In this document: piece by piece, positions 1 to 64,000 of the stretch
Numbering within the stretch: position 1 is the first letter of the stretch
How the letters are laid out: each line of letters opens with the position of its first letter
DNA from: Elusimicrobiota bacterium
GTDB lineage: Bacteria; Elusimicrobiota; Elusimicrobia; UBA1565; UBA9628
Direction of reading: 5' to 3'
DNA: 64,000 nucleotides
Assembly (NCBI GenBank): GCA_027451985.1
Contig: DAIDHS010000007.1
Coordinates: forward strand, 1 to 64,000
Notes under the pieces: model-generated
What the model saw: only the letters and a program-made list of their open reading frames with translations
Databases searched by the model: none
What the model was told of the DNA's origin: nothing
Program-made: the position numbers and the translations under genes

Positions 1-1
1 C

Positions 2-481
2 GAAGAGGGGATTATATCGCTCGATCAACTCAAGCAACGGAACGAAGAGCATAAGGACCGTATCGACCAACTTCGAAAGGGTATAATTGAAGTCGATATC
101 GAATTGGCGCGTCAGGGGCTCGATCTCGATTTGGCTACCCTGGAGAAACGGCTCGTTCATTTCCAGAAAGATGTGACGAGCATGCAAACCCAGAAGATTC
201 GGGAACTCATTGACCCGCTGATTTCCAAGGCGCGACTATTCAATGAGAAAATAGAACTGACGTTCTCATTTCCCATTGACCGCGAGTATACGCACGTTTT
301 TGCGCTGGCCGGTACGTCGACAGAAAAGAATTTGAGCCCCCATAGCTCAATGGATAGCAGCATCCGCCTTCTAAGCGGACGATCCAGGTTCGATTCCTGG
401 TGGGGGCAGGTCCCATTTGAATTGCTAGGATCAGGACGACCCCGTAGCCAAGTTACAGGCGCTAGAGCATCCGCCTTCTAA
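2..481 (+). CDS. C-terminal part of a putative large serine recombinase (5' truncated by window edge)
   Basis: The frame is open from the window edge. The visible part begins with a charged coiled-coil stretch (residues about 1-75, many E/K/R/L heptad-like positions), followed by a segment ending in KIELTFSFP. This resembles the coiled coil and terminal beta strand at the C-terminus of large serine recombinases. The catalytic domain would lie to the left and cannot be seen, so the assignment is by inference. The frame does not stop at the end of that domain. It runs on through the tRNA-Arg at 336-408 and stops inside the second tRNA-like copy, so the last 45 or so codons are unlikely to be native. 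This suggests the natural 3' end was altered at an integration junction. It could also be another coiled-coil protein. Confidence 0.4.
   Translation, partial: EEGIISLDQLKQRNEEHKDRIDQLRKGIIEVDIELARQGLDLDLATLEKRLVHFQKDVTSMQTQKIRELIDPLISKARLFNEKIELTFSFPIDREYTHVFALAGTSTEKNLSPHSSMDSSIRLLSGRSRFDSWWGQVPFELLGSGRPRSQVTGARASAF
336..408 (+). tRNA. tRNA-Arg (anticodon TCT)
   Basis: The sequence folds as a full cloverleaf. The acceptor GCCCCCA pairs with TGGGGGC. The anticodon stem TCCGC/GCGGA carries the loop CTTCTAA (anticodon TCT). The T arm is CCAGG-TTCGATT-CCTGG and the discriminator base is A. The D stem is only 3 bp, with a C-C mismatch. CCA is not encoded. The gene lies inside the reading frame of the upstream recombinase-like protein and 29 bp before a decayed second copy of itself. 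Confidence 0.8.
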
Positions 482-515
482 GCGGACGATCGAGGTTCGA
501 TTCCTCGCGGGGGCA
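438..515 (+). pseudogene. Degenerate second copy of tRNA-Arg(TCT), probable attachment-site remnant
   Basis: The 3' part (from the anticodon stem, about 468-515) repeats the tRNA-Arg at 336-408 almost exactly, with the same anticodon loop and TTCGATT T-loop. The T-stem shows compensated changes (CGAGG/CCTCG). The 5' part differs: the acceptor has an A-G mismatch, and about 8 extra bases separate a possible D arm from the anticodon stem. This pattern of conserved 3' half and foreign 5' half is typical of an element boundary that re-created a tRNA end. An independent decayed tandem duplicate is the alternative. Confidence 0.6.
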
Positions 516-538
516 GATCAGAGGAAGGAGGAACGCCC

Positions 539-1678
539 ATGCCCGCAAAACAGACGCTCGCCGTCCTGGCCGCAGGCCTCATGCTCGCGGCTTCGCAGGC
601 CTTCGCCGACATGACCCCCAAGCAGATTTACCAGAAAGACGCCTCCGCCGTGGTGCTCATCATGGCCGCGGACCGAAGCGGCCGGGGAGAACTCGGCAGC
701 GGCAGCATCATCGACCAAGACGGACACGTGCTCACCAACGCTCACGTGATTACCAACAAGGCGACCGACCAGGCCTACGGCGACATCGAGGTCTACTTCA
801 AGCCCAAGCATTTGACCGGCGATCCGCAGACGGACTTGGTCAACCCCGTGCGCGCCACGGTCCTGGCCGAAGACCGCAGCCTCGACTTGGCGCTCCTCTC
901 CCTTTCGCGCGCGCCGAAGGATCTCCATGTCATGCCCATCGGAGACTCGTCCTTGGTGAACATGGGCGATCCGGTCGTCGCCATCGGCCATCCCGAGGAA
1001 GGGGGGCTCTGGACCATGACCGGCGGCATCGTAAGCACCGTCATGGCGAACCTAGACGGCGTCCAGGGCAAGAACGTCTTCCAGACCGACGCCTCCATCA
1101 ACCGCGGCAACTCCGGCGGCCCGCTCATCGACCGCGCGCAGGGCGCCATGATCGGCGTCAACACCGCCATGGCCCGGAAGGCTCCGGACGGCTTAGCGAT
1201 TACCAGCGTCAACTTCGCGATCCAAGCCCACGTGGTGCGGCGCTGGCTAGAAAGCGTGGGGGAACGGCTCCCGCAGGAAGACGAGATTGCGGCGGCCCCG
1301 GCGGTTGAAAGCTCCAAAGGCGTGCTGGAGCCTGAGCAGGTGACCGCGGTCCGCGGATCGCGCCCCATCACCATGCCCTCCGCCGCCCATCCCGCCGAGC
1401 CTGCGCAGGCCAAAGCTTCCCCGGAAACGAAGGCCGCCCTTGCCGAAGCGAAGAGATCCGCGCCGAGGAGGGAAATTGCCCGCACTCGAGAACGGCCCGA
1501 AATCCTGACGCCTAAAAAACCCTACAGCATCAAGGCGGTGCTAGCAAAAAAGATCGCTCAAATGGAAAAGATGGGCCGGGAAATGCAGAACGAGATTAAT
1601 AGCGGCCCCAACATGAACGGCGGCTTCCAGGAATTGGATCAGGACTCCAAAAACAAGATCCCGGACAGCCTACCCTGA
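539..1678 (+). CDS. Secreted trypsin-like serine protease, HtrA/Deg type without PDZ domain
   Basis: An S1C-type protease that would act in the periplasm. A signal peptide (residues 1-23, cleavage after AFA) is followed by the protease domain with the full triad: His69 in TNAHV, Asp116 in SLDLAL and Ser192 in NRGNSGGPL. After about residue 245 the chain becomes Ala/Pro/Lys-rich, with no PDZ domain visible, unlike DegP or DegS (about 450 or 350 aa with PDZ). The start is fixed by a strong GGAAGGAGG site 8-16 nt upstream. Only 23 bp separate the gene from the tRNA-Arg relic, so its promoter must lie in or before the tRNA region. The substrate is unknown; a role in envelope protein quality control is inferred from the family. 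Confidence 0.85.
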   Translation: MPAKQTLAVLAAGLMLAASQAFADMTPKQIYQKDASAVVLIMAADRSGRGELGSGSIIDQDGHVLTNAHVITNKATDQAYGDIEVYFKPKHLTGDPQTDLVNPVRATVLAEDRSLDLALLSLSRAPKDLHVMPIGDSSLVNMGDPVVAIGHPEEGGLWTMTGGIVSTVMANLDGVQGKNVFQTDASINRGNSGGPLIDRAQGAMIGVNTAMARKAPDGLAITSVNFAIQAHVVRRWLESVGERLPQEDEIAAAPAVESSKGVLEPEQVTAVRGSRPITMPSAAHPAEPAQAKASPETKAALAEAKRSAPRREIARTRERPEILTPKKPYSIKAVLAKKIAQMEKMGREMQNEINSGPNMNGGFQELDQDSKNKIPDSLP

Positions 1679-1699
1679 TTGGGCGGCCGGATGACGCGC

Positions 1700-1918
1700 T
1701 CAGAAAATTAAAAAGCTTGCGACGATAAGCGCCGCGCCCCAGAGCATTTTCTCCGGTTCTTGGTTCTTTTTTCCGTAGGCTAGGAAATAGAACCCCACCA
1801 CGCTCAGCATCAGGGAAAGTCCGGATTTTAGGATGAGCCCGGTCGTGATGTGGAATCCCAAGGGCGAACTGGCCGTGGGCGGCGCCCCGGATAAAAGTTT
1901 TTTAAGATTAGGCGGCAT
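1700..1918 (-). CDS. Small membrane protein, unknown function
   Basis: A 72-residue protein with a soluble N-terminus and two hydrophobic segments (about residues 28-47 and 58-72), joined by a charged loop GKKNQEPEK. It ends immediately after the second segment. I recognise no family with certainty. It lies alone on the minus strand, converging with the HtrA-like gene and leaving about 20 bp between stops. Its hydrophobic pattern and plausible codon use support a real gene. Confidence 0.55.
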   Translation of the reverse strand: MPPNLKKLLSGAPPTASSPLGFHITTGLILKSGLSLMLSVVGFYFLAYGKKNQEPEKMLWGAALIVASFLIF

Positions 1919-1989
1919 AGAATTTCGCGTTTCTTAACCTAAGATTTTGCTCAAAAAATGAATTAGGGAATACGATTCGTTCTTAGATT

Positions 1990-2829
1990 TTACGGGCATG
2001 ATACTCCGCCGCCAGTGCAATACCAAGTCGCAGGGCTGGTGCCGCTGGCAGGGCCGCAACAAGTCGCGTGCTGTGGAAATCGGCAAAACGGTGCAGGCGG
2101 CGGGCAAAGTGACCGCGAACCGCAAACTCCTCCAGAACATACGCCGGATGCGCAATAGGTGCCGGTGCAGATTCCGCCACATCCATCCGGCCTCGTACTC
2201 CCGCAAGTCAATGTGGACGGACAACTGGGCACGCAGCCCGGCGGACTGCCAACGGCATTTTTAATGCATGAGGAGAAGGCCGTGTATGTGACGCTGCCCG
2301 AGTTCAGGCCTCCACCGCTAGAAAAGGGAGTCCATCCGACAGCGCAACTTGAGACATAATACTTTCCGCAAGTCCCGCCAATCGCCGCGCATGTTTGAGC
2401 GCAGCTTGTAGCGGGATAAGCCGCCACTCCGGAATTTTGATCGCAGTATCCGCCCAAGGTTCCAGGCGCCGTGCCGGCGATGGGGCTCCATGCGCTTCCA
2501 TTGCAGAACTCAATGCTCCCGGAGTTATACCTCAGCTCTCCAGCATTAGCCGCGGCACAAACGGCAGTGTCATTGCCTATCCGAATCCCGCCGGACACAT
2601 CGAGTTCTGCTTGTGGTCTCATTGTGCCTATGCCGACACTGCCGCCGTCCCTTGCCAGAATAGTCTGCTGCGTCGTTATCATGTTGGTATAAATTCCGGT
2701 GGGCGCAGGATAATAAGTATCAAGCGTAATGCTCTCGGGACTTACGGACACGACCATGAGGCCAAGGCAACCCGCCGCCATTAACCAACGTAGGAAGGAG
2801 GATTTGATCCGAATATTTAAATCAGCCAC
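1990..2829 (-). CDS. Secreted cysteine-rich surface protein with tail-fibre-like N-terminal module
   Basis: GTG start 4 bp after the HNH gene stop, so probably the second gene of a two-gene operon. An N-terminal hydrophobic segment (residues 13-30) is followed by YYPAPTGIY, then SVGIGT and LDVSGGIRIGND, and then GELRYNSGSIEFCNGSAW. This arrangement resembles trimeric adhesin or phage tail-fibre-like surface proteins that I associate with Elusimicrobia- and Omnitrophica-type genomes. From about residue 145 to the end the chain is very rich in Cys, Gly and Ser (over 20 Cys), suggesting a disulfide-locked extracellular domain. Function unknown; cell-surface location is inferred. Confidence 0.65.
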   Translation of the reverse strand: MADLNIRIKSSFLRWLMAAGCLGLMVVSVSPESITLDTYYPAPTGIYTNMITTQQTILARDGGSVGIGTMRPQAELDVSGGIRIGNDTAVCAAANAGELRYNSGSIEFCNGSAWSPIAGTAPGTLGGYCDQNSGVAAYPATSCAQTCAAIGGTCGKYYVSSCAVGWTPFSSGGGLNSGSVTYTAFSSCIKNAVGSPPGCVPSCPSTLTCGSTRPDGCGGICTGTYCASGVCSGGVCGSRSLCPPPAPFCRFPQHATCCGPASGTSPATWYCTGGGVSCP

Positions 2830-2833
2830 GATG

Positions 2834-3436
2834 CTACTCTTCTTCGATGCGGCTGTCCCAGTAGGCGTTGTCCACGAAGCGCTGCCACGAGCGCTTGACC
2901 CGAAGCGGCGGGCGCATGGCCACGGTCAGCCCTTGCCGGAACTTGGGCTTTGAGATGCGCACCTTGAGCTTCATGCCCGCCTCATCGGGGAGCCTATTAC
3001 CCTTCCTCAAGTTGCAGGGGATACAGGAAGTGACCACGTTGGCCCAGTTCGTCGCGCCCCCGCGCGAGCGCGGCACGACGTGATCGAGGTTCAACTCAGA
3101 GGGAGGGAAATGCCGGCCGCAATAACAGCAGCGGTGGCCGTAGTGCGCGTAGATATTGCGTCTGGTAAAGGGAACTTCGGAACGAGGAACCTTATCGAAG
3201 AATTTGAGCGCGATGACCTCGGGCAGGACGACTTTGAGGGTAGGCGTGTGCACGAAGCCCCTAGGATCGTCGGTCATCGCCTGGGACAAGTCGATCCAAT
3301 CGCGAAAGTCGCAGGCGCCGTACTCCTCATCGACCACGTAGGCCCGGTCTAAATATAAAAGCGTCAGCGCCCGCTCCCAGGAGGTGACCTGGATGGCGTA
3401 GAAATTGCGGTTTAAGATGAGGACTTCGCTATTCAT
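2834..3436 (-). CDS. HNH endonuclease family protein
   Basis: 200 aa. The C-terminal half holds a canonical zinc-stabilised HNH module: CCYCG, then LDHVVPRSRGG with the catalytic His, then N and SCIPCNLRKG. The N-terminal 90 residues (NRNFYAIQVTSWERAL) match the stand-alone HNH proteins common in bacterial chromosomes, which are nicking or cutting enzymes of unclear role. It is transcribed ahead of the Cys-rich secreted protein and diverges from the flippase gene. Confidence 0.85.
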   Translation of the reverse strand: MNSEVLILNRNFYAIQVTSWERALTLLYLDRAYVVDEEYGACDFRDWIDLSQAMTDDPRGFVHTPTLKVVLPEVIALKFFDKVPRSEVPFTRRNIYAHYGHRCCYCGRHFPPSELNLDHVVPRSRGGATNWANVVTSCIPCNLRKGNRLPDEAGMKLKVRISKPKFRQGLTVAMRPPLRVKRSWQRFVDNAYWDSRIEEE

Positions 3437-3531
3437 GAAGGGCTGGCCTTACTCCCTAAGTTTAACAGGAAAACTCTGAAATTCAAGGCCTTTTCCCGGC
3501 GCCGCAGACGCAATTTGATACAATTCGCGCA

Positions 3532-4992
3532 ATGTTGAAAGACCTCAAGCGCCTCACGAAAGAAACGTTTATATACGGTTTTTCCACCATCGGCGGGCGC
3601 CTGCTCAACTTCCTGCTCCTTCCTATATATACCCACGCCCTGACCCCGTCCGACTATGGCGTGGTCGCCACCATGTTCTCTTACCTGGCCTTTTCCAACG
3701 TGATTTACGGCTACGGAATGGATTTCGCCTTCATGCGCTTTGCCAAGGCCAAAGATCCGGACGATCCGTGCTTTTCGAGCGCCTTTTACTCCCACCTGCT
3801 GAGCTCGGCGCTGCTGTCCTCGCTCATCTATTGTTTCGCCGCCAAGCTCACGGTTTGGGGCGGCATGCCGGCGAACCTTTCTATCATCACCCGCTACGCG
3901 GCGGTCATTCTGGCATTCGACACCCTGTGCCTGGTGCCTTTCGCCGATTTGAGGCTTTCGCACAAGCCCAAGACCTATGCGGGCATCAAAATTCTAAACG
4001 TCGTCCTCAATCTCGCGCTCAATTATATTTTCCTCGTCCGCATGGGCTGGGGAGTGCAAGGCGTGTTCCTGGCCAGCGCGATGACCTCGGCGGCCACCTT
4101 CCTAATGGTCTCGCCGTGGCTTCTGCGCCGCCTGCGTTTGGTCTACGAGCACCGGCTCCTGCCGCAGCTCCTGCGCTTTAGCCTTCCGCTCGTCCCCGCG
4201 GGTCTGGCCGCCATGGCGGTGCAGGTCATCGACCGGCCCATCCTGCAGTTTTTGACCAATTCGGCCACGGTCGGCCTCTACCAGGCCAACTACCGCCTGG
4301 GCTCGGTCATGATGCTGGGCGTCTCCATGTTCGACGCCGCCTGGCGGCCCTTTTTCTTGGAAAAAGCCGAGGAGGAAAAGAGCAAGGCCTTGTTCGCCCG
4401 CGTGATGACCTACTTCGTCATCGTCGCGTCCTTCCTCTGGCTGGCGCTGACCTTCTTCACCGGCCCCATCGTGTCCCACCCGATTTACCACGGCAAGGCG
4501 CTCATCCATTCGACCTACTGGGTCGGGCTGCCCTTGGTGCCAGTCGTCGCCCTGGGCTACATCTTCAACGGCGTTTACATCAACCTGCTGGCGCCCGTGA
4601 CTTTGGCCCGTAAAACAGACCGCGTGGCCTACGCCACAGCCGTGGGCGCCGCCGTCAACATCGCCGCCATCTTCGCTTGGACGCCGCGCTGGGGCATGTT
4701 CGGCACGGCCTGGGCGACTTTGGCCGCCTATGTCGCCATGGCCACGGCCCTCTACGTCATGGCGCGCAAGATTTATCCCATCGACTATGAATTGGGCCGC
4801 ATCGCGCGGGTGGGGGGAGCCTTGGCCGCCATCGTCATCGCCGCGAAGTTCCTGAAAGTGGGCGTGGTCGCGGGCCCGCTCTGGGTGAAGTTCGGACTCA
4901 TTGCCGCGTTCCCGATCCTGCTGGTGCTGACGGGATTTTTAAGCGAAGACGAGAAGGCCGGATTGTCCCGCCGTTTTCGCGCGGCGGCCTAG
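3532..4992 (+). CDS. Polysaccharide flippase (Wzx/MATE-like, MVF superfamily)
   Basis: 486-residue polytopic protein with about 12-14 hydrophobic segments. The N-terminus (TFIYGFSTIGGRLLNFLLLP) is typical of Wzx-type oligosaccharide flippases, which move lipid-linked sugar units across the inner membrane. No other polysaccharide genes adjoin it, so the substrate is unknown. A -10 box TACAAT (3519-3524) ends 7 nt before the ATG and no Shine-Dalgarno sequence is visible, so the transcript is probably leaderless. Confidence 0.85.
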   Translation: MLKDLKRLTKETFIYGFSTIGGRLLNFLLLPIYTHALTPSDYGVVATMFSYLAFSNVIYGYGMDFAFMRFAKAKDPDDPCFSSAFYSHLLSSALLSSLIYCFAAKLTVWGGMPANLSIITRYAAVILAFDTLCLVPFADLRLSHKPKTYAGIKILNVVLNLALNYIFLVRMGWGVQGVFLASAMTSAATFLMVSPWLLRRLRLVYEHRLLPQLLRFSLPLVPAGLAAMAVQVIDRPILQFLTNSATVGLYQANYRLGSVMMLGVSMFDAAWRPFFLEKAEEEKSKALFARVMTYFVIVASFLWLALTFFTGPIVSHPIYHGKALIHSTYWVGLPLVPVVALGYIFNGVYINLLAPVTLARKTDRVAYATAVGAAVNIAAIFAWTPRWGMFGTAWATLAAYVAMATALYVMARKIYPIDYELGRIARVGGALAAIVIAAKFLKVGVVAGPLWVKFGLIAAFPILLVLTGFLSEDEKAGLSRRFRAAA

Positions 4993-5013
4993 TTTTAGAG
5001 CCCGGTCTCCGCG

Positions 5014-5928
5014 CTAGCGGCTGCCGTCAAAGTCCGCGTTGCCCCCAAGCTTCTTCAGGATTTTCTGAAGCCTCAGCCGCGCCCCGGCCTTGAACGCAGC
5101 CGCCTGCGCGGCGTTGTCCGATGGGCCGAGCACTTCGAAGCCCATGACGGGGTGAAGCTCAATGCCGTTGGGCGCCACGCCGTCCTGGTTGTGGACGAAG
5201 TCGAAGAAGCCCACGCCCCAGATGTTCGCCCGGACGTTGAGCTTGAGCATGGGCTGCGGGTAAGCGCCCGGTGCACCGAAAGCTTGATCGAACTGCGCAC
5301 GCACGGCCGCGAGCTGGGAGGCGTACGGCGAGGCCTGGGCGCCAGAATTGTTCGGGTCGGGTATTTCCGCAATCATCGTCGCGCCGCTGTCCGGGTCCTG
5401 GAGAATGACGTGGTAGTCTCCATCGCCCTCGTGCCGCGCCCCGACCAAAATCACGTTATTGAGCTTCCAGACCTGCAGTTCCGCCGGAGCCCGGCCGGAA
5501 GGCTCCGTTTTTTCCGAGGTAATCGGAGAGGCCAGCGAGGTCAGCGTCCCGATGGTGGTGTCCTCAGGCGTCATGTTGACCTGGTTCGCCTGGGAATCTG
5601 AAAGGGTTTTGACGTCCCAGCGCCAATGGTCGTGATCCGCGCCCAAAGCGCCTCCATCAGGATCGCCGGGCTTCTCCGCCGTTCCAACGACGGGCCCATC
5701 CGCATTTTGCAGATCGAGAACGGGAACTTCGGGGCGTGACGCGGCTTCAAGTCCTTGAGCGAGGCCTAAACCGAGGGCCGCATTGTCAAAATTAAGCTCC
5801 TGAGCGGAAGCGAAGACCGTCTCAGCCGGGGAAATCTCCGAAAAATCCTCCGTCATCGCCGCCCGTGCGGCCCAGGGCAGCAGCAACGCCGCGGCCGCCA
5901 TTATGGAAATTTTCCCGCCTTTGTTCAT
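5014..5928 (-). CDS. Conserved secreted protein, unknown function
   Basis: 304 aa with a signal peptide (residues 1-23, WAARA-A). The region from about residue 100 on contains DHWRWDVKTL, DGDYHVILQD, TMIAEIPDP, WGVGFFDFVHNQDGVAPNG and IELHPVMGFEVL. This signature belongs to a widespread uncharacterised extracellular domain in bacteria; I do not know its activity. The ATG overlaps the stop of the upstream 598-aa secreted protein (ATGA), so the two are translationally coupled and probably act together outside the cytoplasmic membrane. Confidence 0.65.
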   Translation of the reverse strand: MNKGGKISIMAAAALLLPWAARAAMTEDFSEISPAETVFASAQELNFDNAALGLGLAQGLEAASRPEVPVLDLQNADGPVVGTAEKPGDPDGGALGADHDHWRWDVKTLSDSQANQVNMTPEDTTIGTLTSLASPITSEKTEPSGRAPAELQVWKLNNVILVGARHEGDGDYHVILQDPDSGATMIAEIPDPNNSGAQASPYASQLAAVRAQFDQAFGAPGAYPQPMLKLNVRANIWGVGFFDFVHNQDGVAPNGIELHPVMGFEVLGPSDNAAQAAAFKAGARLRLQKILKKLGGNADFDGSR

Positions 5929-7721
5929 TTTGCTGCCTCCGCAGCCGCGTCATGGAAGCGCACGGCCCAGTGGGACAAGGTATCCCCGCTCTCAGGTTCG
6001 ATGAGCTGACGGACAAAATCGGGAGCTGGCGACATGGGCGAAAGCCCGCTGACTTGGTTGTCGATCTTGCCGGTGAAATCGCGCATGATGAAGGCGGCTG
6101 AAGCGTCACCGGAGATGCGCTCGTAGTCGCCAGCCAAATCGTTCGCCTCGGCCAAAAAGGCCTGGGCTTCCGCCACGGTCATGGGCGCTCCGAGCGGCGG
6201 CAAGGACGCCATCGCCTTGCGGTAGCGCGCGTCCATGCTCGAGAAAATAACCGCGTCTTGCGCGGCCGGGACCCGCGCCGGGATGGCCGGGCCAAAGAGG
6301 AAGCTCTCGATGCGGAAAATCTCGTAGCGCAGCCAGACCGTAAAGTATCCAACATAAAACCAGGCGACCTCGATCATGCCCGCGCCGCGCCGTCTAAGAT
6401 AGGCGGCGGCCTGGGAGGGGGAGGAGTAATTCTTTCCTTGATCGACCGTGATGGGCTCGGGCAAAGACGGCATGGCCGCGAGCAAGGCCGGCCTGTCCGC
6501 GAAAGACGAGAAGGCGTCTTGGGGCACGCGCGAAAGCGGCAAGCGCGCGGCGAAGCCTCGGCGGCCAAGGACGAAGGCGGCGCGGGGCGCCTCCGGCGCC
6601 GGCTTGGAAGCCGCCGCCGCGGCAGCGGCCTCGTCCTGGACCCGTTTGATGTCGCCTTTAAGTTCATCCAAGTTTCCGATCGGGCGTCCGGCCTTCTTCA
6701 AAAGCTCCTGCCACTGGTCCAAGGCGCCTTTCTGCGGCTCCTGCGCCCAATCCGATTCGCCGCTTCCACCCACGCCCAAAATTTCCTCCAGCGTCTTATG
6801 CGCGCCCTCAGAGGAATCCGCCGCGGCCCGGTAGGCTTCGTCGGCCAGCTGGGGCAAGGCGGTCTTGGCGCGCGCCACGGCGTTTCGCAAGATGGCCTCG
6901 GTCAGGGTGCGCGCGGCCTCGGGCCGCAGCAATTTTTCCGCCGGAGCGGCCGATTCCTGGGTCTTGGCCACCGCCGCTTCATAGAGCGCCGGCGCCTGCT
7001 CGGGCGCCACGCTCGCGGCCTGGGAGACCAGATAGGCGATGTTCTCTTTGGCATCCGCCGCGCGTCCTTCTGTTTGAGCCGAGCCCGCCCCGCCAAGGCC
7101 GGACTTTCGGTTTTTCTGCGCTTCGAACACCCGGTTCAAGACGCCCAGTACCGCTCCGGGGCTGGCGCCCGCGGCTTGCGCGGCGGAAATCTGCGACGCG
7201 GCCTGGCTCAAATCGGATTCAGCTTCAACGGGAGCGGCGGTTCGAGCGCCCATCGTTGCGCCCCCAACAGCGGGGTTGCGCGCCGCCCGGGCGGGGAGAT
7301 TCGCGGACGGATGGGTATCCGCGGCGGAAACTGCAGCGGCTTGAGCCGGAACGGAAGCCGCCGGCTGCTCGGCCTGGAACTGCGAAGCGACGGGAGCGGT
7401 TTGCGGCTCAGCCGGAAGCGCTTGCGCCTCGGCCGGCACGGCCGTCGTGGCTGCGGTGCGCGAAGCCGGGACGGCTTGGATTCGTCCGGGAATCTGCGTC
7501 TGGCCGGAAATGCCGGCAGCCGGCAAGGCGATATTGCTTTGCCCCAAAGAGTTGAGACTCTGGCCGTTGAAATCGAGGCCCTGGCCCGTAATATTTGCGC
7601 CGATCTGGCCCTGTGGGCCGATCTGCGCGGAGGGAGCCTCGCCGTTGCCGGCATCAGAGGCGTCGCTCTGGGCAAAAACCGGCATCGCCGCGACGAGCAA
7701 AATGGCCAGAATCTTAAGCAT
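5925..7721 (-). CDS. Large Ala/Gln-rich secreted protein, unknown function
   Basis: 598 aa. A signal peptide (residues 1-17, MPVFAQ) precedes a long low-complexity Ala/Pro/Gln/Ser region to about residue 160. Then come Ala-rich helical stretches (160-360). A C-terminal part has a hydrophobic segment near residue 455 (IEVAWFYVGYFTVWLRYEIF) and a Leu/Ala helical end. No enzyme motif is recognised. A TATAAT box lies on the minus strand (7741-7746). The gene is coupled by ATGA overlap to the conserved secreted protein that follows it. Confidence 0.6.
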   Translation of the reverse strand: MLKILAILLVAAMPVFAQSDASDAGNGEAPSAQIGPQGQIGANITGQGLDFNGQSLNSLGQSNIALPAAGISGQTQIPGRIQAVPASRTAATTAVPAEAQALPAEPQTAPVASQFQAEQPAASVPAQAAAVSAADTHPSANLPARAARNPAVGGATMGARTAAPVEAESDLSQAASQISAAQAAGASPGAVLGVLNRVFEAQKNRKSGLGGAGSAQTEGRAADAKENIAYLVSQAASVAPEQAPALYEAAVAKTQESAAPAEKLLRPEAARTLTEAILRNAVARAKTALPQLADEAYRAAADSSEGAHKTLEEILGVGGSGESDWAQEPQKGALDQWQELLKKAGRPIGNLDELKGDIKRVQDEAAAAAAASKPAPEAPRAAFVLGRRGFAARLPLSRVPQDAFSSFADRPALLAAMPSLPEPITVDQGKNYSSPSQAAAYLRRRGAGMIEVAWFYVGYFTVWLRYEIFRIESFLFGPAIPARVPAAQDAVIFSSMDARYRKAMASLPPLGAPMTVAEAQAFLAEANDLAGDYERISGDASAAFIMRDFTGKIDNQVSGLSPMSPAPDFVRQLIEPESGDTLSHWAVRFHDAAAEAAK

Positions 7722-7779
7722 GGTTAAATTTCTTGTTTAAATTATACTTTAGTTCCCGGACCATGATAAAATAGCCGCG

Positions 7780-8319
7780 ATGAGAGTCAGTCGCCAGGGC
7801 CTTTGGACCTATATCGGACTTGCCGCCGCATTGGCGGCGCCGACGAGCGTCCGCGCCGCCGCGGCCCCCCATTTGAGCCTGTGGAGCCCAGCCTTTAAGA
7901 GCGAAGGCACTATCCCGCGCCAATACACCTGCGTGGGCAAGGACGTACCGCCGCCCCTGGCCTGGAGCGGCGTTCCCGCCAAGGCCAAGTCGTTGGCCCT
8001 GGTCATCGACGATCCGGATGCGCTCGCGGGCACTTGGACCCATTGGCTGGTCTACGACTTGCCCGCGTCCCTGCGCGGCCTGCCGGAAGGGCAAAAACTC
8101 CCGGACTCCGCGCGCCAAGGGCGCAACAGTTTCGCGGTCGTCGGCTACGGCGGGCCCTGCCCGCCGGTCGGCCGCGCGCACCGCTACCGCCTCCGCCTCT
8201 ACGCGCTCAGCGCGGAACTCAAGCTGCCACCCGGGGCGGGGGAACATGATCTTTTCACCGCGATGAAGGGCCGCATTCTCTCTAGCGCGGGAATGCGCGC
8301 CTATTTCGGCCGGCCTTAG
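7780..8319 (+). CDS. YbhB/YbcL-family (PEBP, Raf kinase inhibitor-like) secreted protein
   Basis: 179 aa with an N-terminal signal-like segment (residues 8-26). PEBP hallmarks follow: IPRQYTC, the DPDA ligand-pocket strand with WTHWLVYDLP, then GYGGPCPP and the HRYRLRLYAL strand. The family binds phosphate or phospholipid headgroups; its bacterial role is undefined. A -10 box TAAAAT (7767-7772) ends 7 nt before the ATG, again suggesting a leaderless message. The 3' end overlaps the convergent TPR gene by 4 bp. Confidence 0.88.
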   Translation: MRVSRQGLWTYIGLAAALAAPTSVRAAAAPHLSLWSPAFKSEGTIPRQYTCVGKDVPPPLAWSGVPAKAKSLALVIDDPDALAGTWTHWLVYDLPASLRGLPEGQKLPDSARQGRNSFAVVGYGGPCPPVGRAHRYRLRLYALSAELKLPPGAGEHDLFTAMKGRILSSAGMRAYFGRP

Positions 8320-9941
8320 CGCGCGTTCCAGCCGGCCAGGGTCTTTCTGACCTGCGGCTGATCCGGAAAAATCTCCAGGCTTCTGCGCAAGTCCGCCGCG
8401 GCTTGGGCTTTGCGCCCCTGCGCCCAGTCCGCGCCCGCCAAACCCAAGTAGGCGAAATAGAATCTCGGATCGATGCGAAGCGACGCTTCGTACTGGGCCT
8501 CGGCCAAATCAGGCCGGCGCATCGCCATGTAGGCGTTGCCCAAATCGTAGCGGGTCTGCGGGTACTCGTCATCGAGCGCGATGGCGCGGGAAAAATCGGT
8601 TACGGCCTCTTGGTAGCGCCCCTCATCGGAGAGTGCCGCGCCCAGATTGCTCCAGTGCTTAGCGTTGCGCGGCTCGTAACTGAGGATGTAGCGCGAGTAG
8701 GCGACCTGGCTGCGGAACTCAAAGTTGCGCCGGAACGTCATCGCGCCGTAAGCCGCAGCCAAAGCCGCGAGCACGAGGGCCTTGTTTTTCTCCGCGGACG
8801 GGCTCGCGCGCTTCCAGAGGCCCGCAGCGACCAAGATGACGCCGAACGAAGGCAGATAGAACCAATGCTCCCAGAACAAGGCGTCAATGACGGCCACCAG
8901 GTTGCTCATGGGCGCGTAGGCGACGAAGAACCACAGAATCCCGGCCGCAGCCAGAGGCCTGGAGCGCCTCCACAGCCAGAGCAGACACGTCAAAACGATC
9001 AGGACGAATACGGAAGCGAGTACCGGCGCGGATAAAAATGAAGTGTAGACCGGCCATGAGCGCTCAGGGTGGAGCCCCGCGGGCCAAATGAGCAGCCGCA
9101 GGCCGTAAGCCAGCGCTGTCCACAAAGTATAGAGCCGGTAGGTCCAGTGCTCCGTAAAAACATTGGGACGCGCATAAAAATTCAGGGTCCCGCCGAAATT
9201 AAGAATCGTCAGGCGCAGCCAAACGTAGGCGCCGGCCAGGGCCCATTGCGGCCCGTGACGCAGCGCGTTGTCTCGCCAAGTCCGGGACGGCCGTTTGCCC
9301 ATGCGCAGAGCGGCCCAGTCAAGAATTCCCAGCAAAGGCGCGGTGACCACGGCCGACTCCTTTGAACCAATGGCCAGGGCCGCCGCTCCCAAGGCCGCCC
9401 AGAAGCGATCTTTCAGGAAAAGCAGGCAGGCCGAGAGCATCCAAAAGACATGGAGCGGCGTGGCAAGGCCGTTGGCCGTGGCCACATCCTCGGCCTGGAT
9501 GGGGTGAAGCGCCCAAAGGATAGCCAAGAGAGCTGGCACGTGCGCGGGGACGGAGTCTTCCAGGAATTCGCGCAAAAGCAAATACGCGAGAACAGCGTTG
9601 GCCGCGTGATAAAAGACGCCGACGGCGTGAAAGGCCCAGGGCGCGGGCCCGAAGAGTTGCATGAGAAAAAAATAATGAAGCGCCTGGACCGGGCGGTAGA
9701 GATTGGAGGGCAATCCCGAGCCTGCCTGGATGTTTTGAGTCAGAAGCTTCGGCAGGAAGCGCCAGTGCCGGAGATACTGGTTGCGGGTAATGAACGCCTC
9801 GTCGTCGCCGAGGAGGAACGGATTGAGGAACGCCCGCGCGTAAGACAGAATGACGCACGCGGGCAGAACGAAGAACGGCCAGTGCGGAGGCGCCTCGCCC
9901 GCGTTTGCCGCAGGTTTGGCGCGCGCCGTCATTCGGGGCAC
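8316..9941 (-). CDS. Membrane protein with C-terminal TPR repeats (TMTC/O-mannosyltransferase-like)
   Basis: 541 aa. The first 400 residues form about 10 transmembrane segments, with an acidic first loop (FLLGDDEAF) and HPIQAEDVA, as in GT-C fold glycosyltransferases that use polyprenyl-phosphate sugars. The last 130 residues are TPR units (YEPRNAKHWSNLGAALSDEG, RYDLGNAYMAMRRPDLAEAQ). The architecture matches TMTC-type or Elusimicrobia/Deltaproteobacteria 'TPR-containing O-mannosyltransferase' proteins. Its first codons overlap the 3' end of the pseudouridine synthase gene, so the two form one transcription unit. Confidence 0.75.
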   Translation of the reverse strand: MPRMTARAKPAANAGEAPPHWPFFVLPACVILSYARAFLNPFLLGDDEAFITRNQYLRHWRFLPKLLTQNIQAGSGLPSNLYRPVQALHYFFLMQLFGPAPWAFHAVGVFYHAANAVLAYLLLREFLEDSVPAHVPALLAILWALHPIQAEDVATANGLATPLHVFWMLSACLLFLKDRFWAALGAAALAIGSKESAVVTAPLLGILDWAALRMGKRPSRTWRDNALRHGPQWALAGAYVWLRLTILNFGGTLNFYARPNVFTEHWTYRLYTLWTALAYGLRLLIWPAGLHPERSWPVYTSFLSAPVLASVFVLIVLTCLLWLWRRSRPLAAAGILWFFVAYAPMSNLVAVIDALFWEHWFYLPSFGVILVAAGLWKRASPSAEKNKALVLAALAAAYGAMTFRRNFEFRSQVAYSRYILSYEPRNAKHWSNLGAALSDEGRYQEAVTDFSRAIALDDEYPQTRYDLGNAYMAMRRPDLAEAQYEASLRIDPRFYFAYLGLAGADWAQGRKAQAAADLRRSLEIFPDQPQVRKTLAGWNAR

Positions 9942-10888
9942 GCCAGACCGAGAGATTGCGCGACCGAAAGAAAATCCTCCGGCAAAGGCGCGCGCAGATT
10001 CAGAAGCCGGCCGTCCCGGGGATGGCGTAGAGACAAGGTCCAGGCGTGGAGCATTTGCCGCTCGGCGCCCAAAGCCGCCAAGTCCTCCGGCGCAATTTGG
10101 CCGCGCGTCATCTTAAGATAAGCGCTTCCGCCGTCTTGATAAAGCTTGTCGCCCAAAACGGGGTGGCCCAGCCAGCTCAAGTGCGCGCGGATTTGGTGCA
10201 GGCGCCCGGTCTTGGGCTCGGCCGCCACCAAGGACGCGCCGCCGCCCACCGCAAGCCGTTTAAACCGGGTCAAGGTCGGAGCGCCGTCCGGCGACACTTC
10301 CTGCCGCACCCAAATCTCTCCGCCCGAGCGGGCAAGCGGGGCGTCGGCTTCCGTGGCGCGCCACAAGACGCGCCCGCGCACCAAAGCCAGATAGCGCTTT
10401 TGCGCGCCGCGCGTGGCGAACTGATCCGTGAGGCTCCGCGCCGCGGCCTTGGTTTTGGCCAAAATCAGAAGCCCGCTGGTTTCCCGATCGAGCCGGTGGA
10501 CCAAATGCGGGCGCGCGCCGCCCAAATGCCGGGAAAGGATCTCCGTGACGCTGTTGCGCCGTATTTTGTCGGTCGGGTGGCTTAGAAGGCGGCCGGGCTT
10601 GTTCACGGCCAGCAGCTGCTCGTCTTCGTAGACGATCGGCAGGCTCTCGAAGCGGGCGGGGGGATCCTCGCGCCGCTCGAAGCGCACGCGGATCTCATCC
10701 CGCGCGCGGACGCGATCGGAGGGCTTGAGTGCTCGGCCCGCGCGCGTCACCCGGCCCGCCGCCATCCAGCCTTGGATTTGGGCGCGCGAGCGGCGCTTCA
10801 TGCGCCCGCACAAAAAGACGTCTGCGCGTCGGCCCGCATGCTCGGCTTCGGCGCGGTACGAGACTTCCACCCAGGCGGCCTCGGTCAT
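9929..10888 (-). CDS. RluA-family 23S rRNA/tRNA pseudouridine synthase with S4 domain
   Basis: 319 aa. The S4 RNA-binding domain is at residues 18-75 (RRADVFLCGRMKRRSRAQIQ). The catalytic domain carries the signature HLVHRLDRETSG, where the Asp forms the covalent intermediate with uridine, followed by LLILAKTKAA and a late GRLHQIRAHL motif. The target uridine cannot be deduced from sequence. A -10 box (minus-strand TAAAAT, 10896-10901) ends 7 nt before the ATG. Confidence 0.93.
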   Translation of the reverse strand: MTEAAWVEVSYRAEAEHAGRRADVFLCGRMKRRSRAQIQGWMAAGRVTRAGRALKPSDRVRARDEIRVRFERREDPPARFESLPIVYEDEQLLAVNKPGRLLSHPTDKIRRNSVTEILSRHLGGARPHLVHRLDRETSGLLILAKTKAAARSLTDQFATRGAQKRYLALVRGRVLWRATEADAPLARSGGEIWVRQEVSPDGAPTLTRFKRLAVGGGASLVAAEPKTGRLHQIRAHLSWLGHPVLGDKLYQDGGSAYLKMTRGQIAPEDLAALGAERQMLHAWTLSLRHPRDGRLLNLRAPLPEDFLSVAQSLGLACPE

Positions 10889-10955
10889 CGGCTTTATTTT
10901 ACACCATCGACTCTAGGCATGGACGGGCGGCTCGGCAAACCGCTACACTTGGAAC

Positions 10956-11618
10956 GTGCGAAAAAGGCCTGGAACACGAACGGACCATCATACCGCTCAG
11001 GGAGTCTTGAGCGGCAAGGGCCCTTGGACGAGTTGGGAGTCTATCTACCGGGAAGTCAAGCCGGAAGAGCTGCCCTGGAACGCCGGCGAGCCGGACTTGG
11101 AACTCGTTCGGCTTGTCGAATCGGGGAAAATCACGCCCTCGCGCACGCTTGATCTGGGCGCCGGACCAGGGCATGACGCCATTTACCTCGCCAAACGCGG
11201 CTTCCGCGTTCTGGCCTTGGACATCTCTCCCGCCGCCCTCAAGCTCGCGCGCGCCAACGCCCGCAAAGCCGGCGCGGACGAGCGCATCCGATTCCGCGTA
11301 GAAGACGTAACGAAGCTTGATGTTCCGGAGAGCTCCGTCTCCTTCGCCAACGACCGGGGCTGCTTCCACGTGCTCGACGCCGCGGGTCGCAAGGCTTATC
11401 TGCGCCAAGTCTCCCGCGCGCTGGCCGTCGGCGGGCTTTTGCTCCTGCGCGTCTTCAGCGACAAGGAACCGCCCGGCCCGGGTCCGCGTCGTTTCTCAAA
11501 AAGAGAGCTCGCGGAGTTTTTTGGCTCCCGCTTCGAACTTCTTAAGATCAAATCCGGCGTCTTTGCCGGGCCGCGGCGGCCCAAAGCCTACGTCTGCCTC
11601 CTGCGCAGGCGGGCATAG
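10956..11618 (+). CDS. SAM-dependent class I methyltransferase
   Basis: 220 aa Rossmann-fold methyltransferase. Motif I TLDLGAGPGHDAIYLA (residues about 65-80) binds S-adenosylmethionine. Acidic VLALDISPAAL is at motif II, RVEDVTKLD at motif III, and GGLLLLRVFS follows. The N-terminal WESIYREVKPEELPWN resembles tellurite-resistance/thiopurine-type methyltransferases, but the substrate is unknown. The GTG start follows a TACACT box (10944-10949) by 6 nt with no ribosome-binding site, a leaderless arrangement. It diverges from the pseudouridine synthase gene across a 67-bp shared promoter region. Confidence 0.85.
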   Translation: MRKRPGTRTDHHTAQGVLSGKGPWTSWESIYREVKPEELPWNAGEPDLELVRLVESGKITPSRTLDLGAGPGHDAIYLAKRGFRVLALDISPAALKLARANARKAGADERIRFRVEDVTKLDVPESSVSFANDRGCFHVLDAAGRKAYLRQVSRALAVGGLLLLRVFSDKEPPGPGPRRFSKRELAEFFGSRFELLKIKSGVFAGPRRPKAYVCLLRRRA

Positions 11619-11634
11619 GATATAATCTAACTCT

Positions 11635-11723
11635 GGAGAGGTGGCCGAGCGGTTGAAGGCGGCGGTCTTGAAAACCGCTAGGGGTTTAACCGCCCCTCGT
11701 GGGTTCGAATCCCACCCTCTCCG
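11635..11723 (+). tRNA. tRNA-Ser (anticodon TGA)
   Basis: 89-nt class II tRNA. The acceptor GGAGAGG pairs with CCTCTCC. The anticodon loop CTTGAAA gives TGA. A long variable arm (AGGGGTTTAACCGCCCCT region) marks it as serine, with T arm GTGGG-TTCGAAT-CCCAC and discriminator G. CCA is not encoded. A TATAAT box (11621-11626) ends 8 nt before the mature 5' end, so the primary transcript has almost no 5' leader. Confidence 0.95.
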
Positions 11724-11815
11724 CCGAATTAGGCCGTTGGACCTAAGGACGCAAACCCAAAAGCCCCTGGTTTATGCCCCGGCGGCTTGGATATAATCTT
11801 TCCACGTTACCTCCA

Positions 11816-13153
11816 ATGATTACCGGCACGCGGCGGCACATCCGGACGCTGGCTTCTCTCTTCGGCATTTCACTTTTTCTTTCCGCTGCGGCTCGAGCCC
11901 AAATCGACGGAGTCGCCGATGATCTGGGGGGGACGGACCTCAGCGGTCCCGCGTTAGGCGCGCTGCCTCTTAATCTAGCCCCGCTTCCCGACCTTTCCGG
12001 ACTCTCTGCCGTGCCGCAAGACGCCGCCTGGAGCGCGCCCCTGACGCAGGCCGAGGCATCCCTGCCGCGCTTTGCGCCCGCGCCACAAGTTCTGGAGGGC
12101 CCCGAACTGGCCCAGGGCGATTCCTCCATCCGCGTGATCATGGATGCCGGGCAGTTCGTCGCCGAAAGCCTCAAGGTCATCAATGGAGCCAAAAAGTCTC
12201 TCGACGTTGAAATGTTCATCCTTCAGAACCAGGAGCTCGTCGATGCCCTGGCCGCGCGCGCGCGGGACATCCCGGTGCGCGTGGTGCTCGATCCGTTCCC
12301 GGGCTGGTCTCCGGCGCGCATCATTCTCAAAATCCGCCTCATCCGAAAGCTGCGCCGGGCCGGAGCCCAGGTGGTGTTTTATCCCGTCCGCGATCTGCAC
12401 GGAGCGCTCTTCAAGATCGACCACGCAAAAATTCTCATCGCCGACGGAACCAAGGCCGTCAGCGGCGGGACAAACTGGATGAAGGACCCGGGAGAAAACC
12501 ACGATTACAATTTGGTCTTGAAGGGCGAGGTGGTCGGAGCCCTGAACAGGATTTTCGCCCAATCCTGGGCGATTTCGAACGGACTTCCATCGCCCGAGTT
12601 GACGCAGCCGGCGATGGACCCGGGCGACAGCATCGAAGCGCTCCTGACCGACGCGGATCACGAGGAGGCGCTTCAAGCCCTGCTCTATCACATCGCACGC
12701 GCCAAGCGCATCCGCGCCGAGGAATACCTGCTCAATGAGCCGCGCATCATCAACGCGCTCATCGCGGCTCACAAGCGCGGCGCGGACATCCAGATTCTCC
12801 TCGATGACAGCGACCTGGGCGGCGTCAACGCAAAGACCATGCAGACCCTTCTCCAGGCGGGTGTGCCCGCGCGCTTCTTCCACGATCCAGACGGGCGGCA
12901 GCGCCGACTGCACGCCAAGGCCGTGGTGTTCGATGACGACCTCGTCATCCTGGGCTCGACCAATTGGAGCCGCCACGCCCTGCGCGTTAATCATGAGGTC
13001 GCGCTCATGTTCCACAACGCTCAGGTGGCCGCGCAGTTGGAATCCGACTTCGCCGCCGATTGGGACGACCGCTCGCGCGAACCAAAGCCGGCCCACGGCC
13101 TTCGCGAGCTTCTCATCCTCGTCGCCGCCGCGGTCGGACGCATCGTCGCCTAG
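11816..13153 (+). CDS. Secreted phospholipase D-superfamily phosphodiesterase (two HKD motifs)
   Basis: 445 aa from the second ATG. I chose it because the upstream ATG (11774) precedes the TATAAT box at 11791-11796 and a signal peptide follows the internal start (SLFGISLFLSAAARA). Two HxKx4D catalytic motifs are present: HAKILIADGTKAVSGGTNW near residue 215 and LHAKAVVFDDDLVILGSTNW near residue 375, each with the downstream GG/GS-TN. This is the arrangement of cardiolipin synthases and PLD-type nucleases. With a signal peptide and no clear transmembrane pair, a periplasmic or secreted nuclease or lipase is likely; the substrate is undetermined. Confidence 0.85.
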   Translation: MITGTRRHIRTLASLFGISLFLSAAARAQIDGVADDLGGTDLSGPALGALPLNLAPLPDLSGLSAVPQDAAWSAPLTQAEASLPRFAPAPQVLEGPELAQGDSSIRVIMDAGQFVAESLKVINGAKKSLDVEMFILQNQELVDALAARARDIPVRVVLDPFPGWSPARIILKIRLIRKLRRAGAQVVFYPVRDLHGALFKIDHAKILIADGTKAVSGGTNWMKDPGENHDYNLVLKGEVVGALNRIFAQSWAISNGLPSPELTQPAMDPGDSIEALLTDADHEEALQALLYHIARAKRIRAEEYLLNEPRIINALIAAHKRGADIQILLDDSDLGGVNAKTMQTLLQAGVPARFFHDPDGRQRRLHAKAVVFDDDLVILGSTNWSRHALRVNHEVALMFHNAQVAAQLESDFAADWDDRSREPKPAHGLRELLILVAAAVGRIVA

Positions 13154-13210
13154 CCGCCCGCCTTCCCGAGCCGCAATAAATCGGAAACCGCCGCCGTCTA
13201 AAATAACGAC

Positions 13211-13411
13211 ATGAACATCTTTCCCATTTCAAGCGTCCCCAATTTCGCGCAAGCAGGACCCGCTCCGGCAGGGAACTCGTCGCTGGTCCTGCTTTTGGGA
13301 GTTCTGATGTTGGTCGCCTTGGCCGCGGCGATTTTGACCTCGCGCAAGGAGGCGGCCTTCAATCCCGTGGAGCTTTGCGGCCCCAAAGACGCCCGTAAAG
13401 CCGGCGAATAA
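13211..13411 (+). CDS. Small single-span membrane protein
   Basis: 66 aa: a short polar N-terminus, one strongly hydrophobic helix (residues 23-42, LVLLLGVLMLVALAAAIL) followed by SRKE (positive inside), and a 20-residue soluble tail. No family recognised. The start is supported by a -10 box TAAAAT (13199-13204) 6 nt upstream, the same leaderless geometry as several confident genes nearby. Confidence 0.55.
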   Translation: MNIFPISSVPNFAQAGPAPAGNSSLVLLLGVLMLVALAAAILTSRKEAAFNPVELCGPKDARKAGE

Positions 13412-13423
13412 AGGCGCGGGCGG

Positions 13424-13870
13424 CTACCAGCCCGCGGTATCAAGCCACAAATTGATCGGCCCGTCGGTTTCGGACTCGACGTCCATGTGCTCGCCGAATT
13501 TCCCGGTCTTGAGCGCGAAGCCCTTGCTCTCCAAAATGCGCCCGAAAAGCTCGTAGAGAGGCCTGGCCGCCTCAGGGGGAGCGGCCTGCGAGAAATCAGG
13601 GCGCCGTCCTTTGCGGCAGTCTGCGTAAAGCGTGAACTGGGAAATTAGGAGAATTTCAGCCTTCACGTCAGCAGCCGAAAGATCGAAGCGTCCCTCGGAG
13701 TCTGGGAAAATCCGCAGGCCTGCGATTTTCTCGGCCAGTTTCTGCGCTACGGAAGCGTCATCCTGCGGGCCCACGCCCAAATAAATCAAAAGCCCGCGCC
13801 CCGTGCGGCGGGTCTCGTCGCCCGGAAGTCGCACCGACGCCCGCGTCACCCGCTGAACTAGAGCCCTCAT
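13424..13870 (-). CDS. dtd: D-aminoacyl-tRNA deacylase
   Basis: 148 aa, the usual Dtd length. It hydrolyses D-amino acids (and glycine mischarged on tRNA-Ala) from tRNA. The start MRALVQRVTRASV and the active-site motif SQFTLYAD (residue about 80) are canonical. The second signature, usually NxGPVT near the C-terminus, reads TDGPIN here: the cross-subunit Gly-Pro is kept but the flanking Asn and Thr are replaced. Gly-Pro is the chirality-reading element, so activity is expected. It converges with the small membrane protein and diverges from the ThpR gene. Confidence 0.92.
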   Translation of the reverse strand: MRALVQRVTRASVRLPGDETRRTGRGLLIYLGVGPQDDASVAQKLAEKIAGLRIFPDSEGRFDLSAADVKAEILLISQFTLYADCRKGRRPDFSQAAPPEAARPLYELFGRILESKGFALKTGKFGEHMDVESETDGPINLWLDTAGW

Positions 13871-13911
13871 CTTCCTTATATATACTAAGATTTGAGCCTG
13901 TCCGGCTTCCC

Positions 13912-14499
13912 ATGAGGCTTTTCATCGCGATCCCCATTGCAGAAAGCGTCCGCGCGGCTCTAGCCGAATTCCAAAGCCATCTGGCCGCTGGGTTGCCCGG
14001 CTGGCGCTGGAGCCGTCCGGGAAATCTGCATCTCACCCTGGCGTTTCTGGGGGAGACGAAGCCCGATAAAATCCCGCGCATCGAGGGCATTCTCCGACGC
14101 GCCTGCGCCGAAGCCGCGCCGTTTGAATTGGAGCTTTCTGGTCTGGGCGCTTTCCCGTCCGCCCGCGATCCGCGGGTGCTCTACCTGGGCTGCGCGCGGG
14201 GGGAAGCCGAGCTCTCCGCCCTGGCAGGGAAAATTCTGCCCGGACTGCGGGGCGCGGACCTTCTGCCGGAAGCGGAAAAAGACCGCGCCTTTCGCGCGCA
14301 CCTGACTCTCGCCCGCCGCCCGCCCGGCTTGGTCCGGACCAAAGCCGCCGCGGATCTCAAGCCTCTGAGGATGGGGCCGGATTTTTTAGTTCCCGTCCTC
14401 TTCGAAGCCGACTGCGTGTGTCTCTACGAAAGCCGTCCATCGTCCGCGGGCTCCGAATACCGCCTTATTTTTCGCCTGGGCCTTGACAAGCGCACATAA
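13912..14499 (+). CDS. thpR: RNA 2',3'-cyclic phosphodiesterase (2'-5' RNA ligase family)
   Basis: 195 aa 2H-phosphoesterase. Both catalytic HxTx motifs are visible (NLHLTLAFLGE near residue 41 and AHLTLARRP near residue 130), and the family start MRLFIAIPI is present. It opens 2',3'-cyclic phosphates on RNA ends or ligates 2'-5' in vitro. It lies divergently next to dtd; both act on tRNA, which may explain the pairing. Confidence 0.93.
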   Translation: MRLFIAIPIAESVRAALAEFQSHLAAGLPGWRWSRPGNLHLTLAFLGETKPDKIPRIEGILRRACAEAAPFELELSGLGAFPSARDPRVLYLGCARGEAELSALAGKILPGLRGADLLPEAEKDRAFRAHLTLARRPPGLVRTKAAADLKPLRMGPDFLVPVLFEADCVCLYESRPSSAGSEYRLIFRLGLDKRT

Positions 14500-14511
14500 T
14501 TAGTTTATAAT
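14483..14511 (+). promoter_or_regulatory. Promoter with overlapping palindrome upstream of the MarR-family gene
   Basis: A consensus -35 TTGACA (14483-14488), a 17-bp spacer and a perfect -10 TATAAT (14506-14511). The -10 ends 9 nt before the ATG at 14521, so the RNA would start within about 2 nt of the start codon. The interval TAATTAGTTTATAATTA (14497-14513) is a near-perfect inverted repeat covering the -10, a likely operator for the MarR protein itself. Confidence 0.75.
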
Positions 14512-14520
14512 TAAACTGTC

Positions 14521-15015
14521 ATGATAAGAACTTTTAGGGCGCGCCCTCCCGTCAAACCATCGGTGCTGGCCTGGGCCCGCGTCATGCGGCTCTACGCCAC
14601 AATTTCGCGGCTGGCCGCGGCGCAACTCTTAGAAGAGGGCTTGAGCGTCCCGCGTTTTGACGTGCTGGCGCAGTTGGGGGTCCTGGGCGGCGCCTGCGCG
14701 GCGCAAGACGCCTTGGTGCGGCGGCTCATGGTCACCAAGGGCAACGTCTCCACGCTCATCCACAAGATGGTCCAAGACGGACTCATCTCGCGCCGCGAGG
14801 ATCCGGCCAACCGCCGGCAAAACCGCCTGGCACTTACGCCCAAAGGGGAAGCGCTGCGGCGCAAAGCCGTGCCCAGGCACGAGGAGTGGCTCGATGATCT
14901 CTTCTCTGTCCTCGAGCCGCGCGAACAGGAGGATCTTGAGGCGCTCCTGACCAAGCTTTTAATGGGAATCAAAAAACGAGGCGAATCTCAATCCGCATCA
15001 AGGAGAAAATCATGA
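14521..15015 (+). CDS. MarR-family transcriptional regulator
   Basis: 164 aa winged-helix regulator. The recognition region reads VTKGNVSTLIHKMVQDGLI, followed by the wing SRREDPANRRQNRLALTPKG, both typical of MarR. It probably represses its own promoter, which carries a palindrome over the -10. The gene overlaps the DoxX-family gene by 4 bp (ATGA) and lies upstream of the pirin gene. A redox- or phenolic-responsive MarR controlling DoxX and pirin is a reasonable inference from similar gene pairs. Confidence 0.9.
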   Translation: MIRTFRARPPVKPSVLAWARVMRLYATISRLAAAQLLEEGLSVPRFDVLAQLGVLGGACAAQDALVRRLMVTKGNVSTLIHKMVQDGLISRREDPANRRQNRLALTPKGEALRRKAVPRHEEWLDDLFSVLEPREQEDLEALLTKLLMGIKKRGESQSASRRKS

Positions 15016-15392
15016 AATACCTAGTCCTGCTGGGCCGGGCGCTGTTTACCGGCATCTTCCTCATCGCCGCTCCGCAGCACTTCGGCGCGGGCGACATCGC
15101 CTATGCCGCCGCGATGGGCGTGCCGTTTCCGCACATCCTCGTGCCGCTCTCGGGCCTCATCGCGATCATCGGTGCGCTGAGCATCCTGACGGGCTACAAA
15201 GCCAAATGGGGGGCGTGGCTCATCGTGCTGTTCCTGGTCCCCGTGACCTTCACCATGCACAAATTCTGGGGACTCTCCGATCCCCAGGCCGCCATGATAA
15301 ACCAAATCATGTTCATGAAGAACATGTCCATGTTGGGGGGAGCCCTGCTCATCTCCTACTTCGGGTCAGGACCGCTGAGCCTGAAGGCTTAG
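15012..15392 (+). CDS. DoxX-family membrane protein
   Basis: 126 aa with four transmembrane helices. The pattern GRALFTGIFLIAAPQHF at the start, the GALSILTGYKAKWGAWLIV pair and a loop containing HKFWGLSD are those of DoxX/DoxD-like quinol-linked membrane proteins. ATGA overlap with the MarR gene and a good AAGGAG site inside its 3' end show co-expression. Confidence 0.88.
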   Translation: MKYLVLLGRALFTGIFLIAAPQHFGAGDIAYAAAMGVPFPHILVPLSGLIAIIGALSILTGYKAKWGAWLIVLFLVPVTFTMHKFWGLSDPQAAMINQIMFMKNMSMLGGALLISYFGSGPLSLKA

Positions 15393-15434
15393 GCGGCAAG
15401 AATCGGTCGGGCGCAAGCCCGGGGAGGCCGTGCC

Positions 15435-16163
15435 ATGAACGCGAAAAGCCGGGAAGGGACTATCGACGTGCGCCGGAAAGACCAGCGCTTCGCGACCCGG
15501 ACGGACTGGCTTAAGTCCTACCATTCCTTTAGCTTCGGGCCGCACTACGACCCGGACAACGTCGGGCACGGCCTCCTCATCGTCAACAACGATGACGTCA
15601 TCCGCGCGGGCACGGGCTTCATGACCCACCCGCACCGCGACATGGAGATCGTCACCTGGGTCTTGGACGGCGAGCTTGAGCACAAGGATTCCGAAGGGCA
15701 CAAGGGCATCATCTACCCGGGCCTGGCCCAACGCATGAGCGCGGGCACGGGCATCTGGCACTCCGAGATGAACCCGAGCAAGAGCAAAGACGTGCGACTG
15801 GTTCAGATGTGGGTGCTGCCGGACACCGAGTCCATCAACCCCGGCTACGAGCAGTTGGACGTCTCTTCGCAGCTCGCCAAAGGAGGACTGGTGCCCGTGG
15901 CCTCCGGGCGGGGGCACGACGCCGCCATTTCCATCCGGCAGAAAAACGCGGTTCTCTGGGCCGGACGATTGAAACCCGGCGAAGCGGTCAAAGTGCCCGA
16001 CGCGCGCTCGGCCCACCTCTACGTCGCCAAGGGCTCGGCCGGCCTCGAAGGCGCGGGGACGCTGGGTGAAGGCGACGCCGCCAGGCTTATGGGTGCGGGC
16101 TCGCCCAAGCTCATGGCCGACGCCAAGACCGGCGCCGAAATTCTGATTTGGGAGAGTCGCTAG
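15435..16163 (+). CDS. Pirin-family protein (YhhW-like quercetin 2,3-dioxygenase)
   Basis: 242 aa bicupin. The N-terminal cupin has FMTHPHRDMEIVTWVLDGELEHKDS with the metal-binding His/His/Glu set, and AGTGIWHSEMNPS provides the fourth ligand. YhhW-type enzymes are short pirins with dioxygenase activity. It is preceded by GGGGAGG 9 nt upstream of the ATG and follows DoxX by 42 bp, probably in the same MarR-controlled unit. Confidence 0.92.
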   Translation: MNAKSREGTIDVRRKDQRFATRTDWLKSYHSFSFGPHYDPDNVGHGLLIVNNDDVIRAGTGFMTHPHRDMEIVTWVLDGELEHKDSEGHKGIIYPGLAQRMSAGTGIWHSEMNPSKSKDVRLVQMWVLPDTESINPGYEQLDVSSQLAKGGLVPVASGRGHDAAISIRQKNAVLWAGRLKPGEAVKVPDARSAHLYVAKGSAGLEGAGTLGEGDAARLMGAGSPKLMADAKTGAEILIWESR

Positions 16164-16278
16164 CCCTTCAAATCTTCGACGAGGACCTGCCGCGGCTTCG
16201 GCCCAGCCATTTTTCTTTCCGCGGCGATCGTGCAGGCACCTCGGCGCTCGGCATTACGAATTTTTTTTCGCGCCGCGC

Positions 16279-16308
16279 TTGACAGTTTCCATGCGATTAT
16301 TTTAGATT
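16279..16308 (+). promoter_or_regulatory. Promoter of the Gld-like ABC operon
   Basis: -35 TTGACA (16279-16284) and -10 TAGATT (16303-16308) with an 18-bp spacer. An AGGTGA ribosome-binding site (16311-16316) lies just before the ATG at 16321. This is one of the few promoters here with a short 5' leader rather than none. Confidence 0.6.
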
Positions 16309-16320
16309 ATAGGTGACGTT

Positions 16321-17265
16321 ATGATTCGTGCTTTCGATCTTACCAAACGCTACGCCTCTCTCACCGCCGTCGATAAGATAAGCTTCGAGATTCCCAGAGG
16401 CCAAGTGGTGGGATTTCTCGGCCCGAACGGTGCGGGCAAGACCACGACGATGCGCCTCCTGACGGCGTATCTACCCGCCAGCGCGGGCCGCTGCGAAGTC
16501 ATGGGCCATGACGTGGCCGAGGAACCCTTGGCCGTGCGCCGCTCCATCGGATATCTCCCAGAGAACAACCCGCTTTACGAGGATTTCGAGGTCACGGATA
16601 CCCTCCACTACGTCGGCAAGCTGCGCGGCATGACGGACCCCGCGCGCCGCATGGAGCGGGTCAAGACCGTGCTCAAGGCCTGCGGCTTAAAGAGCGTGGT
16701 CGGGAAGAAAGTCTCAGAGCTTTCCAAGGGCTACCGTCAGCGCCTGGGTCTGGCCGGCGCCATCATCCACGACCCCGACGTGCTTATTCTGGACGAGCCC
16801 ACCTCCGGCCTCGATCCGAACCAAGTCCTGGAAGTGCGCGAACTCATCAAGGACCTTAAAAAGGAAAAGACCCTCCTGCTTTCGACCCACATCCTTTCGG
16901 AAGTTACGGCCACCTGTGATCGCATCATCATCATAAGCGCGGGAAAAATCGCGGCCGACGGCACCGCGGCCGAGCTCTCCGGCAGCCTCCAGAACAAGAA
17001 CCGGCTCTACCTTGAAATGAAGGGCCCGGCGCAGGCCGTCTCCGAAGCGCTTTCCACCCTGCCCGGCGCCGCGCGGGTCTACCCAGACCAAGATGGCGGA
17101 GGCCGCTCGGGCTTTATCGTCGAATCCACGGCCGAGACCGATTTGCGCGAAGCCGCCTTCAACTTGGCCGCGGAAAAGCGCTGGCCCATCCTGGCCATGA
17201 GCCAGAAGACCTTGAGCCTCGAGGAAGTTTTCCGCAAATTGACCCAGGAGCAGCCGCAGTCATGA
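16321..17265 (+). CDS. ABC transporter ATP-binding protein (GldA-like)
   Basis: 314 aa. Walker A GPNGAGKTT (residue about 37), a signature motif degenerated to ELSKGYRQRL, Walker B LILDEPTSGLDP and the switch STHILSEV. A C-terminal extension of about 90 residues is typical of ABC-2 exporters. It begins a four-gene operon with a permease, a GldG-like auxiliary protein and a DUF4340 protein. In Bacteroidetes the equivalent GldAFG genes support gliding; elsewhere the cluster is an exporter of unknown substrate. Confidence 0.9.
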   Translation: MIRAFDLTKRYASLTAVDKISFEIPRGQVVGFLGPNGAGKTTTMRLLTAYLPASAGRCEVMGHDVAEEPLAVRRSIGYLPENNPLYEDFEVTDTLHYVGKLRGMTDPARRMERVKTVLKACGLKSVVGKKVSELSKGYRQRLGLAGAIIHDPDVLILDEPTSGLDPNQVLEVRELIKDLKKEKTLLLSTHILSEVTATCDRIIIISAGKIAADGTAAELSGSLQNKNRLYLEMKGPAQAVSEALSTLPGAARVYPDQDGGGRSGFIVESTAETDLREAAFNLAAEKRWPILAMSQKTLSLEEVFRKLTQEQPQS

Positions 17266-18008
17266 ACGGAAAGACTCCCGGCGTCCAGCTCCACGCCATC
17301 CGGGCCCTAGCCGCGCGCGGATTCAAGACCTATGTGGAGTCGCCCTCGGCCTACGTGGTGCTTTTTGTCTTCTATCTCCTCACGGGCTACCTTTTCACCC
17401 TGCCGCTGTTCTTGACCGGCCAAGCTTCCATCGTCGGCATGAAGGACTTCGTGCCTCTTCTTCTGACGTTCCTGGTGCCGGCACTGGCCATGGGGCTTCT
17501 GGCCGAAGAGATGCGCTCGGGGACCTTCGAGACCCTGGCGACCCTGCCCCTTGAGGACTGGGACATCGCGCTGGGCAAATACCTGGGCTTCGCCGCGTTT
17601 TACCTCTTGGCCGTTGCCGGGCTGATGTTTTATCCCATCGTGCTTTCTTTCATGGTCCAGCCGCCCTCGCATCTGGATTGGGGCCAGACCATCGGCATCC
17701 TGTGCTCCTTCTCTTGTCTGGGACTCATGTACGGCGCCATCGGGCTTTACGCCTCATCTTTGCATAAGAACCAGATCGTCGCCCTGGTGACGGCCTTTCT
17801 TATCGCCTTCGTCCTCTTCCTTTTCGGCAAGCTCGACAACTTCTTCTCCGGCCCCTTGGCCACCATCGTCGAGTTCGTGGGTTCGGATTCCCACATCATG
17901 GCCATGTCCAAGGGCGTTTTCGACTCGCGCGACCTCATCTATTTTGCGAGCGTCATTTTTGGATTCCTCTATCTCACGGTGCAGAGGCTCTCAAGCCGGC
18001 GATTTTAG
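17262..18008 (+). CDS. ABC-2 type permease (GldF-like)
   Basis: 248 aa with six transmembrane segments. The loop AMGLLAEEMRSGTFETLATLPL after helix 2 is a hallmark of ABC-2 permeases (EExRsGTlExLL). The ATG overlaps the ATPase stop (ATGA), and the stop directly abuts the next gene start. Confidence 0.88.
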   Translation: MNGKTPGVQLHAIRALAARGFKTYVESPSAYVVLFVFYLLTGYLFTLPLFLTGQASIVGMKDFVPLLLTFLVPALAMGLLAEEMRSGTFETLATLPLEDWDIALGKYLGFAAFYLLAVAGLMFYPIVLSFMVQPPSHLDWGQTIGILCSFSCLGLMYGAIGLYASSLHKNQIVALVTAFLIAFVLFLFGKLDNFFSGPLATIVEFVGSDSHIMAMSKGVFDSRDLIYFASVIFGFLYLTVQRLSSRRF

Positions 18009-19583
18009 ATGAACAGAACCAAGAAACTCGCGTTCTCCTGGACCGGGACGGCCTTGGTGCTGGCCATCCTGGCCGCCGTGAACGTCGCCGCGCATTTCGT
18101 CTACGGGCGTCTCGACTTTTCCGCCGGGCGCATCTACACGCTCTCCTCGGGCACCAAGAATATCCTGGGCCAGCTCAAGGACGACATGGTGGTCAAGGTT
18201 TATTACTCCCCGCAGTTGCCCGCACCCTATGGACCCAACGGCTTCTACATCCACGATCTGCTGGAGGAATACCGCAGCGCCTCGCACGGCTACATGAAGC
18301 TCGAGTTCATCGATCCGGACTCCAGCAACAAGGCCAAGCAGGAAGCCGAGGACGCCGGCATCGAGCCCGTGCAGATCAACGTCCTTTCCAAGGACCAGTT
18401 CTCGGTCAAGCAGATCTTTATGGGCGCGGTCTTCCTCTATCAAGGGAAAACCGCCGTCATCCCCATCTTCCAGGACATGTCAAACCTGGAATACGACATC
18501 AGCCAGCGCATCAACAAGCTGACCCAAACGAAGACCAAGACGCTGGGCTTCGTGACCGGACACGGAGAAAAATCACCCGCGGATCAGGATACGGCCCAGC
18601 TTTTCCAGTCCATCGCGGACGAGGCCAGCCTGCAGACCGTCTCCCTGGACAAGCCGATTGATCCCAAGTTCGACGCCCTGTGGATTTTGGGGGCGCGGGA
18701 GACTTACAAGCCCCAAGAAATCAAACGGATCGAAGCCTGGGTCGACTCGGGCCGGCCTCTCGGCATCCTCATTGACAGAAGCAATGTCAGCGTCCAAAGC
18801 TTCCAGTCCTCGCCAATTTCAACCGGCCTTTCGGCCTTGCTTGCGCGATGGGGCGCGAACGTCAGCCCTGAATTCGTGGCCGATGAGCAGAACGAAAAAA
18901 TCCAGCTTGCGGCACGCATGGGACCCTTTGTCCTACCCATCATCCGCGACTACCCCTTCATCCCCGTGGTCAACCATCTTGACGCCAAGAGCCCCATCAC
19001 CCGCGGCATCGACGCGCTCACGTTCCCGTTCGTCCACGCCGTCGTTTTCAAATCTCCCGAAGGATCGGGCCTGGCCTACGAATCGCTGGCGGACTCGACG
19101 CCCCATAGCTGGCTTGAGCAAGGCTATTTCATCAATCCTCAACTCTCCTCCAATTTGTCCACGGCGCATCCCGGGCCTTTCTCGCTTGCCGGACTTATCA
19201 CCGGCGACTTCTACAAAGCGACGCCCAGTTCGGTCCAGGCCGTCGCGGGAGTTCCCAACATACAGGCGCCCGGCAAAGTGGTCGTGGTAGGAACCTCCTA
19301 CCAGCTTGATCCCCAGCTCTCCGGCAAGGCCTCGGACGACGCCTTTATCCTGAACCTGCTCGACTGGTCCATGCAGAACAAGAACCTGCTCTCCATCCGC
19401 GCCAAGACCGTGAGCTACCGACCCCTGCGCGCGTTTCCCACGGCCGAGCGGGAGCTCCTCAAGTACCTGCTGGTGTTCTTTCCGACGTTGCTGCTTATCG
19501 TAATCGCGCTTTTCGTCTACCGCCGGCAAAAACTTGTCCGGCGCTACCTGCCGCTGGCTTACGGGGAATCAGGAAATGCTTAA
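18009..19583 (+). CDS. GldG-like ABC transporter auxiliary protein
   Basis: 524 aa. One N-terminal transmembrane segment, a large extracytoplasmic region and a C-terminal transmembrane segment (LLKYLLVFFPTLLLIVIALF) followed by a basic tail, the topology of the ABC_transp_aux/GldG family. Motifs such as TLGFVTGHGEKSP and ALWILGARETYKPQEI mark the family domain. It starts immediately after the permease stop codon and overlaps the next gene by 8 bp. Confidence 0.85.
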   Translation: MNRTKKLAFSWTGTALVLAILAAVNVAAHFVYGRLDFSAGRIYTLSSGTKNILGQLKDDMVVKVYYSPQLPAPYGPNGFYIHDLLEEYRSASHGYMKLEFIDPDSSNKAKQEAEDAGIEPVQINVLSKDQFSVKQIFMGAVFLYQGKTAVIPIFQDMSNLEYDISQRINKLTQTKTKTLGFVTGHGEKSPADQDTAQLFQSIADEASLQTVSLDKPIDPKFDALWILGARETYKPQEIKRIEAWVDSGRPLGILIDRSNVSVQSFQSSPISTGLSALLARWGANVSPEFVADEQNEKIQLAARMGPFVLPIIRDYPFIPVVNHLDAKSPITRGIDALTFPFVHAVVFKSPEGSGLAYESLADSTPHSWLEQGYFINPQLSSNLSTAHPGPFSLAGLITGDFYKATPSSVQAVAGVPNIQAPGKVVVVGTSYQLDPQLSGKASDDAFILNLLDWSMQNKNLLSIRAKTVSYRPLRAFPTAERELLKYLLVFFPTLLLIVIALFVYRRQKLVRRYLPLAYGESGNA

Positions 19584-20568
19584 GCGCCTGGGCGTCTTGA
19601 CCGGCATTCTTATCGCCTTGTGTTTAGCCATCGCCTACTTCTTCGCGCACTCATGGGCGCCCCGGGGCAAGGAACCGCTGGCCAAAATCGGCGGCACCAT
19701 CACTGCCATCGACATCTCCGAGCCATCCGGAACCATCAGCCTGCGCAAGACCGCGGGCGTTTGGACCATGACGAACCCGGTCGAAGATCGCGCGGACTCC
19801 GGATCTTGCCGGGAACTCATCAAAAGCCTCTCCGGCCTCACCGTGGGGGAGGCCGTCGCTGAAAACCCGGCGTCCTATCCCGAATACGACATCGAGGACG
19901 CCAGCGCCACGCGCGTGAGCCTTTCAGCCGGAAATCCGCCCAAAAAGATATTCGACGCCTACTTCGGGAAGACCGCGATTGGGTTCAACTCCATTTATCT
20001 GCGTTGGCCGGACAAAAAGCCCGTTTACCTGGCCGAGGGTTTGAGCCGCTACATGGTGACCAAGACTGCCTCGGATTATCGCGACCGGGAGGTGTTTGCC
20101 GTGCCGCAAGACTCCGCCGCCGCGATCACGGTCATTCTGGGCCGCCGCGTCTACGCCGTGGAAAAATCGAGTTCCGGCTGGATTTTCAAGTCGCCCAAGC
20201 GCACGGCCCAGGAGGCGTCCGACCTTGTGGACGATCTCTACAGCCTGCGCATCGCGGATTTCCCGCCCGCGACCGAACCCGCTGCCCGGATGGGATTTTC
20301 GCGCCCGATTTTGAGCGTCGAGGTGAGCGGCGGGGGGGAGAAAGAAGCGCTAATTATCGGACGCCCGGTCAAGCCGACGATGAAGAAACAACCGCCAGCC
20401 TACGATTATGCGAAAGTGTCCGGCCGCGCCTCGCCCTTCTATCTCAACGTCTACGACGTCAACGCCCTCCTGCACCGTTTGGTTCCTCTCGCGCGGCCCA
20501 AGCATCGCGCGCAAACCGCCGAAAAGCCGGGCACGCGCGAAGCTGCGGCGAAGAAGACGCACGGTTAA
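19576..20568 (+). CDS. DUF4340 family protein of the ABC operon
   Basis: 330 aa from the ATG within the end of the GldG-like gene; an earlier in-frame ATG at 19534 lies deep inside that gene and is less likely. One N-terminal membrane anchor is followed by a periplasmic region with internally repeated segments (GTISLRKTAGVWTM, VEKSSSGWIFKSP) as in DUF4340. The family is almost always encoded beside GldG-like genes, as here. Function unknown; probably an extracytoplasmic partner of the exporter. Confidence 0.8.
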   Translation: MLKRLGVLTGILIALCLAIAYFFAHSWAPRGKEPLAKIGGTITAIDISEPSGTISLRKTAGVWTMTNPVEDRADSGSCRELIKSLSGLTVGEAVAENPASYPEYDIEDASATRVSLSAGNPPKKIFDAYFGKTAIGFNSIYLRWPDKKPVYLAEGLSRYMVTKTASDYRDREVFAVPQDSAAAITVILGRRVYAVEKSSSGWIFKSPKRTAQEASDLVDDLYSLRIADFPPATEPAARMGFSRPILSVEVSGGGEKEALIIGRPVKPTMKKQPPAYDYAKVSGRASPFYLNVYDVNALLHRLVPLARPKHRAQTAEKPGTREAAAKKTHG

Positions 20569-20613
20569 GCGCTTGCACGCCAGGGCTCACCTATAGGACA
20601 ATAGCCGCACGCC

Positions 20614-21420
20614 ATGCTCGTTCATCCCGACATCAACCCGGTCGCCTTTCGCATCGGACCCTTGGAGGTACATTGGTACGGGCTCATGTACCTCGCGGGC
20701 TTTTTGGGCTGCTGGAAATTGGGCCTCATCCGAGCGGCCAAGGCCCACGTGCGCTGGCCGGCCGAGCGCGTGGCCGATTTGATGTCCTACGCCGTGGCCG
20801 GCGTGGTGCTGGGCGGACGCCTGGGCTACATGATTTTCTACGCCTACTCGCCCGGCGGGCAGTGGCTTGAGTGGCACCATCCGCTTATGGTCTTCCAGGT
20901 CTGGGACGGTGGGATGTCCTTCCACGGAGGCCTCTTGGGCGTCATCGCCGCGATGATCCTCTTCGCGCGCAAACAGAAAATTTCATTCTGGGACGTGGCT
21001 GATTTCGCCGCGATTTTAACACCCTTGGGCCTTTTCTTCGGCCGCATCGGCAACTTCATCAATGGAGAGCTTTGGGGCAAGCCGACGACTTTGCCCTGGG
21101 GCATGGTCTTCCAAAGCGCGCCCGACCGCCTGCCGCGCCACCCCAGCCAACTCTACGAAGCGGCGTTGGAAGGTTTGGCGCTCCTGGCCATTTTGTGGTG
21201 GTTCGGCTCCAAGCCGCGCCCGCGCATGGCGGCCAGCGGCTTATTTTTGCTGGGCTACGGGGTGTTCCGATTCCTCGTTGAGTTTGTCCGTGTGCCCGAT
21301 CCGCAGTTCGGCTACCTGGCCTGGGGCTGGGTAACCATGGGGCAGATTCTCTGCGTGCCGATGATTATTTTCGGCGCGCTGATCTTGGTCCTGTCCTATC
21401 GCCCCCTAGCGGGCGCCTAG
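20614..21420 (+). CDS. lgt: Prolipoprotein diacylglyceryl transferase
   Basis: 268 aa, about seven transmembrane segments. It transfers diacylglycerol from phosphatidylglycerol to the lipobox cysteine of prolipoproteins at the inner membrane. The Lgt signature is FFGRIGNFINGELWG (residues about 138-152), with GGMSFHGGLLG before it and HPSQLYEA after. Its clients in this window include at least three lipoproteins with clear lipoboxes (25597, 37832, 61105). The 3' end overlaps the convergent histone-like gene by 4 bp. Confidence 0.95.
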   Translation: MLVHPDINPVAFRIGPLEVHWYGLMYLAGFLGCWKLGLIRAAKAHVRWPAERVADLMSYAVAGVVLGGRLGYMIFYAYSPGGQWLEWHHPLMVFQVWDGGMSFHGGLLGVIAAMILFARKQKISFWDVADFAAILTPLGLFFGRIGNFINGELWGKPTTLPWGMVFQSAPDRLPRHPSQLYEAALEGLALLAILWWFGSKPRPRMAASGLFLLGYGVFRFLVEFVRVPDPQFGYLAWGWVTMGQILCVPMIIFGALILVLSYRPLAGA

Positions 21421-21800
21421 AGTTGCGTCTGGCCCTGAACTTCAGAAACCGTCAGCTCCGCGGCATGCGGCGCCTGCTCCGCCGTTTCGGGGAGGGGAGG
21501 AACAACCGGCACCAGCCGGGCGCGCTTGGTTGATGACTTCGCCGCTTTTTTGGCGCGCGCTTTGGTCTTAGCGAGTTTGTTAGCCTTGGCCCTCGCGGCT
21601 TCCGCTTCCTTAAGCGCCGCTTTAAAAGCTTTCTTGGCCTGCTTGGCGGCCTTCCGGGCTTTTTTATAGCGGACTTTGGCCTGATGCGCGGCCTCTTTGG
21701 CCGATTTCGCCCTGGCTTCGGCGCTTCGCGCCTTGGCTTCCGCCAAAACGGCTTGGGCCGAAGCCGTCTGCGCCGCGTTCTGAATCGTGGGTTTACTCAT
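21417..21800 (-). CDS. Lys/Ala-rich histone H1-like or coiled-coil protein
   Basis: 127 aa. Residues 15-95 consist almost entirely of Ala, Lys, Arg and Glu (for example KARKAAKQAKKAFKAALKEA), ending in KKAAKSSTKRAR, then a neutral Pro/Glu tail. The basic Ala-rich stretch resembles bacterial histone H1-like (Hc1-type) DNA-binding proteins, but a plain helical rod is possible. A GAGAGG site precedes the ATG and a minus-strand TATAAT lies at 21841-21846. Confidence 0.6.
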   Translation of the reverse strand: MSKPTIQNAAQTASAQAVLAEAKARSAEARAKSAKEAAHQAKVRYKKARKAAKQAKKAFKAALKEAEAARAKANKLAKTKARAKKAAKSSTKRARLVPVVPPLPETAEQAPHAAELTVSEVQGQTQL

Positions 21801-21825
21801 GGGAAGACCTCTCGGAGAAAATCGA

Positions 21826-22926
21826 TTAATGAACGGGATTATTATACGATAAATTCCCCGCCTTAGACGCCGCCGTTCCGACGGACAAAAGCGGCTCCGC
21901 GCCGGCCGGCATCACGCTCAAGCCTTGCACGCTAAAAGTCGTCCAAGATCCGTTTTGATAGCGCGCCACGCGGACGCCGCCCGTTTGGGCAAACTCACTG
22001 TCCTTACGATCCCTAGGGTAAAGCCGGTTAAAGCGTAAGAGCTGCGCGTCGTTTTGATAGTCCCAGAAGCCCATACCCCTGGGCATGGACCAGTCGCTCA
22101 GCCCATAGTCCGTCGCGGCAAGGACGTTCCCGCCGCCCTCTGGGAAAAGAGCCTCGGCCACGGCTTCGACGAAAGTCTCTCCGGCCTTTCCCAAGCCGGT
22201 CAGGCAGGAATCAAAGTGAACTTGGGCGCCGGGAGCGAAAACGGTACTTAGCCCCTTGACTCGGCTCGCGACGCGGCGCCAGTCGCCAGCGCCAGTCACG
22301 CACTCGAAGTAATGCGGCTTGGCCCGGGTGGAGCTTCGGCGCAGGCTCATTGTGTAGCTTTTGGATACCTCGGAGTAGTACATCCTGTAGGAAACGGCGT
22401 CCGAGGCTTCCGCCGTTTGCACCCAGGATTGGCACTCGTCTTCATCCGCCGCTTCGCCGTCGGGGGGAAACCAGTTTCCGCCGGGGCGCCCGTGGGCGTT
22501 GATGTTCAGGACCGCGATCTGAGCGTGCTCCTTTCGGGAGACTTCGACCAGAGTCTTTAGCAGATCTTCCAAATCGCTGAACTCGATGGTCACGGCTCCA
22601 TCCGCGTCTTGCCGGGCGAAGGCGGAGCCAGGCCCATAGCCATGCCCGATGAAATCGGCCCAGAAATTGCCAGCGCCATACGGATGGCGCTCGTTGTCGT
22701 AGCGATGAAAGTTTCCCATCACCGTGTCGACCGCGTCCACGACCAAAAGCTGACCCGCAGGCTTGGGTGCCGGCGCGGCGGCTGAAACGGAAGCACGGCG
22801 GCGGACGTGGAGTTGAACCAGGAAATCCGGGCCGCCGTCCCAATTCAGAGGCTGAGCAGTCGCGGATAAGGACGCGAAGCCCGCAGGCAACAACGCAACC
22901 GCCAATGCGAATCCATATTTTCTCAT
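21826..22926 (-). CDS. Secreted clan CD (caspase-like fold) protein, putative cysteine peptidase
   Basis: 366 aa from the ATG that begins a clear signal peptide (ALAVALLPAGFASLSATAQ). After a linker (40-57) a domain shows the clan CD pattern: a hydrophobic strand ending in His-Gly (IAVLNINAHGRPGG, His145) and a second strand ending in the Cys (VHFDSCLTG, Cys241). These match the His-Cys dyad positions in caspase/gingipain/clostripain-like enzymes. Between them is an insertion (150-230) with its own Cys residues. Proteolytic activity is inferred, not shown. A minus-strand TATACT box lies 17 nt upstream. Confidence 0.6.
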   Translation of the reverse strand: MRKYGFALAVALLPAGFASLSATAQPLNWDGGPDFLVQLHVRRRASVSAAAPAPKPAGQLLVVDAVDTVMGNFHRYDNERHPYGAGNFWADFIGHGYGPGSAFARQDADGAVTIEFSDLEDLLKTLVEVSRKEHAQIAVLNINAHGRPGGNWFPPDGEAADEDECQSWVQTAEASDAVSYRMYYSEVSKSYTMSLRRSSTRAKPHYFECVTGAGDWRRVASRVKGLSTVFAPGAQVHFDSCLTGLGKAGETFVEAVAEALFPEGGGNVLAATDYGLSDWSMPRGMGFWDYQNDAQLLRFNRLYPRDRKDSEFAQTGGVRVARYQNGSWTTFSVQGLSVMPAGAEPLLSVGTAASKAGNLSYNNPVH

Positions 22927-23126
22927 TTTATCTCGACAAGGGCAGTATATCCCGAAATACGCGGCGCGCGCGGGGGCCATTGAGACGCCGTTTAACAGTC
23001 TTTAGGCTAGCCGGGAATTAGGTCTTTGGGACCACCTGAAGCGGTGTCCGAAAATGCTGGCCCAATGCCTTCGACAATGATTATAGTATCCGTGATTGAT
23101 AAACTCACAAAATTAAAGATACACGC

Positions 23127-23633
23127 ATGAACCCTCCGACTCCCGAAGAACTCGTCGCGCGCTATGGCTTAACGCCTCACCCCGAAGGGGGATATTACCG
23201 GGAAACCTACCGATCGGCGCTGGAAATTTCCCCGGTTGCGCTGCCAAAGGAATTTTCCGGTCCGCGCACTTGCGCCACGGCGGTTTATTTTCTGCTTAAG
23301 GAAGGGGAAATTTCGCGTCTGCACCGCTTGAAGTCAGACGAACTGTGGCACTTTTACCTGGGCGGGCCTCTGGAGCTTGCGCAAATTTCGCCTAAGGGCC
23401 AAGTTCTAACCGTGGTTCTTGGCCCAGACGCGGCGGCGGGACAGACATTCCAGCACGCGGTGCCGGCCGGCTGGTGGTTCGGCGCCGCGCCCCAAGTCGG
23501 CGCGGGATACTCCTTGGTGGGTTGCACGGTTTCGCCGGGCTTTGACTTCGCGGACTTCGAGTTGGGAGCGCGCGTCCAGCTCTTGAGGCGCTTCCCGGCG
23601 GCTCAAAACGTTATCGAGCGTCTGGCGGACTAG
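23127..23633 (+). CDS. Cupin-superfamily protein (DUF985/YML079w-like)
   Basis: 168 aa. The start TPEELVARYGLTPHPEGGYYRETYRS is diagnostic of this cupin family. A beta-barrel follows with TAVYFLLKEGEISRLHRLKSDE and VPAGWWFGA. The family binds sugar-nucleotide-like ligands in some structures but has no settled function. Confidence 0.88.
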   Translation: MNPPTPEELVARYGLTPHPEGGYYRETYRSALEISPVALPKEFSGPRTCATAVYFLLKEGEISRLHRLKSDELWHFYLGGPLELAQISPKGQVLTVVLGPDAAAGQTFQHAVPAGWWFGAAPQVGAGYSLVGCTVSPGFDFADFELGARVQLLRRFPAAQNVIERLAD

Positions 23634-23693
23634 GGCGCGGCCCCGGCTACGCAGGCGTTGTCCCGCGCCGACCAGAAGGAGGAACGACTGTCC

Positions 23694-24767
23694 ATGAAAA
23701 AATTTTCCTTTGCGTGCGCGGCGGTCCTGGGACTGGCCGCGGCGCTTTGCGGCATTGCCGCGGCCAAAGCCGGCGCCCCGGATGATCACCCGGTACGGCG
23801 CGCGATGCCCGCGCCCAAAGCCAAAGCCATCGCCTTGCCCGGCGGCCGCGGCGGCCTGCATTTGGACGACATGTTCTATGACGCTCCTCTCGGCCAAGTC
23901 GTCGTGCCCGCCGGCGCGACAGGGAGCTTGGATTTCATCGACGCCGCCACGGGGCGCGTTGACTCCATTGGCGGCTTCGCGGTGGAAAAACCCGCGGGCA
24001 AGCGCCGCGGCGGGGGCATCAGCTCGGCCGCGGCGGGGGACGGACTCATCTTCACGACCGATCGGGCGGATCAAAAGCTTTACGCCGTCGATTCCACCCG
24101 TCGCGCAGTGGTCGCCACGGCGGCGCTGACGCACGGTCCAGACTACGTGCGCTACCTACCTTCTGCGCATGCAATCTGGGTCACCGAGCCGCATGCCAAC
24201 GGCATCCAGACGTTCTCCCTGTCGGTGATTCCCGGCGCGCCGCCCGTAATCAGTCCGTCCGGATTCATCAAGATTCCCCAAGGCGGCCCCGAAGCGCTCG
24301 CCATCGATGCCTCGCGCGGACGCGCTTATACAAATCTCCACCAAGGCATCACCCTGGCCATCGATTTAAGGACCCGTAAAATCGCCGCGCGCTGGAAGAA
24401 CGGATGCCGCCGCGCCGAAGGATTGGCGCTTGATGAGGCCCGAGGCTTTTTGTTCGTCGCCTGCGCCGAGGGCAAAGCGAACGTCCTGGACTTGAGGCGC
24501 GGAGGAAAAATCGTCTCGAGCCTCGCCGCCGGAAACGGCATCGACATCATCGCCTACGCGCCAAAGTTGGAGCGGCTCTACCTGCCTGCCGCGCGCTCGG
24601 CGACTTTGACCGCGGCCAAGGTCTCGCCCCGTGGGCGGCTTTCGCGCTTGTGGACCGCCAAAACCGCGCTTGGCGCCCACTGCGTGACGGCAGACGAACG
24701 AGGCAACGCCTGGGTGTGCGATCCGCGCGGCGGCGCCCTGCTGCATTTCTACGCCCCCGCGCGCTAA
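23694..24767 (+). CDS. Secreted YncE-like beta-propeller protein
   Basis: 357 aa from the ATG preceded by GAAGGAGGA; the upstream in-frame ATG lacks a ribosome site. The signal peptide spans residues 1-24 (LCGIAAAKA). The rest is built of repeating strands such as GRVDSIGGFAV, KLYAVDSTRRAVVATAAL, ALAIDASRGRAY and LDEARGFLFVACAEGKANVL, the blade pattern of YncE/YVTN seven-bladed propellers. A binding or scaffold function outside the cytoplasm is likely; the ligand is unknown. Confidence 0.75.
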   Translation: MKKFSFACAAVLGLAAALCGIAAAKAGAPDDHPVRRAMPAPKAKAIALPGGRGGLHLDDMFYDAPLGQVVVPAGATGSLDFIDAATGRVDSIGGFAVEKPAGKRRGGGISSAAAGDGLIFTTDRADQKLYAVDSTRRAVVATAALTHGPDYVRYLPSAHAIWVTEPHANGIQTFSLSVIPGAPPVISPSGFIKIPQGGPEALAIDASRGRAYTNLHQGITLAIDLRTRKIAARWKNGCRRAEGLALDEARGFLFVACAEGKANVLDLRRGGKIVSSLAAGNGIDIIAYAPKLERLYLPAARSATLTAAKVSPRGRLSRLWTAKTALGAHCVTADERGNAWVCDPRGGALLHFYAPAR

Positions 24768-24810
24768 CATGGACGCTCCGGCCTTCCAAATCCGCTAAAA
24801 TCTGTCCGCC

Positions 24811-25593
24811 ATGCTGATTCTCGACCGGCCGTTATGCGTCTTCGACTTGGAGGCTACGGGCACGGACCCGATGCAGGACCGCATCGTAGACGTCTGCGTC
24901 ATCCGCAGGGAGCCCGGCGGGACGGAGACGTCCTTCTCCTCGCTTGTCAACCCCGGCGGCTCCATCCCCAAGGAGGCCACGGCCATCCACGGCATCACCA
25001 ACGCCATGGTCGCGGACGCGCCGCACTTTCAGGACCTCATCCCGCGCCTCCTGGATATTTTTGACGGCGCGGACTTGGCCGGATTTAACGCAGCCAAGTA
25101 CGATGTGCCGCTTTTGTCCTCCGAGTTCAAACGCGCGGGAATTGAGTGGCCCGCACCCGGTCGACGCATCTTGGACTCTTATGTCATTTTCTCGCGCCAG
25201 GAGCGTCGCGACCTGACCGCGGCCTACAAATTCTACTGCGGCAAAACCTTGGGCGGTGCGCACCGCGCAGAAGCCGATACACGCGCCACGGCCGAAATCC
25301 TCTGGGCCCAAGTCGAGCGCTACGCCGATTTACCCAAGGACTCGGCCGGCCTGGGCGCGTGGTGCGCGCAAAGCTACCCCGACCGCGTGGACGCGGAGGG
25401 GAAGTTCGTCTGGAAGGCGGGGGAGGCGTCCTTCGCCTTCGGCAACAAGCACCGCGGCAAGACCCTGCGCGAGGTGGCTGTCGCGGACCCCGGCTATCTC
25501 TCCTGGATGATCGAGCGGGGCAACTTCAGCCCCGAGGTCGCGGCCCTGTGCCGCGAGGCGCTCTCAGGCAAGTTCCCGGCAAAGAAAAGCTGA
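24811..25593 (+). CDS. DnaQ-like 3'-5' exonuclease (DEDDh) with exonuclease X-type C-terminal domain
   Basis: 260 aa. Exo I motif FDLEATGTDP supplies the first Asp/Glu, Exo II is GFNAAKYDVPLL, and Exo III is HRAEADTRATAEIL with the His and Asp. After a linker, residues 205-255 (FAFGNKHRGKTLREVAVADP) match the small domain that follows the nuclease in some exodeoxyribonuclease X-like proteins. It probably trims DNA 3' ends in repair or proofreading. A TAAAAT box (24796-24801) ends 9 nt before the ATG. Confidence 0.9.
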   Translation: MLILDRPLCVFDLEATGTDPMQDRIVDVCVIRREPGGTETSFSSLVNPGGSIPKEATAIHGITNAMVADAPHFQDLIPRLLDIFDGADLAGFNAAKYDVPLLSSEFKRAGIEWPAPGRRILDSYVIFSRQERRDLTAAYKFYCGKTLGGAHRAEADTRATAEILWAQVERYADLPKDSAGLGAWCAQSYPDRVDAEGKFVWKAGEASFAFGNKHRGKTLREVAVADPGYLSWMIERGNFSPEVAALCREALSGKFPAKKS

Positions 25594-25596
25594 GCA

Positions 25597-26322
25597 ATGA
25601 AGGGAAATATCCTCAGTTTTTTTACGGTGAGCGTCTTCGCGCTTGCCGCTTGCTCGCGAAGCTCTTTCCTTTATAAGCCCAACGCGCCGCTCTGGGCAGG
25701 CCACGGTCCCCAGGCACCGCTCTTCCCCGTGACCGTGGCCGTCTCGCCGCTCCGCGATTTGACCTACTACAAAGACGAAGGCGCGATCCCGTCCGGCGCA
25801 AAGCGCTTCAATTTGGCGCAGGCCCCCGGGAGCCTCTGGCCCGAGTTGACGCCCTCTGTCATCGGACGCGCCCTGGCGCACGAGCTTTCCGCAGACGGTT
25901 TTGCGGCCGCAGGCGTGTCGTTGGAAGACCCGGAGCATGAGGACGAGTTCGCGGCCATGGGTGCGGGAGCGGAGCTTTACATCAGCGGCGCCTTGGAGCA
26001 AGCGGCCGTGGACCAGCCGCAAAGCGGCCAGGCAACGCTTCATCTTAAACTCTCCCTTTCCTTCACCGCGCGCCCCTTAAATGGAAAAGCCTTTGATCGG
26101 CAAATCTTAGATCAAGACTACGAGCAGGACCAGGCTATCGGCCTGGGCCAAGACCCCGCGGCCGCGATCAATGCGGCCTTGAACCATATCTTCGCGCGGA
26201 CGGCCAAAGATGCGGCAAAAATCTTGGAGAATCCGAAGCTTCAAGCGGAACTCGGCTGGCGCGGCCAAAGCGGCGCTTTCAACCCGCCGGCGCCTCTGGG
26301 GGGCGCGAGCGTCGTGCCGTGA
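25597..26322 (+). CDS. Lipoprotein, unknown function
   Basis: 241 aa with a type II signal peptide and lipobox LAAC (Cys19). The mature part reads like the trace lipoproteins that accompany CsgG or ABC_trans_aux proteins (VTVAVSPLRDLTYY, then a beta-rich domain), but I cannot place it firmly. It begins 3 bp after the exonuclease stop and overlaps the GT9 gene by 4 bp (GTGA), so it sits in the middle of a three-gene unit. Confidence 0.7.
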   Translation: MKGNILSFFTVSVFALAACSRSSFLYKPNAPLWAGHGPQAPLFPVTVAVSPLRDLTYYKDEGAIPSGAKRFNLAQAPGSLWPELTPSVIGRALAHELSADGFAAAGVSLEDPEHEDEFAAMGAGAELYISGALEQAAVDQPQSGQATLHLKLSLSFTARPLNGKAFDRQILDQDYEQDQAIGLGQDPAAAINAALNHIFARTAKDAAKILENPKLQAELGWRGQSGAFNPPAPLGGASVVP

Positions 26323-27392
26323 GTTCTCCGGACGCGCCTGCGCCGCGCTTAAGATCTCTCGGCAAAACCGCCGAGCGGGAAGGAAAACTTTTCCTGCGCC
26401 GAACGCTCATCCGCCTCCTGCCCAAGCCGTATGCTCCTAAAGACCGCCCGACGGCGCAGGATCCGGCGCGCATCCTGGCCGTGCGCCACGACGCGCGCCT
26501 GGGGAACCTCCTGCTGTTGACTCCGGCCTTGCGGCTCTTGAAGCGCGCCTTTCCCAACGCGCGCGTGGACGCGCTCATCTCGGGACGCTACGGTGATGCC
26601 CTGGCCTTCAATCAAGACGTCGACCGCGTCCTGACACCCAAAGCCTTGCCGGCCATTTTCCTCAAAGGCGGCTACGATTTGGCCTTTGATTTCTCGCCCC
26701 AGCACGCCTTTTCCTTGTCCTCCGCGGCCTGGACCGCGCTCTCGCGCGCCAAACTCCACATTGGGTTTGATCGCGGCGACGCGGCCGCCTTTCTCAACTT
26801 GCTCGCGCCCGTGCCGCAGGCCCGCGCCCACGAGACGCAGAATCTCTGCGCCTTGGTGCGGGTCGCGGCGCCGTGGGCTCCGGCGACGTTGACGGAAGAC
26901 CTACGCCCACGCTGGGTCTTCGGCCCCGGTGAAAAGGAGGACGGCGCGGCGCGCTGGCGCGCGATGGGCCTTGATTCGGAGAGCTTGGCTTTTTTCCTGG
27001 GCGGCCGGGCGGAAAAACAGCTGCCCGTGGAGTGGTTTTTGGATTTGGCCGCTGCCGCGGCCAAGGCAGGCCGCAAAACGGTTTTGCTGGGAGGTCCCGC
27101 TGAAACCAAGCTTTTGGCCGCCGCGAAAATTCCCGAAGGCGTCTTGGTCGCGCCCGCGATGGAACTGCGCCCCTTCGCCGCGTTTTTAGCCCAAGCCCGC
27201 ACGGTCGTGACCGCGGACACCGGACCCATGCACCTGGCCGCCGCCCTGGGACGGCCGAGCGTGGAAATCTTCACCCACACCGAGCCTTGGCGATTCGGCT
27301 ACTCCTGGCTGCCGGAGTGCCGCGTATTGGAAACCCCGGGACGGGCCCCGTCAATTGACGAAGCCTGGAACGTTTTGCGCGCGCTTTTTTAA
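26319..27392 (+). CDS. Glycosyltransferase family 9 (ADP-heptose:LPS heptosyltransferase-like)
   Basis: 357 aa with GTG start. The N-terminal domain has RHDARLGNLLLLTPALRLLKRAFPNARVDAL; the C-terminal nucleotide-binding domain has FFLGGRAEKQLPVEWF, then VTADTGPMHLAAALGRPSVEIF. All are characteristic of WaaC/WaaF/WaaQ-type GT9 enzymes that add heptose to LPS core at the inner face of the membrane. It is consistent with an LPS-bearing outer membrane, though no other core genes adjoin it. Confidence 0.9.
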   Translation: MSSPDAPAPRLRSLGKTAEREGKLFLRRTLIRLLPKPYAPKDRPTAQDPARILAVRHDARLGNLLLLTPALRLLKRAFPNARVDALISGRYGDALAFNQDVDRVLTPKALPAIFLKGGYDLAFDFSPQHAFSLSSAAWTALSRAKLHIGFDRGDAAAFLNLLAPVPQARAHETQNLCALVRVAAPWAPATLTEDLRPRWVFGPGEKEDGAARWRAMGLDSESLAFFLGGRAEKQLPVEWFLDLAAAAAKAGRKTVLLGGPAETKLLAAAKIPEGVLVAPAMELRPFAAFLAQARTVVTADTGPMHLAAALGRPSVEIFTHTEPWRFGYSWLPECRVLETPGRAPSIDEAWNVLRALF

Positions 27393-27439
27393 CTGACAAT
27401 TTACTGGACGCCCGGACATTCTCAGGCTACGCTGAAGGC

Positions 27440-28534
27440 ATGAACGGCGGTTTTCGCGCCCGCGCAGCTCTGTACTTGCTCGCCTGCTTTTTCTGGTTAG
27501 GCGCCGCATCTAGCTTACCCGCCGCGGCGCGCCAAGCCGGATCGATCCAATGGCCGTCAGCCCAAGCCCTCGCTTTTCTCGGCCGCTCCGCAGGGGAGCT
27601 GTCCGCGGGCCAAGTCCGGACTCTCCAACTCCATGTCCGAAAAAATCCCCAAGACTCGGCCGCCCGCCAAACGCTCACAAGCTGGTATTGGCGCCAAACC
27701 CTCGCCGGATATCATCCGCACCTGGAGCGCCTCAGGCAGATTCAAATTTTCTGGCTCATCGCCAACCGCCCGCAAAGTGCAATTCTCTCCGTTCCTCCGG
27801 GACAGATTCTCGAAACGGAGGACCCCGTCGCCTACGCAAGCGCTAAAAAACTTTGGGAAGCCGCCGCGCGCGCTCACCCAAATGACGTCCTGATTTTAGC
27901 CGCGGCCGCTTCGTCTTTGGGACGCGTCGACACGGCTTTGGCCGACCGTTGGCTGGCCAGGGCCGAGCGTCTGGAGCCCCGCCAAGTCGTCTGGAATGAT
28001 GCGCGCGCGGCTCTTTGGAAGAAAGCGGCGCTCAGGCGGCCGGATAAGGCCCGTCTCGCCCTTAGAGAACTCCAGTCGGCTCAGGATGTGGATTCATCCG
28101 CGTTCTCGCGTTTTAACCGGCTCCAAGCCCTCGCCATGGACGCCTACCTATCCAGACAGACGTCCCTTGCTGAAAACTACGCGCGGGCAATGCTCCGCCA
28201 AGCCGCGGCATCCTGGCGCAAGAGTTGGGATTACGCCAACGCGGTCAATCGCGGACACGAAGTTTTGGGTCTGTGCGCCCTGCGGAGAGGAGACAAAGCG
28301 CGCGCTGGTCGGGAGCTGCTTCTGGCGGGTCGTTGCGGTTCAAGCCCGCAACTCGCGTCATTCGGACCCAACATGCTGCTGGCTCAGGCGCTCCTCAAAG
28401 CCGGTAACCGCGGGCCGGTAATGGATTATCTCAACGAGTGCCGGGGCTTCTGGCACTCGGCCGTCACGGGGCGGTGGTTGGCTCAAATCCGCGCGGGCCG
28501 CGTTCCCGAGTTCGGATCGAACCTGGTCTATTAG
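27440..28534 (+). CDS. Secreted helical (TPR-like) protein, unknown function
   Basis: 364 aa with a signal peptide (residues 10-31, LGAASSLPAAA). The rest is rich in amphipathic helices and TPR-like pairs such as AAARAHPNDVLILAAAASSL and ALADRWLARAERLEP, though the repeats are irregular. No enzymatic motif. It ends 4 bp into the convergent gene at 28531. Confidence 0.6.
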   Translation: MNGGFRARAALYLLACFFWLGAASSLPAAARQAGSIQWPSAQALAFLGRSAGELSAGQVRTLQLHVRKNPQDSAARQTLTSWYWRQTLAGYHPHLERLRQIQIFWLIANRPQSAILSVPPGQILETEDPVAYASAKKLWEAAARAHPNDVLILAAAASSLGRVDTALADRWLARAERLEPRQVVWNDARAALWKKAALRRPDKARLALRELQSAQDVDSSAFSRFNRLQALAMDAYLSRQTSLAENYARAMLRQAAASWRKSWDYANAVNRGHEVLGLCALRRGDKARAGRELLLAGRCGSSPQLASFGPNMLLAQALLKAGNRGPVMDYLNECRGFWHSAVTGRWLAQIRAGRVPEFGSNLVY

Positions 28535-29646
28535 CGCCCGGCTGCGGCGGGGCGGTGATAGCCCTTGTCTTCCATGAACAGGGTCATGACCGCCATGGCG
28601 TCCTGCATGCGTCCGCTGGTGTTGTCGTAGAACGCGACGAGTTCGTAGTCGTGATTTTTATAAAGCGGAAGCCCCGCTTCGCTCGAAAAAGAATCGGCCT
28701 CGGCCAAGCCCACCGCACCGGCGCGCTCCCAGGCGTGCGCCGTCCACACGACCCGGTCCGCCGTCAGGTCGCGCAGCTCCAAGGTCTTGGCGAACGGGTG
28801 CAGGTGCACCTCGATGTAGTGCACGCGCGTGTCAAAGGGCAGGTTCATCAGCTTGGTGACCAGCGTGCGGTAAACGTGCCGGCCCGGCGGCACGGCGAAG
28901 TGCCCAGAGTAGCGCCGCCCCTGCGCATCGGTGTAGACGCTGCCCGCCATGCCGTCCATCATGGAATTGGGCGCCTCCTGCCCTGGCGGCGAGGCTGCCT
29001 CGGCTTGCAGTTTGGTCGGACGAGCCACGCCAAAAACCTCGGAACGGCCGTCCAGGCTCACCATCACGAACGGAGAATCGGCGAAAAGCGGCGTTATCTT
29101 CCGACGCAGACCCATATCCTTGACGAAGTCAATGGTTATCCGGTGGCGCACCTGATGGGACCCGGGATGATTGAAGTTGAGCACTTGTGTCGCGATAGCA
29201 AGCGGCTCATCGGACATGACGGGCACGCCGTAGCCGGGAGGAAATTGGACGCTCAACTGACCCTGGGAGAGCGTCGCGATGCGCACGCTGACGTTTTTCT
29301 TCCAGCCGAAGAGCTTCCGGTGCAGGGCCATGTCCGCGAAGTCAAGATTGACGTGGCACATGTAGTCCGCAGGCATGGGAGTCTTTCCATCGGCCCCCAC
29401 CATCTCGGTCTTAAAGCCCGTAATCCACAGAAGCTGGGGCGGATTCTTCTTAAGCAAGAGAACGTTTTGCTCGCTGGAGGGGCCTTCCATGGATTTGTAA
29501 TAGCGATCGACGTGGTAGTCTTTGGAGAGCACGACCTTGGTAAGCGCACGGGCCGCGACTGCGGGCGCCAAGGCGAAAAACAACGGCGCAAGAAGCGTCG
29601 GTCGCGTGGAAAATTTATTTAAGAATGACGCTGGGGAATTAATCAC
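28531..29646 (-). CDS. Secreted protein, unknown function
   Basis: 371 aa with GTG start and an N-terminal hydrophobic segment (PTLLAPLFFALAPAVAARAL). The mature chain is mostly beta-like. It contains paired segments (GVARPTKLQAEAASPPGQE, HFAVPPGRHVYRTLVTKLM and HYIEVHLHPFAKTLELRDL), the last part of which resembles a copper-type or lipoprotein-associated beta-sandwich. I do not recognise the family. It follows the GT2 gene by 61 bp and may be the last member of that leftward operon. Confidence 0.55.
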   Translation of the reverse strand: MINSPASFLNKFSTRPTLLAPLFFALAPAVAARALTKVVLSKDYHVDRYYKSMEGPSSEQNVLLLKKNPPQLLWITGFKTEMVGADGKTPMPADYMCHVNLDFADMALHRKLFGWKKNVSVRIATLSQGQLSVQFPPGYGVPVMSDEPLAIATQVLNFNHPGSHQVRHRITIDFVKDMGLRRKITPLFADSPFVMVSLDGRSEVFGVARPTKLQAEAASPPGQEAPNSMMDGMAGSVYTDAQGRRYSGHFAVPPGRHVYRTLVTKLMNLPFDTRVHYIEVHLHPFAKTLELRDLTADRVVWTAHAWERAGAVGLAEADSFSSEAGLPLYKNHDYELVAFYDNTSGRMQDAMAVMTLFMEDKGYHRPAAAGR

Positions 29647-29707
29647 GGTCCGGTTAAGCTACAAAATTCCACTCTCGGCTGTGAAGAAGAAGATTCTTCG
29701 GTGCGTC

Positions 29708-31051
29708 TCAGCGCGTCATCCAGGAGCCCTTGCGCGCGGTGACGAGAGCGTAGGGAAAAATCCAGAATAGCGCGAACGCCGCGTAGAAAGGATAGAACAG
29801 CCCGAAGGCGAAACTCTCGTTCTTCTTCCTATCCAGTGCGCTTTCTTGGCTTAAACAATAGAGCACGTACGCCAGGGAAATCAGGCTGATCGAAGCCAAA
29901 AGCCAGCGCAGCACGTCGGCTTTCTGTTCGGCCCAAAAGAGGAAAAGCGGCAGGCCTAAGTACTGCACGGGATAGCGGCCGTTAGCCACCAGACGCTCGG
30001 CCAGGGAGACGGCCAGCGGCCCCAGCGGCCGCCGCCAAACCACGGCGCTCATGTAGACGAACTCCTCGCGCACGTAGCTGCGGTTCCAGCGGATGAACAT
30101 GCGGCAGAGCTTGGAGTAGGTCGTCGGCACCACGGTGCGCACCACCGCGCTTTTCTGATAGACCGCGTCATAGCCGGCGGCCAGGATCATATTGGTCATG
30201 GCGCGGTCCTCGCCGATGGCGCAGGGCAGGCCCAGGAACTTCTGCCCGAGCCACCTGGGCAGGACTTTCCGGACCGCCTCCATGCGCAGAGCCGTGAGAG
30301 CCCCGGGACAGCAGTAGACCGTGCCGTAGACCGACTCGATGGCGCGCATGAAGTCGAAGGACAGCAAATAGCTCACGTGGAGGAGCCTGGGGATGGTTCC
30401 CTCGTGAATATTGTAGACCGCGACCTTCCCGGCCACGGCCCCGATCTTCGGGTCGCGCATGGGGCCCACGATAGCCAGAAGCGCGTCTTTGTCGACCGCG
30501 GAATCCGAATCCACCGTCACCACCACCTCGGAGTCGGCGCGGGAAAATCCCTCGGCCAGGGCCGCGCGCTTGCCGCTGTTTCTGGGGAAACGCACGGGCA
30601 CAATCAGATCCGGACGTTCTTTGGCCGCCGCCGAGACATACTCCCAGGTATCGTCCTTGCTGCCGTCGTCCACGACGACAATCTTGAGGCGGCCGGCAGG
30701 ATAATCGGCCGCGGCGACCGAGTCGATGGATTTTCTGACCATCGCGCCTTCGTTATAGGCCGGGATGATGACGGTCAGCGTGGGCGCTTCAAGCCCCGCG
30801 GCGGGCGGCGCCGGGCGATAGAGCAGCCAGAAGAGTATCTTCACTATCAAGATGAACAGGGCCAGGGCGGCCCAAAAAAATCCCAGCCGCACGATGTGGT
30901 GGGCCCAGTAGTGCCGGAAAAACAGGTCGGAAGGAAGAGCCGGCGTCTGAGCCACGCCCGAAACCAGGATGAACGCCAAGCCAGAGAGGGCCACGCCGCA
31001 TAAAAGGGCGTCCCAAACGCGGAGAAAGAGCACCGACGCGCGCGCTTTCAT
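29708..31051 (-). CDS. Membrane glycosyltransferase family 2 (hyaluronan/chitin synthase-like)
   Basis: 447 aa from the ATG 13 bp after the MacB-like stop. Two N-terminal helices precede a GT-A domain with TVIIPAYNEG, VVVDDGSKDDTW (first Asp), TVDSDSAVDKDAL (DxD), GEDRAMTN (catalytic base region) and the processive-type RWNRSYVREE, followed by C-terminal helices. It probably polymerises or transfers a sugar across the inner membrane. It is the last clear member of the ECF-sigma export operon, which suggests an envelope polysaccharide made under the same stress. Confidence 0.85.
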   Translation of the reverse strand: MKARASVLFLRVWDALLCGVALSGLAFILVSGVAQTPALPSDLFFRHYWAHHIVRLGFFWAALALFILIVKILFWLLYRPAPPAAGLEAPTLTVIIPAYNEGAMVRKSIDSVAAADYPAGRLKIVVVDDGSKDDTWEYVSAAAKERPDLIVPVRFPRNSGKRAALAEGFSRADSEVVVTVDSDSAVDKDALLAIVGPMRDPKIGAVAGKVAVYNIHEGTIPRLLHVSYLLSFDFMRAIESVYGTVYCCPGALTALRMEAVRKVLPRWLGQKFLGLPCAIGEDRAMTNMILAAGYDAVYQKSAVVRTVVPTTYSKLCRMFIRWNRSYVREEFVYMSAVVWRRPLGPLAVSLAERLVANGRYPVQYLGLPLFLFWAEQKADVLRWLLASISLISLAYVLYCLSQESALDRKKNESFAFGLFYPFYAAFALFWIFPYALVTARKGSWMTR

Positions 31052-31064
31052 GGGAATAATCCTC

Positions 31065-33089
31065 TTACTCGTAGCGCAAGGCTTCGATGGGCGAGAGCAG
31101 AGACGCCTTCCTCGCCGGCCAGAAGCCGAACAACACGCCGACACCCGCGGAAAAGACGAAGGCCATCAACACGGCCTGAGGCTGAACTATGGCAGCCCAG
31201 CCGGCGAAGTGGGAAAGCGCCAGGGAAAATCCGACGCCCAACGTAATGCCGATGACGCCGCCTAAAGTCGAAAGCACTGCCGACTCCAGCAGGAATTGGA
31301 TCAAAATCGCGCGCCGCGCGGCACCCACGGCCTTCCTGAGCCCGATTTCGCGCGTCCGTTCGCTGACAGAGACCAGCATGATGTTCATGATGCCGATGCC
31401 GCCGACCAAGAGGGAAATGGCGGCTACGATGCCCAAAAGGAGCGTGAAGGTCTTCGTCGTGCCGGTCAAGGCGGCCTGGATGTCGGCCATGTTGCGCACG
31501 GTAAAATCGTCAGCCTGGAAAGAAGGCAGGTGGTGGCGCGCGCGCAGAAACGTCTCCACCGATTTCATCACGGAGCCGATGGAGCCGGGGCTGTCGCATT
31601 CGAGCGAAATCGTGTCCAGATAGCGGCCGCGGCTGTTGCCGCTACCCCAGGCGGTGAAACCCAGGCGCATCATGGCGGTCTTCAAGGGGACGATGATGAC
31701 GTCGTCTTGATCGCGCCAGCCGCTCGAACCCTTGGGCGGCAGGATGCCGATGACCTTGAAGGCAACGCGATTAAGCTTGATGGTTTTGCCCACCGGGTTT
31801 TCCTTCCCGAAAAGCTCGTTGACCACGGTCTGGCCCAGCACGGCCACGCTGGCTATGGAGTCGTTCTCTGCCTCGGTAAAAAACCGGCCGTAGTACGGCA
31901 CGTCGGCGTACATGTCCGCGTAGGCGGGGAGATCCCCTTGCGCCTGGGTCGAGGCGTTCTTGTCCTTATAGACGGCCTGGACGGTTCCGCGCAGTTCGCC
32001 ATCAACGGCGGCGATGTGGGGACTTACGCGCGACAAATCGTCCAAGTCCTGCAGCGTCAGGCGCGAATAGCTGCCGGTGCCGCCGTGAAAGGCGGCCTGG
32101 GAAAAGGGAAATATCATCACCAAGTTTGAGCCAAGGCTCGAAATTCTGGCCTCGATGGCTTTTTGCGCACCCTTGCCGATGGCCAGCATGGCGATGACCG
32201 CGGCCACGCCGATCAATATGCCTAACATGGAGAGAGCGCTGCGGACCTTGTTCGCGGCGATGGCGCGCAAAGCCGAGGCCCAGTACTCGCTCATCTCGGC
32301 GGCGTTCAAGCCTCCATGCTGGAGCTTAAACTGTGCGGGAAGCGCGGTCTTGGGCGCGGAGAGCACCGCCGTGCCGCCGCCAACGGAAGGCGCCGCATCC
32401 GTTTCGTGGAATTGCTCATTGACCTCGTCAGACACGATCTGCCCGTCCTTAATGTGGATGATACGCCGGGCGTGCGCGGCGATATCCGGCTCATGGGTCA
32501 CCATGATGACGGTGATGCCCGCACGGTTCATGAGCTTGAGCTGGCGCAAGATGTCCGCGGCCTGGTCCGAGGCGAGGTTCCCGGTGGGCTCGTCCGCGAA
32601 AATGACGCGAGGGGAGTTGACCAGCGCCCGGGCGATGGCCACCCGCTGCTGTTGGCCGCCGGAGAGTTCATTGGGCTTGTGCGACATGCGGTCGGAAAGC
32701 CCCACGGTCTCCAGGAGTTCGCGGCCGCGCGCCTCCCGGTTGGAGGCGCCCGCGTAAATCATGGGCAGAATCACGTTGTCCATGGCCGAGGTGCGCGAAA
32801 GAAGGTTGAACATCTGGAAGATAAAGCCGATGGTCTTGGAGCGCAGGGCCGCGCCCTCATCGTCGGTCAGGCGCGAGACGTCGCGGCCGAAAAGGAAATA
32901 CTTGCCCGAGGTAGGGCGGTCCAGCAGCCCCAAGATTTGCATGAGCGTGGATTTGCCCGATCCGGAGGGACCCATAATGGCGACGAACTCGCCCTCCTCG
33001 ATCTGGAGGTTGATACCCTTTAAGACCACCAGCTTGTCGCCGCCCACCTGGTAGGCGCGCGTGATGTCCTTGAGCTCGATAAACGCCAT
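31065..33089 (-). CDS. MacB-like ABC exporter (ATPase fused to FtsX-type permease)
   Basis: 674 aa from the ATG at 33089; the longer frame lacks a sensible N-terminus. The ATPase domain is residues 1-230 (Walker A GPSGSGKST, signature LSGGQQQRVAIARAL, Walker B VIFADEPTGNL). Then one transmembrane helix, a periplasmic domain, and three C-terminal helices with the FtsX motif VSERTREIGLRKAVGA. This is the MacB arrangement, which drives efflux with an adaptor and TolC. Adaptor and TolC genes precede it at 10-bp and 1-bp gaps, completing the tripartite system. Confidence 0.93.
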   Translation of the reverse strand: MAFIELKDITRAYQVGGDKLVVLKGINLQIEEGEFVAIMGPSGSGKSTLMQILGLLDRPTSGKYFLFGRDVSRLTDDEGAALRSKTIGFIFQMFNLLSRTSAMDNVILPMIYAGASNREARGRELLETVGLSDRMSHKPNELSGGQQQRVAIARALVNSPRVIFADEPTGNLASDQAADILRQLKLMNRAGITVIMVTHEPDIAAHARRIIHIKDGQIVSDEVNEQFHETDAAPSVGGGTAVLSAPKTALPAQFKLQHGGLNAAEMSEYWASALRAIAANKVRSALSMLGILIGVAAVIAMLAIGKGAQKAIEARISSLGSNLVMIFPFSQAAFHGGTGSYSRLTLQDLDDLSRVSPHIAAVDGELRGTVQAVYKDKNASTQAQGDLPAYADMYADVPYYGRFFTEAENDSIASVAVLGQTVVNELFGKENPVGKTIKLNRVAFKVIGILPPKGSSGWRDQDDVIIVPLKTAMMRLGFTAWGSGNSRGRYLDTISLECDSPGSIGSVMKSVETFLRARHHLPSFQADDFTVRNMADIQAALTGTTKTFTLLLGIVAAISLLVGGIGIMNIMLVSVSERTREIGLRKAVGAARRAILIQFLLESAVLSTLGGVIGITLGVGFSLALSHFAGWAAIVQPQAVLMAFVFSAGVGVLFGFWPARKASLLSPIEALRYE

Positions 33090-33099
33090 ACCCGCCTCG

Positions 33100-34062
33100 T
33101 CAGCCTCCGGACTTCTTATGGCTTCCGCCCGCCAATGGGCTCGTCGCCGCCTGCTCGGGAACATAGCGCTTCTGCCGGATGACGACCGTGTCGCCTTCGC
33201 TTAGGCCGGAAAGTATCTCGTCGTTGTTGGCGCCCTGGATGCCGATGACGACCGTCTTGGCCACGAGCTTGCCGTCCGGGCCCGGCACCAGCACCTCGGA
33301 CTGTCCGTTTTTCTGCTTCACGGCCACGGCCGGCACCAGCAGGGCGTCGTTCTTCTTCTTGAGAATAAAGTTAATATTGGCCGTCATCTGCGAGCGGTAA
33401 TAGTCCGGCGCGCCGCCCACCGGGTCAATCTTCACGTTGTAGGTGATGACGTTGTTGTTGTCCACGCCCTCGCGCAGGATGTCGAAAACCTTGCCTTGCA
33501 CCGTGCGGTTGGGATAGGCGTCCAAGGTAATCTGGGCTGCCATGCCCTTCTTGATACGGCCGATGTCGGTCTCGTCGACCTGGGCGTAGACGATGAGCTT
33601 GTCCGAAAGCGCGTAGATGACCGTGGTGGGGTCCACCATCTGGCCCACGACCACGTTGCGCAGAATGATGCGCCCGGCCAAAGGGCTGATGATGGGAATG
33701 GGGAGATACGTGTCCTCCCATTTCTTATAGACCGCCGGGCCCTGGGCGCGCGCGGCGTCCAAGATGGCGACGCGATCAGTCGAACTCATTTCAGCCAGGA
33801 CCTCTCCCGCCTTGACCGCATCCCCTTCATCAACGTTCAAGCTTTCAATGCGGCCGGAAACCGAGGGCTGTATCGCAACGCGGTTGAGCGGCGCCACGTA
33901 GCCCGTCGCCTCGCTGATCTCCTCGATGGGACCGCGCTTGATCTTGGCGTAGCTCACCAGTTCGTCGCCGTCCTTGGATTTGCCGTGATAGTAGGCCCAA
34001 ACGCCGGCGCCGCCTCCCGCTACAGCGAGAATCAAAATCCAGCGGACCCATTTGCCTTGCAT
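33100..34062 (-). CDS. MacA/HlyD-type periplasmic adaptor
   Basis: 320 aa: an N-terminal membrane anchor (WILILAVAGGGAGVWAYY), a lipoyl-like half (QPSVSGRIESLNVDEGDAV and SPLAGRIILRNVVVGQMV), then a beta-barrel and membrane-proximal domain. The alpha-hairpin between the lipoyl halves is unusually short (about 30 residues). It should bridge the MacB-like pump and TolC. Confidence 0.9.
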   Translation of the reverse strand: MQGKWVRWILILAVAGGGAGVWAYYHGKSKDGDELVSYAKIKRGPIEEISEATGYVAPLNRVAIQPSVSGRIESLNVDEGDAVKAGEVLAEMSSTDRVAILDAARAQGPAVYKKWEDTYLPIPIISPLAGRIILRNVVVGQMVDPTTVIYALSDKLIVYAQVDETDIGRIKKGMAAQITLDAYPNRTVQGKVFDILREGVDNNNVITYNVKIDPVGGAPDYYRSQMTANINFILKKKNDALLVPAVAVKQKNGQSEVLVPGPDGKLVAKTVVIGIQGANNDEILSGLSEGDTVVIRQKRYVPEQAATSPLAGGSHKKSGG

Positions 34063-34063
34063 G

Positions 34064-35338
34064 CTAATCTCCTAGTCCCTTGCCCACGGCGCTGTTCCAC
34101 TGGGCTTCGGCCAAAGCGGCGTTCAATTCGGAGCCCAGATAACCCTGCTTGAAGTTGATCAAATCCGAGACCGAAAGGATCCAGGTCTCGAACGGCATCA
34201 GGCCTGCGTTGTAGCGGATGGTGGATTCGGTGTAGCGCTGCTGGGCCGCGGCGAAGAGATCGCGGTTGGCCGCGACCAAGTCGGCGTCCTCGTTCAAGCT
34301 GGTCCAATCCTGCTCCAAGAGGCTGCGCGTTGAGTCCTGCGCCTCGCGGAGGCTCTCCTCGGCCGCCGCCAGACTTTCCTTGGCCGAAGTGATTTGATAG
34401 TAAGCCGCGGTGGGCCCGCTGCCGAAAATGGGCAGGCTCAGCGTAGCGCCCCAGTTCCAGTGCGGATTGTGCGGAAGCTCGGTGCCGCCGTTGTAGAAGC
34501 GGGAAGCGGTCGCCGAGAAATCGGGCCACAGGGACACCTCGGAGCTCTCCATGCCGGCGCGGGACAAGACCAGCGCCGCTTGAGCTACGGCCACTGCGGG
34601 CGTCTGCGCAACCAAAGAGGGAAAATCTTGCTCGGGAAGCTTGGAGTAGTCCAGCGTACCGGTCACCTCGATGTCGGCGAACTGATCCTGTCCCAGTTGA
34701 TTATTAAGCTCCATCTTGGCGGCGCGGATATTAAGCGAATCGTTTGAGACCGTCACCTGAGCCTCCAGAAGCTGGGCATTGGAAGTCATCATGTCGCCGA
34801 GCGATTCCTCACCCGACTTGTATTCCAATGACACCATCTGCGCGTTGGTTTTTTGGATGCTCTCGATCTGCCGGTCAACCGTGAGCCTTTGCTCGTTATA
34901 GATGAGTTTAATGAATGCCTGGGCCAGCGTGTAGCGCACTTGGGACGAGACTTGCGCGAGATTGGCTCGGGACTGCAGCTCCTGGGCTCTCGTCGTACTC
35001 AGCGACGCGTAGTCCTGGGCATTGAACAGATCCAGGCTCGCGTTGGCGCCGGCCTGCCAGTGGTCGGCGTTGGAGTACTGTCCCAGGGCGTTCAAGGTGT
35101 CCGAATTCGTGTAGCCGTTGGACAGGCTCACATGGGGCATCAGGCCGTTGAAGCTGTTCTTATAGGAGAGAGCGCTGGCCTCGAGAGAGCGCTCGGCCGC
35201 GAGCAGAGCGGGGTTTTGGGCGCGGGCGATAGCCATGCACTGGTCCCAAGTGAGAACGGTCGACGTCGAGGCGGTTTGCGCCCGGACAGGAACGAGTCCG
35301 AACACAAGAGCGCCCGCCGCCAGAAGAGCGCGCTTCAC
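34064..35338 (-). CDS. TolC-family outer membrane efflux protein (MacAB partner)
   Basis: 424 aa with a signal peptide (LAAGALVFGLVPVRA) and the two-fold repeat of long helices and short strands typical of TolC (residues about 30-220 and 230-424; SLEASALSYKNSFNG, then AAEESLREAQDSTRSLLEQD). It forms the outer-membrane channel. It lies between the Spy/CpxP-like gene (10 bp) and the adaptor gene (1 bp). Confidence 0.9.
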   Translation of the reverse strand: MKRALLAAGALVFGLVPVRAQTASTSTVLTWDQCMAIARAQNPALLAAERSLEASALSYKNSFNGLMPHVSLSNGYTNSDTLNALGQYSNADHWQAGANASLDLFNAQDYASLSTTRAQELQSRANLAQVSSQVRYTLAQAFIKLIYNEQRLTVDRQIESIQKTNAQMVSLEYKSGEESLGDMMTSNAQLLEAQVTVSNDSLNIRAAKMELNNQLGQDQFADIEVTGTLDYSKLPEQDFPSLVAQTPAVAVAQAALVLSRAGMESSEVSLWPDFSATASRFYNGGTELPHNPHWNWGATLSLPIFGSGPTAAYYQITSAKESLAAAEESLREAQDSTRSLLEQDWTSLNEDADLVAANRDLFAAAQQRYTESTIRYNAGLMPFETWILSVSDLINFKQGYLGSELNAALAEAQWNSAVGKGLGD

Positions 35339-35348
35339 TGGGAAGCCC

Positions 35349-35756
35349 TTAACGGGCCTGCGCGCTCGAGTCGCCCGTCGACGCGTTGGCCGTCAGGGAA
35401 AGCCGCCGGGCGTCCCACTGGGCCGTCATGGCGGCGAATTTTTTCTGCTGCTGCGGAGTCAGGATGCCGCCGAGATTTTGCCGGAAGGCCGCGCGGATGC
35501 CGTTGAATTGAGAGAGCATCTGCTTATGCAGTTCCATGACTTGGCCGCGGTTCGTTTCCAGGATGGCGCGCAGTTTCTGCTGCTGCGCGGAGCTCAAGTC
35601 CAGCCGGCGGCTCAAGTCCGCCAGCATGCGCTCGGTGTTGGGGCCGCGCCGCCAAAACTGATGCATGGCTCGCTTTTCGTAGCGCACGCCCGCAGCGGCG
35701 CCGAGCAGAAGGCCTATGACGAAGACGGCGGCGGTGGGAAATCCCGTTCGTTTCAT
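35349..35756 (-). CDS. Spy/CpxP-family periplasmic protein (metal/stress sensor-like)
   Basis: 135 aa: one N-terminal anchor (AAVFVIGLLLGAAAGV), then a long helical domain with LDLSSAQQQKLRAILETNR and LTPQQQKKFAAM, the duplicated LTxxQ signature of the Spy/CpxP/CnrX superfamily. These proteins are chaperones or sensors. Encoded between an anti-sigma factor and a tripartite pump, it probably senses the inducing stress, like CnrX in the CnrYXH metal-resistance system; that parallel is inferred. Candidate metal ligands are the His residues in MHQFW and ELHKQM. Confidence 0.82.
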   Translation of the reverse strand: MKRTGFPTAAVFVIGLLLGAAAGVRYEKRAMHQFWRRGPNTERMLADLSRRLDLSSAQQQKLRAILETNRGQVMELHKQMLSQFNGIRAAFRQNLGGILTPQQQKKFAAMTAQWDARRLSLTANASTGDSSAQAR

Positions 35757-35758
35757 CG

Positions 35759-36223
35759 TTATTGCTCCTCAACGGCCACAAGACGCTGGCTGTTGGCAGG
35801 GTCAAGCGGCGCCACCATCTCGGCCACGGTGCTGTGAGAGCCGATTAAAAGCTGGGAGTCCAGGGGAACCATCAAGGCCGGCGCGCCGCGGCGCAGGGCC
35901 AGAATCAAGGCGGCCAAAGCGAACCCCAAAGAGGGCACGACCCACCACAGGTTTCGCCACGCGCCCGCGCGGGGAGCGGGGGCGGAGGCTTGGCCGGGGA
36001 TTTTCTCCATTACCGCCCGGGTGAAGGCCTCGACTCGGGCCGCTGAGGGCGCCTCGGCCGGGCGGAACAGGCGCCAAGCCAGCGAGGCGCGGCGTTCGTA
36101 GTCCTGCCGGCACAGGCCGCACGCGGCCAAGTGGGCCGTGAACTCCGTTTTAAGCGGGTCCGGGAGCTCCCCGTCCCTCATCTCGTCAATCCGCTCGCGA
36201 AAATCCTCGTGTTTCATCGTCAT
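35759..36223 (-). CDS. Anti-sigma factor with zinc-finger (ZAS) and one transmembrane helix
   Basis: 154 aa. The N-terminal ZAS domain has HLAACGLCRQDYE (His-x3-Cys-x2-Cys). A transmembrane helix near residues 95-113 (LWWVVPSLGFALAALILAL) is followed by a short periplasmic tail. Its start codon lies within 5 bp of the sigma factor stop. It should hold the ECF sigma factor inactive until signalled from the periplasm. An alternative start two codons later is equally good. Confidence 0.88.
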   Translation of the reverse strand: MTMKHEDFRERIDEMRDGELPDPLKTEFTAHLAACGLCRQDYERRASLAWRLFRPAEAPSAARVEAFTRAVMEKIPGQASAPAPRAGAWRNLWWVVPSLGFALAALILALRRGAPALMVPLDSQLLIGSHSTVAEMVAPLDPANSQRLVAVEEQ

Positions 36224-36227
36224 CACT

Positions 36228-36839
36228 TTAGACGCCGCTGGGCTCCTCAAAGTGTCGTGCGATTTCGCCAAGCTCAGCGCGAGCGCGCTTTAGGCGCCCT
36301 TTGACCGCGTCGATGGTGCAATCCAGGGCCTTGGACATCTCCAAATAACTCAGTCCCTGCGTTTCCTTGAGCACCAGGACCACCCGATGTTCGGGAGAAA
36401 GCCGCTCCAGCACGCGCCGCACCAGGTCCTTGTTCTCGAAGACGGCGCTGGAATCGGGCTCCGACACGTCCGACCGAGGTCGGGCTTGGCCGGACTCGTT
36501 CTCTTCCCCGGTCGGCGCGTCAAGGGACTCGGTCTTGTGCCGCGCCTGCCGGCGCAGGACGTCCAGGCAGTGGTTGGACGCGATGCGGTAAATCCAGGTG
36601 GAGAAAGAAGAGTCGCTCTTAAACTGGGGCAAGAAGCGGTAGGCCTTTAAGAAAATCTCCTGGGCGGCGTCCTCGGACTCGCTTGAATTGGAGAGGAGGC
36701 AAAGGCAGAGGCTCCTGACGCGGGGATAATGGCTTTTGACCAGTTCCGCGTAGGCCTGGGAGTCTCCGGAGCGGATTTTAGCGACAATCTCCGAGTCGGT
36801 GATGCGGTCTCCTTGCGGCGCTATGCGCACCGTTTGCAT
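36228..36839 (-). CDS. ECF-type RNA polymerase sigma factor
   Basis: 203 aa from the ATG at 36839; a longer open frame upstream overlaps the divergent Sel1 gene and is rejected. Sigma region 2 includes DAAQEIFLKAYRFLPQF and FSTWIYRIASNHCLD; region 4 is LSYLEMSKALDCTIDAVKGRLKRAR. It heads a leftward operon: sigma, anti-sigma, Spy-like, TolC, adaptor, MacB, GT2. It is expected to activate that operon. The 33-bp gap to the divergent Sel1 gene contains the promoters of both. Confidence 0.92.
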   Translation of the reverse strand: MQTVRIAPQGDRITDSEIVAKIRSGDSQAYAELVKSHYPRVRSLCLCLLSNSSESEDAAQEIFLKAYRFLPQFKSDSSFSTWIYRIASNHCLDVLRRQARHKTESLDAPTGEENESGQARPRSDVSEPDSSAVFENKDLVRRVLERLSPEHRVVLVLKETQGLSYLEMSKALDCTIDAVKGRLKRARAELGEIARHFEEPSGV

Positions 36840-36872
36840 CCATCGGACCCAGTATATATAATCTCGTTGGCC

Positions 36873-37835
36873 ATGCCTAGAATCCGTTTTGCCCTCGCCG
36901 CCGCTCTCTGCGGCGTTTGCGCGGCGGTTTCCGCAGGACACGCTTGGGCGGCTTCCTCCGCCGCAGACCTCATGGCCCAAGCCCGCAAGGCCTATCTCGC
37001 GGGGCAGTACCCCCAGGCCGTCGACGATCTCAAGCAGGCCGCGCAGGCCGGCAGCGCGGAGGCCGCCTACAAACTGGGCGTCATCTACGAGCACGGTCAT
37101 CATGTTCCTCATGATTATGCCCAGGCCGCCCAATGGTACCGGCAAGCCGCCCTAAAAAAAGACCCCGACGCCGCCAATAATCTAGGGTTTCTGTACTACA
37201 CCGGCATCGGAGGGAACCAGGACTACGCTCAGGCATTCAAATGGTTCAAGCAGGCCGCCGAATCGGGCGACAACGAGGCCCAGACCAACTTGGCGGGCAT
37301 GTACTACCACGGCAAGGGCGTTGCCCGCAATTACAAGAAGGCCGCCAAGTGGTACGCCGCCGCGGCCGCGCAAGGCAATCCCTACGCGCAGAACAATCTC
37401 GGCTATCTTTACCAGCATGGTCTGGGCGTCCGGCGCGATTACAAGAAGGCTTACGCCTGGTTCCGCAAGGCGGGGGCGCAGGGCGAGGCCTTCGCGCAGC
37501 GCAACCTGGCCCTGATGCTGGAAAGCGGGTGGGGGGTCAAGCAGGATTACCTCGAAGCTTCTGCTTGGTACGAGAAAGCCGCGCGGCAGGGCAACCCTTT
37601 AGCGCAACGAAGCCTTGGAGTAATGTATGAATTTGGACGCGGCGTGCCCAAGGACGCGGTCAAAGCCTACTCATGGTACTGGCTTGCGGCCCAAAACGGC
37701 AGCCTGCGCGCCAAAGCCGACGCGTTCCGCGTCGCCAAAATTCTGAGCCCGGCGCAGATCGCAGAGGCGAAGAATGAGGCTGCGGCCGATAAGATCGCGG
37801 CACCCCAGGCTCAGGGCGCGTCCCAAAAGCCATGA
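36873..37835 (+). CDS. Secreted Sel1-like repeat protein
   Basis: 320 aa from the ATG that follows TATAAT (36857-36862) by 10 nt and begins a signal peptide (ALCGVCAAVSAGHAWA). About seven Sel1 repeats of 36 residues follow, each with A-x-Y-x-L-G-x-x-Y-x-x-G (AAYKLGVIYEHGHHVPHDYA, AQTNLAGMYYHGKGVARNYK). Such solenoids mediate protein-protein contacts in the envelope. ATGA overlap couples it to the CsgG-like lipoprotein. Confidence 0.9.
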   Translation: MPRIRFALAAALCGVCAAVSAGHAWAASSAADLMAQARKAYLAGQYPQAVDDLKQAAQAGSAEAAYKLGVIYEHGHHVPHDYAQAAQWYRQAALKKDPDAANNLGFLYYTGIGGNQDYAQAFKWFKQAAESGDNEAQTNLAGMYYHGKGVARNYKKAAKWYAAAAAQGNPYAQNNLGYLYQHGLGVRRDYKKAYAWFRKAGAQGEAFAQRNLALMLESGWGVKQDYLEASAWYEKAARQGNPLAQRSLGVMYEFGRGVPKDAVKAYSWYWLAAQNGSLRAKADAFRVAKILSPAQIAEAKNEAAADKIAAPQAQGASQKP

Positions 37836-38524
37836 GAAAAACTCCCGCGCTCCTGCGAACCCTCGCGCCCATGAGCATTGCCGCTTTGTTGTGCGCCGCC
37901 TGCGCGACGCCGGCAGCCATTTTCGTGAGTCCTCAGTACAATCCGGCCTCCATCCATACCGTAGCGGTCTTGGGCTTCAACGACTACCCAGGAGCGTCCG
38001 GCTCGGGCCAGATGGTCTCGCAGGTTTTCGAGCCCTACTTGCTGGCGTTAGGCTACAATCTCGTTGAGCGCCAGCAGGTGCAAAGCGTGCTTCAGGAGCA
38101 GTCCTTCGATCTTTCCGGCGCCGTGAACATGGCGACAACCCAGCAGGTCGGCAAGCTCCTGGGCGCCGACGCCCTCATTTTGGGCAGCCTCACCTACTTC
38201 ACCGACACGAGCCAGCAAACCGTCTTGGTGGACATGCCTCAGGAACATGCGCGCCCCATTTTCGGGCCGGTCGGAAAAAGGGGGGAAGTCGGCATCGTGG
38301 GCATGAATACCTGGCAGACCAACAACGTCGTGCCTCAGACCCAGACTACGCCGGCCCAGGTGGGAATCTCGGTCCGGATGGTCAGCGTGGAAACCGGCTC
38401 CATCCTATGGACGGGAACGGTCTCCAGCACAGGATCCGACCTTAACGCCGCAGCGCAAAACGCCTCGCAAAGCCTTATCGCGGCCTTGGCTAAAAAGCTC
38501 CACATCCCGCAGCCCGAACAATAA
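37832..38524 (+). CDS. CsgG/LpoB-like lipoprotein
   Basis: 230 aa with lipobox LCAAC (Cys near residue 24). The mature domain shows the CsgG/DUF799-type fold: VAVLGFNDYPG, then VFEPYLLALGYNLVERQQVQSVLQEQ, LLGADALILGSLTYF and VSVETGSILWTGTVSSTG. CsgG forms the curli pore, whereas the shorter LpoB-type proteins are periplasmic activators. The lack of a clear pore-forming insertion and the 230-aa length favour the latter or an uncharacterised relative. Confidence 0.8.
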   Translation: MRKTPALLRTLAPMSIAALLCAACATPAAIFVSPQYNPASIHTVAVLGFNDYPGASGSGQMVSQVFEPYLLALGYNLVERQQVQSVLQEQSFDLSGAVNMATTQQVGKLLGADALILGSLTYFTDTSQQTVLVDMPQEHARPIFGPVGKRGEVGIVGMNTWQTNNVVPQTQTTPAQVGISVRMVSVETGSILWTGTVSSTGSDLNAAAQNASQSLIAALAKKLHIPQPEQ

Positions 38525-38542
38525 GGCGCCGCAGGCGGCCTG

Positions 38543-41500
38543 TTAATTATCCGCGGGCAGCTCGCCCAGGGCGCGCAGGGCTTCCTGCAGGCGCTCTCCG
38601 TGCTTGCGGCTCTCCAGCTTGGACATGACCGAGTAGAAGCAGGGGACTACGAAGAGGGTGAGGTTCACCGAGACGATGATGCCGCCGATGACCGCGATGG
38701 CCATGGGCCGGATAATCTCGGAACCGGGCCCCCAGGCCGCGGCCTCGGGAATGGCGCCGGCCAAAGTCGCGGCAGTGGTCATGAGGATGGGCCGCAGCCG
38801 GATGGGACAGGCGTCCAAGAGAGCCTCCCGCAACCCCATGCCGGCGCGCCTGCGATCATTGGTGAAGTCGACCAGCAGAATGGAGTTTTTCTTGACGATG
38901 CCCATCAGCAGAAGGATGCCGATGAGACTGTAGATGTTGAGCGATGTGTTGGTGATGTAGAGCGCCCACAAGGCGCCCGCCACGCTGAAAGGCAGGGCGG
39001 TCAGGATGGTAAGAGGATGAATGAAGCTGTTGAACTGGCTGGCCAGCACGATGTAGGCCGCGAAAATACCCAGGATGAGCGCGAAGAGCAGGTTGCGGAA
39101 CGATTCCTCGAAGGCCTGCGAACTCCCCGACATCACAATGTGGTAGCCCTCGCCCTTGGGGATGACGCGGTCGGCGATCTTCTGGATGGCGGCGATGACG
39201 TTCGACTCGGATTCGCCCTGCTTGAAGTTGCCGAAGATGCCGATGCCGCGCTCGCGGTTGTAGCGGGTGATGGTAAGCATGGTCTTGCCGGGCTTGATGG
39301 TCACCAGGTCCTTTAAGGGGATCATCTCGCCCTGAACGTTGCGCACCCATATCTTCTCGATGTCCGCCACCGTGAGGTTTTGATTGGCCATGAGCTTGAC
39401 CTGGATGTCGTCGCGGTGGCCCGCAGAATCGGTGTACTTGTTGGGCAGGAGCTTCATGCCGCCGACCAAGGCCGAGATGGTATCCGTGATGGTGGTCACG
39501 GGCACGCCCATGCGCGCGGCCTTGGCGCGGTCGGGATAAATTTCCAGCTCGGGCATGTCCGGGTTGTAGTCGGTGTCCAAGTCGGCCATCAGACCCGAGG
39601 CCTTCAAGCGCTTAAAAATCTCCTGCGAGTACCCCACCAGCTTGTCCCACTGCGGCCCCTCCACCTCGAACTCGATGGGATAGCCTCTCTGCGCGCTGAA
39701 ACCCGCTTGAGACAAATCTAGAATCGCCACGCGCTGCACGCCCGGCACCTTGGCCAGTTGGCCGCGCAGATATTCCATGAATTCCTGCTGAGTTGGGCGA
39801 TGGGTGAAAGGCGCGACAATCGGACGCTTCGAGGGATCATGCATGACCACGAAAAGGATGCCTTGATTGACCAGGCCACCGCCGAAGCCGCCGACGGCCT
39901 GGTAGTAGCTCTTGACCTCGGGACGCGCTTCAAGAACCTTCTCCGCGCCGGAGAAGACGCCATCGGTGTACTCCAGCGACGAACCCATCTTGGTGTAGAG
40001 CGTCACCAGGAACTGACTCTGGTCCTGCGGCGGCACGAATTCCTTGCGCAGGTACTTGGCGATGCCGTAGGAGGCGATGGTCAGCAGGAAGGCCGTAATG
40101 ATGACCCACCAGCGCCGGTCCAGGCACCACGCCAGCGCCCGCTTATAATGCACCGCCAGGCGCCCCATCCCATGGTTCATCCAACGCGTGACGGCGTTCT
40201 CGCGGCCGACCGACAGGAACTGCGAGCAGCGCATGGGCGCCAGCGTCAGGGCTTCCAGCAGCGAGAGCAGGATGGCCACGGACATCGCGACGCCGAACTG
40301 GAAGAAAAACTTGCCCACGATGCCGTTCATGAAGACCACGGGCAGGAAAATCGCCAAAATCGCCAGGGAGGCGGCGATGGCCGCGGTGGTGATTTCCCGC
40401 GCACCTACGATGGCTGCCTGAACGCGGGGCATACCGTCCTCGTTGTAGCGGGCGATGTTCTCCAGCATCATGATGGCGTCGTCGACGATGATGCCGATGG
40501 ATAAAGAAAGCGCCAAAAGCGTGAAGCTGTTCAAGGTGAACCCGCAGGCGTTCAAGAAAATAAAGGAGCCGATGACCGACACGGGGATGGCCATCACCAC
40601 GTTGAACGCCGAGGACCACGACCCCAGGAACAGGTAGCAGACCAACGAGGTGAAAAGCACGGCCAGGATCAGCGTAAACACGAGATCGTTGATGGACGCC
40701 TTGATGAACTTGGTCGTGTCGACGACCACGCCCATGTGCATGCCCTTGGGCAAAAGCGGCTGCAACTCCTTGATCTTTTGCTTGACCGCGTCGGCGATGG
40801 CCACGGTATTGGTGCCGTGCTGCTTGATGACGCCCACGCCGATGGTGGGGAAGATGCCGTCGTAGCGCGAGATGCGGCGCAGTTCGTCCGTGCCTTCCTC
40901 GCACTTGGCCACGTCGCCAAGCTTGATGCGCTTCCAAACTTCGCCCAGTCCTTCGCGCGTGGGGATGATGAGCTGGTCGCACCCCTGGGCGTTTTTGAAC
41001 TGGGAGTGAACGCGGATGTAGGTTTCCTTGGGCCCGTCGTCCTGGTAGCCCGTGGGCGCCAGCTCGTGTTCGGTGTCCACCGCGTTGATGATGTCCTGCA
41101 CGGTGATTTCGCGCCGGGTCATGTCCGTGTTGTTCGCCCAGATGCGCATCTGCGGATCGACGTAGCCGCCCAAGAACACGTTGCCCACACCGGCCACAGT
41201 CGTAATCTGATCCTTCAGGTGGTCGCGCACGAAGAGCGCGATGTCCCGCAGGCTTACCGCGCCGTTGGCCGGCTCGTCCGTTGAGAAGGGATTGACCGCG
41301 TTCGTGCTGCTGCCGTAGACCGCCGCCCACATGATGGGCTGATCGTCGGGATTGGTCTTGGTGATGACCGGCGGATCGATGGTCTGGGGAAGATTTTTCT
41401 GGGCCTCGGTGACGTAGGTTTGCACCTCTTCCAAAGCCGTGTTGATGTTTTGGTCGAGGCTAAGCTGGATGATGACTTGGGTCTGGCCTTCCTGGGAGAC

Positions 41501-41746
41501 CGACTGCACCAGCTGCACGCCGTCAACGCTCATCACCGCGTCTTCAATGGGATCGGCGACCGCGGACTCCATGACGTCGGGGGAAGCGCCCGCCCAGGTC
41601 ACCGTCACCGTAATGACCGGGAAGTCCACGTCGGGGAGCTCGCTCACGCCCATGCGGCTGTAGCTGATGGCGCCAAAGACGATGAGGCCCACCATGAGCA
41701 TCCAGGCGAAGACGGGGTTTTTAATGGAGATGTCGGAGAGCTTCAT
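38543..41746 (-). CDS. RND-family efflux pump inner-membrane permease (AcrB-like)
   Basis: 1067 aa, the normal length for an HAE-type RND pump, with 12 transmembrane segments and two large periplasmic loops. Proton-relay aspartates are present in TM4 (SIGIIVDDAIMMLENI). The N-terminus ISIKNPVFAWMLMVGLIV and the FGAISYSRMGVSELPDVDFP strand are typical. It is the last gene of the TetR-TolC-RND operon and overlaps the TolC gene by 4 bp. No membrane-fusion adaptor gene is present in the operon, which is unusual. Confidence 0.96.
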   Translation of the reverse strand: MKLSDISIKNPVFAWMLMVGLIVFGAISYSRMGVSELPDVDFPVITVTVTWAGASPDVMESAVADPIEDAVMSVDGVQLVQSVSQEGQTQVIIQLSLDQNINTALEEVQTYVTEAQKNLPQTIDPPVITKTNPDDQPIMWAAVYGSSTNAVNPFSTDEPANGAVSLRDIALFVRDHLKDQITTVAGVGNVFLGGYVDPQMRIWANNTDMTRREITVQDIINAVDTEHELAPTGYQDDGPKETYIRVHSQFKNAQGCDQLIIPTREGLGEVWKRIKLGDVAKCEEGTDELRRISRYDGIFPTIGVGVIKQHGTNTVAIADAVKQKIKELQPLLPKGMHMGVVVDTTKFIKASINDLVFTLILAVLFTSLVCYLFLGSWSSAFNVVMAIPVSVIGSFIFLNACGFTLNSFTLLALSLSIGIIVDDAIMMLENIARYNEDGMPRVQAAIVGAREITTAAIAASLAILAIFLPVVFMNGIVGKFFFQFGVAMSVAILLSLLEALTLAPMRCSQFLSVGRENAVTRWMNHGMGRLAVHYKRALAWCLDRRWWVIITAFLLTIASYGIAKYLRKEFVPPQDQSQFLVTLYTKMGSSLEYTDGVFSGAEKVLEARPEVKSYYQAVGGFGGGLVNQGILFVVMHDPSKRPIVAPFTHRPTQQEFMEYLRGQLAKVPGVQRVAILDLSQAGFSAQRGYPIEFEVEGPQWDKLVGYSQEIFKRLKASGLMADLDTDYNPDMPELEIYPDRAKAARMGVPVTTITDTISALVGGMKLLPNKYTDSAGHRDDIQVKLMANQNLTVADIEKIWVRNVQGEMIPLKDLVTIKPGKTMLTITRYNRERGIGIFGNFKQGESESNVIAAIQKIADRVIPKGEGYHIVMSGSSQAFEESFRNLLFALILGIFAAYIVLASQFNSFIHPLTILTALPFSVAGALWALYITNTSLNIYSLIGILLLMGIVKKNSILLVDFTNDRRRAGMGLREALLDACPIRLRPILMTTAATLAGAIPEAAAWGPGSEIIRPMAIAVIGGIIVSVNLTLFVVPCFYSVMSKLESRKHGERLQEALRALGELPADN

Positions 41747-43044
41747 GGCGCGCCTCCCGTCTTCGGCAGCGGAACCTCGCCCGCCGCCACCTGAAGCTGG
41801 ATGAGGCCGAAGGCCGCCTGCTGCCGGGCCGCGTTGGCCTGGACCTCGGTGTTGGCCAGGCTGGTCAGGCTGTTCATGACGTCAAGGTTGGTGACCAAAT
41901 TCTGCTCAAAGTCGCTCTTCTCCGCGGCGAAGCTTTTCTTGGCGGCCTGCACGGCGTCCGCGAAAGCCCGGGAAGAGCCGACGGCCCACTTCAGGTTCCT
42001 ATAAGAGGAACGGACGTTTTCATCCGCGGTGCGCAGCGCCAAAGACAAGCCGGACTCCGCGCTCTTTTCCTGGGCCTGCGCCTCGCGAATTTGCGCGGAA
42101 ATGGCGCCGCCGGTGAAAAGGGGAACCGAGAGGTTCACGGACCCGTCGTAGTGGACGTTTTTGGAGAACGCCGACTGAAGGAGGTAATAATTTCCAGTGG
42201 CGGTGATGGTGGGCCAGCGCTGGCGGCTGATAATCTTCGTCTGAAGCTGCGCGGCGTCGTAGGAATCCCGCGCAGCTTCCACGTCCGCGCGACGCTCTCC
42301 CGCGGCGAGCCAGCCTTTCAGATCGCCCGGGTCCGGCGGCGGAAGCTCCTCCGGCGCCAAGTCCTGGGCGGAATCGGTGAGGAATTTGAGCATCTCCTGC
42401 CCGGCGCTCTCCGTCTGATGCGCCTGCTCCAGTTGGGCTTTGGAGAGTTCCAAGACGGACTCGGCCGTCAGCAGGTCGCTCCTCTTGGCGCGGCCGATCT
42501 GCACCCAGCGCCGGAGAAAATCCACCTGATCCTGGCCTGCCTTGACGATTTTCTCATCGATCCCGATTTGATCCCGTGCCTGAAGGAGACTCACGTAGGC
42601 CTGGCCCACGTCCTGATAGAGAAGCTGCTCGGCGCGTTTCTCAGTCATGTTGGCGGACTCGTAATCGCGCCGACCCTGCTTGAAAGCCAGAAATTCGCGG
42701 AAACCGGAGAACAAGATCTGATTCAGGGTGATGGCCGCATGAGGCTGGTTGGTCAGGTTGATGCCTCCAATCGAGACGCCGGGGTTTTCCTCCCACAAAT
42801 TAGAGGCCGTGCCGGTGATCTGCGGCATGATGTCGCCGACGAGTTCGTTAACGTGGGCCAGCGCCTGCTTGGCCGCTTCCTTGTCTTGCGCGATGGTCTC
42901 CATGTGCGCCAAGGACAGGGCATAGGCCTGGGACAGGGTGACGGGGCGTTCGGCCGAAGCCCCGCCGTTTCCTTGGGCGTTGGCCGAGGGGGACAGGGAG
43001 CAATAGGCGGCCAGAAGGCCCGCCGCGAAAGCAAGCCGTTTCAC
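41743..43044 (-). CDS. TolC-family outer membrane protein (RND partner)
   Basis: 433 aa with a signal peptide (LAAYCSLSPSANA) and the duplicated helix/strand TolC pattern (VTLSQAYALSLAHMETIAQD at the start; TDENVRSSYRNLKWAVGSSR in the second half). ATGA overlaps with both the TetR gene before it and the RND gene after it show a tightly coupled operon. Confidence 0.9.
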   Translation of the reverse strand: MKRLAFAAGLLAAYCSLSPSANAQGNGGASAERPVTLSQAYALSLAHMETIAQDKEAAKQALAHVNELVGDIMPQITGTASNLWEENPGVSIGGINLTNQPHAAITLNQILFSGFREFLAFKQGRRDYESANMTEKRAEQLLYQDVGQAYVSLLQARDQIGIDEKIVKAGQDQVDFLRRWVQIGRAKRSDLLTAESVLELSKAQLEQAHQTESAGQEMLKFLTDSAQDLAPEELPPPDPGDLKGWLAAGERRADVEAARDSYDAAQLQTKIISRQRWPTITATGNYYLLQSAFSKNVHYDGSVNLSVPLFTGGAISAQIREAQAQEKSAESGLSLALRTADENVRSSYRNLKWAVGSSRAFADAVQAAKKSFAAEKSDFEQNLVTNLDVMNSLTSLANTEVQANAARQQAAFGLIQLQVAAGEVPLPKTGGAP

Positions 43045-43640
43045 GCGTCTGCGCCCATGCCGTTGAGGAAAAAACGCACCACCTCCGGGGACTTGCCCGT
43101 GAGGGGGTACTTGGCTTTGCGCGCGGCGCGGAGCATCATTGCGCTGCGGCAGAGCCCGAAAAAGACCGTTGAGCCGTAGGAGATGGAAGCGTCAGGCTTG
43201 AACAGGCCGTCCGCCCTGCAAATCATGAGGATTTTAGAGACTTGGTCGTAGTTGCGCCGGAACTTCTCCGCCAGCTTCTCTCCGCAGCGCTGATTGCAGG
43301 CGGGGAAAGCGCCGGAGCTGAAGTTGGCCACGAAGTCATGGTAGCGGTCGAAATGGGCCAGGATGACGCGGGCGGTCTCTTCCAAGAGCGCGCGGCCGCG
43401 CCGATTCGATGCCACGACCTTTTCCAGTTCGTCGCCCAGGCGGTCGACCATGTCGGCGAAGACCGCGGAGAACAAATCGCTTTTGTTCTTATAGTGGAGG
43501 AACAGCGTTCCCTTGGCCACGCCGGCCGAGCGCGCCACTTCGTCCAAGGAAATGTCCTGAAAGCCGTGCTTGACCAGCAGGCGGCAAGCGGAGGAGAGAA
43601 TGCGGCGCTTCTTGGCTTCCAGCAGTTCCGGGGCCTTCAT
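43041..43640 (-). CDS. TetR/AcrR-family transcriptional regulator
   Basis: 199 aa. The N-terminal HTH is residues 10-55 (ILSSACRLLVKHGFQDISLD, VARSAGVAKGTLFLHYKNKS), canonical for TetR. The ligand domain is variable and carries a CNQRCG motif. It is the first gene of the pump operon and probably represses it through the palindrome just upstream, responding to a pump substrate. Confidence 0.92.
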   Translation of the reverse strand: MKAPELLEAKKRRILSSACRLLVKHGFQDISLDEVARSAGVAKGTLFLHYKNKSDLFSAVFADMVDRLGDELEKVVASNRRGRALLEETARVILAHFDRYHDFVANFSSGAFPACNQRCGEKLAEKFRRNYDQVSKILMICRADGLFKPDASISYGSTVFFGLCRSAMMLRAARKAKYPLTGKSPEVVRFFLNGMGADA

Positions 43641-43667
43641 GTCTTTGGTATGCGCTTGTTCCCGATC

Positions 43668-43691
43668 AAATGACTGACCGGTTATTCATTT
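43668..43691. promoter_or_regulatory. Probable TetR operator upstream of the pump operon
   Basis: A 24-bp near-perfect palindrome with half-sites AAATGACTGACC and GGTTATTCATTT, matching at 10 of 12 positions around the centre CC|GG. It lies 28-51 bp upstream of the TetR start, next to a minus-strand TAAAAT/TATGAT -10 candidate (43690-43700), where a bound repressor would block transcription. Confidence 0.65.
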
Positions 43692-43795
43692 TATCATAGA
43701 TCGGCGCCGCCCGATCAAGTTCGCGCGCCCGAACGGGTTTAGCGGCCGGCCGAAAAATTCCCTTCTCCGGGTTTTTATTGTAAGATGTGCGGCGG

Positions 43796-43871
43796 GAGCC
43801 CGTAGCTCAGCTGGTAGAGCACGTGCCTTTTAAGCATGTGGCCGTGGGTTCGAGTCCCACCGGGCTCACCA
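43796..43871 (+). tRNA. tRNA-Lys (anticodon TTT)
   Basis: Complete cloverleaf with encoded CCA. The acceptor GAGCCCG pairs with CGGGCTC, the D stem is GCTC/GAGC, the anticodon loop CTTTTAA gives TTT, and the T arm is GTGGG-TTCGAGT-CCCAC. A TAAGAT box (43781-43786) ends 9 nt before the 5' end. tRNA-Glu follows after one base. Confidence 0.96.
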
Positions 43872-43872
43872 C

Positions 43873-43947
43873 GCCCCCGTCGTCTAACGGCTAGGACGCG
43901 GCCCTTTCAAGGCCGAAACACGAGTTCGATTCTCGTCGGGGGCACCA
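43873..43947 (+). tRNA. tRNA-Glu (anticodon TTC), integration target
   Basis: Complete cloverleaf with encoded CCA. The acceptor GCCCCCG pairs with CGGGGGC, the anticodon loop CTTTCAA gives TTC, and the T arm is CACGA/TCGTG around TTCGATTC. It is co-transcribed with tRNA-Lys. From the anticodon stem to just past CCA (43901-43951) it is duplicated exactly at 51839-51889, so an island has integrated here while leaving the gene intact. Confidence 0.97.
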
Positions 43948-43951
43948 CTTT
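43901..43951 (+). repeat. Left attachment repeat (attL) of the island
   Basis: 51 bp covering the anticodon loop, T arm and CCA end of tRNA-Glu plus CTTT. It is identical to 51839-51889; the flanking bases differ on both sides (G/C before, A/C after). Confidence 0.93.
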
Positions 43952-43955
43952 AATC

Positions 43956-43984
43956 TTGCAGATGTGCCAAATTTGTGCCATAAT
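43956..43984 (+). promoter_or_regulatory. Integrase promoter with overlapping putative arm-type sites
   Basis: -35 TTGCAG (43956-43961), a 17-bp spacer and -10 CATAAT (43979-43984), ending 6 nt before the integrase ATG, so the message would be leaderless. The spacer contains TGTGCCAAATTTGTGCCAT (43963-43981), two direct GTGCCA units. The same 19-mer recurs at 51700-51718 near the other end of the island. These are probable arm-type integrase or excisionase sites that would also autoregulate the integrase. Confidence 0.7.
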
Positions 43985-43990
43985 ATCAGC

Positions 43991-45010
43991 ATGGCACGCA
44001 TCTACCAGCGCAGCGGCAAAAACGGGACCTATTGGTACCTAGATTATGCCGTGGACGGCCGGCGCGTGCGCAAGCGGGTGGGGAAGTCCAAGCGCCTGGC
44101 GGACCTGGCCCTGGCCGATGTCCAGGTCAAGATCGAAAGAAAAGAGTTGGGCTTCGCCGCCAAGGATCGAAATTTTACCGAGTTCGTCCAGGAATACCTG
44201 AACTACGCCAAGAGCAACAAGGCCGCGCTATCCTACGATCGAGACATTCGGACTCTCAAGATCTTCTCCGATTTCATGCAGGCTGGTCGCCTAAGCGCGA
44301 TTACAGCCGCCAAGCTCGAAGCCTATAAGGCCCGCAGGCGCGAGCAGGGAGCAATGGCCTCCACCGTCAATCGAGAGTTGAATACCATCAAGGCCATGCT
44401 TAACAAGGCCGTGGCGTGGGGGGCTTTGGCTCAAAACCCGGCCAAGTCGGTGCAAAAATTCAAGGAGCCCAAGCGGCAAGTGCGGTACCTGACCAAAGAG
44501 CAGGCCCGCGCCGCTCTTAAGGCCGCTGATGAGCGTTTAAAGCCCATCCTTGAAACTTTCCTGCACACCGGCCTGCGCCGCGACGAGCTCATCCACTTGA
44601 CTTGGGCTGACATCGACTTCAAGAATAAGGTTCTTTCGGTCCAAGCCAAGGACGGCTGGCACCCCAAGGACTACGAAGTCCGGCATATCCCCATGACGGA
44701 TCGCCTTATCAAGGTTTTGCAGGCCCATCCCAAAAGGGATGGTTCCTATATATTCAGGAATGGTGGCGGCCACATCCTCGATGGCAATGTCTTATCCCGT
44801 GATTTCAGGGTCCTTTTCCGCCGTTGCGGTATCAAGAACGCCTCGGTCCATATCCTGCGCCACACATTCGCCAGCCATTTAGTTATGAATGGGGCGGACA
44901 TCTATACGGTCCAAAAGCTCCTGGGCCATTCCAGCATTAAGACCACGGAAATTTACGCCCACCTGGCTCCGGATTACCTCCGCTCAGCTATCCAAAAGCT
45001 GGAGTATTAG
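43991..45010 (+). CDS. Tyrosine recombinase/phage-type integrase of the island
   Basis: 339 aa from the ATG 6 nt after the CATAAT box. The N-terminal arm-binding region starts MARIYQRSGKNGTYWYLDY; the core-binding SAM-like domain spans about 60-160. The catalytic domain has Arg196 (HTGLRRDEL), His287 and Arg290 (HILRHTFASH), His313 (LLGHSS) and nucleophile Tyr322 (TTEIYAH), a complete active site. It lies 47 bp after the tRNA-Glu it targets and presumably makes and resolves the 51-bp repeats. Confidence 0.95.
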   Translation: MARIYQRSGKNGTYWYLDYAVDGRRVRKRVGKSKRLADLALADVQVKIERKELGFAAKDRNFTEFVQEYLNYAKSNKAALSYDRDIRTLKIFSDFMQAGRLSAITAAKLEAYKARRREQGAMASTVNRELNTIKAMLNKAVAWGALAQNPAKSVQKFKEPKRQVRYLTKEQARAALKAADERLKPILETFLHTGLRRDELIHLTWADIDFKNKVLSVQAKDGWHPKDYEVRHIPMTDRLIKVLQAHPKRDGSYIFRNGGGHILDGNVLSRDFRVLFRRCGIKNASVHILRHTFASHLVMNGADIYTVQKLLGHSSIKTTEIYAHLAPDYLRSAIQKLEY

Positions 45011-45043
45011 GGGGAGGGGATTGGGCCGGGAAACATATTATTC

Positions 45044-45082
45044 ATTTCGCGATTTGCGAAATACGAAATTATCTGTTATACT
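45044..45082 (+). promoter_or_regulatory. Promoter and operator of the winged-helix/nucleotidyltransferase pair
   Basis: Inverted repeat ATTTCGC-GATTT-GCGAAAT (45044-45062), with a further ACGAAAT half-site at 45063-45069. It overlaps -35 TTGCGA (45054-45059); the 17-bp spacer leads to -10 TATACT (45077-45082), which ends 6 nt before the ATG at 45089. A dimer bound at the repeat would block RNA polymerase, as in autoregulated toxin-antitoxin operons. The predicted transcript is leaderless. Confidence 0.75.
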
Positions 45083-45088
45083 CTTAGC

Positions 45089-45625
45089 ATGCAAGCTCTA
45101 CAAGGCGTTAAACCGCAAGATATTCTTGTCTTGCTCAAGCTCAAGCTCAATGAAGACCGCTCCTGGCGGCTGGTGGACCTGGCCCAGGAACTGGGGCTTT
45201 CCGTCTCCGAGGTCAGCATGGCCTTGGAGCGGGCCCGGAATTCCGGCCTCATCGACAGCGCGAAAAAAAGAGTCATGCGCTCCGCGCTTGAGGAATTCAT
45301 TCTCCACGGCTTAAAATACGTCTATCCGGCCCAGCCCGGCCCCGTGTGCCGGGGGATTCCCACGGCCCATTCCGCGCCGCCCATCGCCCATCGCATCGTC
45401 TCCGATGACAACGACCAATATGTCTGGCCGGACGCGGATGGCTCCTTGCGCGGGCAAGCCATCGAGCCGCTCTATGGCTCGGTTCCTGCGGCCGCGCGCA
45501 AGGACCCCAAACTTCATGAGATGCTGGCCCTCATCGACGCCCTTCGCGCAGGCCGGGCGCGGGAGCGAAGCATCGCCGCAGAGGAGATTAAACAACGCCT
45601 CCATGGGGACAGCAAAAAACACTAA
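45089..45625 (+). CDS. Winged-helix DNA-binding protein, putative antitoxin
   Basis: 178 aa. Residues 10-60 form an HTH (VDLAQELGLSVSEVSMALER, then ARNSGLID), MarR/IclR-like. The C-terminal half carries PLYGSVPAAARKDPKLHEML and a basic end, a conserved extension in this family. It overlaps the nucleotidyltransferase gene by 23 bp. By position and type it parallels AbiEi, the winged-helix antitoxin and autorepressor of AbiE systems, but it is not a recognisable AbiEi homologue over its full length. Confidence 0.75.
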   Translation: MQALQGVKPQDILVLLKLKLNEDRSWRLVDLAQELGLSVSEVSMALERARNSGLIDSAKKRVMRSALEEFILHGLKYVYPAQPGPVCRGIPTAHSAPPIAHRIVSDDNDQYVWPDADGSLRGQAIEPLYGSVPAAARKDPKLHEMLALIDALRAGRARERSIAAEEIKQRLHGDSKKH

Positions 45626-46307
45626 AAATCTGACGTTGCTCTCCATCGTGGCGCGGGGCCTGCAAAGCCTTAAGGAAAAAGTCGTCTTTGTCGGAGGCGC
45701 GACTATCGACCTCCACATGGACCCGGCCGCGCCTGAAAGCCGTCCCACGGACGACGTGGACTGCGTGGTCGAAATCGCCACCAGGGGTCAATATCACGAT
45801 TTCGAGGAGCAACTCCGCAAGCTGGGCTTTGCCCATCCGCTAGGAGAAAAAGCGCCCATCTGCCGATGGAAATTCCAAGGCGTCCAAGTCGATGTCATGC
45901 CCACAAAAGGCGCGGCCTTGGGCTTTAGCAACCGCTGGTATCAAGATGGGATGGAACGCGCGGAACGCTTTACACTCGCGGATGGCACGGGAATTTTGGC
46001 GTTCTCCGTGCCCTATTTGCTGGCTTCTAAAATAGAGGCCTTCCTTGACCGCGGCAAAGACGATTACTTGGCCAGCCACGACATGGAGGACATCATAGCT
46101 CTGTTAGATGGCTGTCCCGATATCGAAGATACAATCCGAAAAGCTCCCGCAGATCTTCGGGAATATCTGGCTATGCAGTTTAGCCGGATGCTTGATACTG
46201 AGAGCTTCTTGCATGGTCTGGATGGCAATTTAAAAACCGGCCCCGCAGGCTCCCAACGAGTTGAACGCTGCCTTGCCATCCTCAGACGCATCACCCAACA
46301 TAAGTAA
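45603..46307 (+). CDS. AbiEii/DUF1814-like nucleotidyltransferase, putative toxin
   Basis: 234 aa from the ATG inside the end of the winged-helix gene; the longer frame runs antisense-like through that gene and is rejected. The nucleotidyltransferase signature is VFVGGATIDLHMDP followed by TDDVDCVVEI (metal-binding Asp-x-Asp). A downstream LLASKIEAFLDRGKDDYLAS and DMEDIIALLD reproduces the K...R..KD..D pattern of AbiEii-type toxins. Such proteins act in type IV-like abortive infection systems by transferring nucleotides, possibly to tRNA. Toxicity here is inferred. Confidence 0.75.
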   Translation: MGTAKNTKNLTLLSIVARGLQSLKEKVVFVGGATIDLHMDPAAPESRPTDDVDCVVEIATRGQYHDFEEQLRKLGFAHPLGEKAPICRWKFQGVQVDVMPTKGAALGFSNRWYQDGMERAERFTLADGTGILAFSVPYLLASKIEAFLDRGKDDYLASHDMEDIIALLDGCPDIEDTIRKAPADLREYLAMQFSRMLDTESFLHGLDGNLKTGPAGSQRVERCLAILRRITQHK

Positions 46308-46367
46308 TATTTGCACCGCTTAACCTCACCGTATCCCACGCCGTAGTTCGTTCGCTGCTGCCCCGCC

Positions 46368-46574
46368 CTAATTCAAATCAATCTCTACCCGCCTTTTGCT
46401 CCGCCCATCCGTCTCCCGACCCTTCAACCACGCCACCAAACTCGCCTGATTAAACCGTACCAATGTTCCCAACTTCACCACCGGAATATACCGCTCATGC
46501 ACCCACTGATAGATGGTCCTGGGCTTGACTTGCAGCCACTGGGCCACCTCCTCAACCGTCAAAAGCTTGTCCAT
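46368..46574 (-). CDS. Excisionase-like helix-turn-helix protein (AlpA/MerR-type HTH_17)
   Basis: 68 aa. The start MDKLLTVEEVAQWLQVKPRT is the classic HTH_17 pattern, followed by IYQWVHERYIPVVKLGTLVR and RFNQASLVAWL, as in small excisionase or AlpA proteins. The likely role is directing excision by the island integrase. The gene lies on the opposite strand, downstream of the hairpin and the 9-bp site clusters. Confidence 0.85.
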   Translation of the reverse strand: MDKLLTVEEVAQWLQVKPRTIYQWVHERYIPVVKLGTLVRFNQASLVAWLKGRETDGRSKRRVEIDLN

Positions 46575-46633
46575 CCCTTACCCGTTTATTCCAATTCCCT
46601 CAAGAAATTATTTCCCGCTTCTCCCCGCCCTTC

Positions 46634-46733
46634 GCCCGCCAGCCTCCTGACCACCCCATCACTCTTCTACTCTCCTGGTTGTGAGGGGGTGGTCAGGAGG
46701 CTCGAAGCCGCGCTTTTTGGCGCAAAGGCGGGC
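46634..46733. repeat. Large two-tier hairpin upstream of the excisionase gene
   Basis: A perfect 17-bp inverted repeat, AGCCTCCTGACCACCCC (46641-46657) against 46686-46702, with a 28-nt loop. It is framed by an outer 7-bp pair GCCCGCC (46634-46640)/GGCGGGC (46727-46733). No coding frame explains it, and there is no T-tract after the stem, so it is not a simple terminator. Candidates are a replication or nicking structure, or a structured RNA. Confidence 0.7.
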
Positions 46734-46784
46734 AAAAAGTGCCGCTCGTCCCTCCATTTTTCGCAATCGCCTCCGTCACTTTTC

Positions 46785-46863
46785 AACGTCTAGGTTTCTA
46801 GACGTTGCCCTAGACGTTGGATTTTCCCTACGTCTGCAATAACAGACGTAGGTGCAGACGTAG
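46785..46863. repeat. Two matching clusters of 9-bp sites (iteron-like)
   Basis: Cluster 1: AACGTCTAG (46785-46793), 4 bp, CTAGACGTT (46798-46806), 3 bp, CTAGACGTT (46810-46818). Cluster 2: CTACGTCTG (46828-46836), 6 bp, CAGACGTAG (46843-46851), 3 bp, CAGACGTAG (46855-46863). Each is an inverted pair followed 3 bp later by a direct copy, around the shared core AGACGT. The layout resembles iterons or operator arrays bound by a dimeric protein. The remaining bases of 46575-46917 hold no credible gene. Confidence 0.8.
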
Positions 46864-46917
46864 CATTCTGCCGCTTTGACGCCTAAAATCCGACCACTTC
46901 GCGGGGCCATTGACGCT

Positions 46918-47685
46918 CTATTTCCCACGTCCCGCCCGCGCTCGCCGGGCCAGTATCTTGCGGGAAATCTTCCGACCGATGAGCTGCTTTTGCGCCAGAT
47001 TCTTGAAGTCTTGCGCCGATTCCCGCCGCACAAAGTCAGCCCGACGCCCGGACTCGACCCAGCTTTTTATCTCCTGGAGTCGGCCCAAAATCAGCTTTTG
47101 CTCCAAGCTTTGCAGGGCGTTGCCGGGCTCCGTGGCCAGTGCCAGTGCCTGGCTTGAGGGCAGGATATCCTGGAGCATCACGTCGCACGCCTTGGCCATC
47201 ACCACGTCCTTAAGCCCGAAGCCGGCAGCGCCCATCTTGGCCAAATCCAGCAGGTCCGCGGTGGATAAGACCCGCGCGGTCATCACGTGGTGCTCGTCTT
47301 GCGGTACCTTTTCCAGCAGTTCCTTTATGGTCTCAAGCGGGAGGTGATAGGCCTTCCGTAGGGTCAGGATGGTTCCCAAAAGCTCCAAATGGTCAGGGTA
47401 AACGTAGTAATCTGCTTTGTCACCGGTGCGATGGACCGGAGCCGGTAAGAGCCCAAGTTTAGCTGAGCTATAGGCCTTAAGCTCCCGCAGGCTGAGCCTG
47501 GATTCCAGCAAAGTCTCGACCACTTCCAGGAAATCCGCATCCTTGACTAGCACTCGCGGCACCGCTGTTCCGGCCTTGTCCGCCTTCCATTTCTCTTGGG
47601 CGTAATACTTCAGCAGACCCTCAAAACCATGGACCGGCAACTTATTTATCTCTTCTTCAGATGGCCATTTCTTCTCATCCATCAT
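46918..47685 (-). CDS. MerR-like HTH protein of the island
   Basis: 255 aa. The central region (about 60-115) has a MerR-type winged helix: SLRELKAYSSAKLGLLPAPV, then DHLELLGTILTLRKAYHLPL and ETIKELL. The N-terminus is acidic, and the C-terminus is strongly basic (RKILARRARAGRGK), suggesting extra DNA contact. Its stop lies 55 bp from the 9-bp site clusters. It is a natural candidate to bind them as an initiator, partition or master regulator protein; this is inference. Confidence 0.7.
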   Translation of the reverse strand: MMDEKKWPSEEEINKLPVHGFEGLLKYYAQEKWKADKAGTAVPRVLVKDADFLEVVETLLESRLSLRELKAYSSAKLGLLPAPVHRTGDKADYYVYPDHLELLGTILTLRKAYHLPLETIKELLEKVPQDEHHVMTARVLSTADLLDLAKMGAAGFGLKDVVMAKACDVMLQDILPSSQALALATEPGNALQSLEQKLILGRLQEIKSWVESGRRADFVRRESAQDFKNLAQKQLIGRKISRKILARRARAGRGK

Positions 47686-48003
47686 GCCAAAAGCCCTCGC
47701 TCCCGCATTATTTTCAAGCCAGCAGGCAGTTATTTTACCTTATCGATATCATCAGAACCTCCTCTCTATCGTCGCGTGGCCTATGCTTGGTACTTAAAAG
47801 ATTTGCGACAACTCATCAAAGCCCCTAAGGTCACGGATAATAATCGCGATGAAGCTCTTGGATGCGCCATAAACCATTTTAATCTAGAACTTTTATAAAT
47901 AGCCCCGAATGTCCGGACACTTTGTATGATCCTTGGTATTGGGAAACTGTTTTTGTATGGTGTCTTGCATTAGCAAGTATTATCTCCTCCTACTAGCGTT
48001 CTG
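47686..48003. other. Intergenic region of the island, no clear gene
   Basis: 318 bp between the MerR-like gene and the GT39-like gene. A short plus-strand open frame ends at 47898 (…VAYAWYLKDLRQLIKAP… and …INHFNLELL) and may be the tail of a lost gene, since its 5' part runs antisense through the MerR-like gene. The stretch is AT-richer than its surroundings. No tRNA, repeat or terminator was recognised. Confidence 0.4.
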
Positions 48004-49602
48004 ATGCGGCGTTCTGCGCGTTTTTACGGCCTCCTTTCGGTCCTTATCTCTTGGGGCCTATTTCTTTTTCTGCTTGCTCGCGTCTGGCCGTATCAAGGCG
48101 TCTTGACCGGTGAAGCACAGGGCGGCGCGGCGGCCTACGCTTGGATTCACCAAATCCCAGGCATGTTCTTGAGACCAACCGTCTCGCTCTTCGGCTGGAA
48201 AATCCCCCTGATGTACAACTATTTCCACGGCCCATGGGGCATCTACCTGTTGGCACCGTTTGTGGCTTTGGGCGGATGCACGCTGGCGACTCTGCGAATT
48301 TACTCCGCGTTCATGTTTTTACTCGCGATTTGGGGGACTTGGCGCATAACGTTCCTTGTTACCAAAGATGAAATAGCAGCGTTTATGGCCGCGACCCTGC
48401 TGGCCGTCTGCCCCGCAATGATTATGACGCGCAGCGAATCGCTCAGCGCGCCGGACGTTGCGGCCTCGGTCTGGACTTTGGTGTTCGCCCTATCTTATGT
48501 CCGCACGCGCAAAACGACGCATGCTTGGGCGGCTTGCGCCGCCTTTTTTCTCGGGCTCTGCACGCGGACCTGGGTCGCCGGCCTCGGCGTCGGCTTGCTG
48601 CTTTATGCGGCGCTGACTTGGAAGCATGTTCTGAATTTGCTGCCGCCATCGTCTCAAGCCCGAGAAAGGCTCATCTGCGGCGGCGCGATTGTGGCTGGGA
48701 TTTTCGTGTTTCCCATCCTGGCTTATAATGCGACCCACGGCTGGGTCAGCGTATTGTTTTATGCGAATGATACGGTTCAACGGCACGGATTACGTTGTGG
48801 CTTGCCCGGCTATGCCGCATGTAGCAATCTGGCGTATTGGACGAATTTGAAGTTCAACGTACACCAATTAAAAATCATGTGCGACGGCACCAGGCTGGTT
48901 ATTTTCAGGGAGCCTTGGCATTGGCTTTATGTCGGACTACTTTTGATTTCTTTCGTTTTCACTCTAAGAAACTCTTGGCGCCGGCGTACGCTTTGGAATT
49001 CTTCAGCGGCGTTGTGGATTGTCGCTCTGGGCTATTTTCTTGTCGCAGCCATTACTCCGACAACCCAAACCATCAGCCATCTGACCTGCTTGATTCCCAT
49101 TCTGGCCGTACTGTCGGTTTTATGGATTGCGGCTGTTCCCATAAAGAGGAGGCGGATTGCCATTATCGTCATGGCAGTGGCTTGCGTTGTCCAGTTTTCC
49201 GGTGACGTATGGCTTTTCCGTAAGTGGAATGTGGATGTTGCTGCGCATCATTGGTACGAAATGTCACCCTTGGTGATTGACGTTTGCCATTGGGCAGGTA
49301 AGGAGGCGCGAACCCCCGTCGTCTCCCTATCACAACCTTTTACCGAGGCCGCGCCTTATTTTTCGCAGGGCCGCGCGATTCTCCTTCCATGGCCCTACTG
49401 GGAACCTCATTACCGTATGCCGTGGAAACAGTGGCTGCTGCGCAAGGACAAGCCTTACTTTCTTACTGAAGACAGCCTGGAGACTGCTAAGGTCGCTGAA
49501 CTTAAAGCCGAGGCGAAAAAACTGGGCGTTGCCTTGGTCAGAGTCAAGGTTTTCCCTGATCCATTGGGCCACCCCGCATTTGAAGTTTACCGGGTTAGAT
49601 GA
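48004..49602 (+). CDS. GT39/ArnT-like polytopic glycosyltransferase (island cargo)
   Basis: 532 aa with about 11 transmembrane segments. The first periplasmic loop (LTGEAQGGAAAYAW) and the overall pattern (YNYFHGPWGIYLLAPFVAL, ATLLAVCPAMIMTRSESLSA) resemble GT-C enzymes of the ArnT/PMT class that use polyprenyl-linked sugars. A 90-residue C-terminal periplasmic domain follows. Its stop overlaps the start of the SGNH/TPR gene (ATGA), so the two cargo proteins are made together and probably modify a cell-surface polymer. Confidence 0.75.
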   Translation: MRRSARFYGLLSVLISWGLFLFLLARVWPYQGVLTGEAQGGAAAYAWIHQIPGMFLRPTVSLFGWKIPLMYNYFHGPWGIYLLAPFVALGGCTLATLRIYSAFMFLLAIWGTWRITFLVTKDEIAAFMAATLLAVCPAMIMTRSESLSAPDVAASVWTLVFALSYVRTRKTTHAWAACAAFFLGLCTRTWVAGLGVGLLLYAALTWKHVLNLLPPSSQARERLICGGAIVAGIFVFPILAYNATHGWVSVLFYANDTVQRHGLRCGLPGYAACSNLAYWTNLKFNVHQLKIMCDGTRLVIFREPWHWLYVGLLLISFVFTLRNSWRRRTLWNSSAALWIVALGYFLVAAITPTTQTISHLTCLIPILAVLSVLWIAAVPIKRRRIAIIVMAVACVVQFSGDVWLFRKWNVDVAAHHWYEMSPLVIDVCHWAGKEARTPVVSLSQPFTEAAPYFSQGRAILLPWPYWEPHYRMPWKQWLLRKDKPYFLTEDSLETAKVAELKAEAKKLGVALVRVKVFPDPLGHPAFEVYRVR

Positions 49603-51311
49603 AAATAAGCATGCTGCGTAAGGCCTTCATTTTCCTTAGAAACACCGCATTAGGACTGGGAAGCGTTTTAGCCGTTTTGGCCGCAGTTGAGCTTTGTGCG
49701 CGCGGACTTTGGGGGAGGCCGTCTCTCGCCCCTCTGCCGCAGGGCTTCCAGTATAACTATACGGACACCTTGACGCCCTTTTTTAAGCCCGCGGAGCGCC
49801 TGCCGGGCGGATATGTGCTTTACAAGTCTGCCCGTGTCGGGGCGGCGCCCGAGACTTTTGTCATGCCCAAGCTGGCGGGCGACTACCGCATCATGATCAT
49901 CGGCGGTTCGGTCGCAGTACCCATCGGCGAGTTCCGGCAATTCTGGCCCATCGTGGAGAAGCTCTTCGGACCCAGGCATCGGGTCGAGCTCATTACCTGC
50001 GGCATGCCCGGCTATGACAGCGGCCAGAGCCTGGATGTTCTGCATAGGATTTTGCGCTATAAGCCAAATCTCATCATAGACATGGACGGTAACAACGAAT
50101 ACGGTCGCACCGAGATGACTCCTCTGCAAATTCGTCTCTACTTGGCGGATCGCGCCATGAGCCGTCTTTGGATATATCGGGGATTCAAAAAGCTTATTCG
50201 CGCCCATTTAGATGCCTGGGATGCGGGTACACCGGTTCCCGCTGGCACAACAGAGTTGAACTTCGAAAGGAACCTGCGAAGTATTGTTCAGCTCTGCCGT
50301 TCGCACGGCGTACGCATCGTGCTCTGCACTTTGCCGGCCAACCTTCGCGACATGCCGCCAATGGCGCGGGCGCCACGGTGGAGCGACCGCGTTTTTTTTA
50401 TGGCCATGCAAGCCTACCAAGCCCGGGATAATTCCCGTGCGGCAGCGCTTTTTAACGCTTATCTCGGCAAGCACCCGACCAATCCGGCTGCGCATTATTA
50501 CCTGGGCCGCACGCTTGAACGTTTGAGGCATCCTAGAGAGGCTGTCCGGCAATACGACCTGGCCGCAGACTGGGATAAGCCCGGAAGCCGGACGCCGCCG
50601 GACCGCAACGCGGATATCCGGCGCATCGCGCGTCGGGAGGGCGTGCCGCTGGCAGACTTGGCGCGGCTCTTGGGCTCCTGGGCCAAGTTGCCCGGGGCTC
50701 CCGGCGATTCGCTCTTTTTCGACAACTGCCACGTATGGGCTGCTGGCAATCCGATCCTGCTTCAGGATATTTTATCCGCCGCGTTTCCAAAAAATCAGAA
50801 GCTCAAGGTGACAGCCAAAGAACCATCATCCTGGTTGCCGCGCCCTTTCCCTACAGTGCATATGTTGCTCGCGGCCGCTGGTGAGATCACTTTGCCTGTG
50901 GCGAACCAAGGTGAGAATTTAAGCGAAGTGTCCATTGAACTCATGCGGCGCGCCTACCGTGCCAACCCCCGGCTCTTCATGCGGACGCTAATGGCACCGA
51001 AGACTGTTCTCAAGAAATCACTTTGGCCCTGGGACCCTGGAACTGTCGAGCGCATGATGCGACAGTGGCCCTTTATTCTTAGTGTCGCAGGGGAAATGTT
51101 TCGCCGCGAAGGACGTTACAAGCAGGCCTTATTCTGCGCTAAACGCAGTTTGAAACTAGCCCCTGGAGGGGAAGAAGCCCTTTTGGTTAAAGCTCTGGCG
51201 CTTAATCGATTAGGCCAACAGGCGCGGGCTAGAGCAATTTTGCGCCGACTTGTGCGCGCTCATCCAGATCAGAGGGATATTCTTCTTTGGGCCAAGACTA
51301 TAGGCGCATGA
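49599..51311 (+). CDS. Membrane-anchored SGNH hydrolase with TPR repeats (island cargo)
   Basis: 570 aa: an N-terminal anchor (LGLGSVLAVLAAVELCARGL), then an SGNH domain with block I IIGGSVAVP (GGSV in place of GDSx), GMPGYDSGQSL, block III DMDGNNEYG and block V FFDNCHVWAAGN (catalytic Asp/His). TPR-like pairs interrupt it (RAAALFNAYLGKHPTNPAAH) and close the protein (ALFCAKRSLKLAPGGEEALL). SGNH domains in such settings add or remove acyl groups on polysaccharides. Coupled to a GT39-like enzyme, a surface-modification role is likely. Confidence 0.8.
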   Translation: MKISMLRKAFIFLRNTALGLGSVLAVLAAVELCARGLWGRPSLAPLPQGFQYNYTDTLTPFFKPAERLPGGYVLYKSARVGAAPETFVMPKLAGDYRIMIIGGSVAVPIGEFRQFWPIVEKLFGPRHRVELITCGMPGYDSGQSLDVLHRILRYKPNLIIDMDGNNEYGRTEMTPLQIRLYLADRAMSRLWIYRGFKKLIRAHLDAWDAGTPVPAGTTELNFERNLRSIVQLCRSHGVRIVLCTLPANLRDMPPMARAPRWSDRVFFMAMQAYQARDNSRAAALFNAYLGKHPTNPAAHYYLGRTLERLRHPREAVRQYDLAADWDKPGSRTPPDRNADIRRIARREGVPLADLARLLGSWAKLPGAPGDSLFFDNCHVWAAGNPILLQDILSAAFPKNQKLKVTAKEPSSWLPRPFPTVHMLLAAAGEITLPVANQGENLSEVSIELMRRAYRANPRLFMRTLMAPKTVLKKSLWPWDPGTVERMMRQWPFILSVAGEMFRREGRYKQALFCAKRSLKLAPGGEEALLVKALALNRLGQQARARAILRRLVRAHPDQRDILLWAKTIGA

Positions 51312-51838
51312 GTTTTTGTATGTGGTGGATGGGACATGTCTCTTGCCGGGATATTCAAACGAGCTTAGTATTCGGCCCAGCCAAGAATATAGCGGCACAG
51401 GAACCGTCTTTTGACGAACACTGGCAGGTTAATGGCATTTTGCGTGAAGCTTAACTGGGGGAGCTTAAAGAACTCTCTTTACGATGCCGGCGTGTCGGTC
51501 AACGCTCGGCGCGCCAAGGGCGGCCGGCGCTTCAGCCATTTTTAAACCCGTTTTTCGTTGAACGATTTGCCGTAAGATTGCGCTGTTCGGCCCGTGCGGG
51601 TCAAAAACCTGCGCCCGACATATATTTTGATCCGGTTAAATTCGTATAATTATAAAAGTCAGTTTAGGCTATAGTTTCAAAAATAGCACTAACTAGATTT
51701 GTGCCAAATTTGTGCCATTTTAGGATGAAAACGGGTGTCAACCGATGTCAGCCCATGCAAGCAGGCGCAAACTGATTTCTCGACGAGAAAAGGCCTGAAA
51801 ATGACCTTGTCGACGGAAAAGCCTGAATAGACCCGTTC
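51312..51838. other. Right-end non-coding region of the island with arm-type repeat
   Basis: 527 bp without a convincing gene. A 37-codon open frame (from about 51432, ending AKGGRRFSHF) is unrecognised and may be a remnant. The stretch is AT-rich around 51630-51700. At 51700-51718 lies TGTGCCAAATTTGTGCCAT, the same 19-mer that overlaps the integrase promoter at 43963-43981. Its location about 120 bp inside the right attachment repeat fits an integrase arm site. Confidence 0.6.
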
Positions 51839-51889
51839 GCCCTTTCAAGGCCGAAACACGAGTTCGATTCTCGTCGGGGGCACCACTTT
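51839..51889 (+). repeat. Right attachment repeat (attR) of the island
   Basis: An exact 51-bp copy of 43901-43951, the 3' end of tRNA-Glu with CCA and CTTT. The sequence before it (GACCCGTTC) does not complete a tRNA, so this copy is a non-functional fragment that marks the far end of the island. Confidence 0.93.
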
Positions 51890-52092
51890 CGCGCCGCGCG
51901 CTTTCGCCCATCGCCTTCATTTTCGCCCTGGGCGCCAAAGAGTTGTGGCGCCGGGTTTCCAAGCCTCCGGGCGCTCTAGGCCGTCACGCGCTTGTCATCC
52001 GGAATTGACCCCGCCGCTATGGGTCCGGACCGGCGGCCCGTGATATCCTGTCCTTGATGCTCAATCAACCGTCCGTCTGGAGGAATCAACCC

Positions 52093-52599
52093 ATGACCAA
52101 GAAAATCGCCGTTCTCTTCTCCGCTTTGTCGCTTTTGCCCGCGCTCGCCGCGGCCCAAAACCTGAATTGGAACAACGACCCGGTCGCCCAGTTCAAAACC
52201 CAGCTTTCCGCCGCCCGGCCCGCCGCGGCCCCATCCGGCGCCGCAGCCCAGGATTTCCAGCTCTACGGCCAAGCCCTCGACGGCCAGTTCGTGAGCGTCC
52301 CTTACTGCAAGCTCGAACCGACCGGCGGCAAGGTCAGCTTGACCCTCGACAAGGAAGGCCACGTGGGCGCGCTCTTCTCGGACGCGAACGGAGAGACCGT
52401 GCGCTTTAGCTTCCCCGTCCTTGCGGTTTCCAACGGCAGCATTCTCTACGACAATCTCGTCATCGGCACGGTCTCCGGCAACCAGCCGCGCTTGAATCCC
52501 GCTTATTCGCTGAACATCCAGTACGGCGGGGCCATCGACTCCTGCACCGGCGCCGATCGCGTCGTGACCAGAGTCTTCATCCAGGGCCCGGCGCAGTAG
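52093..52599 (+). CDS. Small secreted protein, unknown function
   Basis: 168 aa from the ATG that follows GGAGGA by 8 nt; the upstream in-frame ATGs lack a ribosome site. The signal peptide spans residues 1-19 (LSLLPALAAAQ). The mature part has QNLNWNNDPVAQF, similar to the start of the mature clan CD-like protein at 21826-22926 (QPLNWDGGPDF), then a beta-rich region with two Cys (PYCKLEPTGG, DSCTGADR) that could form a disulfide. Family not recognised. Confidence 0.7.
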   Translation: MTKKIAVLFSALSLLPALAAAQNLNWNNDPVAQFKTQLSAARPAAAPSGAAAQDFQLYGQALDGQFVSVPYCKLEPTGGKVSLTLDKEGHVGALFSDANGETVRFSFPVLAVSNGSILYDNLVIGTVSGNQPRLNPAYSLNIQYGGAIDSCTGADRVVTRVFIQGPAQ

Positions 52600-52630
52600 T
52601 CTAGAGGGCTCGGCGCAAAGGCCGCCGCGC

Positions 52631-53833
52631 TTAGCGGTCGGACGAGGTTCCCGAATAGCGGGAGGCCAGGGCGGCGTAACCCGGCAGGCCGCGGACCGCG
52701 CCGAAGTCCGATTCCACTTTCGACAAAACCAGGTAGCGGCGCAGGTCAGCCTGCGAGGGCGCGGTCTCGAAGCTCCACTTGAGCTGGCCTAAGGACTGGG
52801 CGGTCCGGCCCAGCACCGCGTCCGCCAAGGCCAGCTGGTAGTGCGCTTCGGCGTCGAAAGGCATGAGGGAAACGGCTTTCTTAAAATCCGCCGCGGCAAG
52901 CGCGGTGAGCCCAAGACTCCGGTGGCACAGGCCGATTTGGCCCTCGACGAGAGCCCGGCGCCCGCGGCCCAGAACCTCCGCTTGAGTGTCGAGCTTAAGC
53001 GCCTTCTGATAGGCGCCGAGCGCCTCGGCGTAGCTCCCGGCGCTAAAAGCCTGGTCTCCGGCCGCGACGCGGGCCAAGACCGCACGCTCGTCGGGGCTGA
53101 TGGACGGCGGGGGAAGAGCGATGGCGGCCGCCCGATTGCCCAAGGAGTCGTGCAGCGCGCCGTCCCCCTCGGCCTGCGTTCCGGAGCCGCCTTGTCCCAA
53201 CAGCGGGGAAAGCACCGCGTTGTCCGCCATGGAGGAGAACAGATCGCTCGAACGGATGAGCTTGACCAAATCGGCCCGATGCCCGGCGTTCTGGGCGCGC
53301 TTCAAGCTCAAGGCCAGGTTCGCCTTGGCTCTCTCGATGTCCTGCATCAGGAAACGCAGCCGCGCGGCGTAGAGGGGGATCAGGAAATTATCGGGCGCGG
53401 CCTCGATGCCCCTCTCGAAAGACTTCAAGGCGGCGGCGTTTTGCCCCAAGCATTCGTAGGAAAGCGCCTGGGTGAAGTAAAGTTCGTAGGGCTTGGCCAC
53501 GCTCAAAAGCGTCGGATCGAGCGCGAAAACCTTCTTGTAGGCCGCCACGGTCTCCCGGGCGTCCTTTTTATCGGCGGCCTCGGGGTTGCCGCCGGCGAAT
53601 CCTTTCTGATAATAGGCGTAGCCCATGAGGAAATACGCCGCGCTGTTGCGGGGCTCCGCCCGGATGGTTTTCCGGAAATCGGCGACGGCGCGCGCATAGT
53701 CCTTCGCGTCCATGGCGGACATGCCGCGCTTGAAGGCGGGAGAGGCGGCCCGGGAGGGCGCGGCGCTCAAAACGAGCAGGGAAAAAGCCAGCCCCGCCGC
53801 GAGATAGCCCTCGAGTTTTTTGCTCACGTTCAT
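52631..53833 (-). CDS. Secreted TPR protein
   Basis: 400 aa from MNVSKKLEG, which begins a signal peptide (GLAFSLLVLSAAPSRA); an in-frame start 10 codons upstream is possible. TPR units are visible at the N-terminus (YARAVADFRKTIRAEPRNSA) and C-terminus (YAEALGAYQKALKLDTQAEV, AAADFKKAVSLMPFDAEAHY). They are joined by a helical middle and a linker with ALPPPSISPDE. Probably a periplasmic scaffold. Confidence 0.75.
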   Translation of the reverse strand: MNVSKKLEGYLAAGLAFSLLVLSAAPSRAASPAFKRGMSAMDAKDYARAVADFRKTIRAEPRNSAAYFLMGYAYYQKGFAGGNPEAADKKDARETVAAYKKVFALDPTLLSVAKPYELYFTQALSYECLGQNAAALKSFERGIEAAPDNFLIPLYAARLRFLMQDIERAKANLALSLKRAQNAGHRADLVKLIRSSDLFSSMADNAVLSPLLGQGGSGTQAEGDGALHDSLGNRAAAIALPPPSISPDERAVLARVAAGDQAFSAGSYAEALGAYQKALKLDTQAEVLGRGRRALVEGQIGLCHRSLGLTALAAADFKKAVSLMPFDAEAHYQLALADAVLGRTAQSLGQLKWSFETAPSQADLRRYLVLSKVESDFGAVRGLPGYAALASRYSGTSSDR

Positions 53834-53935
53834 GAGTGTAGCCGGATTGGGCGCGCCGGACAAGTCCTGCGAGACCCAAGCAGGCTTAGGCCCTAAGGCC
53901 CAAGCGCTCCGCGCAAACAGCGCGACGCGGGCGGC

Positions 53936-54046
53936 CTAGAAGCAGGCCGAAGCGACGCCGGCCCAGAAGCCCAGCGCGAACAAGGCGCCGAAGAACAGCG
54001 CCAGCATCGCGACCGGGCTCATGGAGTTCGCAAGTTTCCTAGCCAT
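53936..54046 (-). CDS. 36-residue single-span membrane peptide
   Basis: MARKLANSMSPVAM, then the hydrophobic helix LALFFGALFALGFWAGVA and the end SACF. A minus-strand CATACT box (54053-54058) ends 6 nt before the ATG, the same leaderless spacing as confident genes here. This is the main support for a real gene. The C-terminal Cys may be functional. No family known. Confidence 0.45.
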   Translation of the reverse strand: MARKLANSMSPVAMLALFFGALFALGFWAGVASACF

Positions 54047-54168
54047 AGCGGAAGTATGGAATCCGGCCTCCTGAAGAAAAAGAGGCGAAAGGCCCGGAAA
54101 GTTCTAGGTCCAAAAGCCCGGAGACCGCGGAACGGAACGCGGCGGCGAATTGATATAATGGGTCGTTC

Positions 54169-54246
54169 GGTGGCTGTAGCTCAGCTGGTTAGAGCGCCTG
54201 GCTGTGAACCAGGAGGTCGGGGGTTCAAGTCCCCTCAGTCACCCCA
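54169..54246 (+). tRNA. tRNA-His (anticodon GTG)
   Basis: Complete cloverleaf with the histidine-specific extra G-1 (54169) opposite C73 and an encoded CCA. The acceptor GTGGCTG pairs with CAGTCAC, and the anticodon loop CTGTGAA gives GTG. A TATAAT box (54154-54159) ends 9 nt before the 5' end. Confidence 0.96.
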
Positions 54247-54276
54247 TTTTTATTCGCGGCGCATCGCTTGCGATTC

Positions 54277-54567
54277 ATGGAAATAAAACTCATCGACAAG
54301 CCCATACCCCTCTCGGATGTCGCGGCCATGGCCGAAGCCCAGTTCGGAGAGATGATCAAGGCGACGGTCGACGTCGAGCGGAAAATGCTGGCCCTGGGCG
54401 GCGATCTTCACAGCGACGAGGAAGCGCTTCTCCTGGAAGGCGAGCGTGTCGAATTCGACTCCATGATCAACGTGCGCCCGTCGCAAAACAACCGTTCGCG
54501 CGGCGTTGAGGACCCAAAAATACGGGAGCGTATCTTGGGTATCGTCAAGTCTCTCATCTCTTCCTAA
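54277..54567 (+). CDS. DUF5674-family protein
   Basis: 96 aa from MEIKLIDKPIPLSD. Signatures of the family are MIKATVDVERKMLALGGDLH, DEEALLLEGE and EFDSMINVRPSQNNRSRGVE. Compared with the typical member it lacks about 15-20 residues between the DEEALLLE and EFDSMIN motifs. Function unknown. It begins a tight cluster with the next three genes. Confidence 0.8.
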   Translation: MEIKLIDKPIPLSDVAAMAEAQFGEMIKATVDVERKMLALGGDLHSDEEALLLEGERVEFDSMINVRPSQNNRSRGVEDPKIRERILGIVKSLISS

Positions 54568-54571
54568 ACCC

Positions 54572-54844
54572 GTGCCTGCCCAACACTCCGATTTAGCCGC
54601 CAGCGGACGCTGGCAAACCATGTCCTTGGCCGCCCAATTGGGAAACGTGGGCAGCGAGGTCAGCCGGGCGCTCGAGCTTTTGGATTTCACCATTGAAGAC
54701 CCCCGCTGGAGGCGCCGATTGAAAGAGCTCACGCGCGCGCGCGAACTTCTGTGCGACGCCTGGCTGGGGGGCTTGGAATACCGCTCCGACTTCGAAGGAT
54801 TGAACCGCTACTTCTTCCATTTCGCCGTGGCAGCCAGGAAATGA
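54572..54844 (+). CDS. Small conserved helical protein, unknown function
   Basis: 90 aa with GTG start 4 bp after the DUF5674 stop. The sequence GRWQTMSLAAQLGNVGSEVS, ALELLDFTIEDPRWRRRLKE and [14 protein letters not shown] matches a small family I have seen in Elusimicrobia and Omnitrophica-type and candidate-phylum genomes; no role is known. The chain is all-helical. ATGA overlap couples it to the HDOD protein. Confidence 0.7.
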   Translation: MPAQHSDLAASGRWQTMSLAAQLGNVGSEVSRALELLDFTIEDPRWRRRLKELTRARELLCDAWLGGLEYRSDFEGLNRYFFHFAVAARK

Positions 54845-55827
54845 TTTCGGCGGAATTGAAGCTTGCCGCGCCCGCGCGCTATTTTCCGCTCGATAAGGGA
54901 GTCTACGAGGTCGCGCCGGGGCTGCGGCCGCTGGGGACGCCCTTCGGCAACGGCGCGGCCGACGGCCTGGTCTTTCAAATCGACCGCGAGTACGCGGCCT
55001 TTCGGGAAAACAAGTCGGCCTGCCGCGCCGAGCGCCTCTCGAAGTACTACGTGGAGAGCGGGTTCCGGCCCGAAATCGCGGGCCGCGTCGCCAAGTTCAT
55101 GGCGGACAAGCTCGTTTCGGAGCACCCGCAGTGGTTTTCCTGGATTCCGAGCGAGCCGCGGCGGCTCGCCTGCGCCTTGACCGGGGAAACTCTTGTCTTC
55201 ACGCCCGATTTTGAGCTCGCCCGCGTCGATGGCTCCGCGTTTTCTCCGGCCTACGCCTCGGCCTTCGACGCCTTGTGCTGCCAGGTCCAGGAGGACGTCG
55301 CGGTCGTGACGGCCGACGAGGCCGGAGCGGACCGCCTGCGCGCCCTGCACCTGTGCAGCCCCGGATATTGGGCCGCGGAGGAGAAAATCGGGAAAAACTT
55401 CTTCGCCATCCACGCGCCGGTGCCGGGCATCGAAAAAGTCAACGCCGCGTCCTCCGCCATCGTGCGCATGATGATCGAGCGCGGGCCCTTCGTGCGCTTC
55501 GTGTGGGGATTCACCACCGACCGGCGGCTCAACCACCATCCCGAGCCGCCGCCGGGGATTTCTGAAAGCGAGTGGCGCGGGCGCGACTTCCCGGCCAAGC
55601 CCTTCACCTTGAGGGTCGAACGCCAGCTCACCTGGGGTCTGCCGGAAATAAATTCGGCGCTCTTCTTCATCCGGGTTTACTACCTCGACGGCGCGTCCAT
55701 CCGCGCCAATCCCAAGGAACGCGCGCTTTTGCGCTCGTCCCTGGCGTCTTTGTCCGCGGAGAGCCGGCGCTACAAAGGCGTCGAAGGCAAACTCGACGCC
55801 ATCCTCGCCTGGCTCGGCGCTCCATGA
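54841..55827 (+). CDS. Heme-dependent oxidative N-demethylase-family protein (DUF3445/HDOD)
   Basis: 328 aa; the start is fixed by ATGA overlap with the preceding gene. The family motif [20 protein letters not shown], followed by [10 protein letters not shown], is visible near residues 175-205, then [17 protein letters not shown], and [13 protein letters not shown] near the C-terminus. Characterised members are heme-containing dimethylamine-type demethylases; the substrate here is unknown. It overlaps the acetate kinase gene by 4 bp. Confidence 0.8.
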
Positions 55828-57074
55828 ACATCCTGGTCCTCAACTGCGGCTCATCCTCCGTCAAGTTCCAGATTATCGCGACCGACGCGGCCCGCATCGA
55901 AGCGAACCAAGACCGCTGCCTGGCGCACGGGCTCATCGAACGCGTGGGCAGCCTCTCGCTCATCACCCTGCAGGCCGGGGACAAGCCGCCCGTGAAGGAA
56001 GACGCGCCGCTGCGCGACTACCGCCAAGCCATCGAGCGCATCGTGCGCTGGGCGGTCTCGCCCGAGTCCGGCATCGAGGGCGTCTCCTCCGTCTCCGACA
56101 TCCACGCGATCGGCCACCGCGTGGCTCACGGCGGGGAAAAGTTCAGGGCCTCCACGCTCATCGACGAGGACACCATCGCGGGCATCGAGGACTGCATCGA
56201 GCTCGCGCCCCTGCACAACCCTGCCAACTTGAAGGGAATCCGGGCCGCGCGGGAGATTTTCGGCCCGGGCGTGCCGCAGGCCGCGGTCTTCGACACCGCG
56301 TTCCACGCCACCATGCCGGAAACCTCGCACCTCTACGCCATTCCCTACCATTTCTACCGCCGCTACAAGATTCGCCGCTACGGCTTCCACGGCACGTCGC
56401 ACCGCTACATCGCCTACCGCTACCGCCTCCTGCGCGGCATCACGCCGGACAAGGTCAACCTCATCAGCCTGCACCTGGGAAACGGATGCTCCGCCTGCGC
56501 GATTAAAAACGGCGCGTCCTTGAACACGTCCATGGGCTTTACGCCGCTCGAGGGGCTCATGATGGGCACGCGCTCCGGGGACATCGATGCGTCCATCGTC
56601 GAATACCTGGCGCACAAGGAGGGGATGTCCGTTTCCGAAATCGTCACCATGCTCAACAAGCAATCGGGACTTTTAGGCGTTTCGGGCCTGACCAGCGACA
56701 TGCGCGAGCTTTTGGAGGAGGAGAAGGAAAACGGCGACCGGCGCGCCAAGCTCGCCGTCGACATGTTCTGCGCCAGCGTCCGGCGCTATATCGGCGCCTA
56801 CTACGCCGAGATGGGGGGCGCCGACGCCGTGGTCTTCACCGGCGGCATCGGCGAGCGCTCGCCCGAAATCCGCCGGCGCATCTGCCGGGGCCTGGAGTGC
56901 CTGGGCCTGCGCCTGGATCAGACGCGCAACGAGGCCGCGGCCTGCGGCCAAAGCGGACTCATCTCCCTCGACTCCTCGGCCCTTAAAGCCTACGTCATTC
57001 CCACCAACGAAGAACTGCTCATCGCCCGCGACGCCTACCGCGCCATCACGGCGGCCCCGGCCGCCGGCCGTTAG
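55824..57074 (+). CDS. ackA: Acetate kinase
   Basis: 416 aa, slightly longer than the usual 400. It interconverts acetyl phosphate plus ADP with acetate plus ATP. Signatures: the N-terminal [45 protein letters not shown] and [14 protein letters not shown]. No phosphotransacetylase gene adjoins it. Position just ahead of a universal stress protein and an FNR-like regulator fits fermentative ATP production under low oxygen. Confidence 0.96.
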
Positions 57075-57141
57075 GCCGGTCCGTTGCGTTAACTAGGAAA
57101 CGGAAGCTGGCGCTCGCCGTTCGCGCAGGGGAGGCAGGATT

Positions 57142-58026
57142 ATGATTAAATTTCCGCCGCAAAAACTGCTGGTCGCCGCGGACACCTCGGAGCCGTCCTT
57201 GGCCGCGCTCCAATCGGCCAAGTTCCTAGCCCGCCGCTTGGACGCCGCCTTGGACGTGGTCTACGTCCACGAAGTGTTGACCGACGCCTACGTCTTGAGC
57301 TCCGACTACGGCCTGACCACCGTGCCCAACATTTCCGCCCAAGTCGAGGATTTCCGCAAATGGCGCGAGGAAAAGCTCCGCAAGCTCATCGGCACGATGG
57401 CGGCCGGACGCCTGAAAGTCCGCTCCGTGATCGGACCGCCCGCCCCGGTGCTCTCCGATTTGGCCAAACGCGGCGCGGCGGACATGATCGTGACGGGCAC
57501 CCACGGCTACGCGGGCATGGACCGGGTCTTCTTCGGCTCCGTGGCCGAGGCCGTGCTGCGCAAATCGGACGTCCCCGTCCTGACCGTGCACCAAGGCAAA
57601 AATCTCTCCAAGCTCTCGCGCATCCTGGTGCCCTACAACATGACCCACTACGCCGGCCGGGCTCTGGTCTACGCGCTGAGCCTGGCCCGCGCCGTCAACG
57701 CCCGCTTGGACGTCCTCTACGTCGCGCTGCCGGGCGAGCGGCGCGAAGGGGCCTCGGCCGCCCTGGGACGGAGCCTGGAAGCCCTGCTTGGGCAAAAGGC
57801 CGGGGGCATCCTGCGCGCGGAGGTCCTGCAGGGCAACCCGCGCCGCGTCATCCTGGAGCGCGCCGAGACGGGCGGCTACGACTTGGTCGTCTTGTCCGCG
57901 CACCGCACGCGGCTTCTGGCCGACATCGTGCTCGGCTCCACCGTCGAGCGGGTGCTGCGGCACTGCACCGTCCCGGTGCTGGGCATCCCATCCTTCGAGC
58001 CGGTTCCGCGCAAAAAGGGAATTTGA
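57142..58026 (+). CDS. Universal stress protein with two UspA domains
   Basis: 294 aa. Domain 1 (1-150) ends in the ATP-binding pattern TGTHGYAGMDRVFFGSVAEA (G-x2-G-x9-GS). Domain 2 (155-290) has LSAHRTRLLADIVLGSTVER, with the first Gly replaced, so ATP binding may be weaker there. Tandem USPs near ackA and an FNR regulator are common in genes induced by oxygen limitation. Confidence 0.92.
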   Translation: MIKFPPQKLLVAADTSEPSLAALQSAKFLARRLDAALDVVYVHEVLTDAYVLSSDYGLTTVPNISAQVEDFRKWREEKLRKLIGTMAAGRLKVRSVIGPPAPVLSDLAKRGAADMIVTGTHGYAGMDRVFFGSVAEAVLRKSDVPVLTVHQGKNLSKLSRILVPYNMTHYAGRALVYALSLARAVNARLDVLYVALPGERREGASAALGRSLEALLGQKAGGILRAEVLQGNPRRVILERAETGGYDLVVLSAHRTRLLADIVLGSTVERVLRHCTVPVLGIPSFEPVPRKKGI

Positions 58027-58070
58027 TATAATTCCCCCGTCGTCAATTAACGTCGGCGGAGCGTCGTTTC

Positions 58071-58775
58071 ATGGCTTTTTCGAAGCGGGAAGCACCCAAT
58101 TGCGAGTGGTGCCGCCACAAGTCCAACTGCCTCTACAGCCTCCTGGGCGCCAAGGACGCCAAGCAAGCCTGGCGCGAAATGCGCGTGGCCAACCCGTTCA
58201 AGTCCGGCGAGGTGATTTTCCACGAGGGCACGCCGCCCATCGGCGTCTACGTGGTGTGCACCGGGCGCATCAAGGTCTACAAATCGAGCCGCGCGGGGCA
58301 CCAGCTCATCACGCGCATCGAGTCTCCAGGAGACCTGCTCGGGCACATCACGCTTTTGGCCAAGGACGGCGGCTACACGGGCACGGCCGAGGCCTTGGAG
58401 CCTAGCGTCGTCTCCTTGGTCGACGAGAAGACCTTCATCGACTTCTTGGCCCGCTTCCCCGAATCTTCCCGCGCGCTCCTGCGCGAGGTGGCGCGCGACG
58501 TGCGCCGGGGGGAGAACAAGGCGCGCGACATCGCGTTCAAGCCCGCGCGCGGCCGCATGGCCGACACGCTCTTGCGCTTGAAGCGCCCCGGCAAGCCGGG
58601 CGTCATCCACGGCTTCAAGCGGCGGGACCTGGCCGAGATGTCGGGCTTGACCATCGAGACCACCGTGCGCCTGCTCAAGGACTTCGAGAGCCGCGGCCTC
58701 ATCCGGAAGAAGGAAAAAGACCTCCTCGTCCTCAACGAGGATCAGCTGCTCTCCCTCTCCAGCGCGACTTCCTAG
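58071..58775 (+). CDS. Crp/FNR-family regulator with N-terminal CX2CX5C (FNR-like)
   Basis: 234 aa. Residues 11-20 read CEWCRHKSNC, exactly the CX2CX5C spacing of three iron-sulfur ligands in E. coli FNR. The fourth FNR ligand position (ALETSMVC region) reads ALEPSVVS here, so another residue must complete a cluster. A cyclic-nucleotide-binding-type barrel follows, then the HTH RRDLAEMSGLTIETTVRLLK. The recognition helix keeps the Glu and Arg of FNR (ETxxR), but the FNR serine is Val. A TATAAT box lies at 58024-58029. Oxygen sensing is inferred. Confidence 0.88.
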   Translation: MAFSKREAPNCEWCRHKSNCLYSLLGAKDAKQAWREMRVANPFKSGEVIFHEGTPPIGVYVVCTGRIKVYKSSRAGHQLITRIESPGDLLGHITLLAKDGGYTGTAEALEPSVVSLVDEKTFIDFLARFPESSRALLREVARDVRRGENKARDIAFKPARGRMADTLLRLKRPGKPGVIHGFKRRDLAEMSGLTIETTVRLLKDFESRGLIRKKEKDLLVLNEDQLLSLSSATS

Positions 58776-58802
58776 CCCTCCGATACGGCCAATCCGGATC
58801 AA

Positions 58803-58816
58803 TTGATCTGGATCAA
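58803..58816. promoter_or_regulatory. Perfect FNR box
   Basis: TTGATCTGGATCAA matches the FNR consensus TTGAT-N4-ATCAA at all ten positions. It overlaps a second perfect palindrome, GATCAATTGATC (58797-58808). The centre is about 62-66 bp upstream of the start expected from the TACACT -10 box (58863-58868) of the small peptide gene, a class I activator position. It lies 28 bp after the stop of the FNR-like gene. Confidence 0.8.
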
Positions 58817-58904
58817 CTCCTCACCTTGACCGGCCTCCTGCCGGACCCGCCCAGGTCATAGCTACACTATCTTTGGATTTAAAGGAAAGTTAAGGAGAAA
58901 CGCA

Positions 58905-59129
58905 ATGCTGAACCTGATTCTGATGCTGGCTTTGAGCCCCGTTCATTCCGCCAAGGTCGCGCAAGTCGTGCACACCTGCCAGTGGCCGCACCGCTGCGAG
59001 AGCGTGGCCCAGGTCGTGCAGACCTGCCAATACCCCCACATCTGCGCCGACAAGCAGAATTCCGCCTTGGCTTCTATCGTCTCAATCAGGCCCGGTTGCC
59101 CGGTTGGCCGCGTCTGCGCCCAGTCCTAA
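58905..59129 (+). CDS. Small secreted Cys/His-rich peptide with tandem CX5C repeats
   Basis: 74 aa. The N-terminus is signal-like (MLNLILMLALSPVHSA). Two 16-residue tandem repeats follow, KVAQVVHTCQWPHRCE (17-32) and SVAQVVQTCQYPHICA (33-48), each with a CX5C holding Pro-His. A third CX5C (CPVGRVC, 65-71) is near the end. Six cysteines and repeated His suggest metal binding or disulfides in the envelope. A good AAGGAGA site lies 7 nt upstream of the ATG, an FNR box stands upstream and a strong terminator follows, so it is a monocistronic, probably oxygen-regulated unit. No known family. Confidence 0.72.
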   Translation: MLNLILMLALSPVHSAKVAQVVHTCQWPHRCESVAQVVQTCQYPHICADKQNSALASIVSIRPGCPVGRVCAQS

Positions 59130-59152
59130 GTCTCAGGCGGCGAATAAAAAAA

Positions 59153-59182
59153 GCCTCCCGCTTTTGCGGGAGGCTTTTTTTT
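59153..59182 (+). terminator. Rho-independent terminator of the peptide gene
   Basis: Perfect 9-bp stem GCCTCCCGC/GCGGGAGGC with a TTTT loop followed by eight T. The A-run before the stem lets it also work leftwards, where it would stop transcription from the toxin-antitoxin remnant. Confidence 0.95.
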
Positions 59183-59223
59183 GCCCGTCCTAGCGGAGGG
59201 CTCAAAGAATGATTACAGCAGCT

Positions 59224-59506
59224 TTATTCTAAATGTTTTGATCGCCGATTTTGCCAAAGCGACCACAGATCGCGGGATCCGTGGATGAAGGCAATAATTC
59301 GGACGGCGTCATCTCCAATCCGATAAATCAGGCGGTAATTACAGACGAACAGTTCCCTGGTGTCAGCGTCGTTGATTTCCGGAACGACGCGCCAGCGCTT
59401 CACTGACCAGAACGGCGGCGTATTTTGGTGAATCCCTCGCGATATATTGCGCCGCGAGTTCGAGGTCTTCAACGGCGGCTTTGGCCCAAAGGATGCCTAG
59501 AGCCAC
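59224..59506 (-). pseudogene. Frameshifted ParE/RelE-family toxin
   Basis: A GTG start overlapping the antitoxin end gives the normal ParE N-terminus in one frame (ILWAKAAVEDLELAAQYIAR, then DSPKYAAV). The C-terminal half is in another frame (RVVPEINDADTRELFVCNYR, then LIYRIGDDAVRIIAF and IHGSRDL). Roughly a dozen residues expected between them are missing. A deletion of some 40 bp near 59390-59425 that is not a multiple of three would explain both. The toxin is therefore inactive, although the antitoxin remains. Confidence 0.75.
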
Positions 59507-59679
59507 TTGGAGAGTTTTTTCTTGACCTCTTTCTGGCTCATGACGCGGCCTTCGCGAACATCCTTTAAACCGCGCTCAATCTTTTCCCGAACGTAGATGT
59601 GGTACTGAATATCCTCAAACGTGGAACTATTTGGAATTTTTTCGAGGATTTTCTGCACTTCTTTTTTGGCCGTTTTCAT
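59497..59679 (-). CDS. Antitoxin of a ParE/RelE-type module
   Basis: 60 aa from MKTAKKEVQKILEKIP. The pattern FEDIQYHIYVREKIERGLKD, then VREGRVMSQKEVKKKLSKWL, is that of small helical antitoxins encoded directly ahead of ParE-like toxins. A minus-strand TATACT box (59688-59693) ends 8 nt before the ATG. Its toxin partner downstream is broken, leaving an orphan antitoxin. Confidence 0.75.
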   Translation of the reverse strand: MKTAKKEVQKILEKIPNSSTFEDIQYHIYVREKIERGLKDVREGRVMSQKEVKKKLSKWL

Positions 59680-59792
59680 GAGATTTAAGTATAGCAGACG
59701 AAACCGCTTGCCGCCACGTACCCGCAAAACGAGAGGCTGGAGGCTTAATATTTTCGAGCGTATTCCGTGCTTGCCGACCTCGGTTACCGTTT

Positions 59793-60425
59793 CTAGTAGG
59801 TTCCGAACAGGCGGTCGCCGGCGTCGCCCAGGCCGGGCACGATGTAGCCCACGGAGTTGAGCTTGGCGTCGACCGCGGCGGTGTAGATGGCCACGTCCGG
59901 GTGGTCCTGGTGCACGCGGCGGATGCCGTCCTTGGCCGAGAGGAGCGAAATCAGGGCGATTTTGCGCGCGCCGTCCATCTTCAAGATGCGCACGGCCTCC
60001 GCGGCCGAGCCGCCGGTGGCCAACATCGGATCGCAGAGAATGACGAAGGATTTGCTCAAATCCTTGGGCAGCCGCACGTAGTAGCGCACGGGGTTGAGCG
60101 TCTCCTCGTTGCGGTAAAGGCCGATGTGCCCGATGCGCGCCTCGGGATAAAGCGTCAAGGCGCCTTCCATCAAGCCCAGGCCCGCGCGCAGCACCGCGAC
60201 CAAGGCCACGGGCTCGGCCAGCACCTCGGCGGGGGACGCCTTGATGGGCGTGGGCACGGAAATCTTCTTGCCGGCGAGCTCGCGCATGGCTTCGTAGCCC
60301 AGGATGGCGCCGGCCTCCTGCATGAGCCGGCGGAAATCGGAGGGGGTGGTGCGCTTGTCGCGCAGGTGCGCGAGCTTGTGCTTTAAGAGCGGGTGGTCGC
60401 AGACGACGAGCTTAGGTTGGGTCAT
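59793..60425 (-). CDS. upp: Uracil phosphoribosyltransferase
   Basis: 210 aa, the normal Upp length, converting uracil plus PRPP to UMP. Motifs: VAVLRAGLGLMEG, the PRPP loop ILCDPMLATGGSA, and GYIVPGLGDAGDRLFGTY at the C-terminus (uracil contact). I chose the ATG at 60425 because a perfect minus-strand TATAAT (60433-60438) ends 7 nt upstream and the longer frame has no family match. With the nearby thymidine phosphorylase it forms a pyrimidine salvage group. Confidence 0.96.
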   Translation of the reverse strand: MTQPKLVVCDHPLLKHKLAHLRDKRTTPSDFRRLMQEAGAILGYEAMRELAGKKISVPTPIKASPAEVLAEPVALVAVLRAGLGLMEGALTLYPEARIGHIGLYRNEETLNPVRYYVRLPKDLSKSFVILCDPMLATGGSAAEAVRILKMDGARKIALISLLSAKDGIRRVHQDHPDVAIYTAAVDAKLNSVGYIVPGLGDAGDRLFGTY

Positions 60426-60442
60426 CCGCGATATTATAGCGA

Positions 60443-61105
60443 TTATTGCTGCCACCAGGGCGCCGCGCCGCCAGATGGCTTGGGATTGGAATTCACGGGC
60501 GCGCTTTGTCCCCCGACCTTGGCCTGAAACTCGGGCGCGCTGAAATCCTGCGCCATGGCGGACGCGGCGTTTTTGACGGCCTCGCTCAAGGCCTCTCCAG
60601 CCCGCGGCATATCGGAGTTGCTCCCACCGGTCGTCACGCTGCCCGTGAAGTTCTTGCTCCAAACGACGCCGGAGCGGTCCAAAACCTCGAAGTCCAAGCT
60701 CACCTCGGTGACGATGCGGCTCATGCTTATCTGGACGGAGGTTTGCTCCTGGTTGAAATGCGGCTCGATGAGCAGGTCATAGCCGGTGAAATCGCCCTGA
60801 TTTTGCACCGCCGTCACGCTTTGGAAGACCTGGCGGAAGGTTTCCAGGCTCACTTGTTCCAGGTTCTGCCCGAAGGGGTAGAGCCACGCTCCCAAGGGAA
60901 TGGGCGCGCGGCAGACGTAGGCCTGGTCTTGCGGCGAAACCAGGATGGCGGCGCGCAGAGGAAGCAGTCCTTGCTGGGCGACGACCGTCTCGGCCGGCGT
61001 ATTAATCGTGGCGGTAAAAGTCGCGGCGCAGGCGCCCAGGAAAAACGGCAGGAGCAAAGCGGGCGCGACGCGCCAGGCGCGGGCGGTCAGCGCTGATCGC
61101 TTCAT
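60443..61105 (-). CDS. Lipoprotein, unknown function
   Basis: 220 aa with type II signal and lipobox LGAC (Cys about 26). The mature part has FTATINTPAETVVAQ, ISMSRIVTEVSLDFEVLDRS and GVVWSKNFTGSV, a beta-rich fold of the kind seen in outer-membrane lipoproteins of the LPS or trace-lipoprotein type; the C-terminal 30 residues are low complexity. It overlaps the thymidine phosphorylase gene by 4 bp, so it belongs to that transcript. Confidence 0.75.
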   Translation of the reverse strand: MKRSALTARAWRVAPALLLPFFLGACAATFTATINTPAETVVAQQGLLPLRAAILVSPQDQAYVCRAPIPLGAWLYPFGQNLEQVSLETFRQVFQSVTAVQNQGDFTGYDLLIEPHFNQEQTSVQISMSRIVTEVSLDFEVLDRSGVVWSKNFTGSVTTGGSNSDMPRAGEALSEAVKNAASAMAQDFSAPEFQAKVGGQSAPVNSNPKPSGGAAPWWQQ

Positions 61106-62415
61106 CGGCCGCGAATGACTTTAAGAACGACCGGCGCCCGCCGCGGGCGGCGCGCGCCAATGGCCGCGGCGGACAAGAACTCGGCCTCGCCGGCGCGCAA
61201 GCGCGCGTCATCCGAGGAGTAGAGCACGGCCAAGGTCTCGCCGGCGGCCACGCGGTCGCCCACTTTTTTCTCAAGGCGCAAGCCCGCGCCGTAGTCGAGC
61301 GTTTCTTCCGCGAAGTCGCGCCCCGCGCCCAAAAAGACCGCGGCGCGGCCGACTTTTCGGGCGTCCAAGGCCGTGACGAATCCCGCGCGCGGAGCAGTGA
61401 CTACGCGCGAAGAAGAAGCTTTCGGCAGCAAATCCAAGTTATCGAGCGCGGCCGCGTCGCCGCCCTGCTTTTGCGCGATCAATTTCAAGCGCTTGAAGCC
61501 TTCGCCGGAATCGATGGCGGCCTGCATGCGCTCGGCGCCCGCCTCCGGCGTTTTGGCCAAGCCCGAGAGATGCAGCATCCAGCCGCCCAAGGCCAGCAGG
61601 CATTCCCGGTAATCGGGCGCGGAGGTCTCGCCGCGCAGGACCTCGACCGCTTGGCGCACTTCCAAAGCGTTGCCCACGTAGCGGCCCAAGGGCTGCTCCA
61701 TCGCGGTCATGAGCGCGGCGGACTTAAGGCCCAAAAGACCCGCGGTCTTGACCAGCGCGCGGCCCAAGGCCTCGGCCTCCTTGGCGGTCTTGAAGATGGC
61801 GCCAGAGCCCGCCTTCAAATCGATGACCAGGGCGTCCAAGCCCTCGCAGAGCTTCTTGGACAAGATGCTCGCGACGATGAGCGGCAAGGACGCCACTGTG
61901 GACGTCGCGTCGCGAAGCGCGTAGAGTTTGCGATCAGCCGGGGCCAAGGCTTCGCTTTGCCCAAAGAGGCACACGCCCGCGGACTCGCACTGGGCCAGGA
62001 CCGCCTCAGGGGAGAGCCGCACCTTGAAGCCGGGGATGGATTCGAGCTTATCCAAGGTGCCGCCGGTGTGGCCCAAGCCGCGCCCGGACATCATGGGCAC
62101 GCACAGGCCGCAGGCCGCGGCCAAGGGCGCCAGCGCCAAGGAAATCCCGTCGCCCACGCCGCCGGTCGAGTGCTTGTCGGCCTTGGGTTTGGCGATGCGC
62201 GAGAAATCGAGCTGCGCGCCGGAGCGGGCCATGGCGCCGGTCAAGCCCGCGGTCTCTTTCTCGCTCATGCCGTTCAGGCAGACGGCCATGAGCCAGGCGG
62301 AGAGCTGGTAATCGGGCACGGTGCCCTTGGCGGCCGCATCCGCGATAAAAGCGAGCTCGTCCGGGGCGTGGGCCCTGCCTTCGCGCTTGGCCGCGATGAG
62401 GTCGAGCATTCTCAT
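61102..62415 (-). CDS. deoA: Thymidine phosphorylase (pyrimidine-nucleoside phosphorylase)
   Basis: 437 aa, standard length. It cleaves thymidine or other pyrimidine nucleosides with phosphate to the base and (deoxy)ribose 1-phosphate. The family loop KHSTGGVGDGISLALAPLAA and GRGLGHTGGTLDKLES are intact, with KLCEGLDALVIDLKAGSGA following. It feeds free bases to the Upp enzyme encoded downstream. The CTAG-rich tandem array begins about 18 bp upstream of its start, so transcription into deoA must pass through or start beside that array. Confidence 0.95.
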   Translation of the reverse strand: MRMLDLIAAKREGRAHAPDELAFIADAAAKGTVPDYQLSAWLMAVCLNGMSEKETAGLTGAMARSGAQLDFSRIAKPKADKHSTGGVGDGISLALAPLAAACGLCVPMMSGRGLGHTGGTLDKLESIPGFKVRLSPEAVLAQCESAGVCLFGQSEALAPADRKLYALRDATSTVASLPLIVASILSKKLCEGLDALVIDLKAGSGAIFKTAKEAEALGRALVKTAGLLGLKSAALMTAMEQPLGRYVGNALEVRQAVEVLRGETSAPDYRECLLALGGWMLHLSGLAKTPEAGAERMQAAIDSGEGFKRLKLIAQKQGGDAAALDNLDLLPKASSSRVVTAPRAGFVTALDARKVGRAAVFLGAGRDFAEETLDYGAGLRLEKKVGDRVAAGETLAVLYSSDDARLRAGEAEFLSAAAIGARRPRRAPVVLKVIRGR

Positions 62416-62432
62416 ATATAAAGGATACCGCC

Positions 62433-62619
62433 CCTAGCCAGGCCTGGCCTAGGCCTACCTAGGCCTCTAGACCCTAGATAGGGCCTAGATCCTAGGGAGA
62501 TCCTAGGGTCTGCCAGACCTGATCCTAGGGGGTAGACCCTATCTGGCCTATCTGATCCTAGGGTGATCCTAGGGCCTAGGCGGCCTGATCCTAGGGGGGA
62601 TCCTAGGCCTAGACTAGGC
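62433..62619. repeat. CTAG-rich tandem array: 11-bp units in 33-bp higher-order repeats
   Basis: About 17 contiguous 11-bp units. Six exact GATCCTAGGG (62488, 62499, 62521, 62554, 62565, 62587) and one GATCCTAGGC (62599) are spaced 11, 22, 33, 11, 22 and 12 bp apart. From 62488 the units group into four 33-bp monomers starting at 62488, 62521, 62554 and 62587, each opening with GATCCTAGGG; the first three close with a CT…CT unit and the fourth with CTAGACTAGGC. There are 16 CTAG and 10 CCTAGG in 187 bp, very high for a tetramer that is rare in most bacteria. The array covers the stop of the membrane winged-helix gene and precedes deoA. No known repeat class fits. Confidence 0.9.
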
Positions 62620-63303
62620 CCCTGAGTTGGCGTCTGGCAATGAATAATGGGCATCGCTGTCACCGCGTTTTCCGCTTTGGGTCAAAACTCCGTCCCGGAC
62701 CAAGCCGCGCAGGACGATGCGCGCGTAGCGCCGGGACACCCCTAGGATTTTAGCGCATTCCGAGGCGCTGATGCGCCCGCCGTGGGCGCGGCAGTAGTCC
62801 ACAATCGCGTCCTTGCGGTCGCGCGGGGTGGGCTCCGGAGCCGGAGGCGGGGGAATTGGCCCGGGCGCGGGATGCGGCTTAGGCGGAGTTGGAACCGGAC
62901 GCGGGCGGGGCCGCCGCAGCGGGACATCGGCCAGAGCCTTGGAAAATGACGCGAGAACCAGCAGGGCCGCGGTCTCCAGCGCCAAAAGCAAAATGTTTTT
63001 CGGCGGGAAGAAACCATGGACGGGCTTGTCCTGCGCCCAAGCCTCGGCGACCCAGAGCAGGAAAACGGAGATGAGCCAAACGGCCGCGGGCGCCCCGCCC
63101 CAGTCTCCTTCCATCCCGCCCGAACGTTGCCGCCAGCGTTCGGCTTCGCCCAAGACGCCGTCCGCGATCATGACGGCGAAGGCGGCGGCCAGCCAAGCCC
63201 AGAGACGTTCAGCGGCGGTGGAGGAGGGGTGAAACGCCAGGGCGGCGTCCAGGCCGAAGGCCGCAATCGCGGCGACGATGAAACGGAAGCTCACGGCGCC
63301 CAT
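62614..63303 (-). CDS. Membrane protein with Pro-rich linker and C-terminal winged helix
   Basis: 229 aa. Four hydrophobic segments lie in residues 1-125 (FIVAAIAAFGLDAALAF, LWAWLAAAFAVMIA, VWLISVFLLWVAEAW, ILLLALETAALLVLASF). A proline-rich linker follows (about 130-160, PRPRPVPTPPKPHPAPGPIP), then a winged helix (AIVDYCRAHGGRISASECAK, ILGVSRRYARIVLRGLVRDG). The arrangement implies a membrane-tethered DNA-binding protein. Its stop codon lies inside the CTAG array, and its own gene ends where deoA's upstream region begins. Family unknown. Confidence 0.7.
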   Translation of the reverse strand: MGAVSFRFIVAAIAAFGLDAALAFHPSSTAAERLWAWLAAAFAVMIADGVLGEAERWRQRSGGMEGDWGGAPAAVWLISVFLLWVAEAWAQDKPVHGFFPPKNILLLALETAALLVLASFSKALADVPLRRPRPRPVPTPPKPHPAPGPIPPPPAPEPTPRDRKDAIVDYCRAHGGRISASECAKILGVSRRYARIVLRGLVRDGVLTQSGKRGDSDAHYSLPDANSGA

Positions 63304-63389
63304 AATCGCTCAAAGCGGTCGGGCGATTGTAGCAAAAGGGAACGCCGCAGAAACCGAACGATTTTGCATCCACCGCCAAGTTTAAATGG

Positions 63390-64000
63390 TTACCTTTGCC
63401 CGCTCTTTAAAAGAGCCAAGTACTTTTGAGCATACGGATCGTGCGCCAACCCCGGCTCGGCGGATAAAATGTTCTTCGCCTTTTCTACGCGTCCCATTGC
63501 CGCTTCGTCCATGGCCCAATAAATTCGGGAAGCCGGAGATTGCGGAGATATCCGGTAGAGACGCTCGTACGCTTTCGCCGAATCGGCCCAATGACGAAGA
63601 TTAAATTGCGCGTAGGCCAGATTCTGCCAACTGTCGGGATCATCGGGCTTCAGGCTGATCGCACGAGTCGCTAAACTGACCGTGGCCGGCCAATTACCCA
63701 CGCTGCTCATGGCCCAAGCCCATTCGGACCATGCGCGCGAATACGTGGGAGACATCTTTGTGGCAATCTGGAAACACTGCACGGCATCCTTCCAGTCTTT
63801 GTTTTTTCCGAATGCCACGCCTAGATTGACATAACCGGCTTGTGCACCTGGTTCATGCATCCCGCCTTGCACCAACCCCTTTAGCTCAGCGACGTCTGGA
63901 TGCGAGAAGTAAGAGGCTTTTATTGAAGCGATTAAAACGGCGGTGAGCCAAGACGGGTGAAAATGTTCGCTGATTATGGCGGCCTGCAGAGCTTTTTCCG
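63390..64000 (-). CDS. TPR protein (N-terminal part beyond the window)
   Basis: The frame is open to the right edge (first full codon ends at 63998), so the start is missing. About 200 residues of TPR units are visible: AGYVNLGVAFGKNKDWKDAV, PATVSLATRAISLKPDDPDS and WQNLAYAQFNLRHWADSAKA, then a short C-terminal tail. The window-edge segment (LTAVLIASIKASYFSHPDVA) is also helical. Function unknown; solenoid proteins of this kind are frequent in this genome. Confidence 0.75.
   Translation of the reverse strand, partial: EKALQAAIISEHFHPSWLTAVLIASIKASYFSHPDVAELKGLVQGGMHEPGAQAGYVNLGVAFGKNKDWKDAVQCFQIATKMSPTYSRAWSEWAWAMSSVGNWPATVSLATRAISLKPDDPDSWQNLAYAQFNLRHWADSAKAYERLYRISPQSPASRIYWAMDEAAMGRVEKAKNILSAEPGLAHDPYAQKYLALLKSGQR

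What the first reader, a model, noticed from the sequence alone, without database searches (positions are those of the whole stretch)
62433..62619. CTAG-rich array with strict 11-bp phasing and 33-bp super-repeats between a membrane winged-helix gene and deoA
Seen directly: seven GATCCTAGG cores spaced 11, 22, 33, 11, 22 and 12 bp apart, forming four 33-bp monomers, with 16 CTAG in 187 bp. CTAG is normally strongly under-represented in bacterial DNA, and an 11-bp period puts each palindromic core on nearly the same face of the helix. Possible roles are a phased binding array for an oligomeric protein, a curved or cruciform DNA element, or a selfish minisatellite. The 33-bp period also keeps one minus-strand frame open with an 11-residue LGS-type repeat, but that frame relies on the rare CTA codon. 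The adjacent winged-helix protein is a candidate binder. I know of no described element like this.
Basis: partly seen in the sequence, partly recalled or inferred. Interest (0 to 1): 0.88.

Follow-up and report, generated by a model that had tools for sequence, protein, structure and literature searches.

The report
Helix-phased palindrome islands beside regulator genes
The odd CTAG-rich repeat is one of a genus-specific family of short gaps between genes, each filled with different palindromic DNA words repeated about once per turn of the double helix, so it looks like a landing strip for a DNA-binding protein (possibly the membrane-bound regulator encoded next door), although binding has not been tested.

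Summary
The array is real: 7 GATCCTAGG cores, 16 CTAG in 187 bp. It fills the gap between a membrane-anchored winged-helix gene (TM-wHTH) and deoA. Its DNA has no homologue in 57 related genomes, but it is not alone. In 862 kb sampled from its own genome I found 8 intergenic islands built from CG-poor palindromic words. They share a vocabulary that is rare elsewhere: islands are 0.18% of the bases but hold 43% of GTATAC and 27% of CCTAGG. The islands have different words but a common repeat period of 10.75-11 bp (combined score 9.2, 0/300 shuffles; 60 ordinary intergenic regions show none). In this genus, TM-wHTH genes with an intact, readable 3' end carry their own, differently worded island straight after the stop codon. 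Two such genes from two species are 96% identical in the membrane half and unrelated in the DNA-binding half and the island. Folding shows no strand bias, there are no T-runs, and the genome lacks the REP transposase. Best reading: DNA-level, helically phased binding-site arrays, the TM-wHTH being the leading candidate binder. Main rival: recombinogenic selfish hairpin DNA. Helically phased CCTAGG arrays also abound in rumen Bacteroidales.

The parts
62433..62619 (.). palindromic-word island (CTAG array): 16 CTAG, 10 CCTAGG, 7 GATCCTAGG; fills the TM-wHTH/deoA gap
   Evidence: (no AA/TT, one CG)
62488..62607 (.). core of the array on an 11-bp lattice; GATCCTAGGGN slots at 62488, 62499, 62521, 62554, 62565, 62587 (and 62599, off by 1 bp), separated by diverged 11-mers
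   Evidence: lattice print-out; 33-bp register
62614..63303 (-). TM-wHTH gene (229 aa): N-terminal membrane helices, proline-rich linker, C-terminal winged helix (about residues 160-225); its stop codon lies in the CTAG at the island's edge
   Evidence: only sub-threshold HTH/wing hits; pLDDT about 88-90 over residues 160-210
61102..62415 (-). deoA-type pyrimidine nucleoside phosphorylase, next gene downstream; island ends about 18 bp before its start
62416..64000 (-). window part of a ~5.8-kb block (to C7:68213, beyond the window) that separates deoA from its usual upstream partner, purine nucleoside phosphorylase
46775..46850 (.). second, smaller island in the window: CAACGTCTAG/CTAGACGTTG and CTACGTCTG/CAGACGTAG words, downstream of a MerR-like gene (46918-47685 -, sub-threshold Pfam hit)
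   Evidence: (fold z about -5.7)

Best explanation
The array is a DNA-level, helically phased cluster of palindromic binding sites for a dimeric, cooperatively binding HTH protein; the leading candidate is the TM-wHTH encoded next door. Occupied sites would tether or silence this interval between the wHTH and deoA genes (roadblock, repression or membrane anchoring). Shown: the array and its cores; the genus-wide family of islands; their shared ~11-bp period despite different words; the recurrent position after TM-wHTH stop codons; the change of DNA-binding domain together with island between two species. Inferred: that a protein binds, which protein, and the effect on deoA.
For: (1) Ten islands from two species of the genus, with different words, share a period of 10.75-11 bp: combined score 9.2, 0/300 shuffles; 9.18 without this array; 7.3 also without the two islands that share 39 bp. 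60 ordinary intergenic regions of the same genome score -1.2 at 11 bp. (2) Words are palindromes: CG-free palindromic hexamers 4.95 per 100 bp in islands against 0.65 elsewhere. (3) GATCCTAGGG occurs 10 times in the genome, 9 of them in islands; GTATACSGGGGGT occurs in 57 genomes only in this genus, 5 of 5 times in islands. (4) TM-wHTH genes in the genus with an intact, readable 3' end carry an island right after the stop codon, each with its own words: GATCCTAGG, TTGGCCGGCC, TATATA/GGGGG, ATCTAGAT/GGGAGAT; one remnant locus is weak. The C8 locus was found by the island scan and the C157 locus by the protein search, independently. (5) G000:C8 and G001:C271 are 96% identical over 600 bp (membrane part and linker), then diverge through the wHTH and the island. 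(6) In the 33-bp register the GATCCTAGGG slot is invariant in 4 copies while the third 11-mer varies at 7 of 11 positions (post hoc). (7) No strand bias in folding.
Against: Binding is untested. This array alone peaks at lags 11 and 33 but not in the cosine periodogram (best 8.75). The island lies 3' of the putative regulator, not at its promoter. Several islands flank other genes (ORF6N, HsdM, YCII, hydrolase) and mix vocabularies. The change of wHTH and island together may only reflect linkage across one breakpoint. Islands were chosen for being repetitive. In G011 an island coincides with truncation of a TM-wHTH gene, which looks more like invasion than service.
Confidence: 0.45

Rival explanations
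1. Recombinogenic selfish repeat: palindromic words spread and expand by hairpin-driven slippage, template switching and gene conversion between islands, and islands mark rearrangement joints; no cellular function is needed.
For: Islands exchange sequence (39 bp identical between C14b and C18, other shared blocks). Most fold better than shuffles, z -2 to -10. They sit at joints: the nucleoside-phosphorylase gene pair is split here, TM-wHTH homology breaks near islands, a TM-wHTH is truncated at an island edge in G011. Whole vocabularies turn over between close homologues. Organelle palindromic repeats described as selfish are a precedent (PMC2670323), and LIMPs can mediate rearrangements (PMC4524435).
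Against: Slippage does not explain a common period of one helical turn across unrelated words, nor the invariant GATCCTAGGG slot beside diverged slots. No mobilising enzyme was identified.
Confidence: 0.3
2. RNA-level element: an intercistronic mRNA hairpin that terminates, attenuates or processes the TM-wHTH-deoA transcript.
For: Lies between two codirectional genes; RNA fold -110 kcal/mol, z -3.2 on the mRNA strand.
Against: No TT or AA in the array, so no U-tract. Energies and G-U counts show no consistent preference for the sense strand over nine islands or 29 Bacteroidota arrays. No Rfam match. One island (C23) folds no better than shuffles.
Confidence: 0.12
3. REP/BIME or MITE-type elements mobilised by a RAYT or other transposase.
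For: Intergenic, palindromic, word sharing between islands.
Against: No Y1_Tnp (PF01797) in the 95%-complete genome, while controls ring; no common element length or unit; vocabulary differs between islands.
Confidence: 0.04
4. Chance low-complexity minisatellite or assembly artefact.
For: Fragmented genome (107 contigs); no reads available to check copy number.
Against: Same kind of island at many loci and in a second species, intact genes on both sides, 0.24 cores expected against 8 in the window, period test 0/300.
Confidence: 0.04

Closest known systems
Iteron centromeres and partition sites bound by wHTH or RHH proteins (tubC/TubR, parC/ParR, pNOB8 AspA sites; from memory)
   Same: Tandem 11-12 bp sites in helical phase beside the gene of a small DNA-binding protein; AspA is among the Foldseek hits of the wHTH model, though only at E about 0.01
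   Different: Chromosomal, many islands per genome with different words, palindromic CTAG/GTATAC words, membrane-anchored wHTH; no ParA/TubZ partner was sought
TAACTGA intergenic direct repeats of Beggiatoaceae, Cyanobacteria and Bacteroidetes (PMC4679880)
   Same: Short words in arrays in intergenic gaps, proposed regulator-binding sites, function unknown
   Different: One fixed non-palindromic heptamer, mostly just upstream of start codons, proposed post-transcriptional role; here many palindromic words with helical phasing and no strand bias
Short palindromic repeats of Volvox organelle DNA (PMC2670323) and LIMP repeats of Lobosphaera mitochondria (PMC4524435)
   Same: Intergenic regions filled with hairpin-forming palindromic words; LIMPs can mediate rearrangements
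   Different: Organellar, dominated by one or a few related motifs; helical phasing not reported in the passages read
REP/BIME elements (RAYT-associated; PMC8266576, PMC3733652, abstracts only)
   Same: Intergenic palindromes with proposed DNA-binding and architectural roles
   Different: 20-40 bp palindromic units associated with TnpA-REP; no Y1 transposase here
CCTAGG arrays of rumen Bacteroidales and Chitinophagaceae (found here; no description found in 8 paper searches)
   Same: CCTAGG cores with helical spacing (10 bp; 11 bp in Chitinophagaceae), variable spacers, in gaps between codirectional or convergent genes
   Different: One word dominates a whole genome, CTAG about 7-fold depleted elsewhere, unrelated taxa, no TM-wHTH link tested

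Membership tests
REP/BIME (RAYT-associated) | RAYT / Y1 transposase in the genome | tested here: not met
   PF01797 absent from G000, present in 5 of 14 control genomes
REP/BIME (RAYT-associated) | dispersed conserved 20-40 bp palindromic unit | tested here: not met
   islands share words and blocks of 8-53 bp, no common unit
MITE / IS remnant | homologous copies elsewhere | tested here: not met
   array DNA matches only itself in G000 and 57 relatives; no match in plasmids or phages
Intrinsic terminator | stem-loop followed by a T-run | tested here: not met
   no AA or TT in the array
Known structured RNA | match to an Rfam family | tested here: not met
   no match at E <= 1 for 62000-63400
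A-tract curved DNA | phased A-tracts | tested here: not met
   AA/TT frequency 0
Phased protein-binding array (iteron/centromere-like) | sites repeated at the helical period | tested here: met
   period 10.75-11 bp over ten islands, absent from ordinary intergenic DNA; in this array lags 11 and 33
Phased protein-binding array (iteron/centromere-like) | cognate DNA-binding protein encoded next door | tested here: inconclusive
   TM-wHTH genes adjoin islands repeatedly, but several islands adjoin other genes
Phased protein-binding array (iteron/centromere-like) | demonstrated specific binding | not testable with these tools
   needs gel shift, footprinting or DAP-seq
Simple tandem minisatellite | mutations spread evenly over the unit | tested here: inconclusive
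   invariant GATCCTAGGG slot, diverged third slot, but small numbers and post hoc

The most novel reading that the evidence does not exclude
TM-wHTH genes and the arrays behind them form a swappable specificity module: each membrane-anchored winged-helix protein reads its own palindromic word in its own helically phased array, and composite arrays elsewhere are shared targets, giving an undescribed chromosomal system for anchoring or silencing loci at the membrane.
Probability: 0.18. Interest if true: 0.88.

Novelty: new variant of a known kind. Interest (0 to 1): 0.7.

Why it matters
It turns one curious repeat into a testable class: intergenic islands whose words differ but whose helical spacing is shared. 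If the words are read by the neighbouring membrane-bound regulators, this would be a modular DNA-to-membrane system whose specificity is swapped together with its target array. If not, it is a clear bacterial case of selfish palindromic DNA with a one-helical-turn growth step. The similar CCTAGG arrays in many rumen Bacteroidales suggest that helically phased palindrome arrays are common and overlooked.

Tried and rejected
DNA homologues of the array: none elsewhere in G000, 57 relatives, plasmids or phages. Short CCTAGG triples occur in 9 more family, order or class members, but they are small and mostly not spaced by 11 bp, so they were not counted as the same thing. A general CTAG-clustering rule for viruses was rejected: ATCCTAGG triples are no commoner in viral contigs (18) than same-composition palindromes (25, 63, 35). 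RNA-level selection was tested by sense/antisense asymmetry and not supported. RAYT/REP rejected. G002 (301 kb, no TM-wHTH) shows no island of this kind with the combined palindrome and repeat detector; G003 shows one weak window and G011 none, although G011 has other repeat islands beside TM-wHTH genes.

Full report
OBSERVATION. The array is present as described: 16 CTAG in 187 bp and seven GATCCTAGG. Written in 11-mers from 62488 it reads GATCCTAGGGA GATCCTAGGGT CTGCCAGACCT | GATCCTAGGGG GTAGACCCTAT CTGGCCTATCT | GATCCTAGGGT GATCCTAGGGC CTAGGCGGCCT | GATCCTAGGGG..., that is, a 33-bp unit whose first slot is invariant while the third diverged. AA and TT are absent and there is one CG, in a window where CG is the second commonest dinucleotide. 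Lags 33 and 11 stand out (z 4.6 and 3.3).

SETTING. The array fills the space between the stop codon of a minus-strand gene (62614-63303) and deoA (61102-62415, same strand). The upstream protein has membrane helices, a proline-rich linker and a C-terminal winged helix modelled with confidence (pLDDT about 88-90); fold matches are generic winged helices with weak E-values. In 29 of 29 family members examined, deoA is directly preceded by a purine nucleoside phosphorylase without any island. Here that gene lies ~5.8 kb upstream on the same strand, so the TM-wHTH, its island and two TPR genes occupy a block that split an ancestral gene pair.

A FAMILY OF ISLANDS. No homologous DNA exists elsewhere in G000 or in 57 relatives, but the word GATCCTAGGG, ten times in the genome, falls in other strange intergenic stretches on contigs 14, 18 and 23. 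A vocabulary-free repeat scan of 862 kb found eight islands, including a second one in the window at 46775-46850. They occupy 0.18% of the sampled bases yet hold 43% of GTATAC, 27% of CCTAGG, 56% of ATCCTAGG and all five CCTAGGTA; CG-free palindromic hexamers are 7.6-fold enriched (partly circular because islands were chosen as repetitive). GTATACSGGGGGT occurs in 57 genomes only in this genus and only in islands. Islands share blocks of up to 39 identical bp. G002, without TM-wHTH genes, shows none in 301 kb.

HELICAL PERIOD. Autocorrelation of ten islands from two species peaks at 10.75-11 bp: combined score 9.2, null 95% maximum 3.65, 0 of 300 shuffles; 9.18 without this array, and 7.3 also without the two islands that share sequence. 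Ten random genome windows peak at 6 bp instead, and 60 ordinary intergenic regions score -1.2 at 11 bp. The focal array taken alone does not peak at 11 bp in the cosine test (best 8.75), although lags 11 and 33 do.

LINK TO TM-wHTH GENES. With a profile of four members, the family was found in G000, G001 (same genus) and G011. In the genus, all four genes with an intact and readable 3' end carry an island at the stop codon, each with other words; G001:C262, a remnant lacking the membrane part, is weak, G000:C2 is a truncated copy without an island, and two others run to a contig end. Of the four, G000:C8 came from the island scan and G001:C157 from the protein search. C8 and C271 are 96% identical in DNA over 600 bp covering membrane part and linker, then lose similarity through the winged helix and the island. 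C29 and C262 differ by loss of the membrane module. In G011 one island coincides with truncation of the winged helix, and another copy of that island (88% over 212 bp) lies upstream of a different TM-wHTH gene; two G011 members are followed directly by another reading frame without an island.

MECHANISM. Folding is better than shuffled for most islands, but sense and antisense strands do about equally well and G-U pairs show no preference, T-runs are absent and Rfam is silent, so an RNA role is not favoured. The common helical period across unrelated words is best explained by proteins that bind palindromes on one face of the DNA. The adjacent TM-wHTH is the leading candidate for this array, but islands next to ORF6N, MerR-like, HsdM and other genes mean that other binders, or one general binder, are possible. 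The chief rival is recombinogenic selfish DNA, supported by the rearrangements around the islands. Neither binding nor expression could be tested.

BEYOND THE GENUS. Many hits are rumen Bacteroidales, whose CTAG-to-CTAG spacing is mostly 10 bp (380 of about 490 short spacings) with near-random 4-bp spacers and CTAG depleted to 0.12-0.18 of expectation outside arrays; Chitinophagaceae use 11 bp. Twenty such genomes, picked because they had one hit, hold up to 118 CCTAGG triples against 0-1 for the reversed control. These arrays lie between codirectional or convergent genes, almost never divergent ones (41/19/2 among those classified). Eight paper searches found no description.

NOVELTY. Phased iteron arrays and intergenic palindromic repeats are known kinds. 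A genus-wide set of islands with locus-specific words, shared helical spacing and repeated attachment to membrane-anchored winged-helix genes fits none of them exactly; I call it a new variant of a known kind until binding is tested.

Noticed in passing
L061, L113, L134, L144 and about 60 other Bacteroidales loci: Arrays of CCTAGG every 10 bp with variable 4-bp spacers fill intergenic gaps in rumen Prevotella-type genomes; up to 118 triple matches per genome against 0-1 for the reversed control, and CTAG is about 7-fold depleted elsewhere.
   Followed up: partly
L076, L096, L101, L108, L139, L166 (Chitinophagaceae): CCTAGG arrays with 11-bp period arranged as two inverted arms around a centre, like long hairpins.
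   Followed up: partly
window 62416-64000 and L029 1-4213: A ~5.8-kb block with TM-wHTH, island and two TPR genes with closely similar C-terminal parts separates deoA from the purine nucleoside phosphorylase that is its neighbour in 29 of 29 family members.
   Followed up: yes
L047 2513-3112 and L243 (G001:C271): Membrane half of a TM-wHTH gene 96% identical between two species, then an abrupt switch to a diverged winged helix and an unrelated island.
   Followed up: yes
L232 8150-8520 and L236 14020-14390 (G011): Another island family (AAGTGGGCGCCCACTT and GGGTACAGTC words), 88% identical over 212 bp at two places beside TM-wHTH genes, one gene being truncated at the island edge.
   Followed up: partly
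upstream of L047 2535 (G000:C8): A gene start resembling Vsr mismatch endonuclease (sub-threshold Pfam hit) lies divergently next to a TM-wHTH-island pair; Vsr activity is one known cause of CTAG depletion (the last point from memory).
   Followed up: no
L033 8870-9394 and L038 15524-15769: Two ORF6N-domain genes each have an island directly upstream, with the first ~145 bp of flank and gene start conserved between them and the rest diverged.
   Followed up: partly
window 438-515: ARAGORN calls an odd tRNA with a four-base anticodon (tccg) close to tRNA-Arg at 336-408; the two share an anticodon-arm sequence and look like a duplicate (repeat peak).
   Followed up: no
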